Assembly: GCA_022450665.1 (NCBI GenBank)
Contig: JAKUPQ010000022.1
Location: 1 to 32,701 of the forward strand
Reading direction: 5' to 3'
Length of the DNA stretch: 32,701 nucleotides
Origin: Alphaproteobacteria bacterium
GTDB lineage: Bacteria; Pseudomonadota; Alphaproteobacteria; Rickettsiales; VGDC01
Positions 1 through 32,701 of the stretch are shown here, piece after piece (the stretch's first letter is position 1; the number at the start of each line of letters is the position of its first letter). A program made the translations under genes and the position numbers. Below the pieces are notes generated by a model that worked only from the letters and a program-made list of their open reading frames with translations, was not told the DNA's origin and did no database searches.

Positions 1-375
1 CATATCCGGCATATCTAATGCAGCAATAAAGCGATGCGGGCGTTCTGGCATGGCGTTTAGTAACGGCTGTAGATAATAATCATATTCTTTGCTGGTGCCG
101 ATGATAAGGGTTGCATTTGCAATCAACTGAGCATCTTTAGGGCGCATGGCGTAGTGGTGCGGGGTATCACCTTGCTGCATTAGTAGTTTGGGGGTTGCTA
201 TCGATTGCATAACGCCTGCCGTTAATGCATATATGGGGGCAATGGTGGTGACTACTTTCAGCGTTTTATCTTGTGTTTTTGCCTGTATGCAATGTGGCAT
301 TGTGGCTGTCACCAAACAGAGCATTGCTGCAAAAACACGGATGCAAACAGATTTTTTTATGCTGGACTTCATCAT
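1..375 (-). CDS. znuA: Zinc ABC transporter substrate-binding protein ZnuA (partial, C-terminus cut by window edge)
   Basis: The first 125 codons are visible and run off the left edge. The protein is the periplasmic metal-binding part of a cluster 9 (ZnuABC-type) importer. It begins with a lysine-containing N-terminus and a hydrophobic signal peptide with likely cleavage after IQA (about residue 32). The conserved start of the mature fold follows, VVTTIAPIYAL, and then GDTPHHY near residues 69-75, which matches the GxxPHxY metal-ligand segment of the family. Two adjacent ATG codons (375 and 372) could both serve as start and no strong ribosome site decides between them. It is divergent from znuCB, with 54 bases between, the usual layout for Zur-controlled zinc uptake. 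Zinc rather than manganese is inferred from the neighbours, chiefly the His-rich tail of ZnuC. Confidence 0.9.
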   Translation of the reverse strand, partial: MMKSSIKKSVCIRVFAAMLCLVTATMPHCIQAKTQDKTLKVVTTIAPIYALTAGVMQSIATPKLLMQQGDTPHHYAMRPKDAQLIANATLIIGTSKEYDYYLQPLLNAMPERPHRFIAALDMPDM

Positions 376-393
376 ATAAATAGCCAATAGATA

Positions 394-405
394 GCGAAAC
401 TTCGC
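394..405. promoter_or_regulatory. Short inverted repeat between znuA and znuCB, possible operator
   Basis: GCGAA-ac-TTCGC is a perfect 5-bp inverted repeat in the middle of the 54-base divergent region. Its place fits a repressor site shared by znuA and znuCB. It does not resemble the AT-rich palindrome known for Zur sites, so the assignment is weak. No clear -35/-10 pair is seen for either gene. Confidence 0.2.
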
Positions 406-429
406 CAAAATACAAAGAAAGCGGTTTTT

Positions 430-1209
430 GTGGAACATACACAAACGTTAATCGAAGCGTCGGGGCTAGGCAAGCGTTTTGCTGACCGGACGGTGCTGGA
501 AAACGTAGATTTTTCTATTCACAGCCGCGAAGTAGTAACTCTTGTGGGGTTAAATGGCTGTGGTAAAACCACATTGCTACGTATATTGCTTGGCTTAGAA
601 AAACCAGATTCTGGGCAGGTGATTCGCCGTCAAGGCCTGCAAATTGGCTATTTGCCGCAAAAATTTTATTCCGATCCTGTGCTGCCCATGACGGTTAAGA
701 GCTTTTTGCGCATTGCCGCAAAACGTAATGATGCGCTTGAGGAAATTTCCACGGAATTGCAGATTAATCATTTACTATCTCGCGCTCTGGGTACACTTTC
801 GGGCGGAGAAACCCAACGTGTGCTGTTAGCACGAGCATTGATGCGCCGACCTGACTTGCTGGTATTGGACGAGCCGGTGCAAGGGGTGGATATTCATGGA
901 CAAAGTGAGCTCTATGCGCTGATCAGCGAAATTAACAAACGTCATGCCTGCGCGGTATTAATGGTATCACATGATTTACATTTGGTTATGGCTGCTACCG
1001 ATACGGTGCTGTGTCTTAACCGTCATATTTGTTGTTCTGGACACCCACAGCAGGTAAGTAAAGATCCTGAGTTTATTCGGCTTTTTGGGGATGCAGCAGC
1101 ACAAACACTTGCGCTATACGAACATCACCATGATCACGCCCATGATTTGCGCGGACGGGTGATGTCAGATTCAACGCATGAAGGTAATAGTGGGTGCAAT
1201 CATGGATGA
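430..1209 (+). CDS. znuC: Zinc ABC transporter ATP-binding protein ZnuC
   Basis: This is the ATPase of the zinc importer, 259 residues and full family length. It carries Walker A GLNGCGKTT (40-48), a Q-loop glutamine (77), the signature LSGGE (123-127), Walker B LLVLDEP (143-149) and the H-loop VSHD (His181). The C-terminal tail has an EHHHDHAHD cluster near residues 230-238, a His-rich stretch typical of ZnuC. The start is GTG at 430. No upstream in-frame ATG exists and the next internal ATG would remove Walker A. AAAGAAAG lies 8-15 bases upstream as a poor ribosome site. The 3' end overlaps znuB by 8 bases, so the two are translationally coupled. Confidence 0.93.
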   Translation: MEHTQTLIEASGLGKRFADRTVLENVDFSIHSREVVTLVGLNGCGKTTLLRILLGLEKPDSGQVIRRQGLQIGYLPQKFYSDPVLPMTVKSFLRIAAKRNDALEEISTELQINHLLSRALGTLSGGETQRVLLARALMRRPDLLVLDEPVQGVDIHGQSELYALISEINKRHACAVLMVSHDLHLVMAATDTVLCLNRHICCSGHPQQVSKDPEFIRLFGDAAAQTLALYEHHHDHAHDLRGRVMSDSTHEGNSGCNHG

Positions 1210-1999
1210 TTTGATTCTGCGCGCCATTTTTGCAGCTATTGGTATAGGATTGCTGGCTGGAATGCTTGGCAGCTTTATTATCTGGCGGCGCATGTCTTAT
1301 ATGGGGGATGCCATGGGACACGCTTCGCTTATGGGAGTAGTATTGGGGTTGTTGTTGGGTGTTTTGCCTTTTTATACCATACTTGCTGTGGCAACATTCA
1401 TTGGGCTGCTTTTAAGCCAACTACAAAAAGACAAACGCCTTCCATTTGATGCATTGTTAGGCGTGGTTTCTACCGGAGGGTTAGCCGTTGGTTTGCTGGT
1501 ATATGGGGCAATGCCGACGCGACAGGTGGATCTATATGGTTATTTATTTGGGGATATTCTGGCGGTAAACTCTCAGCAGCTCCTATTAATTTATGGGGCT
1601 TTGATTGTACAGGGCATTTTGATTTATAGCCAATGGCGGGCATTGTTACGCATGATTATTCACGAAGACATCGCCAGAATCGAACAAGTGCCGGTAGGCA
1701 AATTGCAAATTATGTTAACAATATGTATTGCCGTAACTGTGGCGTTGGCGTTGCAAATTGTGGGTATGCTGCTTATTACGGCCATGTTGGTGATTCCACC
1801 TCTTGCAGCGCGTCCACTGTCGGGTAATCCGCAGCAAATGGTGATTGGCAGCATGGCATTGGCTGTTATTGCGGCAATTGGCGGTGTGGTATTGTCATAT
1901 CACTACAACCTGTCAACGGGGCCAAGCATTGTTTTGGTGGCGATTGCGCTATTTGTCATGACATTAATGAGCGCGAAATTGCTTAAGCGCCAGCATTAA
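1202..1999 (+). CDS. znuB: Zinc ABC transporter permease ZnuB
   Basis: This is the membrane channel subunit of the zinc importer (ABC-3 family), 265 residues from the chosen start and close to the usual length of about 260. The sequence is almost entirely transmembrane helices. It contains the family region WRRMSYMGDAMGHASLMGV near the N-terminus, where permease and ATPase couple, and GMLLITAMLVIPPLAARPL in the second half. I chose ATG 1202 (protein begins MDDLILRAIF) over the in-frame ATG at 1178: it gives the normal N-terminus and a short overlap with znuC, with GTGGG just upstream. The 3' end overlaps the 3' end of metC on the other strand by 17 bases. Confidence 0.92.
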   Translation: MDDLILRAIFAAIGIGLLAGMLGSFIIWRRMSYMGDAMGHASLMGVVLGLLLGVLPFYTILAVATFIGLLLSQLQKDKRLPFDALLGVVSTGGLAVGLLVYGAMPTRQVDLYGYLFGDILAVNSQQLLLIYGALIVQGILIYSQWRALLRMIIHEDIARIEQVPVGKLQIMLTICIAVTVALALQIVGMLLITAMLVIPPLAARPLSGNPQQMVIGSMALAVIAAIGGVVLSYHYNLSTGPSIVLVAIALFVMTLMSAKLLKRQH

Positions 2000-3149
2000 G
2001 GCGTGCAAATCCGGCTTCTAAATCCGCAATCAAGTCGTCGGCAGATTCTAAGCCAGCATGTACCCTGAGAACAACGCCTTCTTCTTTCCAAGGCAAAGCG
2101 GTGCGACTGATGCTTGGGTCAAGTGTAATAAGCAGGCTTTCGTAGCCTCCCCATGAAAAACCCATGGCAAATAAGCGCATTGAATTAAACATATTCGCCA
2201 ATGCCGCTTGTGAATAGGGTTTGATAATCACGGCGAATAATCCACAGCTCATACCAATGTCACGCTTCCAAAATTCGTGTCCTTGGCAGCTTTCAAATGC
2301 GGGATGCAACACACGCAGGGATTCAGGGCGCGAGGCAAACCATTGAGCGAGCTTTAAGGCGTTTTTTTCTTGCTCCTTCACCCGCACGTGTAAGGTGCGT
2401 AAGCCGCGACTAACCAAATAGCAATCATCTGCGCTTACGCTATATCCCATAATTTTATAATGGGTGCTGATTTTTTTGGCATGGTTGCCGCTGGCAGATA
2501 CGCAGCCCATCAATACATCGGAGTGGCCGCACACATATTTTGTAAGGGAGTGAATGATAACATCTACGCCAAGTCCGGCAGGGGTGGGGGCGAGGGGGGT
2601 TGCCCATGTGTTATCGGCCAGCACAATGGCATTATTTCGGTGTGCAACCTCAGCGATTGCGGGAACATCCTGTACTTCAAATGTTATAGATCCGGGGCTT
2701 TCTACAAATACCATGCGTGTAGTTTCACGGAACAAATCTTCGATATTTGCACCCATTTCGGGACTATAATAAGTGGTTTCAATGCCCATGCGTTTTAATT
2801 CAACATCGCAATACATACGTGTTGGGCCATAGACAGTGTCAACCATTAACAGGTGGTCACCTGTTTTTAAAAAGGCACCAATGGCTAACACAATTGCCGA
2901 AACGCCAGACGGGCAAATAAATGCCTTTTCCATGCCATCGAGTGCGGCGAGGGTGGTTTCTAAATCATGTCGGGTGTCGGTGCCGTGGCGGCCATAAGAA
3001 GTGCGTTTACTTTCGCCTGTGCCAGCGGCCAGATATTCAGAATAACTATCGAACAATATTGTCGAGGTGCGAATAACAGGCGTATTCACCGCGCCTTTGT
3101 GATTGTCAGGTGTGCGCCCTAAATGTACGAGCTGTGTACGTTTATCCAT
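1983..3149 (-). CDS. metC: Cystathionine beta-lyase (PLP-dependent, Cys/Met metabolism family)
   Basis: A 388-residue cystathionine beta-lyase. The family cleaves cystathionine to homocysteine, pyruvate and ammonia in methionine synthesis. It shows the PLP-enzyme landmarks YGRHGTDTRHDLE (cofactor phosphate region), SPGSITFEVQD, ADNTWATPL with the aspartate that contacts the pyridine nitrogen, and HSLTKYVCGHSD carrying the Schiff-base lysine. The motifs GYSVSADDCYLVSRGLRTL and FSWGGYESL are typical of alphaproteobacterial MetC rather than gamma-synthase. I chose ATG 3149 because GAGG lies 8 bases before it; a TTG at 3161 would add four residues. It starts 12 bases after the PAS-protein gene and is likely co-transcribed with it. 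Related gamma-lyases cannot be fully excluded. Confidence 0.88.
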   Translation of the reverse strand: MDKRTQLVHLGRTPDNHKGAVNTPVIRTSTILFDSYSEYLAAGTGESKRTSYGRHGTDTRHDLETTLAALDGMEKAFICPSGVSAIVLAIGAFLKTGDHLLMVDTVYGPTRMYCDVELKRMGIETTYYSPEMGANIEDLFRETTRMVFVESPGSITFEVQDVPAIAEVAHRNNAIVLADNTWATPLAPTPAGLGVDVIIHSLTKYVCGHSDVLMGCVSASGNHAKKISTHYKIMGYSVSADDCYLVSRGLRTLHVRVKEQEKNALKLAQWFASRPESLRVLHPAFESCQGHEFWKRDIGMSCGLFAVIIKPYSQAALANMFNSMRLFAMGFSWGGYESLLITLDPSISRTALPWKEEGVVLRVHAGLESADDLIADLEAGFARLNAGA

Positions 3150-3161
3150 GATAAGCCTCAA

Positions 3162-3605
3162 TTAAAATGCGCGCCATGAAACGCCTATCACTACATGAGT
3201 CACAATGTCATTAGCACCAAAAGCAAGCAGACAGGCACGATATTTCACCACTTTTCCGCCTTCGTTCACAAATTGCCCATCATCCATCAAGGGTGTTTTG
3301 GCCGATTGTGTTACTACCTCATCCAGACGTTTAATTATTTTTGCACCCGGAAAAAACTTCATATTGGTTGTCATGGTTTGACCTGTAACATCTTTCCCGA
3401 TGGCTTCGGCAATGGTTTCTCCACAATGAATATAGGTATAAGGGCGTTTATCGCCTGATGCCGGTTGCGCTTGCAGAGCCAGACAGTTGTGCCAAATATC
3501 ATCAATTGCGGATGGGTTAAGCTGCTGAAAACTAGGAAAGGAATCCTCTGATTTAATTTGTTCCCAATAACTAATCAAACGGGTAGTGAGGCGCTTTTCG
3601 TGCAT
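3162..3605 (-). CDS. PAS_5-type PAS-domain protein of unknown function
   Basis: A 147-residue single-domain protein resembling the PAS_5 family, common in Alphaproteobacteria and usually without an output domain. Visible landmarks are the N-terminal LISYWEQIK, the FPSFQQLNPSAIDDIWHNC segment matching the family's Trp/Pro-rich opening, a central YIHCGETIAEAIGKDVTGQ strand-helix region typical of the PAS core, and a C-terminal beta strand ending VVIGVSWRAF. No membrane segment or signal peptide is seen. It probably binds a small ligand or partner, but no function is known. It lies directly upstream of metC, which may be operonic convenience. The ATG at 3605 has only a distant AGGA, so initiation looks weak. 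Confidence 0.7.
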   Translation of the reverse strand: MHEKRLTTRLISYWEQIKSEDSFPSFQQLNPSAIDDIWHNCLALQAQPASGDKRPYTYIHCGETIAEAIGKDVTGQTMTTNMKFFPGAKIIKRLDEVVTQSAKTPLMDDGQFVNEGGKVVKYRACLLAFGANDIVTHVVIGVSWRAF

Positions 3606-3698
3606 AATAAAGGGATATATCCTGTAGATAATTAAAATAACGATTGCATGGCAACCTATAGTAGTGTTAGTTTTGCACTATACAACTAAGGATTGCAA

Positions 3699-3875
3699 AT
3701 GGGTATTGTACTAAGTTTATGTTTCTTACTGATCAGTCCGTTAATGCTGGTAGTTATTGGCATTATACGGCAGCTACAGCAAATGCATGAAATGCGAATT
3801 AAGGCATCGATACAAAATGAGCTGTTTCGCCAGCAAACCTCGTATATTTCCCCTTCTACTAACAAAAATTCATAA
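3699..3875 (+). CDS. Small single-pass membrane protein, 58 residues, unknown
   Basis: The short frame has a good ribosome site: AAGGA ends 6 bases before ATG 3699. The product opens with one strong transmembrane helix (residues 2-24, rich in Leu, Ile and Val). A charged, glutamine-rich helix follows (IRQLQQMHEMRIKASIQNEL) and could form a coiled coil, then a Ser/Thr/Asn tail. No known family is recognised. It stands alone between the divergent PAS gene and ileS, on the same strand as ileS. A TTG at 3693 is an alternative start but is less well placed. The combined membrane helix and ribosome site make it more likely real than chance. Confidence 0.55.
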   Translation: MGIVLSLCFLLISPLMLVVIGIIRQLQQMHEMRIKASIQNELFRQQTSYISPSTNKNS

Positions 3876-3941
3876 CGTACCCCTTTAAAATAGCAACTTG
3901 AATGCATTTTGCATAGCGTCAAATACAATTAAACATTGTGT

Positions 3942-3969
3942 TTGCGCACTGTTTGCGTTTAATTATACT
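3942..3969 (+). promoter_or_regulatory. Candidate promoter for ileS
   Basis: TATACT at 3964-3969 matches the -10 consensus in five of six bases. TTGCGC at 3942-3947 lies 16 bases before it and matches only the TTG of the -35. Transcription would start about 45 bases before the ileS ATG. The leader contains a short GCCC/GGGC hairpin at 3992-4006. No T-box-like leader is present. Confidence 0.35.
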
Positions 3970-4021
3970 CCCTGATTTTAGTAGAAGAAACGCCCCCGAA
4001 GTGGGCATAAACGGTAGTGTT

Positions 4022-7000
4022 ATGACGGCAGAGAACAATGTAAAAAAAACAACGGCGCAATCTTTTTATCCCGCAGTGGATAGCAACCCAGATTTTCCGC
4101 AGATTGAAAATAAAATTCTGGCGCAATGGCAGGCTGATAAGACTTTTGGAAAATCAGTAGAAAACCGCCCTGCCAGCAACGAATATGTGTTTTACGATGG
4201 CCCGCCATTCGCTAATGGTCTGCCGCATTATGGCCACTTGCTGACGGGTTATGTCAAAGATTTATTTGCCCGCTATCACACCATGCTGGGCGAGCGGGTA
4301 GAACGTCGTTTTGGGTGGGATTGCCATGGCCTTCCTGCTGAAATGGGAGCCGAAAAAGAGTTGGGTGTGTCTGGCCGCGCAAATATCGAGAAATTTGGCA
4401 TTCAAAAATTCAACGATTACTGCCGTACCAGTGTCATGAAATATACCGGCGAGTGGGAAGATTACGTTACCCGCCAAGCCCGCTGGGTGGATTTTGAAAA
4501 TGACTACAAAACCATGGACACCAATTATATGGAGTCGGTGATGTGGGCGTTTTCAGAGCTATATAAAAAAGGTCTGGTTTACGAATCCCACCGTGTAATG
4601 CCATACTCATGGGCAATGGAAACCCCCGTTTCAAACTTTGAAACGCGCATGGACAACAGCTACCGCGAGCGCGAAGACAAAGCGATTACGGTGGCGTTTA
4701 AGCTGGAGGATGTGCCAAGCTCTATCATATTAGATATTGAGCGAATCAAAAGCGCGAAATCCTCTGAAGGAAAGCCATTTTATCCTGATTTTAATGTTAC
4801 TGACGTTTTCGTTTTGGCATGGACTACAACTCCATGGACATTGCCATCAAATTTGGCATTGGCCGCTAAAGATAAAATGAATTACAGAGCATTCTACGAA
4901 AATGGTAATTTGTATTTAGCAGAACAACATTGGGTTGAAGAAAACAAATCAGCACAAAGCGAATTCTTAGAATTTGATGGCTTTGATCGAGTCCCTGATG
5001 GCACTCCTACATCATGGACTATTGAGGTGCATGGCCAAGCTTTAATCGACCTAACCTACAAGCCACTTTTTCCCTATTTCAAAGACCACCCAAATAGCTT
5101 CCGCATTCTTGATGGTTCTGATTTTATCGAAGAAGGCTCCGGCACGGGCATTGTACATATGGCGCCGGGTTTTGGTGAGGACGATCAACGGGTGTGTGCG
5201 AATAACGATATTAGTATTGTTTGCCCTGTGGATTCCGCTGGTCGCTATACTGATGAGATTTTCGAGCATGAAGGGCTGGCGCTGGCTGGGCTGAATGTGA
5301 TTGCCGAAACCGCACTGTCAGAAGCCGATGCCGAACAGCATATTTATGAAAAAGACGTGAATAAATATGGCCTTGCAAACATGCGCATTGCCCGTTGGCT
5401 CAAGGCCAAAGGTCAGCTGATTAAAGACGAGCCGTATCTTCACAACTATCCCCATTGCTGGCGCACCGACACGCCGTTGATTTACCGCGCATTGCCAAGC
5501 TGGTATGTGGAGGTGAGCAAGTTTGCGCCGCGTATGGTTGAGTTGAATGAGCAGATCAACTGGATTCCCGACCACATCAAGCATGGCCGTTTTGGCAAAT
5601 GGTTGGAAGGCGCACGCGACTGGAGCATTTCACGTAATCGCTACTGGGGCTCGCCCATTCCGGTGTGGCGCAACGACAAAGACGACGAAATTAAAGTCTT
5701 TGGCAGCATCGCCGAACTAAAAGAATTTTTTGGCGTTGAAGTCACGGATTTGCACCGCCCATTTATTGACGAACTGGTCAAAGAAGACGCGCAGGGCCGC
5801 CGCTGGCAGCGTGTGACTGATGTGTTTGATTGCTGGTTTGAGTCTGGTTCTATGCCTTATGCGCAGGTGCATTATCCGTTCGAGAATAAAGACTGGTTCG
5901 AGAATCATTTTCCTGCTGATTTCATTGTGGAATATGAAGCGCAAACCCGTGGCTGGTTCTATACCATGATGGTGCTTGGTACGGCGTTGTTTGATAAACC
6001 GCCGTTCAAAAACTGCATTTGCCACGGCGTGGTGATGAGTAACGAGAAGGATGAAAATGGCCATTTTCATAAGCTGTCTAAACGGTTGAAGAACTACCCC
6101 GACCCTATGAAAGTCTTTGGCGAATACGGCGCAGATGCGTTGCGCTGGTTCATGATGTCGTCGCCCGTCATGCGCGGCTCGGAGATGTATATTGATAAAG
6201 AAGGCAAGTTCATTCGCGATTCAGTGCGGCTGTATCTAAAACCTATCTGGAATGCCTATAATTTCTTCACACTCTATGCTAATGCCGATAGCGTGCAGGC
6301 GGAACTGAACTTTGGTTCTAAAAATGTGATGGATCGTTATATACTTTCTAAATTATCACAGGCGGTTATGGCGGTAAAATCATCGCTGGATGCCTACGAT
6401 ACTCCAGGAGCCTGTCAGGCTGTTACTGACTTTTTTGAGGTGTTGAATAACTGGTATATTCGTCGGAATAAAGAGCGTTTTTGGACCAGTGATTTTTCCA
6501 ATGATAAACAGGCAGCCTATAATACGCTGTATACAGTGTTGCATTTAATGTCGCGTAGTTTATCTCCCTTGCTGCCATTAGTGTCTGAAGAAATTTATCG
6601 CGGATTAACCGGTAATCAAAGTGTGCATCTGGCAAATTTCCCTCATAAAGAGGCTGAAGATTATACCATCGATGCCGCGCTGATGAACGAAATGGATAAG
6701 GTGCGCGATGCGTGTAATGCGGCGCATGGTATACGTAATGCTGCCAAAATTCGTACCCGTCAACCATTGGCAGAAATCAAGCTGATTGGGCTTTCGGGCG
6801 ATAATTTGGGCGAAGAATTTAGCCGTTTGATTCTCGACGAGGTGAATGCCAAAAGCTATACCACCGCCGATGCATCGCAAGTAAAAGAATTTGCATCTTA
6901 TAAAGTGCAGGTGAATTTACCGGTGGTCGGTAAAAAGCTTGGCCCACAGGTAAAACAAGTAATGGCCGCCGCACGTAATGGCGAATGGAAGCTTAATGGC

Positions 7001-7420
7001 GATAAGCTTGAGCTTGCAGGAATTGTGCTGGAATCCGGTGAATATTCGGTTTTGCTAGAGCCAAAAGATGAATACAAAGCGGCCGCACAAGCGCTATCCA
7101 GCAATGATGCTTTGGTGATTCTGGATCTAAATATTACGCCCGAATTAGAAGCCGAGGGCGTTGCCCGCGACTTGGTGCGCATGATTCAACAGGCACGTAA
7201 AGATGCCGATTTGGATATTTCAGAGCATATTGATTTGTATTTAGAGCTTGCGCCAGATCATGCCAAAGCAGCACAAGCGCATTGTCAATATATACAAGAG
7301 CAGACATTGGCAGATAACTTGTCTGTGGAGCGGGCTAATACACAATTGCATCGCTTTGAAAATACATTGGACGAGCAAAAAGTAATTATTGGGTTTTCTC
7401 CGGTTAAGGTTGCAGCGTAA
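4022..7420 (+). CDS. ileS: Isoleucyl-tRNA synthetase, long eukaryote-like (type 2) form
   Basis: The enzyme charges tRNA-Ile with isoleucine. At 1132 residues it is longer than the common bacterial form (about 940). It has the class I HIGH motif as HYGH (69-72) inside DGPPFANGLPHYGHLLTGYV, and the second signature as KLSKR (684-688) followed by LKNYPDP, as in eukaryotic and type 2 enzymes. The editing domain region contains AWTTTPWTLPSN, and WISRNRYWG-like residues (DWSISRNRYWGSPIPVW) precede the catalytic return. A long C-terminal anticodon-binding region follows. ATG 4022 (MTAENNVKK) is preferred; an upstream in-frame ATG at 3938 would add a peptide unlike the family and overlap the likely promoter. 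Family knowledge links type 2 IleS to mupirocin tolerance; that is inference here. gpsA follows after 9 bases. Confidence 0.95.
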   Translation: MTAENNVKKTTAQSFYPAVDSNPDFPQIENKILAQWQADKTFGKSVENRPASNEYVFYDGPPFANGLPHYGHLLTGYVKDLFARYHTMLGERVERRFGWDCHGLPAEMGAEKELGVSGRANIEKFGIQKFNDYCRTSVMKYTGEWEDYVTRQARWVDFENDYKTMDTNYMESVMWAFSELYKKGLVYESHRVMPYSWAMETPVSNFETRMDNSYREREDKAITVAFKLEDVPSSIILDIERIKSAKSSEGKPFYPDFNVTDVFVLAWTTTPWTLPSNLALAAKDKMNYRAFYENGNLYLAEQHWVEENKSAQSEFLEFDGFDRVPDGTPTSWTIEVHGQALIDLTYKPLFPYFKDHPNSFRILDGSDFIEEGSGTGIVHMAPGFGEDDQRVCANNDISIVCPVDSAGRYTDEIFEHEGLALAGLNVIAETALSEADAEQHIYEKDVNKYGLANMRIARWLKAKGQLIKDEPYLHNYPHCWRTDTPLIYRALPSWYVEVSKFAPRMVELNEQINWIPDHIKHGRFGKWLEGARDWSISRNRYWGSPIPVWRNDKDDEIKVFGSIAELKEFFGVEVTDLHRPFIDELVKEDAQGRRWQRVTDVFDCWFESGSMPYAQVHYPFENKDWFENHFPADFIVEYEAQTRGWFYTMMVLGTALFDKPPFKNCICHGVVMSNEKDENGHFHKLSKRLKNYPDPMKVFGEYGADALRWFMMSSPVMRGSEMYIDKEGKFIRDSVRLYLKPIWNAYNFFTLYANADSVQAELNFGSKNVMDRYILSKLSQAVMAVKSSLDAYDTPGACQAVTDFFEVLNNWYIRRNKERFWTSDFSNDKQAAYNTLYTVLHLMSRSLSPLLPLVSEEIYRGLTGNQSVHLANFPHKEAEDYTIDAALMNEMDKVRDACNAAHGIRNAAKIRTRQPLAEIKLIGLSGDNLGEEFSRLILDEVNAKSYTTADASQVKEFASYKVQVNLPVVGKKLGPQVKQVMAAARNGEWKLNGDKLELAGIVLESGEYSVLLEPKDEYKAAAQALSSNDALVILDLNITPELEAEGVARDLVRMIQQARKDADLDISEHIDLYLELAPDHAKAAQAHCQYIQEQTLADNLSVERANTQLHRFENTLDEQKVIIGFSPVKVAA

Positions 7421-7429
7421 GGAATTGTT

Positions 7430-8449
7430 ATGACTTCACAAAATGACGTTGCCCATGTGGGGGTAATTGGCGCGGGCGCATGGGGAACAGCGCTGGCCAT
7501 TTTAGCAAACCGCGCTTCTAGCCGTGTGACTATGTGGGTACGCAACAGCAATGTGTTGGAGTCTATCAACCAACGTAGGTACAATGAGGCCTATCTGCCA
7601 GATATATTTATTGATCCGGCAATTACCGCCACCGATCAGCTTAATGAAGCGTGCAATGTGGATGTGCTGATTTTGTGTGTGCCATCGCAATCGCTGCGCT
7701 CTACCTGTATCGCAATTTCTGATTTGTTGTCTGCGGATGTGCCTGTGGTAATAGCTACTAAAGGTATAGAGCGGGGCAGCCTGAAATTTATGAGCGATCT
7801 GGTGAGTTCTATTCTGACTGACAATCCGGTGGCTGTGCTTTCTGGCCCTAATTTTGCGGATGAAGCGGCTAAGGGCTTGCCCACTGCTACTACTATTGCA
7901 TGTGCAGACCCAGCATTGGGAGAGCGTTTGATGTATGTTATGGGGGGGAAATATTTCCGTCCTTATTTAACATCTGACATTATTGGCACACAGATTGGCG
8001 GAGCTATAAAAAATGTTATAGCGATCGCATGCGGCATTACCCACGGTAGCAATATGGGGGAGAATGCTAAAGCGGCGCTTATTACCCGTGGGCTTGCAGA
8101 GATGGCGCGGCTTTGTGCAGCAGTTGGCGGAAATTATCAAACCCTTATGGGACTTTCTGGTATTGGCGATTTAATGCTGACTTGCAACAGCCCTAAATCG
8201 CGCAACATGTCACTTGGTTTGGAGCTTGGCAAAGGCATCGCGATAGAAGAAGTGTTGAGTAAACCTCGCTTCGGGGTTACCGAAGGTGTAGGTACAGCAG
8301 AGTCGGTTTCGCATTTGGCGCAGAATTTAGGTGTTGCCATGCCAATTTGTAACGCTGTAAACGCCATTTTAAAGGGCGAGCTTAATGTAGAGCAAACTAT
8401 TGCGCATATGCTGGATCGACCATTTGCTGTAGAGCTGATTGAAGGCTAG
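7430..8449 (+). CDS. gpsA: NAD(P)-dependent glycerol-3-phosphate dehydrogenase
   Basis: A 339-residue GpsA that makes sn-glycerol 3-phosphate from dihydroxyacetone phosphate for phospholipid synthesis. The N-terminal Rossmann motif GVIGAGAWGTALA binds the dinucleotide. VLSGPNFADEAAKGLPTA and the catalytic-lysine region GGAIKNVIAIACGI are characteristic, as are TRGLAEMARL and GLSGIGDLMLTC in the all-helical C-terminal domain. AAGGA lies 7 bases before ATG 7430, and the gene begins 9 bases after ileS, so it is very likely in the same transcript. Length and motifs are complete. Confidence 0.95.
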   Translation: MTSQNDVAHVGVIGAGAWGTALAILANRASSRVTMWVRNSNVLESINQRRYNEAYLPDIFIDPAITATDQLNEACNVDVLILCVPSQSLRSTCIAISDLLSADVPVVIATKGIERGSLKFMSDLVSSILTDNPVAVLSGPNFADEAAKGLPTATTIACADPALGERLMYVMGGKYFRPYLTSDIIGTQIGGAIKNVIAIACGITHGSNMGENAKAALITRGLAEMARLCAAVGGNYQTLMGLSGIGDLMLTCNSPKSRNMSLGLELGKGIAIEEVLSKPRFGVTEGVGTAESVSHLAQNLGVAMPICNAVNAILKGELNVEQTIAHMLDRPFAVELIEG

Positions 8450-8505
8450 ATTTTATATAAGACTAATTTAATCCCCTTTCTACTATACATCCCATATTTA
8501 CGGCG

Positions 8506-8511
8506 TATAAT
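8506..8511 (+). promoter_or_regulatory. Candidate -10 element for the Nfu gene
   Basis: A perfect TATAAT lies 21 bases before the start codon of the Nfu gene. No convincing -35 stands 16-18 bases upstream, so an activator may be involved or the match is chance. The gap of 83 bases after gpsA leaves room for a separate promoter. Confidence 0.35.
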
Positions 8512-8532
8512 AGGGACAAAGCGAGGTATATT

Positions 8533-9093
8533 ATGTTTATTCAAACCGAAACGACCCCTAATCCGGCAACACTGAAATTTTTGCCCGGACAAGATGTGCT
8601 TGGTGCGCGAGGAACAGCGTTTTATACCGATGCGGCATCAGCAAAGCAATCGCCACTGGCAAGCGCATTGTTTGAAATCAATGATATTACGGCCATTTTC
8701 TTGGGGCGCGATTTTATTACTGTGACAAAAAAAGAAGAGGGCGACTGGGATGTGCTGCGTCCAATTTTGTTAACAGCAATAATGGATCATTACACAGCTG
8801 GTAAGCCTGTTATGGAAGAGGTGGCCAAACAAGCCCCAAGCGCAGATGTGGGAAGCGCAACCGATGATCCTATAATTTCGCAAATTGTAGAGTTGATAGA
8901 CACCCGTGTACGCCCAGCAGTGGCGATGGATGGCGGAGACATAGTATTTCATAGCTTCGAAGAAGGTGTAGTCAAGTTAGAAATGCATGGTGCTTGCTCT
9001 GGCTGCCCTAGCTCAACGGCCACTTTAAAGCAAGGTATAGAAAATATGCTATGCCATTATATTCCAGAAGTGAAAATGGTAGAAGCTGTTTAA
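8533..9093 (+). CDS. NifU/Nfu-family iron-sulfur cluster scaffold or carrier protein
   Basis: A 186-residue protein with two domains. The N-terminal Nfu_N domain begins FIQTETTPNPATLKFLPG, the alphaproteobacterial and mitochondrial type. The C-terminal NifU-like domain carries the cluster-binding CxxC as CSGCPSS (Cys155 and Cys158) within MHGACSGC. DTRVRPAVAMDGGDI opens this second domain. The family holds a [4Fe-4S] cluster between two subunits and delivers it to target enzymes. ATG 8533 has GAGG 6 bases upstream. It is separated from gpsA by 83 bases containing a possible -10 element, and its 3' end faces a minus-strand unknown gene 9 bases away. Confidence 0.92.
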   Translation: MFIQTETTPNPATLKFLPGQDVLGARGTAFYTDAASAKQSPLASALFEINDITAIFLGRDFITVTKKEEGDWDVLRPILLTAIMDHYTAGKPVMEEVAKQAPSADVGSATDDPIISQIVELIDTRVRPAVAMDGGDIVFHSFEEGVVKLEMHGACSGCPSSTATLKQGIENMLCHYIPEVKMVEAV

Positions 9094-9102
9094 CTTAAGA
9101 AT

Positions 9103-9501
9103 TTATCTTTGTACATCGTTGTTTTTGTTAGTAAATTGCCCATGTTTTGCATAGCCTAGGGCTGTAGCGCCCAATATCACAGCGCCTAACAATACTTCTG
9201 TCATTGCAAAAGCACTTTCACGGCGCGACTTCACAGTCGGTTCAGCAGGGGTATTGTTGATAGGGGTATCTGGCAAGGCATCTGTAGCTTTTTTCTTTGG
9301 CTTTTGTATATCATCAGCATGAAGACTAACACGCCGCAAACCATCCGTTAGCAAGCCTGCACCTAAACCAATACCACTTGCAGTGGTAGCGCGAGTGGTA
9401 GAAGTATTATGATACAGCCCTTCAGATACAGGGGTATTTTTGTCGAGAAGTTTAGTTAAAAAGCTTGGATTGCCATTTTCTGGACTAGCATTTTCTTGCA
9501 T
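9103..9501 (-). CDS. Unknown protein with one C-terminal transmembrane helix
   Basis: I do not recognise this 132-residue protein. The first half is polar with a Thr/Ser- and Gly-rich stretch (STTRATTASGIGLGAGLLTDG). A lysine- and proline-rich linker follows (IQKPKKKATDALPDTP), then a single hydrophobic helix at about residues 98-116 (FAMTEVLLGAVILGATALG). It ends with a short charged tail. The arrangement suggests a tail-anchored or single-pass membrane protein; no signal peptide is seen. AGG stands 7 bases before ATG 9501. The gene lies 132 bases downstream of the flagellar-rod-like gene on the same strand. Confidence 0.55.
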   Translation of the reverse strand: MQENASPENGNPSFLTKLLDKNTPVSEGLYHNTSTTRATTASGIGLGAGLLTDGLRRVSLHADDIQKPKKKATDALPDTPINNTPAEPTVKSRRESAFAMTEVLLGAVILGATALGYAKHGQFTNKNNDVQR

Positions 9502-9576
9502 GATGAACCTAACGATTTCTTTTTTTTATAATGGAAAACCATATAGCAAGAAATGCGTTAAGAAAAGTGAAGTTTT

Positions 9577-9591
9577 CGTGACAATTTCACG
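9577..9591. other. Short hairpin in the 132-base gap 9502-9633
   Basis: CGTGA-caatt-TCACG forms a 5-bp stem. On the minus strand an alternative GTGAA/TTCAC stem is followed by TTTTCTT, which could act as a weak terminator behind the flagellar-rod-like gene. A TATAAA-like element lies nearer the next gene (minus strand, about 9525-9530). Nothing else is recognised in this gap. Confidence 0.2.
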
Positions 9592-9633
9592 GTTTAGCTT
9601 GTGGATAACTTTTAAAGATGATGGCGCGCTGGG

Positions 9634-10029
9634 TTATGATTGAATGTCTAACAAGGATTTATACATTTCATCGGCGCGTTTCATGACGTTAGCGTTAGCT
9701 TTGTAGCTATTAGCCGCCAATAACTGATTCGCTGTTTCGGTTGCGAGATTTACATTTGGTAAATTAACAATGCCATCATCACCCGCTGCCGGATTATCGG
9801 GGGCAAATACAGGTATCGAGGGCGGGGATACATCTTTTAAAGAGGCACCCACACCCCCACTACTTAGCGATTGCTGCACTACTTGTTGCGGAACAAAGGG
9901 AGTTTTTGCTCCCTGACCATCTTGCCCCGTAACTGCTGTAGATTGGGAATTGGCGACATTATTCGCACTAACAGCAACGCGGGTGGCGGCTGCATTCATT
10001 CCTGATAGTGCTGAATTAATCGGATCCAT
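9634..10029 (-). CDS. Orphan flagellar basal-body rod (FlgC-like) protein
   Basis: The N-terminus DPINSALSGMNAAATRVAV with SANNVANSQS matches the flagellar rod N-terminal motif (ANNLAN type). The C-terminal part, from VNLPNVNLATETANQLLAAN to KRADEMYKSLLDIQS, matches the FlgC/FlgG C-terminal helix with its NxxxxANxxxxK pattern. Together these fit proximal-rod FlgC, which is of similar length (131 residues here). The middle is rich in Gln, Gly, Ser and Pro and has diverged. ATG 10029 is preferred; ATG 10038 is possible but GAGGG would then lie almost against it. No other flagellar gene is in the window, so this may be a stray rod gene or a paralogue with another role. Confidence 0.7.
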   Translation of the reverse strand: MDPINSALSGMNAAATRVAVSANNVANSQSTAVTGQDGQGAKTPFVPQQVVQQSLSSGGVGASLKDVSPPSIPVFAPDNPAAGDDGIVNLPNVNLATETANQLLAANSYKANANVMKRADEMYKSLLDIQS

Positions 10030-10054
10030 AACGTTCATTCCCTCAATAGGTAGT

Positions 10055-10060
10055 ATTATA
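10055..10060 (-). promoter_or_regulatory. Candidate -10 element for the FlgC-like gene
   Basis: TATAAT on the minus strand lies 25 bases before the preferred start codon, in the 97-base gap behind the dipeptidase gene. The best -35 at 17-base spacing is TTTTAG, a poor match. It suggests the gene has its own promoter rather than being read only from upstream. Confidence 0.3.
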
Positions 10061-10126
10061 ACTTTAGCAAGCAAATACTAAAATAACGTTAATGTGTTTA
10101 ATTTGTCAGAAACATTTAGAAACCAA

Positions 10127-10729
10127 CTAGCTAGCGGCTTGGGCAGCAATTTTTGCCACATGATCAGTAACTATTTTTGTTGGTGCATCAGCTTCCGAAA
10201 GTAAAGAATAGCTGCGCGAGTTAAATAATTGATAATGCCACCATTCGTTGCGATAAAAATCCCATCCGGCGGTAGTCATAATACCCATTAACAGGTGGCG
10301 ATTAAGTTGTGCTTGCGGCGATACACCTAGGTTTCCGTGGTGCGATAGAGGAGTGAAAGCATCGAATTGTGTGCCCATATCAAGCTCATTGCCTGCTGCA
10401 TCACATAAAGTAAGGTCTATAGCTACACCACGCGAATGCGGAGAGCCGCGCCGTGGGTCGGCTAAAAAATCAGGGTCGGGTGAGTGGTGCCACAAAGCCC
10501 ACTGAGCCTCAGAAGGGCGAAACGCATCAAAAATTTTAATGCGATAGCCTTGAATTCTAGCTAACGCAATAGCAGTTTCTAAGCATTCTGCAGCTTCAGG
10601 ATGCAAATAGCAGCGCGTATCTGCTACATAAACCGGCTCGCCTGTGAAGTTATTTGCCGTGGCATAAGCGATGGAGATGCTAACATCATGCTCCGCTTCA
10701 GTGATTTCTACCAATGCGTTATCAGACAT
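10127..10729 (-). CDS. D-alanyl-D-alanine dipeptidase, VanX/DdpX-like (peptidase M15D)
   Basis: A 200-residue zinc peptidase of the VanX/DdpX/PcgL type, which hydrolyses D-Ala-D-Ala. All key residues are visible: the transition-state arginine in DAFRP (Arg71), zinc ligands His98 and Asp105 in SPHSRGVAIDL, and the catalytic glutamate with third zinc ligand in EWWHYQ (Glu162, His165). There is no clear signal peptide, so a cytoplasmic role in recycling cell-wall D-Ala-D-Ala is the simplest inference. No vanH, vanA or dipeptide-transport genes are nearby, so a vancomycin-resistance role is unlikely. It starts 6 bases after the Fur-family gene and is almost surely co-transcribed with it. Confidence 0.87.
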   Translation of the reverse strand: MSDNALVEITEAEHDVSISIAYATANNFTGEPVYVADTRCYLHPEAAECLETAIALARIQGYRIKIFDAFRPSEAQWALWHHSPDPDFLADPRRGSPHSRGVAIDLTLCDAAGNELDMGTQFDAFTPLSHHGNLGVSPQAQLNRHLLMGIMTTAGWDFYRNEWWHYQLFNSRSYSLLSEADAPTKIVTDHVAKIAAQAAS

Positions 10730-10735
10730 AGAAAA

Positions 10736-11164
10736 TCAGGCCTTTTGTTTATTCTTTTCACTAAGTGGAATGCCAAATAATTCCAGTCTGTGATCTACCA
10801 GCTCAAATCCCAATTCACGGGCAATGGTTTCTTGAAGTTTTTCTATTTGCTCGTTAGTAAATTCAATTACTTCGCCAGTGCGCAGGTTGATCAAGTGGTC
10901 GTGGTGTTCGCCCGAAGATTCTTCGTAGCGCGAACGACCATCACCAAAATCGTGTTTTGCAATAATTCCTGCTTCTTCAAACAGGCGGACAGTGCGATAT
11001 ACCGTGGCGATGCTAATGCCAGCATCTACAGACGAAGCGCGCTGGTATAACATTTCCACATCAGGGTGATCATCAGAATCCGATAGTACGCGCGCAATAA
11101 TACGGCGTTGCTCGGTCATTTTGAGCCCTTTTTCTTCGCATTTATTTTCTAACGTAGAAGCCAT
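10736..11164 (-). CDS. fur: Fur-family transcriptional regulator (Fur/Mur-like)
   Basis: A 142-residue metal-responsive repressor. The winged-helix part has KMTEQRRIIARVL and the recognition helix ISIATVYRTVRLFEEAG. The regulatory metal site region reads HHDHLINLRTGEVIEF (from His87). The two cysteines found in classical Fur at the following CxxC are absent, as in alphaproteobacterial Fur/Mur proteins that respond to iron or manganese. I chose ATG 11164 (MASTLENKC); an upstream in-frame ATG would add 27 residues unlike the family. It sits between dctM and a D,D-dipeptidase gene. Irr is less likely because its characteristic His-rich motif is not seen. Zur is also possible. Confidence 0.88.
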   Translation of the reverse strand: MASTLENKCEEKGLKMTEQRRIIARVLSDSDDHPDVEMLYQRASSVDAGISIATVYRTVRLFEEAGIIAKHDFGDGRSRYEESSGEHHDHLINLRTGEVIEFTNEQIEKLQETIARELGFELVDHRLELFGIPLSEKNKQKA

Positions 11165-11234
11165 GAAACCGCTCTGTATTAGTTGTGAGGTTAAGTTGCG
11201 TTTACGATAAGGATTTAGGCCGTAGAAAACAATG

Positions 11235-12716
11235 CTAAAAATCAATTAGCCAGCTTGGCCGGTTTCCATCTTTATCTAAAACTTCTGGTGCTTCAGTTTG
11301 AATAGCACTTGGATCGAGTGTTTGTATGTTTGTGCCATAAAATTTATGTGGCAACCAAGTGGCGATAGCTGGAGTAGTGGCAATTAAGCCCAGAACAATT
11401 ACCTGAATGGCCACAAAAGGTAAAGCGCCGCGATAAATACTGCCGGTAGCTACTTCTTTTGGGGCTACACCGCGTAAATAAAATAAAGCAAAACCAAAGG
11501 GTGGCGTTAAAAATGATGTTTGCAGGTTAATCGCCATCATAATTGCCAGCCATATAGGATCTGCTCCCATGCCAAGTAAAATAGGGGCAACGATGGGGAC
11601 AACTACAAAAATAATTTCGATAAAATCGAGGAAGAATCCCAGCAAAAACATTACCAGCATAGTTACAAGCATTGCGCCCAGCAATCCACCGGGTAAGCTA
11701 CTTAATATGCCGTGGATAACATCTTCGCCGCCATATCCGCGAAAAACCAGTGTAAATACGGTGGCACCAATTAATATGGTGAATACCATGCAGGTGACTT
11801 TTGTTGTGCATTGAACTATGCCGCGTAAATTCTCGAGTGATAGCGCTTTGCGCTGAAATGCAAGCAACAACGCGCCCACAGCACCCACTGCGGCAGATTC
11901 TGTAGCGGTTGCAAACCCCAGCAATATGCTGCCAAGTACGATGGCAATAAGAAAAAGTGGTGGAAATAATACCTTGCAAACGCACATAAAACCTTTATTG
12001 CCCATAATGCGCGTACGCTCTTCGCTTTTCATTGCAGGAAGTTTTTTTGCACAGAATAATGCATTGAGTATCAGCCATGTTAAATAGCAGCCCACCAGTA
12101 ATGCGCCCGGGAGCAGCGCCGCCACAAATAAATCAGCAATGGTTACGGGGGCAGTGGCGGTAATGCCGTGTCGCATTTGTGTGGTTTGCCATGCACTGGA
12201 AATTTGATCGCCCAGCAAAATGAGCACGATAGAAGGAGGGATAATCTGTCCTAAAGTGCCTGCGGCGCAAATCGTTCCGCTGGAAATTCGGGGGCAATAT
12301 CCAGCCTTTATCATGCTGGGAAGCGATATTAACCCCATGGTTACCACGGTTGCACCAACAATTCCGGTGGATGCGGCAAGCAATGCGCCAACAATTAATA
12401 CCGAAATTCCCAACCCCCCACGCAACGTACCAAACAGTGCAGACATAGTTTCGAGCAGATCTTCGGCAATTTTAGCGCGTTCTAATGTTACGCCCATAAA
12501 TATAAAAAGTGGCACAGCAAGCAAAAGCTCATTGAGCATAATGCCATAAATGCGGTTGGGAAGGGCGTTGAGAAAAGAAATATCAAAAACATCCATTGCC
12601 GAGCCTAAAAAAGCGAACAGCAATGACACACCTGCCAAAACAAAAGCTACGGGATAGCCAAGCAACAATCCTGCAAAAATCACAAAAAGCATGGAATAAA
12701 GCATGATTTCAGTCAT
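11235..12716 (-). CDS. TRAP transporter large permease (DctM-like)
   Basis: A 493-residue membrane protein with about 12 hydrophobic segments, the large subunit of a tripartite ATP-independent periplasmic transporter. Family landmarks are GYPVAFVLAGVSLLFAFLG at the N-terminus, the repeated small-residue stretch GALLAASTGIVGATVVTMG, CAAGTLGQIIPPSIVLIL, FLLGFFLDFIEIIFVVVPI and NLQTSFLTPPFGFALFYLRG. These are standard for DctM. The substrate cannot be read from the sequence. ATG 12716 is preferred because it overlaps the end of dctQ by 8 bases (coupling) and gives the normal N-terminus. The Asp/Pro-rich C-terminal tail (about 40 residues) is longer than usual. Confidence 0.92.
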   Translation of the reverse strand: MTEIMLYSMLFVIFAGLLLGYPVAFVLAGVSLLFAFLGSAMDVFDISFLNALPNRIYGIMLNELLLAVPLFIFMGVTLERAKIAEDLLETMSALFGTLRGGLGISVLIVGALLAASTGIVGATVVTMGLISLPSMIKAGYCPRISSGTICAAGTLGQIIPPSIVLILLGDQISSAWQTTQMRHGITATAPVTIADLFVAALLPGALLVGCYLTWLILNALFCAKKLPAMKSEERTRIMGNKGFMCVCKVLFPPLFLIAIVLGSILLGFATATESAAVGAVGALLLAFQRKALSLENLRGIVQCTTKVTCMVFTILIGATVFTLVFRGYGGEDVIHGILSSLPGGLLGAMLVTMLVMFLLGFFLDFIEIIFVVVPIVAPILLGMGADPIWLAIMMAINLQTSFLTPPFGFALFYLRGVAPKEVATGSIYRGALPFVAIQVIVLGLIATTPAIATWLPHKFYGTNIQTLDPSAIQTEAPEVLDKDGNRPSWLIDF

Positions 12717-13233
12717 GGAGCGCCTTTTGCTGTGTGAGAGTTTTGGCAGATTCAGCAATCACAGCAATGCCTTGCAGCATAAGCAGGGCAGGCCCAATGA
12801 GCAAAAAGCTCTTAAGCAGAAATATTCCTTGTAAACCATTATATTCACTGGAAGCTTCATAGAGTTGCCATGATGAATGCACAAAACCCCACGAATAATA
12901 TATCAGTGCAAAGCAAACAGGAAAAAGCAAAGTAATGGTGCCTATAAGGTCTACAAGTGCTTTTTTACGGTTTGAGAAGCCTGCATAAAATACATCTACG
13001 CGCACTTGCTCGCCCGCTTGCAATGTGTATCCCATTGTGGCCAAAAAGGTAGCGGCATGAATTGCCAGCACTAATTCTATTTGCCATGCTGCGCCCACGT
13101 TAAATGCATAGCGCAATGCGACATTAAGGCACATAAGCAACACGGTAGCTAAGGTTAACCACGCCATCGCGGTGCCAATACGTGCATTTATCACGGCGCA
13201 AATGCGCGCTAATGAGCAGAAAAATTGGTGCAT
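12709..13233 (-). CDS. TRAP transporter small permease (DctQ-like)
   Basis: A 174-residue protein with four transmembrane segments, the small membrane subunit partnering DctM. The N-terminal helix region continues into NVALRYAFNVGAAWQIEL, where the RYxFN...W.xE pattern is the DctQ signature. A second signature is AGEQVRVDVFYAGFS, corresponding to the conserved HVRVDVF motif. The start at 13233 has no obvious ribosome site. A promoter candidate lies just upstream. No gene for the periplasmic substrate-binding subunit (DctP or TAXI type) is next to the pair, although it usually is. Confidence 0.9.
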   Translation of the reverse strand: MHQFFCSLARICAVINARIGTAMAWLTLATVLLMCLNVALRYAFNVGAAWQIELVLAIHAATFLATMGYTLQAGEQVRVDVFYAGFSNRKKALVDLIGTITLLFPVCFALIYYSWGFVHSSWQLYEASSEYNGLQGIFLLKSFLLIGPALLMLQGIAVIAESAKTLTQQKALHD

Positions 13234-13264
13234 AGCAGACTATATTGTTTTGTAGGTGGATGCA

Positions 13265-13293
13265 CTTGTAACGTATTGCGTGCTATGCGTCAA
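13265..13293 (-). promoter_or_regulatory. Candidate promoter for dctQM
   Basis: On the minus strand TTGACG (13288-13293) matches the -35 in five of six bases. TACAAG (13265-13270), 17 bases on, matches the -10 in four of six. The pair lies in the 78-base gap between the esterase gene and dctQ and gives a leader of about 25 bases. Confidence 0.4.
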
Positions 13294-13311
13294 AATATTA
13301 TGACAGTTTGG

Positions 13312-13986
13312 TTAAGGCGACTGCGTTTGTTTGGCGACATCTTGTGCCATATCCAGCACCAGAGGATACAAACGGTTTGCAATTCCTTTTGCACCATCGG
13401 CATTAGGATGCAGTCCATCCTGAAGGTTCATTTCGGCTTTGCCCTGAACTCCGGCCAGAAAATTGGGGTAATACTCAATGTCATATTTTTCCGACAGGCT
13501 ATCAAACATGGCACCATAATCCCCCATATTTTTATTACCTATTACATAGATATTTGGAATTTTTACGCCACTTAGCAGCACACGAATATCGCGATCAAGA
13601 AGCTCCTCTATCATTTCTTCCAGATTTTCGCGGGATTTGCTGGCTGAAATTTGCCGTAGAATATCATTGGCACCCAGTTCTAGTATCACAATATCTGGCT
13701 GTGCGTTGAGCACCAGATTCAAACGCGCCAACCCATCTTGGGTAGTGTCACCAGAAATGCCCATATTGATGATATGTACACCTGTATGCCCGTTTTGCGC
13801 AAAACGTTCTTGCAGTATGGCGGGCATAGCTTTGTTGGCTGGAAGCTGGTATCCTGCAGTCAGGCTATCTCCAAAAGCAACGATTTTAACAGGTGTTGCG
13901 ATAGGTTGACCCTCTCCACAAGCGGTTAACATGCTGATGCAGAATAAACATACGAAAAATAATTTGATAGTATTGCGTGTAAACAT
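13312..13986 (-). CDS. tesA: TesA-like SGNH-family esterase, predicted lipoprotein
   Basis: A 224-residue GDSL/SGNH hydrolase of the arylesterase/lysophospholipase L1 (TesA) group. The N-terminus is a lipoprotein signal with lipobox LTAC (Cys23), so the enzyme is probably tethered in the envelope. Catalytic blocks are visible: GDSLTAG (Ser41), NMGISGDTT (block II Gly), ELGANDILR (block III Asn107) and DGLHPN (block V Asp and His, near residues 190-196). The family hydrolyses acyl esters and thioesters; the natural substrate is unknown. It is divergent from mutY with 51 bases between. Start codon 13986 has no strong ribosome site. Confidence 0.88.
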   Translation of the reverse strand: MFTRNTIKLFFVCLFCISMLTACGEGQPIATPVKIVAFGDSLTAGYQLPANKAMPAILQERFAQNGHTGVHIINMGISGDTTQDGLARLNLVLNAQPDIVILELGANDILRQISASKSRENLEEMIEELLDRDIRVLLSGVKIPNIYVIGNKNMGDYGAMFDSLSEKYDIEYYPNFLAGVQGKAEMNLQDGLHPNADGAKGIANRLYPLVLDMAQDVAKQTQSP

Positions 13987-14037
13987 GCGCGCATTGTAGA
14001 GTTGAGCAATTGAATAGCAAGTAAATCTCCCATAAAA

Positions 14038-15075
14038 ATGTATAATATTTCTCTTTCCTCACTATGTGAGTTTCATCATAAGCTGCATCTATGGTATGGC
14101 GCTCACGGTCGGCATAGCTTGCCATGGCGTAATACCCGCGATGCCTATGCAATTTATGTGAGCGAAGTAATGTTGCAACAAACACAAGTGAAAACGGTGC
14201 TGTCGCGGTTTTATGCACCATTTTTGCAGGCATTTCCAACATTGCAGGCACTGGCTAATGCGCCACAAGAGTCGGTGCTAAAGCAGTGGGAGGGGTTAGG
14301 ATATTATAGCAGGGCGGCAAATATGCATAAAGCGGCACAAATTGCTGCACCACAGTTGCCAGGCAATGTAGAATCGCTACTGATGCTACCAGGAATTGGC
14401 CAAAACACGGCTCATGCGATAGCGGCATTTGCCTATAACCAACCGGTGCCGGTTATGGAGGCGAATGTAAAACGGGTGATCTGCCGTATTTTTGCCCTGA
14501 CACATCCTACAGATAAGCAATTATGGAGCTATGCTTTTGCTTTGCTCGATAGCAAGCAGCCTTTCGAATATAATCAGGCGATGATGGATGTTGGAGCAAT
14601 GCTTTGCACAAAGCGTAACCCCGATTGTTTGGCTTGCCCTGCCAACACCATATGTTCAGGCAAAAATGCTTCGGGAGCCTATCCGGCCACTAAAACAAAA
14701 AAAGTGATTCCTATTCGTACAGCAAAAATCATTGTGTGGCAGGATAGCGAAGGTAAAATTATGATACAGCCACGCATAACGGATTTTTTAAAAGGTTTGT
14801 ATGGCTTTAGCGAGTATCCGTTGGATGCAGAAAATTTCTATTGTGATAATGTATCTTATACTATGAAGGATGCAGTTTTTTTAGGCAATGTAAACCAAAC
14901 ATATAGTCATTTTAAAATGAATGCAGAAGTGTGGCGCATTTTTGTGAAACCGAATAATGAGGGGCAGTGGTTTGATAAGAATGCACTGCAAGAAATTACG
15001 CTCTCCGGCATTGACCATAAAATTGCAGCGCTGGCGTTTATGCCGCCTGACGAAGATAAACAGACAGAATTTTAA
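14038..15075 (+). CDS. mutY: A/G-specific adenine DNA glycosylase MutY
   Basis: A 345-residue MutY, which removes adenine mispaired with 8-oxoguanine. The catalytic glutamate is in SEVMLQQTQV (Glu43) and the helix-hairpin-helix in LLMLPGIGQNTAHAIAAF. The [4Fe-4S] cluster cysteines follow the expected spacing C-x6-C-x2-C-x5-C in CTKRNPDCLACPANTIC. The C-terminal NUDIX-like domain that recognises 8-oxoG has a YSHFKM loop corresponding to the FSH loop. One oddity is Glu141 in VMEANVKRV, where classical MutY has an aspartate (LDGNVKR, Asp138 in E. coli) that stabilises the intermediate. The 3' end overlaps the end of the minus-strand DUF2336 gene by 38 bases. Confidence 0.93.
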   Translation: MYNISLSSLCEFHHKLHLWYGAHGRHSLPWRNTRDAYAIYVSEVMLQQTQVKTVLSRFYAPFLQAFPTLQALANAPQESVLKQWEGLGYYSRAANMHKAAQIAAPQLPGNVESLLMLPGIGQNTAHAIAAFAYNQPVPVMEANVKRVICRIFALTHPTDKQLWSYAFALLDSKQPFEYNQAMMDVGAMLCTKRNPDCLACPANTICSGKNASGAYPATKTKKVIPIRTAKIIVWQDSEGKIMIQPRITDFLKGLYGFSEYPLDAENFYCDNVSYTMKDAVFLGNVNQTYSHFKMNAEVWRIFVKPNNEGQWFDKNALQEITLSGIDHKIAALAFMPPDEDKQTEF

Positions 15076-16384
15076 GCATTTCGCCTTCGGATAACGGAAA
15101 ATACTTTCCATCCCGTGCATATAACAGCTTTGAATAGTGAATTTTTGCCAGCTTTAATTGCAGCTGTATGGCGTCACGCATGGAAATGCCAGATTTCCAC
15201 GCGAGTGCGGTAATGTCTTTAGGGTTGTCGGAATCAATAATTTTTTTGGTAGCGGATTTGGGAACATCTGCCAGTAGCGATATGGCGGCCACCACAAATT
15301 CACGCTCGCCGCTATCGAGTGCTGCCATCACATATTGCGAATCCAGGTCACCTTGGGTAAATAGATTGATAGCCTGACGATCTGCTTCTTTTTCACGATC
15401 TATATGCGGGTTATATAGCCGGCTTGCAATTGCTTTGGTGAGGTTTTCGCCCAGCTCTTTGGTTATCATGCCACGGTCTTCCATGTCCATAATCATCGCT
15501 TCCGAAACAAAGCGGGCAATTTTATTGATGGTACGCGTGGTAAGTTCCGGACGGTCCAGCAGTGACTCATGCCAGATTTCATAATTCGGGGCTTCTTCTA
15601 CCACTATTTCTAGTGTTTTTTCGTTAAAATGCGCACGCTTATTCGAAAGTAGATTGTTGATAACCCGTGCATCGTCTTCATCTACACGGGAATGGGTGAC
15701 GTTGCGTATGATAGCATCGGTAACATCTGTCGAAACTTCCTGACGGCGCGATACTGCTTCTACTACACCTGGTATCTCGCTGTTAGCAATAATTTCCAAT
15801 AAGTCGCTGTCGCCCAGTAAGGGAGAAAATTCCAAAATAGGAGCGGCGACTTCCAGTTCTTCATCCCACGCCAGTTTGCGTATAAGCTCTGGCGGGGCGT
15901 CATGACTATCACGCAGTTCTTCGGCTATCATTTGTCGTATACGTGGCAATTGATCTTCGGCCATAACAAACAATACACGGAACACATGCCGCATTAACTG
16001 CTCTTTTTTAGATTCGGCTAATTCTGGCAACAGAAGCGATATTTTACGGGCGATTTGCAAACGCACATCTTCGTCTACATTATTCATCGATACATCTTGC
16101 GCACTGAGAGAAAGCGTTTCTGTGCCTTCTGAAGTTTCAATGATGATAGCGTCACTATTAATTTCTACGGCAGTTTTGCTGCCATCATCAGCGGTATGCG
16201 TATCTTTTAAAATTGTATAGGTGGTGTCGTTTATTAGTCTGCCTTCGGGGGCATCAAAAGTGGAGGGGGCAAGCATTTCACCATCGCAATGTGCTTTGGT
16301 AGTAGAGGCAGGTGTGGGAGCAGGCGCGCGTTCTAATGAGCCGGTAAACACGTATCTGATAGCTTTAAAAAGGCGGTATAACAT
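15038..16384 (-). CDS. DUF2336-domain protein
   Basis: A 448-residue protein of the DUF2336 family, known mainly from Alphaproteobacteria and without settled function. The core stretch has LAWDEELEVAAPILEFSPLL followed by LLEIIANSEIPGVVEAVSRR, the family's characteristic text, and continues as helical, HEAT-like repeats. The first 100 residues are a variable, Thr/Ser/Asp-rich region. It is probably cytoplasmic, since the N-terminus MLYRLFKAIRYVFTG is basic and amphipathic but not a clear signal. AGGA lies 5 bases before ATG 16384. It follows the EAL phosphodiesterase gene by 40 bases on the same strand, hinting at a shared signalling role. Confidence 0.8.
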   Translation of the reverse strand: MLYRLFKAIRYVFTGSLERAPAPTPASTTKAHCDGEMLAPSTFDAPEGRLINDTTYTILKDTHTADDGSKTAVEINSDAIIIETSEGTETLSLSAQDVSMNNVDEDVRLQIARKISLLLPELAESKKEQLMRHVFRVLFVMAEDQLPRIRQMIAEELRDSHDAPPELIRKLAWDEELEVAAPILEFSPLLGDSDLLEIIANSEIPGVVEAVSRRQEVSTDVTDAIIRNVTHSRVDEDDARVINNLLSNKRAHFNEKTLEIVVEEAPNYEIWHESLLDRPELTTRTINKIARFVSEAMIMDMEDRGMITKELGENLTKAIASRLYNPHIDREKEADRQAINLFTQGDLDSQYVMAALDSGEREFVVAAISLLADVPKSATKKIIDSDNPKDITALAWKSGISMRDAIQLQLKLAKIHYSKLLYARDGKYFPLSEGEMLKILSVYLRQAA

Positions 16385-16424
16385 AGAATTCCTATGGCTA
16401 TGCCGTTGTTATTATTGTTATTGT

Positions 16425-18128
16425 CTAATCAAACCTTTTTGCGCGCATTATACCATGATAATAAGGGTTCACCTCTTGGCAATGCACCAATGTGCTTGCA
16501 TCTATAGTGGGCTTTCCAAACAAATAACCTTGTCCAAAGCGAACGCCACTTTCCCATAATAATGCCGCAACTTTTTCATCCTCTACCATTTCACCAATCG
16601 TAACAATACCCAATTCTTTACACATATTGGCCATGGCCTTTAATAAATGCTTGCCCCGTGGAGTAGTGAGTGACTCGCGTACATAGCTACCATCAATTTT
16701 AACAAAATCCACTTGTAAGCGCCGTAGATAATTAAATGACGATTCGCCCACGCCGAAGTCATCAAGACAACATAAAAAACCTTGCTCGCGTAATTCTTGC
16801 AAAAAGATATTTGCCATTTCAAAGTCGGTTATTTTAGCAGATTCGGTGATTTCAAAAATAAGCTGCTTATTTATTCCGGCATTGCGTGAAGTTATTTCGC
16901 GCAGTGCATCAAGATATAAATCGGAACTTAAAGATTTTCCTGAAAGATTAACAGCAACCTTAGGGCGATGCCCTTGCTCTCGTGCATCAAGCAAGACTTC
17001 TATAGCACGCTGACACATAGCCAGATCGAACTCACCAATAATACCAGCCTGCTCGCCAAAGCTAATGAAGCTAAACGGGTTTTCGAACGATGTTTCGCCC
17101 TCAATACGCACTAGTGCTTCATAATGATGGATTATGCCGTTTTTTAAATCAACAATAGGCTGAAAGGCGAGTTGAAACCTATTACCATCAACCGTGTTTT
17201 TAAATTCACTGATTTTTTGCACCGTTTCTTGCAACATGCTTTGATAACCATCGGAAAGCGAGTGAATATTAAACTCTTTTCCTTCAGATTCGGCGAAGCG
17301 AGTAATTGTGTATAGAAGGGCATTGGCACAATCGAGTGCGCTGAGTGTGGAGTCACCCGCTTCAATGGTCTCGCTGTGGCCACGCACACCTTTGCCGCTG
17401 GGATCGGCATTGCGTGTTATCTCAAATAATTGATTCATGATTTGCTTGGGGTCGGTGTTTGCATCGAGAATTACGCTATATGCACCTTCTTCTACCAAAC
17501 CTGCAGAATCGCCATTGAGCGAGTGGGAGCGTAAATAATTACTGATATCATGAAGTAAATTTTGTGCTGCATCGGTTGTAAGGTGATCTAAAAGTTCCGT
17601 AAGCTCTGGCAAATCTAGTAACGTGATATGCACTTCTTTATTGCTACCCTTCGCATCCTGAATATGCTTTACCGCAGCATTGGCAAAACTGTCCTTCTTA
17701 TACAGCCCTGTCTTATGGTCGCGTTTATCAAGCTCTGCAGGGCTCAGCTCTGCTTTTAAAAAGGTGAGTGTGAGATAGTAATGATTTTTTAGCGCGCTTA
17801 ATTTATAGCCGCTTAGCGCAAAAGGAATTGCATCGCCAAACTTCGATTGTAAGTGAATACGCTCCTGATCGATTCGATCTTGCTTTAAGTCTTCGCATAA
17901 CATCTTATGCGCTAGCGTAGCATCGTTGCTATGCACAAGATTGAGAAATGACTCACCGGTAAATTCAACTGATTTTTTACCAAGTAAGCCGCTGACAGCG
18001 CCGTCCATGAATAAGATGTTGGCATCCTCGTCCAGTTCTATCAATATATCAGCCGATGCAAAAGAAAACGCCACGAAGCGATCTCTTTCAGAACGCAAGC
18101 TTTCTACCGCTTTGTTATTTGCTGACAT
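16425..18128 (-). CDS. Cyclic-di-GMP phosphodiesterase: PAS-like, degenerate GGDEF, EAL
   Basis: A 567-residue signalling protein. Residues 15-130 resemble a PAS domain (ILIELDEDANILFMDG, then GKKSVEFTGESFLNLV). A GGDEF-like domain follows, but its signature is replaced by EEGAY (213-217), so diguanylate cyclase activity is unlikely. The C-terminal EAL domain keeps the catalytic set: EAL (337-339) in YEALVRI, the asparagine in VAVNLSGKSL, ITESAKITD, DDFGVGESSF (Asp456, Asp457), KIDGSYV, GEMVEDEK and GQGYLFGKP. It should hydrolyse c-di-GMP to pGpG. No transmembrane segment is seen. A TATAAT lies on the minus strand at 18145-18150, but without a good -35. The DUF2336 gene follows after 40 bases. 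Confidence 0.9.
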   Translation of the reverse strand: MSANNKAVESLRSERDRFVAFSFASADILIELDEDANILFMDGAVSGLLGKKSVEFTGESFLNLVHSNDATLAHKMLCEDLKQDRIDQERIHLQSKFGDAIPFALSGYKLSALKNHYYLTLTFLKAELSPAELDKRDHKTGLYKKDSFANAAVKHIQDAKGSNKEVHITLLDLPELTELLDHLTTDAAQNLLHDISNYLRSHSLNGDSAGLVEEGAYSVILDANTDPKQIMNQLFEITRNADPSGKGVRGHSETIEAGDSTLSALDCANALLYTITRFAESEGKEFNIHSLSDGYQSMLQETVQKISEFKNTVDGNRFQLAFQPIVDLKNGIIHHYEALVRIEGETSFENPFSFISFGEQAGIIGEFDLAMCQRAIEVLLDAREQGHRPKVAVNLSGKSLSSDLYLDALREITSRNAGINKQLIFEITESAKITDFEMANIFLQELREQGFLCCLDDFGVGESSFNYLRRLQVDFVKIDGSYVRESLTTPRGKHLLKAMANMCKELGIVTIGEMVEDEKVAALLWESGVRFGQGYLFGKPTIDASTLVHCQEVNPYYHGIMRAKRFD

Positions 18129-18259
18129 GAAATACTTTCAGAACATTATAATAGGGCAGGCAAATACCTGCACGACCATTTTATGACGAAAAAGCTTAAT
18201 AATTCCTTAAAAACCTGCTAAGCCAATTAACCAATCGCTCAGATATTTCAGGAGAACTT

Positions 18260-19111
18260 ATGGCCACTACAGCAACCAAGCCCGCTGAATACATGGATTT
18301 AGAAGCAACCATTAATTCTGCGTGGGACAATCGCGAAACATTAAATTTATCTACTCATGGCGCTGTTCGTGATGCAGTTGACACCGTATTAGGGCTGCTG
18401 GATACAGGAAAGTTGCGCGTGGCAGAAAAATCTGGTGCGGATTGGCAGGTGAATCAATGGGCGAAAAAAGCGGTGTTGTTATCGTTTCGCCTGAATGATA
18501 TGCGGCCAATGGGGAGCAGTGAATCAGCTACGTGGTTCGATAAAGTCCCCAGCAAATTTCATAACTGGTCAGAAAAAGAGTTTCGCGAAGCAGGGTTTCG
18601 TGCTGTTCCGGGTTGTTTTGTGCGCCAATCGGCTTTTATTGCGCCAGATGTGGTGCTGATGCCGAGTTTTGTAAATATTGGTGCCTATGTGGATAGCGGC
18701 ACAATGGTAGATACTTGGGTAACGATTGGCTCGTGCGCTCAAATCGGTAGAAACTGCCATATATCTGGTGGTGTTGGCATAGGTGGCGTTCTGGAGCCAT
18801 TACAGGCGAATCCTGTGATTATCGAAGATAATTGTTTTATCGGCGCACGCAGCGAAGTAGCCGAAGGTGTGGTGGTTGAAGAAGGTGCGGTGATTTCCAT
18901 GGGGGTTTTCCTTGGCGCATCCACTAAAATCGTAGATCGCGAATCCGGTGCTGTGAGCTATGGACGGGTGCCTGCCTATTCGGTGGTAGTTCCAGGTACA
19001 TTGCCGGGTAAAACACCAACATCTCCTTCTTTGGCGTGTGCTGTTATTGTGAAACGGGTAGACGAAAAAACCCGCTCCAAAACTTCGATTAACGAATTGT
19101 TGCGTGCATAA
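18260..19111 (+). CDS. dapD: 2,3,4,5-tetrahydropyridine-2,6-dicarboxylate N-succinyltransferase
   Basis: A 283-residue DapD, the succinyl-CoA-dependent step of lysine/diaminopimelate synthesis. The N-terminal helical domain contains [13 protein letters not shown] and ends in [12 protein letters not shown]. The left-handed beta-helix follows with hexapeptide repeats ([19 protein letters not shown], then [20 protein letters not shown]), and the C-terminal region has [15 protein letters not shown]. The ribosome site AGGAG precedes ATG 18260 by 6 bases. The stop codon touches the dapE start, so the two are coupled. In the 131-base gap upstream, between it and the divergent EAL gene, no convincing promoter for this gene was found. 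Confidence 0.96.
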
Positions 19112-20269
19112 ATGATGTCATCAGATACCCTCAAACTCGCACAAAAGCTTATACAAGTCGATAGCGTGACACCGGATGACGGTCACGGTATTGCTGTGAT
19201 GCAGGAATATTTAAGTGATGTGGGATTTGAATGCCATGAGCTGGTATTCGAAGATGATGAACATGGTAAAGTACATAATCTTTATGCGCGAATAGGCGAG
19301 GGCAGCCCCAATTTTTGCTTTGGTGGGCATACCGATGTAGTTCCACCAGGAAATATTGCGGCATGGCGGGCAGGCCCATATTCGGCAGAGGTGATTGAAG
19401 GGCGTCTGCATGGTCGTGGCGCTGAGGATATGAAGGGCGCAATTGCCGCTTTCGCCATAGCTGCAAAGCAGTTTATTGAATCGAATAATGGCGTAATGCC
19501 AAAAGGTTCTATCAGCTTTTTACTTACCGGCGATGAAGAAGGGCCAGGGGTAAATGGCACCCCGAAGATGCTCAATTGGCTGCGGGAGCAAGGTGAACCT
19601 CTGGACGTATGCTTGGTGGGAGAGCCAACAAACCCAGAAATATTAGGTGAAATGGTAAAGATTGGCCGCCGTGGCAGCATCATTACAGAGCTTGTAGTAT
19701 TGGGCAAACAAGGGCATGTGGCTTATCCTGCATTGGCAGATAACCCCGTAACAAAAATGGTTGAAGTGCTGCACAGCCTGAAAAACGAAGTGCTGGACGT
19801 AGGAACTGAATTTTTCCCTCCATCTAATTTGGAAGTTACCACCGTAGATGTTGGCAATAGCTCTGTGAATGTAATACCCGAACAGGCTATGGCACGTTTT
19901 AATATCCGTTTTAATGACCTGCATCATTCTGATGATTTGAAAAAGTGGATAGATCTGCTTTGCCATAAAATCTGTGGCAAAGATGGTTATCGTCTCAAAT
20001 TTCGTGTGAGCGGCGAAGCATTTTTAACGCCTCCTGGTGAACTGTCAGCGTTGGTAGTGAACGCCATTAAACGCGTAACTGGCATCGAGCCTGTATTGTC
20101 CACCACGGGTGGCACGTCGGATGCACGGGTGATTAAAGATTATTGTCCGGTAATCGAGTTTGGCACCACTGGACGCACGCCTCATATGGTAAATGAGTAT
20201 GTTTTGGTGGAAGATTTAAATAAATTGACTGAAATCTACAAAAATATCCTATTGGATTATTTTAAATAA
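19112..20269 (+). CDS. dapE: Succinyl-diaminopimelate desuccinylase
   Basis: A 385-residue zinc peptidase M20 family enzyme that removes succinate to give LL-diaminopimelate. Metal-site motifs are FGGHTDVVPPG (zinc-binding His and catalytic Asp), GRGAEDMKGAI (bridging Asp), LTGDEEGPG (catalytic Glu and metal Glu) and GEPTNPE. The dimerisation-domain motif GRRGSI and the C-terminal STTGGTSDARVI and GTTGRTPHMVNE complete the DapE pattern. The start ATG 19112 directly follows the dapD stop and a second ATG stands next to it. There is no separate ribosome site, so translation depends on dapD. Confidence 0.96.
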   Translation: MMSSDTLKLAQKLIQVDSVTPDDGHGIAVMQEYLSDVGFECHELVFEDDEHGKVHNLYARIGEGSPNFCFGGHTDVVPPGNIAAWRAGPYSAEVIEGRLHGRGAEDMKGAIAAFAIAAKQFIESNNGVMPKGSISFLLTGDEEGPGVNGTPKMLNWLREQGEPLDVCLVGEPTNPEILGEMVKIGRRGSIITELVVLGKQGHVAYPALADNPVTKMVEVLHSLKNEVLDVGTEFFPPSNLEVTTVDVGNSSVNVIPEQAMARFNIRFNDLHHSDDLKKWIDLLCHKICGKDGYRLKFRVSGEAFLTPPGELSALVVNAIKRVTGIEPVLSTTGGTSDARVIKDYCPVIEFGTTGRTPHMVNEYVLVEDLNKLTEIYKNILLDYFK

Positions 20270-20288
20270 TCTGCATCCTCACATAAAA

Positions 20289-20318
20289 TTGATATTTATA
20301 TGATGCTCTGCGTATAGG
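20289..20318 (+). promoter_or_regulatory. Candidate promoter for the Asp/Asn/Ser-rich secreted protein
   Basis: TTGATA (20289-20294) matches the -35 in five of six bases. TATAGG (20313-20318), 18 bases on, matches the -10 in four of six. The predicted transcript would have a leader of about 60 bases that contains the hairpin at 20341-20377. Confidence 0.4.
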
Positions 20319-20340
20319 GGGCTGATGCGGGTTTGCATAT

Positions 20341-20377
20341 GTTGGCAGAATATTTAGTTAACATTCATATTGCCAAC
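20341..20377 (+). promoter_or_regulatory. Leader hairpin abutting the ribosome site
   Basis: GTTGGCA (20341-20347) pairs with TGCCAAC (20371-20377). A two-base bulge (GA) and an ATAT/ATAT continuation make an 11-bp stem around a 13-base loop containing GTTAAC. GAGG of the ribosome site begins one base after the stem. It could control translation, protect the mRNA end, or be a DNA operator. Confidence 0.4.
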
Positions 20378-20386
20378 GAGGACACC

Positions 20387-20911
20387 ATGAAAAAGACAAC
20401 AATTTTTATTTCTACAGCAGCATTAATGGCCGGTACGGCTTGTGGTGTATGGGCAGAAAGCAACGAAACCACTTCTGCTTCCTTCGACCGCTCTGAACGC
20501 AGTATATATGACAGCAGCATTCGCACCACCGCAATCAACGATGATGGGGTGCTTTATAGCGCCAATAGTGTAGATGTTAGCGCAGATGCTGATACACATT
20601 CAACAATGCATAGTGGTCTTAATTCAAATAATCGCATTGGTATTGATTCTTCAATTGATACGAACGTAGGCACCGTAGTTGACACCGAAACAAATAGCGA
20701 TAGTGACTATGACACTGAATTTGATGCCGACACCAGTATTAATAGCCAATCGGATGTGGAAATGCGCAATAACGCTGGAAATCGCACTACCACAAACAAC
20801 AATGCTGGAATAGATGCCGAATTGGGCAGCAATATTGGCGGCAGTAAGGTGGGGGTAGATTCTAACATTACCGCAGGTGGTAGTGCTGGCGGCGGCGTGA
20901 TTGGAAACTAG
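20387..20911 (+). CDS. Secreted low-complexity Asp/Asn/Ser/Thr-rich protein, unknown
   Basis: This 174-residue protein belongs to no family I recognise. A clear signal peptide (KKT..., hydrophobic core ISTAALMAGTA) ends at VWA, with cleavage after residue 23. The mature part is acidic and repetitive, alternating Asp, Ser, Asn, Thr and small residues: SVDVSADADTHST, DTETNSDSDYDTEFDADTS, then a Gly-rich end (GGSAGGGVIGN). Patterns such as xDxDxD could bind calcium but no strict EF-hand or RTX motif is seen. The start at 20387 has GAGG about 6 bases upstream; an in-frame start at 20333 would place extra residues before the signal peptide. It has its own promoter candidate and leader hairpin. Confidence 0.72.
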   Translation: MKKTTIFISTAALMAGTACGVWAESNETTSASFDRSERSIYDSSIRTTAINDDGVLYSANSVDVSADADTHSTMHSGLNSNNRIGIDSSIDTNVGTVVDTETNSDSDYDTEFDADTSINSQSDVEMRNNAGNRTTTNNNAGIDAELGSNIGGSKVGVDSNITAGGSAGGGVIGN

Positions 20912-20928
20912 CCATTATTCAACATGCT

Positions 20929-20956
20929 TTGCCTTTATTTAAAATTATGTTAAAAT
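20929..20956 (+). promoter_or_regulatory. Candidate promoter for the His-rich secreted protein
   Basis: TTGCCT (20929-20934) and TAAAAT (20951-20956) are spaced by 16 bases. They overlap an 8-bp inverted repeat, CTTTATTT (20933-20940) with AAATAAAG (20953-20960). The repeat could be an operator or, less likely, a weak terminator for the preceding gene, as no U-tract follows. Confidence 0.35.
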
Positions 20957-21000
20957 AAAGCCATATCTACTTATGTAATTCTATTAAGGATAGGCATGTG

Positions 21001-21489
21001 ATGAAACAATTATTCACCCTTTGTGTTATTGGTAGCTTGGCGTTTTCGGGCGGCAGCGCGTATGCTAATGGGCAGCGTAGTAGCGACCATGATCATGATC
21101 ATGATCATGACGTCCACAGCGGAGCTGATAATGAATCATTAGGCAATAAAACTGCCTATGAGCTAATGATGGGCGGAGTTAGCAATACCCCGAAAGAAGC
21201 GCCGGTGCAAGTTATACACGGTGAAGAAAAACGTGGATACTATACGGGATCGGACATTGATAAGCAACGTGCGGGAATATATGGAAATAAAGCCGCATAT
21301 GAACGTATGATGGGCAGCTACCAGATCAAAGATCATTTCGAGGAAAGTGGTCATGACTCTCATCATGCCGAATCGGAAAATGATGTAGATGTTTTTGATC
21401 GTCATTTAAGTGATGGCGGTGTATTTAAAAGCTCTGGAGCACAGAATTCGCCTACTACCAAGGCAAACTATGGCCATTACGGTCACTAA
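21001..21489 (+). CDS. Secreted His-rich protein with duplicated GNKxAYExMMG motif, unknown
   Basis: This 162-residue protein matches no family I know. A signal peptide (KQLFTLCVIGSLAFSGGS) ends at AYA, cleavage after residue 22. The mature N-terminus has an alternating DHDHDHDHD run (29-37) followed by VH, a candidate metal site. The motif GNKTAYELMMG (48-58) recurs as GNKAAYERMMG (95-105). Further His clusters are HDSHHAE and a C-terminal YGHYGH. It probably resides in the periplasm and may bind Zn, Ni or Cu, which is inference. AAGGA lies upstream; GTG 20998 (spacing 7) competes with ATG 21001 (spacing 10). The stop is directly next to the end of truA on the other strand. Confidence 0.75.
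   Translation: MKQLFTLCVIGSLAFSGGSAYANGQRSSDHDHDHDHDVHSGADNESLGNKTAYELMMGGVSNTPKEAPVQVIHGEEKRGYYTGSDIDKQRAGIYGNKAAYERMMGSYQIKDHFEESGHDSHHAESENDVDVFDRHLSDGGVFKSSGAQNSPTTKANYGHYGH
21085..21111 (+). repeat. Hexanucleotide tandem repeat GATCAT in a coding region
   Basis: Three perfect GATCAT units (21091-21108) are preceded by one degenerate unit GACCAT (21085-21090) and followed by GAC. They encode the DH run. Copy-number change by slippage would add or remove DH pairs without changing frame. Each unit boundary is also self-complementary (ATGATCAT). Confidence 0.85.
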
Positions 21490-22233
21490 TTAATATATAA
21501 CTTTGGTAAGATATAACCCTTCTGCCGGCGCGGTTGGCCCAGCAGCGTGGCGATTTTTAGCGTCACGGGCGGCAGCCAAATCGTTGCGTGTCCATTTGCC
21601 CTTACCCACCAGATATAAGCTTCCCACCATTATACGTACCTGATGGTGTAAAAAAGAGCGCGAGGCAACATGAATGCGGAATTCTTCGTTATCAATTGGC
21701 TCAAAGCGCATTTCATCCAGTGTTTTCATGGCAGAATTCGCCTGACACTCACTATCGCGAAAGCTGGTGAAATCATGGTGCCCTAATAGCTCATGCGTAG
21801 CGTCTATCATTGCGGTTATATTAAGTGGTTCTGAAACCTGCCATGCGCGATATTTATCCAGCGCCAACGGAGCGCGGCGATTGATAATACGGTACATATA
21901 GCGCCGCCCCGTCGCCGAAAATCGGGCATGAAAATCTTCACTCACTACTTCGCCATCCAATATAGAAAGCTGTGTTTCTTTCAGGTAGTAATTCAGAGCT
22001 TCTTTCACACGAAATCCGGAGTATTCTTTATTATGCAAATCAAAATGTATTACCTGCCCACGTGCATGTACGCCTGCATCGGTGCGTCCGGCGCAATGTA
22101 CGGTGGGGTTTTCTCCGCAAAATTGAAATATGGCTTCTTCTAAATATTGTTGGCCGCTTGGCACATCGTTTTGTCGTTGCCAGCCATGCAGCCCCACACC
22201 ATCATATTCCACAATCAGCTTGTAGCGGGTCAT
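21490..22233 (-). CDS. truA: tRNA pseudouridine synthase A
   Basis: A 247-residue TruA that isomerises uridines 38-40 in the anticodon arm of tRNAs. It opens TRYKLIVEYDGVGLHGWQRQ, and the catalytic aspartate is Asp52 in CAGRTDAGVHARGQVIHF. It also has FHARFSATGRRYMYRI and the C-terminal FLHHQVRIMVGSLYLVG, all standard. It begins one base after the fmt stop codon, so def-fmt-truA forms one unit. Its 3' end touches the end of the His-rich secreted-protein gene. Confidence 0.96.
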   Translation of the reverse strand: MTRYKLIVEYDGVGLHGWQRQNDVPSGQQYLEEAIFQFCGENPTVHCAGRTDAGVHARGQVIHFDLHNKEYSGFRVKEALNYYLKETQLSILDGEVVSEDFHARFSATGRRYMYRIINRRAPLALDKYRAWQVSEPLNITAMIDATHELLGHHDFTSFRDSECQANSAMKTLDEMRFEPIDNEEFRIHVASRSFLHHQVRIMVGSLYLVGKGKWTRNDLAAARDAKNRHAAGPTAPAEGLYLTKVIY

Positions 22234-22234
22234 A

Positions 22235-23164
22235 TCAATTGCCCAACACGGTATTTATAGCGATAGGGCACCCCTTGAGCATTTCGCAGACGGGCATGGG
22301 CTTTTTTCCTGCGCGCTGCACAATTGTTGGGCGCAACATGCCTTTGCCGCATGCGATGGTAAAGTCTTCGCCTGAAACAGCTCCGGGTTTATGTGAATGG
22401 GGTGAGTTGTCTAATGTCGCAGACAGGATTTTAAGTGGCTCCCCATTCAGTGAAGTTACTGCGGCAGGAAACGGATTTAGGCCATTTATCAGTTGTAAAA
22501 TTGCTTGGTTCGGTAAATTCCAATCGATATGGCTTTCTGCTTTTGTGATTTTTTTAGCATAGGTTACTCCTGTTTCGGGTTGTGGAGTAGCCTGCGCTTG
22601 GCCAGTTTCTATTTGCTGCAATGTATCCAGCAAAATGGGTGCAGCATCCTGCGCTAGTTTGTCGTGTAATATGCCGGTGGTGATGTTATCTGCTACGGGC
22701 TGGGTAACGCGTTGCAGCACTGCGCCCGTATCCAGCCCCTCATCCATTTGCATAATGCAAATATCTGTGGTCGTGTCGCCAGCCATAACGGTACGGTGAA
22801 TGGGCGCTGCACCGCGCCAACGGGGCAGTGCGGAAGGGTGTATGTTAATACAGCCATAGGGGAAGCTTTTCAAAACATTTTTTGGCAACAACAAGCCATA
22901 TGCTGCAACAACTGCAATATCTGCTACATAGTCTTGTAAAGCGCAAACCTCAGTTATTTGTTTGAAATTCACTGGAGTTTGCACAGGAATATTGTGACTT
23001 TCTGCCAGCTTATGTATGGGAGAAGGGCGCAGTTTTTGCCCTCGACCCGCAGGACGAGGGGGTTGCGTATAAACTGCCACAACTTTATGAGCGCTATCAA
23101 TAAGCCCTTGCAGCGCCGGAACCGCAAAATCCGGTGTACCCATAAAGACTATTTTTAATGGCAT
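22235..23164 (-). CDS. fmt: Methionyl-tRNA formyltransferase
   Basis: A 309-residue enzyme that formylates initiator Met-tRNA with 10-formyltetrahydrofolate. It starts PLKIVFMGTPDFAVPALQ and has the formyl-transfer motif INIHPSALPRWRGAAPI, with the conserved Asn, His and (later) Asp in DTTTDICIMQMDEGLDTG. The C-terminal tRNA-contact domain is recognisable from AKKITKAESHIDW and INGLNPFPAAVT. It lies 8 bases downstream of def and just upstream of truA. Its partner in the same pathway is peptide deformylase. Confidence 0.96.
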   Translation of the reverse strand: MPLKIVFMGTPDFAVPALQGLIDSAHKVVAVYTQPPRPAGRGQKLRPSPIHKLAESHNIPVQTPVNFKQITEVCALQDYVADIAVVAAYGLLLPKNVLKSFPYGCINIHPSALPRWRGAAPIHRTVMAGDTTTDICIMQMDEGLDTGAVLQRVTQPVADNITTGILHDKLAQDAAPILLDTLQQIETGQAQATPQPETGVTYAKKITKAESHIDWNLPNQAILQLINGLNPFPAAVTSLNGEPLKILSATLDNSPHSHKPGAVSGEDFTIACGKGMLRPTIVQRAGKKPMPVCEMLKGCPIAINTVLGN

Positions 23165-23172
23165 GGCAGATA

Positions 23173-23754
23173 TCAGTGATTACAAAATTCGGTATGAACA
23201 TGCTCACCATGCTCATGTGCAGTATAGATATCGTCATAATCGCCGCGTTTTTTGTTTTTTTGCAGTTTTTTTACGATCATTTCACGCTTAAGCTTCGATA
23301 AATGATCTACAAAATTTATACCATTAATGTGATCTATTTCATGTTGAATGCAGGTTGCAAGCAAGCCAGAGGCCTGAATAGTTTGCGCTTTGCCATGCTC
23401 GTCTAAATATTTCACTGTAATATCTGCGGGGCGATCCACATCACCAAATTGCTGCGGGAAAGACAGACACCCTTCCTGATAGCTAAAAAGCTCTTGCGAG
23501 GCTTCTACAATTTCCGGATTCACCATTTTAATGGGATTTCCCGGCTCATGCGGTGTTTCTTGTTCTACATCAACTACAATACAGCGGTGTAATACACCAA
23601 CCTGATTGGCGGCCAAACCTATGCCGTGGGCATTATACATGGTGTCCAGCATGTCGCCCAACAGGGTGCGAATTTCGTCTGTCACCTCTGCAACTGGTTT
23701 TGCCACTTGTTTTAACACCGCATCGGGTGCAATCACTACAGGTAAAATTGCCAT
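23173..23754 (-). CDS. def: Peptide deformylase
   Basis: A 193-residue metalloenzyme that removes the formyl group from nascent proteins. All three motifs are present: GIGLAANQVG (44-53), EGCLSFP (94-100) with the metal-ligand Cys96, and HEIDH (138-142) with two metal His and the catalytic Glu. The C-terminal tail is longer than in many relatives and charged: KKLQKNKKRGDYDD, then HEHGEHVHTEFCNH, which is His-rich. AGAAAGG precedes ATG 23754. It is the first gene of the def-fmt-truA set, 57 bases after gltX on the same strand. Confidence 0.96.
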   Translation of the reverse strand: MAILPVVIAPDAVLKQVAKPVAEVTDEIRTLLGDMLDTMYNAHGIGLAANQVGVLHRCIVVDVEQETPHEPGNPIKMVNPEIVEASQELFSYQEGCLSFPQQFGDVDRPADITVKYLDEHGKAQTIQASGLLATCIQHEIDHINGINFVDHLSKLKREMIVKKLQKNKKRGDYDDIYTAHEHGEHVHTEFCNH

Positions 23755-23811
23755 TGTGTAACCTTTCTATAATATGCGCAGTTTAGCATGATTCTAAACT
23801 ATGGGCAAGAT

Positions 23812-25212
23812 TCAGCACACATCTTTAAGACGTGCCAAGGATTCATCGCGGCCAAGCACTTCCATCATTTCAAATACGCTTGGTGATATCGTGCGCCCGC
23901 TTAATCCGGCGCGCAGTGGTTGAGCCACCTTGCCTAATTTAGTATCTTTGGTTTCCGCGTATTGCCGAGCAATTTCCTGCATGGTTTCGGCTGTCCAGTC
24001 ATTTGCAGACTCAAACAATGGCAAAATATCTGCCACCATAGAATTTCCACCATCGGCATTAAGAATTTTTTGTGCTTTCTCATCAAGCATCAGAGGGCGA
24101 GGGGTGACATATATTTTTGCCATATCAGCCAACTCAATCAAGGTTTTGGCACGCTGTTTTAAGCCTTCCATGCCATTACTAACCCGCTGTTTTGCTAGTG
24201 CATCTACTGAATGGCCAGTTTGTGATTCTATGAATGGAATTACCATCTCTGTCAACCGAGCATTATCGGCTTCTCGAATGTAATGCCCGTTAAGATTTTC
24301 CATTTTTGCAAAATCTAATCGCGAAGGGGATTTGCCTATGCCATCGGTATCAAACCATTGTATAGCCTGTTCGGTGCTGATGGTTTCATCATCGCCATGC
24401 GACCAACCCAAGCGCAGCAGGTAATTGCGTAACGCCTCAGGTAGATAGCCCATATCGCGATAGGCTTCAATACCCAGCGCACCATGGCGTTTGGATAGTT
24501 TGGCGCCATCGGGGCCATGAATTAATGGCACATGGGCGAATTTAGGAATATCCCACCCAAGTGCATTATAAATAACCATCTGACGTGCGGTGTTGTTCAG
24601 ATGGTCATCTCCGCGAATAATGTGTGTAACAGCCATGTCGTGGTCATCCACTACCACGGCCAACATATAGGTGGGGGTGCCGTCTGAGCGCAAAATAATT
24701 AAATCGTCTAATTGGTCTGCTGCAAAGCGTACATCTCCTTGCACCATATCGCGCACAATCACTTCGCCTTCAAGTGGTGCTTTGATACGCACAACTGGCT
24801 TCACGCCCTCAGGCGCTTCGGATGCATCGCGGTTGCGCCAACGGCCATCATATTTATAGGGCTGCTTCTTAGCGGTGGCATCTTCGCGCATGGCTTCTAA
24901 TTCTTCGGGGCTGCAATAGCAATAATATGCATGACCATCGGCAACCAATTGGTGGGCAACTTCACTGTGACGTGCAGTCTTGGAAAATTGCAGCACAGGT
25001 TCTTCATCCCAATGCAACCCCAGCCATTGCATGCCATCATAAATTGCATCAATTGCTTCTTGTGTCGAACGCGCACGATCAGTATCTTCGATTCGCATTA
25101 AAAACTTGCCATTATGGTGTTTGGCAAACAACCAGTTAAATAAGGCAGTGCGCGCACCACCAATATGTAAATATCCGGTGGGCGAAGGGGCAAAACGGGT
25201 AACAACCGTCAT
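23812..25212 (-). CDS. gltX: Glutamyl-tRNA synthetase
   Basis: A 466-residue class I synthetase. The HIGH motif is HIGG (16-19) in [20 protein letters not shown], and the second signature KLSKRHG begins at Lys238. It also has [11 protein letters not shown] and [13 protein letters not shown]. Many Alphaproteobacteria carry two GltX paralogues, one of which may mischarge tRNA-Gln as substrate for GatCAB; which type this is cannot be decided here. AAGGA stands 6 bases before ATG 25212. It is divergent from comEC with 57 bases between. Confidence 0.95.
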
Positions 25213-25269
25213 AAATAATCCTTAATGCGCGAGTGGCTATGGTCTATGAAAACAGGAATATAAAACAAC

Positions 25270-27375
25270 GTGGAAGAATTGCAAAATAAATTCCTGTCTA
25301 TTTGGTATGCTGAGCGCCCACGATGGATTTTATGGATACCGGTTTTTATTGGCACGGGCGTAGGAATTTACTTTTCACTGCCTAATGAGCCATCACTTCC
25401 CCCATTGTGGTTGAGTGTTTTTGCCTTCGCATTGTTAGCATATTGGGGATTTTATAACCAAAAAACTCTGTTAGGGAATAGTGCAATATTAGCGATGTGC
25501 ATTGCGCTGGGTTTGTCGGTAGCGGCGCAACGCACCGCCTATATTGCCGCACCAATCATTGAACGGCAATTGTACCCACAAACTATAACCGGTGTGGTTG
25601 CTGAAATCACCACGCGCCCCGAAACCACACGTTTAACGCTAGAAAATGCGGTTATAAAATCGCTTTCTCATGAAGATACACCAAAATATATCACGGTATC
25701 ACTTCGTAGCCATGCGGATAAAGCGATAGAGTTGGGCGATAAGATAGAGTTACGTGCGGGTTTCTTTCCTCCTCCAAAACCAGTTATTGCCGGAGGATTT
25801 GCATTTCATCGCCATTTTTTCTTTAAACAGATAGGTGCAATGGGCTATGCGATTGGATCAGATCAGCCCAAGATTTTGATTAAAGCGCGAGACAGTACTA
25901 GCATAGCGAGCCAAATTCTGCAAAAACGCCACGACATAGCCCAATGGTTGATACAACATATGAGTAAACGAGAAGGCGCGGTGGCAGCGGCACTTATGGT
26001 GGGCGAGTCACGAGCGATTCCACCGGATATATATGAATCTATGCGCCAGTCAGGCTTGGTACATGTGCTATCAATCTCTGGGATGCATTTGACACTGGCA
26101 GCAGGAATATTTTTCTTCTCTGCCCGATTAATTTTTGCTGCTATTCCACAATTTGCGGCACGTTGTGATACAAAAAAATATGCAGCAATCGTGGCGCTGA
26201 TTGGCACATTCATTTATCTGCTGTTGGCAGGAATGCCCATTTCGGCGCAACGCTCCTTTGTGATGGTGGCGCTTGTATTATCAGCTGTCATGATTAGCCG
26301 TACCGTCACGCCCGTGAGATCTTTATGCATGGCGGCTACATTGTTACTTGTTTTTACGCCGGAATCATTACTAAACCCAGGGTTTCAATTGTCTTTTGCC
26401 GCTACTTTGGCAATTTTGGCGTATTATGAGCGATGGATAGAAACGCGTAATAAGTTGTTGCCCGAAGAATGGAACTGGAAACAAAAACAAAAGCAATTCT
26501 GGAACGGAATCGTGGCAACCTCAACGGTGGCAACGTTCGCGACCATGCCGTTTATTCTGCATCACTTTGAAGGATTACCACTTTATTCAGTATTAGCGAA
26601 TTTAGTAGTAATGCCACTGGCATCGTTTTGGATTATGCCCATGGTGGTACTGGTGTTGGTAACGCTACCACTAGGCATAGCAGGATGGTTTTTGCCGGTG
26701 TTGAAATGGGGTATCAGTATGATGCTGGCAATGGCACAGTGGATTGTGACGCTGCCATATGCGATACTTGACACGCCGCCCCTTTCCACGCCATGGCTGG
26801 TGGTAATTACGTTTGGCGGCTTGTGGCTGTGTTTATGGCAAACAAGGTGGCGTTATTTAGGTGTAGTACCTATGCTTGCAGGGCTAATGAGTCTTGGTTT
26901 TTATCATCCGCCGGATATGGTGATTAGTGCGGATGCCAAAAAAATCGCTGTGCGCACCTCACCTGATACCATTACCATGTTACGTGGACAACGGCGCGGA
27001 TTCACACAAGATGGATGGAAGCGTTTTTTGCGTACCGAAAGTTATGAACTGCTTCGCAAGGCTAACAGCAAGCATATTCGCTGCGATGATCGTGGGTGTA
27101 TTTATACATGGAACGGTCAGGAAATTGCATTTTCCTATCATCGCGCCACCTTGCAAGAAGACTGTGCTAAATCAGATATGGTAATCACGCCGTTATGGCC
27201 AGCGTATTACGATACACAGAGTTTTTGTGGCCATACCAAACTTTACGATAAAAGCTGGTTGGCAAAAATGCAGGGTGTGAGTTTTTGGATAACTCCTGAA
27301 AGAATCCACTATAAAAGTGTATTAGAAACATTGGGCAATCGCCCATGGAGTCAGCGCAGCACCACAAGAAATTAA
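25270..27375 (+). CDS. comEC: ComEC/Rec2-family DNA-uptake channel, without lactamase domain
   Basis: A 701-residue polytopic membrane protein. An N-terminal DUF4131-like part holds two to three helices and an OB-like soluble stretch (residues 90-200). The Competence channel domain contains LVHVLSISGMHLTLAAG, LAGMPISAQRSFVMVA and NPGFQLSFAATLAILAY, the ComEC hallmarks. The final 150 residues are soluble and do not show the HxHxDH motif of the lactamase domain. They instead have CDDRGC, EDCAKSDMVI and FCGHTKL, a short C-terminal form seen in Alphaproteobacteria. The start is GTG at 25270 with only a distant AGGA. The 3' end overlaps the TraB/GumN gene by 4 bases. It transports single-stranded DNA in natural transformation, if competence exists. 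Confidence 0.9.
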   Translation: MEELQNKFLSIWYAERPRWILWIPVFIGTGVGIYFSLPNEPSLPPLWLSVFAFALLAYWGFYNQKTLLGNSAILAMCIALGLSVAAQRTAYIAAPIIERQLYPQTITGVVAEITTRPETTRLTLENAVIKSLSHEDTPKYITVSLRSHADKAIELGDKIELRAGFFPPPKPVIAGGFAFHRHFFFKQIGAMGYAIGSDQPKILIKARDSTSIASQILQKRHDIAQWLIQHMSKREGAVAAALMVGESRAIPPDIYESMRQSGLVHVLSISGMHLTLAAGIFFFSARLIFAAIPQFAARCDTKKYAAIVALIGTFIYLLLAGMPISAQRSFVMVALVLSAVMISRTVTPVRSLCMAATLLLVFTPESLLNPGFQLSFAATLAILAYYERWIETRNKLLPEEWNWKQKQKQFWNGIVATSTVATFATMPFILHHFEGLPLYSVLANLVVMPLASFWIMPMVVLVLVTLPLGIAGWFLPVLKWGISMMLAMAQWIVTLPYAILDTPPLSTPWLVVITFGGLWLCLWQTRWRYLGVVPMLAGLMSLGFYHPPDMVISADAKKIAVRTSPDTITMLRGQRRGFTQDGWKRFLRTESYELLRKANSKHIRCDDRGCIYTWNGQEIAFSYHRATLQEDCAKSDMVITPLWPAYYDTQSFCGHTKLYDKSWLAKMQGVSFWITPERIHYKSVLETLGNRPWSQRSTTRN

Positions 27376-28328
27376 TGTATAGTAGTGACGCGCCAACCGC
27401 TTTTTTCTATTTCGGATAATATGCCGGTTTCGCCCATTAGATGTAACGCCCCAATGGCAGTCAGGCTACTGCCTTCATTTAAGTAAGATTGCAGACGATT
27501 TGCCATTATGCGATTGCGTTCAAAAATCAGCTTTTCTTCCATGTAGCGTCGCAATTCCAAGCCTGTCATCATGTCAAAAGATGCATCTGCAAATTTATGC
27601 ATGGCTTTAAGATCACGATCTACATAATTTTGCATAAACAATGCGTTAGCTTCATCAATGCCATCTACCTCGCCAAGTGTGTCGATAAGCATTTGAAGTT
27701 GTTTGTCTTCGGGAATACTGGCAAAAATCTCAAATTGCTCGGCAGGACTTTCAATACTAAATAATATCTTACCCATTGATTGCGCGGCATTCTGTAAGCG
27801 CTTATCTAAAGTAACACCGTCGGCTACAGGGGGTGGGTATTGTAATGTTATTGCCGCTGCCCAAGGGCGCATACGATTTGTACCAATCTGTGGAATATCA
27901 AGCCTTTCTTTCAACTCTTTTGATAGCAGTGCAAATTGCTCTGTACTCAGCATGTCAGACAATCCTTTAGATTGAGTAACTGGAGTAAACATGTATTGCG
28001 CAGCCACCAGCGCGGTATTCGCATCTTCTACGAATTCAAAACCCACATGGCTGGTTTTTTTAATCAGGGTCAGCGCATCTTCATAAATGGGTTGTAACGT
28101 GGGGGAATCGGAATGGAGTGTACCCATGATATAATTATCCGGATGGCCACATTTTTCGAGTTTAAAAAACAATCCAACTTCGTAGCGTTGAGCGATCGGG
28201 ACATAGGCTTCCTGTTGAGCCGTACATGTTTCTGCTTTGGCTGAAAGCACGGTTGGTTCTGCCATGCCTGCGGTAGGATATAGCAATGCATGAATAAAAC
28301 ATGTGGCAATAATAGCGAGGTTTTTCAT
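27372..28328 (-). CDS. TraB/GumN-family protein, secreted
   Basis: A 318-residue protein with an N-terminal signal peptide ([20 protein letters not shown], cleavage after AGMA near residue 23). The TraB/GumN pattern is visible: [11 protein letters not shown] with its conserved histidine, [39 protein letters not shown] and the closing [12 protein letters not shown] with a second histidine. The fold resembles the Tiki/EreA group of possible metal-dependent hydrolases, but function is not established. Its ATG overlaps the trpC stop by 4 bases (ATGA), so it is translated together with the trp genes. That coupling is unusual. Confidence 0.87.
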
Positions 28329-29122
28329 ATCACTCCTCCCATCAGGGCGCGGGTGGCTGTGGCAACATCTTCCTGACGCATGAGTGATTCACCCACTAAG
28401 AAACAATGAATACCCGCCATTTTCATGCGTGCGATGTCTTTGGGTGTGCTGATTCCGCTTTCACATACAGCAATACGATCTTGCGGAATGTGAGGCGTCA
28501 GGGCTTCGCTCGTCGTGAGGTCAACTTCTAATGTTTTGAGGTTGCGGTTATTTACGCCTATTAAGGGAGATTTCAAATGCGCTAATGCCCGTTGCAATTC
28601 AGGTTCGTCATGCACCTCTATCAGTACATCCATATTTAGTGCAAAAGCTGCATCTTCTAACTCTTTTGCTTGAGCGTCATTTAAGGCAGCCATTATCAAC
28701 AAAATACAATCGGCTCCAAGTACCCGTGATTCTAAAATCTGATAGGGATCCAGCATAAAGTCTTTGCGTAAAACAGGGAGGCTACATGCAGCGCGGGCAG
28801 CCATTAAAAAGCTGTCCTCTCCCTGAAAATACGGCATGTCCGTAAGCACAGAAAGGCAGGTTGCGCCACCAGCTTGATAAGAGCGCGCCAAAACAGGGGG
28901 TGAGAAACGTTCACGTATCAGCCCTTTACTGGGCGAGGCTTTTTTTACCTCGGCAATAATGGCTATGCCATTGCCCTTTGAAGAAGTGCTAAGCGCTTTT
29001 GCAAAACCACGGGGAGCCTCAACACCTTGTGCGCGCATTTCAAGCTCGGATACTTTTGCAACTGCTTTGCGCTCAGCAATATGTTCGCGTTTTTTTTCGC
29101 ATATTTCCTGTAATTTATTCAT
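28325..29122 (-). CDS. trpC: Indole-3-glycerol-phosphate synthase
   Basis: A 265-residue TIM-barrel enzyme that closes the indole ring in tryptophan synthesis. Motifs are [19 protein letters not shown] (catalytic Lys), [51 protein letters not shown] and [11 protein letters not shown], with phosphate-binding [10 protein letters not shown] at the end. I chose ATG 29122 ([14 protein letters not shown]): GGAG stands 5 bases upstream and it overlaps the trpD stop by 8 bases. A longer upstream reading would run into trpD. The domain is single, not fused to TrpF. Confidence 0.95.
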
Positions 29123-30176
29123 TCTGGCTCCAATAGGCATGCAGATTTTCGTCGTTCTTACTAATTGATACGAGGGTTGCAAGGGTTTCACGCGCTTTTC
29201 GCGTATCAATCGCCGCTGCAGCCATGGCTACGCCCTCGCTAAGTGTGGTAACTTTACCTGCCACCACTAATACTGCCGCGCTGTTAAGCAATACAATATC
29301 ACGATAGGCATCGTTTTGACCTTGCAGTAGCTCTTGCAGTCGTATGGCATTAAATTTGGGGTTTTTTCCGGCTAGAGATTGCAGGGTTGCCTGCGGCAAT
29401 CCAACATCTTCGGGGTGAAGGCTGAATTCGCGTACTGTACCGTCTTCGCGTAGTTCGGCAACCCAGGATTCGCCGGTAGTGGTAAGTTCATCAAGCCCAT
29501 CACTGCCATGCACAACCCATGCGCGCTTGCAGCCGAGTCGGCCTAAAACTTCGGCAAGGGGGGTAAGCCATGCGCGGTCATATACCCCTACCACTTGAAA
29601 TTCTGGTTGAGCAGGGTTAGATAATGGCCCCAATAAATTGAATATGCTGCGCATGCCAAGCTCTAGCCGTACAGGCGCCACATGGCGCATGGCCTGATGA
29701 AAGCGCGGTGCCATTAAAAACGCCAGATTACAACGCTTCAACGCCAGTTCCATCGTTTCAATGGGGGCGCTAACGTTTACATTTAATTCTGACAACACAT
29801 CTGATGAGCCGGATTTAGAGGTGACAGAGCGGTTGCCATGTTTTACCACCGGAACGCCACACGCGGCGACCACAATAGCAACAGCAGTAGAGATATTTAA
29901 TGTGCCTCGGGCATCTCCTCCTGTGCCACAAGTATCCACTGCACCCTGCGGGCAGATAAATTTCTGTGCTTTAGCGCGCATAACACTAGCGCCAGCAGTA
30001 ATTTCGGTAGCGGTTTCTTTTTTCATACGCATGGCAACCATAAAGGCCGCCATTTGCGCGGGGGTAGCGCCGCCATTCATAATGATTTGAAAGGCGTGTT
30101 CTGCTTCTGCAAATTCCAGATCTTGAAAATCAGAAGCTTTATCTATATATTTCTGTATGCTATTGCCCATTGCCAT
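29115..30176 (-). CDS. trpD: Anthranilate phosphoribosyltransferase
   Basis: A 353-residue TrpD that joins anthranilate with PRPP. It shows [17 protein letters not shown] (PRPP/metal loop), [39 protein letters not shown] (anthranilate path) and [11 protein letters not shown]. Length is normal. ATG 30176 and ATG 30170 are both possible starts. Either overlaps the trpG stop (17 or 11 bases), so translation is coupled, and neither has a ribosome site of its own. Confidence 0.95.
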
Positions 30177-30753
30177 CTATTAAATTTAAGAAGTTTTTCA
30201 GCAGGTCGTGGCCATATTCGGAGGCAATACTCTCGGGGTGAAACTGTACTCCATGAATATTTTTGCTTTTATGCTGCACTGCCATAATCAAGCGATCATC
30301 GGTTTCGGCCATTATTTCCAGACATTCCGGCATAGAATCGCGCTCGATGATGAGTGAATGGTAGCGTGTGGCATTGAATGGGCTTGGAAATTCTGTAAAA
30401 ATTCCTTTGTTGCGGCGATGCACTCGGCTGATTTTCCCATGCATAGGTGTGGGCGCTCGCACAACTTTACCTCCAAACACCTGCCCAATACATTGATGCC
30501 CAAGGCACACACCAAGCAAGGGCTTGTTTTTTTCAGCGGCTTTCAAAACAACATCCATGCATACGCCTGCATCATCTGGTGTGCCGGGGCCAGGGGAAAT
30601 CACAATGCCGTCATATTTATTGCTAACCGCATTATCTGCGGTTATTTGGTCATTGCGCACCACATCAACATCTGCTCCAAGCTCACCAAGGTAGTGCAGC
30701 AGATTATAAGTAAAACTGTCGTAATTATCGATAAGCAGTATCTTTTTAGTCAT
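30160..30753 (-). CDS. trpG: Anthranilate synthase glutamine amidotransferase subunit (TrpG/PabA)
   Basis: A 197-residue class I glutamine amidotransferase supplying ammonia to TrpE. The catalytic triad is Cys83 in GVCLGHQCIGQ and His172 with Glu174 in FHPES. The N-terminus ILLIDNYDSFTYNLLHYLGE and ISPGPGTPDDAG are characteristic. It may also serve folate synthesis as PabA, which is common when one copy exists. AAGGTGAG lies 8 bases before ATG 30753. The gene follows trpE by 19 bases. Confidence 0.95.
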   Translation of the reverse strand: MTKKILLIDNYDSFTYNLLHYLGELGADVDVVRNDQITADNAVSNKYDGIVISPGPGTPDDAGVCMDVVLKAAEKNKPLLGVCLGHQCIGQVFGGKVVRAPTPMHGKISRVHRRNKGIFTEFPSPFNATRYHSLIIERDSMPECLEIMAETDDRLIMAVQHKSKNIHGVQFHPESIASEYGHDLLKNFLNLIDGNGQ

Positions 30754-30772
30754 GGTAGGTACTCACCTTGAA

Positions 30773-32284
30773 TTACTGAAATTTAACTGCTTGTTCGGCG
30801 GCTTTAATCAGTGCTTTGGCTTTGTTGCAACTTTCTTCATATTCGCCTTCACCGGTGCTGTCTGCCACCACGCCGCCACCTGCCTGAACATAGAGCATAC
30901 CATCTTTAATAAGTCCGGTACGCAATGAAATGCAGGTATCCATCGCGCCATTGGCAGAAAAATACCCGCTGCATCCTGCATAAAAGCTACGGCGCTCTGG
31001 CTCTAATTCATCAATTATTTCCATAGCACGGATTTTTGGTGCGCCACTAACTGTTCCTGCAGGGAATCCAGCCATAAGTGCATCTACTGCATCATATTCA
31101 TCGGCCAATTCGCCTTCGACATTCGATACAATATGCATCACATGTGAATAGCGCTCGATTTTCATTTTCTCGGTAACTTTTACGGTGCCGGTTTTGCTTA
31201 CACGCCCAACGTCATTACGGCCTAAGTCTAACAACATCAAATGTTCGGCTAGCTCTTTAGGGTCTGCAAGCAGGTCTTGTGCCAATGCTTCATCCTGTTG
31301 CATATTTTCACCGCGTTTGCGCGTCCCGGCTATGGGACGCATGGTGACGGTACCATTCCGCAAACGAACCAAAATTTCTGGACTGGATCCTACTAAAGAA
31401 AATTCTCCAAAGTGCAGGTAAAACAAAAATGGTGACGGGTTTAAGTGACGCAATGCCCGATATAGCGCAAAATGCGGCAGCTCAAACGGTATGCTAAAAC
31501 GCTGGCTTAATACCACCTGAAATATGTCGCCAGCGGCAATATATTCTTTGGCTTTATCTACCATGGTGCAATATTGGTCTTTAGTGACATTAGATGTGCA
31601 GGGCAGAGGCATCGTTTCCTGATCGCGATATACATGCTCGGGATTCAGGCTTTGTTGAAGCCGCGAAAGCATGACTTCGATCTGGCCAACAGCATTGCCA
31701 TAGGCTTCATCAGTATCTATTTGCAGATGCTCTTTCCATATGGGGCAGATGATATAAATCATGCCCGCAACATTATCGAAAATAGCCAATAGAGTAGGGC
31801 GCATGAACAACCCATCGGGCACGTTGATGGTGTCGGGGTTGTTATCGGGAATTTTTTCGGCAAGCCGCACTGCATCATAATTCATATAGCCCACTAAGCC
31901 TGCGGCCATTGGCGGAAGCTCATCAGGAATTTCTATATGCGATTCGGCCAGCAATGTACGCAGCGATTCCAGTGTTGGTTCGCTACATGGTGTATATTTT
32001 CCGCATTCGCCATTTTTCCATGGGGCAATTTCTGCTTTGTTGCCATTAAAGCGCCACATGCGATCGGGCGCGAAGCCCAAAATTGAATAGCGACCGCGAA
32101 TTTCGCCGCCATGTACAGATTCCAGCAAAAAACAGGGCTGCCCAGCTTCCGTGAGCTTTAACATGGCAGAAACAGGAGTTTCTACATCGGCGACAAGTTT
32201 ACTCCATACTACCTGTGTTTTGCCTTGGTTGTGGGTGGCGGCAAAAGCATCTTTAGAAGGGTATATGGCCGCTTTTTGTAACAT
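30773..32284 (-). CDS. trpE: Anthranilate synthase component I
   Basis: A 503-residue chorismate-using enzyme, the first step of tryptophan synthesis. The N-terminal regulatory region has CFLLESVHGGEIRGRYSILG, where the LLES serine is part of the tryptophan feedback site. The catalytic half has FQVVLSQRFSIP, FLYFLHFGEFSLVGSSPEI-type residues (FLFYLHFGEFSLVGSSPE), MRPIAGTRKRG, LLDLGRNDVGRVSK, AGFPAGTVSGAPKIRAMEII and YAGCSGYFSANGAMDTCISL. ATG 32284 has GTGAG 6 bases upstream. Only 11 bases separate it from the preceding gene, so no leader-peptide attenuator fits between them. PabB is excluded by the context with trpGDC. Confidence 0.95.
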   Translation of the reverse strand: MLQKAAIYPSKDAFAATHNQGKTQVVWSKLVADVETPVSAMLKLTEAGQPCFLLESVHGGEIRGRYSILGFAPDRMWRFNGNKAEIAPWKNGECGKYTPCSEPTLESLRTLLAESHIEIPDELPPMAAGLVGYMNYDAVRLAEKIPDNNPDTINVPDGLFMRPTLLAIFDNVAGMIYIICPIWKEHLQIDTDEAYGNAVGQIEVMLSRLQQSLNPEHVYRDQETMPLPCTSNVTKDQYCTMVDKAKEYIAAGDIFQVVLSQRFSIPFELPHFALYRALRHLNPSPFLFYLHFGEFSLVGSSPEILVRLRNGTVTMRPIAGTRKRGENMQQDEALAQDLLADPKELAEHLMLLDLGRNDVGRVSKTGTVKVTEKMKIERYSHVMHIVSNVEGELADEYDAVDALMAGFPAGTVSGAPKIRAMEIIDELEPERRSFYAGCSGYFSANGAMDTCISLRTGLIKDGMLYVQAGGGVVADSTGEGEYEESCNKAKALIKAAEQAVKFQ

Positions 32285-32295
32285 GATATCTCACT

Positions 32296-32701
32296 TTATT
32301 GCAGGAGGGAGTCTATAATAGCTTCATTAGGGTCGGAAACACCGTGTTTATCACGCAGATATGCCATGTATTGCAGGTATAACTCGTCTGCATATACGCC
32401 GCGCAGGTTTTCGCGTGCAGCGTTAACACCGGATTTTCCCGTTTCGCTGCTATCATCGGCCTTAGATATATTCTTTACTTTGCGTACTATATAGATTCCA
32501 TCAGCGAGTGCAAAGGCCTCGGTAGCGTCGCCTTTTTGTGCCGTGAATACCGAAGTCAGCATCATAGAAGGGATAGGATGATCGTTTGCAAGCTGCGTAG
32601 AACTACGCGTAAATTCCTGATTTTGCAATAGCTCGGCATTGGTTTCTTTCGCTACTTCAGTAATGTTTTTACCTGATAGGGTAGTAGAGGCTTCGCTGGC
32701 A
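32296..32701 (-). CDS. PpiD/SurA-like peptidyl-prolyl isomerase, C-terminal part (N-terminus beyond window)
   Basis: The last 134 codons of a gene entering from the right edge. The readable part goes ASEASTTLSGKNITEVAKE, then FTRSSTQLANDHPIPSMMLTSVF, GIYIVRKVKNI, and ends NEAIIDSLLQ. The GKNITEVAKE...F.R pattern, the hydrophobic YIVRKV strand and the following coiled helix LYLQYMAYLRDKHG match the C-terminal end of PpiD-type periplasmic folding helpers. In many Alphaproteobacteria such a gene stands directly before trpE, which supports the call. The gene continues without interruption to base 32701, so internal TTG/ATG codons are not its start. It is only 11 bases before trpE and likely shares the transcript. 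Confidence 0.7.
   Translation of the reverse strand, partial: ASEASTTLSGKNITEVAKETNAELLQNQEFTRSSTQLANDHPIPSMMLTSVFTAQKGDATEAFALADGIYIVRKVKNISKADDSSETGKSGVNAARENLRGVYADELYLQYMAYLRDKHGVSDPNEAIIDSLLQ

Follow-up and report, generated by a model that had tools for sequence, protein, structure and literature searches.

The open reading frame (ORF) at positions 21001..21489 (+) of the window encodes a His-rich protein of 162 amino acids that carries the 11-residue motif GNKxAYExMMG twice. Here the window means the whole stretch of 32,701 nucleotides that was analysed, which is the entire contig C22 of a 2.48-Mb Rickettsiales genome in 154 contigs. The two copies of the motif resemble each other beyond chance and are likely under constraint. 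Judged from its sequence, the protein looks like a lineage-restricted orphan, and the motif looks private to this one orphan gene and not the sign of a repeat family.

Copy 1 of the motif, GNKTAYELMMG, occupies residues 48-58 (21142..21174, + strand), and copy 2, GNKAAYERMMG, occupies residues 95-105 (21283..21315, + strand). They start 47 residues, that is 141 nt, apart and form the longest direct repeat listed in 20270-21500; 9 of their 11 residues and 26 of their 33 bases are identical. A match of 9/11 was reached in none of 20,000 shuffles of the mature protein (best 8, twice) and in none of 20,000 shuffles of residues 40-162 (best 8, three times). The BLOSUM62 local score of the repeat was equalled by 16 of 1,500 shuffles of the whole mature protein, because the DHDHDH run of the protein inflates the scores of the shuffles. 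When this run was left out, the score was equalled by 0 of 1,500 shuffles. The boundary of the motif is sharp; when compared at the offset of the repeat, just one of the remaining 36 residues in the 47-residue unit is identical. These results bear out the duplication described in the original prediction, at the exact coordinates given above.

It had also been claimed that the DNA of the two copies has diverged more than the protein, which would suggest selection. By raw identity this is barely the case (79% for the DNA and 82% for the protein), and that part of the claim hardly stands. The part that stands concerns the kind of change, that is, 5 of the 7 differences are synonymous. Counted by the Nei-Gojobori method, 5 synonymous differences fall on 6.5 sites and 2 non-synonymous differences on 26.5 sites, and the bias gives a one-sided p value of 0.0016 in Fisher's test when the sites are taken as independent.

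Neutral duplication was simulated in two ways. For a 47-codon duplication (42,000 runs over seven distances), we counted the runs with at least 9/11 identity in one window of the unit and at most 3/36 outside it, and this contrast between motif and flanks was reproduced in 1 of the 42,000 runs. For a 33-nt duplication (nine distances, 20,000 runs each), the joint probability of 9/11 or better identity together with five or more synonymous changes was 0.00085 or lower at every distance. When at least 9/11 identity is given, the chance of at least 5 synonymous changes is 0.05-0.33 at distances of 0.4-0.7, where 9/11 itself is rare. Thus, the synonymous-biased change and the neutral simulations together make selection on the motif likely, as had been supposed. 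The constraint is likely and not proven, because the sample consists of 11 codons chosen for their similarity, a choice that favours the result.

The ORF begins with ATG at 21001, and an alternative GTG start is present at 20998. Read by eye, a Shine-Dalgarno-like AAGGA (20986-20990) lies upstream, and the N-terminus MKQLFTLCVIGSLAFSGGSAYA (residues 1-22; 21001..21066, + strand) resembles a Sec signal peptide, cleavage being expected after AYA. Of the 140 residues of the mature chain, 13 are His, 24 are acidic and 4 are Met, and there is no Cys. On the + strand, the His/Asp run HDHDHDHDVH corresponds to residues 30-39 (21088..21117), a second His patch, HFEESGHDSHH, to residues 112-122 (21334..21366), and the C-terminal YGHYGH to residues 157-162 (21469..21486). 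The His content of the ORF (8.0%) is the highest among the 28 ORFs of the window that were compared, the next being 6.2%. All four Met residues of the mature chain (residues 56, 57, 103 and 104) are found as Met-Met pairs within the motif copies.

The values of GC (0.446), GC3 (0.377) and local codon adaptation (0.706) of the ORF are within the range of the same 28 ORFs. From this native codon usage and GC, the ORF is probably a resident gene, and its horizontal acquisition was rejected on the same composition. A weak promoter-like sequence, TTGCCT-16-TAAAAT with TG before the second hexamer, is located at 20929..20956 (+), within the 86-bp intergenic gap that precedes the GTG codon; the region 20200-21600 contains 8 promoter-like sites against a mean of 4.4 in shuffles, so that the count lends this site weak support. 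By eye, an AT-rich inverted repeat, CTTTATTT ... AAATAAAG, is also seen at 20933-20960 of the window, overlapping the promoter-like site upstream of the His-rich gene. It is absent from the repeat listing, of which the minimum length is 12 bases.

The original prediction proposed that the motif might define a small new repeat family. Within the sensitivity of our searches this was not upheld, and no second protein with the motif was obtained by protein, profile or pattern searches. Searched as a DNA pattern, NKxAYExMM was present in 1 of 343 genomes of the order, which is the genome of the window itself with its two copies. In that genome, KxxYExMM and the full motif with up to three base mismatches gave no match beyond the two copies. 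The exact motif gave 0 matches in the viral contigs. A degenerate pattern (roughly G[NDSG][KR]x[AS]Y[EQ]xMMG), which recovers both copies in the window as a control, gave 0 matches in a contig set of 84,980 species and 0 in the viral contigs; this contig set may omit records near the genome of the window, and the pattern scans demand exact residues at most positions. The two-copy pattern, in which two YExMM are separated by 37-47 residues, was found in 1 of a sample of 372 genomes of the class, again the genome of the window. Its sole match in the viral contigs (L067) was rejected as a two-copy protein, since the start of the single ORF listed for that locus falls inside the first "copy". The motif strings were not found in the literature searched.

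A profile scan for other carriers gave the same answer. A profile built from the two copies was run over the 343 genomes of the order. The own copies alone were clear, at E about 1e-13, while matches at E 0.02 or worse came from 51 others of these genomes. These E values are per genome, so that nominally one match or so at E up to 1 would be expected in each genome, although many are dropped at the first screening. The 19 loci outside the own genome that were examined from these matches are all partial. Among them, GIYGNKNAY recurs in the genus g53, in short open frames that mostly have 31 codons and sometimes 26 or 40, GNKTAY occurs in a 756-residue frame of the genome G148 (L074) and in L086, and KATYEAMM occurs in L078, in a frame resembling a methionine aminopeptidase. 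These, together with DRMMGS in L085 and AIYEHIMG in L087, were taken as chance similarities.

The whole protein gave a similar picture. Against 55 relatives at E 0.01, the full 162-residue sequence matched only itself. Against the 343 genomes of the order it matched itself and, weakly, five others (E 0.067-0.39), and residues 40-162 searched against a sample of 385 genomes of the class matched the own copy and, weakly, 26 others (E 0.011-0.47). In six-frame scans, 16 loci of these weak matches (5 from the order and 11 from the class) lacked the motif and were rejected as relatives. The nearest look-alike among the weak matches is SLGNKSIYPKM in an 808-residue frame of the genome G195 (L020, E 0.067), and a laxer one is KGCFDEMI in L031. 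Scans confirmed by tblastn found no relatives in the contigs of 84,980 species or in the viral contigs, and none was found at E up to 1 in plasmids or phages. One further genome of the same family, G001, was examined. It is 89% complete and also gave no match; its silence says little, because dapE and truA, searched at thresholds of E 1e-40 and E 1e-20, respectively, are unmatched there as well.

The motif had been thought to resemble no known domain, and this agrees with our results, in which no credible match was obtained in Pfam, NCBIfam, PHROGs or the PDB sequences. In Pfam-A at E up to 5, the 162-residue protein gave one meaningless match (LTI65_LTI78_N, E 4.4). In NCBIfam at E up to 5, it gave one match, to an aminodeoxychorismate synthase model, at E 0.063 and 12.4 bits against a cut-off of 275. 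No match was found in PHROGs, or among the PDB chains at E up to 5. Single-sequence AlphaFold2 models had a mean pLDDT of 50.6 for the whole protein and 53.4 for the mature chain, with pTM values of 0.13 and 0.14, respectively. Helices were modelled at residues 53-56 and 86-104 in the whole protein and, in full-length numbering, at 52-56 and 86-104 in the mature chain, which include part of both motif copies. The models are compatible with a disordered chain that has a helix tendency at the motifs, and with no more than that; the helices are weak evidence because the confidence of the models is very low.

The gene lies between dapE (19112-20269, + strand) and truA (21490-22233, - strand), both of which were assigned to Pfam families, the gene names being our reading. 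Another gene is placed between dapE and the His-rich gene (20387-20911, + strand). Its product has a signal peptide-like start and a low-complexity body rich in Asp, Asn, Ser and Thr; it could not be placed credibly in any family of Pfam, NCBIfam or PHROGs, and a search of 71 genomes gave the protein itself and four weak matches (E 0.018-0.093). The surroundings are ordinary chromosomal DNA that carries dapD, fmt, def, gltX-type, trp and ileS-type genes, as we read their families. Among the 24 proteins of the contig scanned against Pfam, no metal transporter, metal regulator or ABC transporter was found, the immediate neighbours being dapE and truA, and the sole transporter family was DctM (TRAP; 11238-12758). 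No Rfam family reached its gathering score in the window. Elsewhere in the window, at 27372-28328 (-), a TraB/PrgY/GumN family protein is encoded between a Competence-family gene (ComEC/Rec2-type by our reading) and a cluster for trp biosynthesis.

We compared the same locus in other genomes. The 3' side of dapE was covered in 17 other genomes, over 1,500 bases in 14 of them and over 819, 462 and 98 bases in L008, L009 and L011. It contained no His-rich ORF, and the highest His share was 4.4%. On both sides of truA, none was seen in 22 of the 23 other matching genomes, as judged from the first 70 residues of each ORF; L065 was left out of this comparison, and truA was misplaced in L050. A conserved locus for the His-rich gene was therefore rejected, there being no counterpart beside dapE or truA in the other genomes examined. 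Two further observations were made at these loci. In the genome G012, 3' of dapE (L018, locus positions 115-666, + in contig orientation), the run HHHDHKH is present in an ORF that resembles an ABC-transporter ATPase, and this locus is alone among 81 loci from other sources in having an HxHxHxH-type run. In the genome G016, beside truA (L043, 1-428 and 455-1315, - strand), two adjacent genes have near-identical type IV pilin-like N-termini.

Taken together, we tentatively propose, as a possibility that falls short of being probable, that the gene encodes a lineage-restricted, mostly unstructured protein that is exported, chelates metal and carries a short helical motif twice. That is, the N-terminus suggests that the protein would be exported by the Sec pathway, and its His/Asp runs may chelate a divalent metal either in the periplasm or extracellularly, Zn, Ni and Cu(II) being the most plausible candidates. 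Both copies of GNKxAYExMMG would be short segments of a flexible chain that form helix and are retained by selection, and the pair may act as a bivalent docking or self-association element. ZnuA is a known periplasmic zinc-binding protein with a His-rich segment. ZrgA of Vibrio cholerae is likewise described as a periplasmic zinc-binding protein with a His-rich segment (PMC9820375). The present protein resembles these two in its predicted export and in having a stretch rich in His, which could provide additional metal sites, but it differs from them in having neither a family match nor a confident fold, and the 24 contig proteins scanned include no ABC transporter. To our knowledge, GNKxAYExMMG is not a feature of proteins of the ZrgA/ZnuA type.

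Alternatively, the gene may encode a fast-evolving exported protein that has no metal role, in which case the His/Asp runs would be filler of low complexity and the motif would be a segment for binding another protein or a surface. We consider this reading a real possibility below even chances. The product of 20387-20911 is likewise signal peptide-like at its start, of low complexity and without a clear relative, so that the locus may hold two fast-evolving exported proteins, and metal genes were not seen among the 24 proteins of the contig that were scanned. Against this, HDHDHDHDVH with two further His clusters is unusual, and the His share stands above that of every other ORF compared. The general class of taxonomically restricted orphan genes with short internal repeats is similar in being short, apparently exported and of low complexity, with an internal duplication and no detected homologue, but the 11-residue motif here is sharply bounded. 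The original prediction that Met and His together could form a copper or other soft-metal site appears highly unlikely from the sequence. The confinement of the mature chain's Met residues to pairs in the motif copies would suit such a site. However, there are four Met only and no Cys, no copper family was matched in Pfam or NCBIfam, and the residues that the motif conserves besides Met, namely G, N, K, A, Y and E, are not known as soft-metal ligands. Met-rich copper proteins have clustered Met ligands in densely spaced MxM or MxxM runs. The present protein, which is apparently exported, resembles the Met-rich and His-rich periplasmic copper proteins in combining Met with His, but it has two Met-Met pairs only, and no MxM or MxxM clusters were found in the mature product.

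It is also conceivable, and we think unlikely, that a small dispersed family exists of which the other members are too diverged or belong to unsequenced relatives. The incompleteness of G001, the strictness of the pattern scans, the possible omission of the own or very near genomes from the contig set, and the partial look-alikes in L020, L074 and L087 would all allow this. In contrast, the own copies alone were clear in the two-row profile scan, the other matches that were examined were partial, and the degenerate pattern was absent from both contig collections. A spurious ORF or a chance resemblance seems very improbable to us. A clear homologue is missing from all searches, as would be expected of such an ORF, but the signal peptide-like start, the Shine-Dalgarno-like site, the native codon usage, the repeat beyond the shuffles and the synonymous-biased change speak against it.

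Returning to the exported metal-chelating protein, we speculate, with little expectation of being right, that GNKxAYExMMG might be the first-seen example of a short, bivalent helix motif by which a disordered metal buffer, once exported, is anchored to a partner; more examples of the motif would be present in unsequenced close relatives. The present case illustrates that a visible repeat within a protein need not signify a family. The His-rich protein adds one more lineage-restricted, apparently exported case and matters little beyond its own genome. If close relatives appear, the contrast between the motif and its surroundings would mark the motif as an obvious target for mutation.
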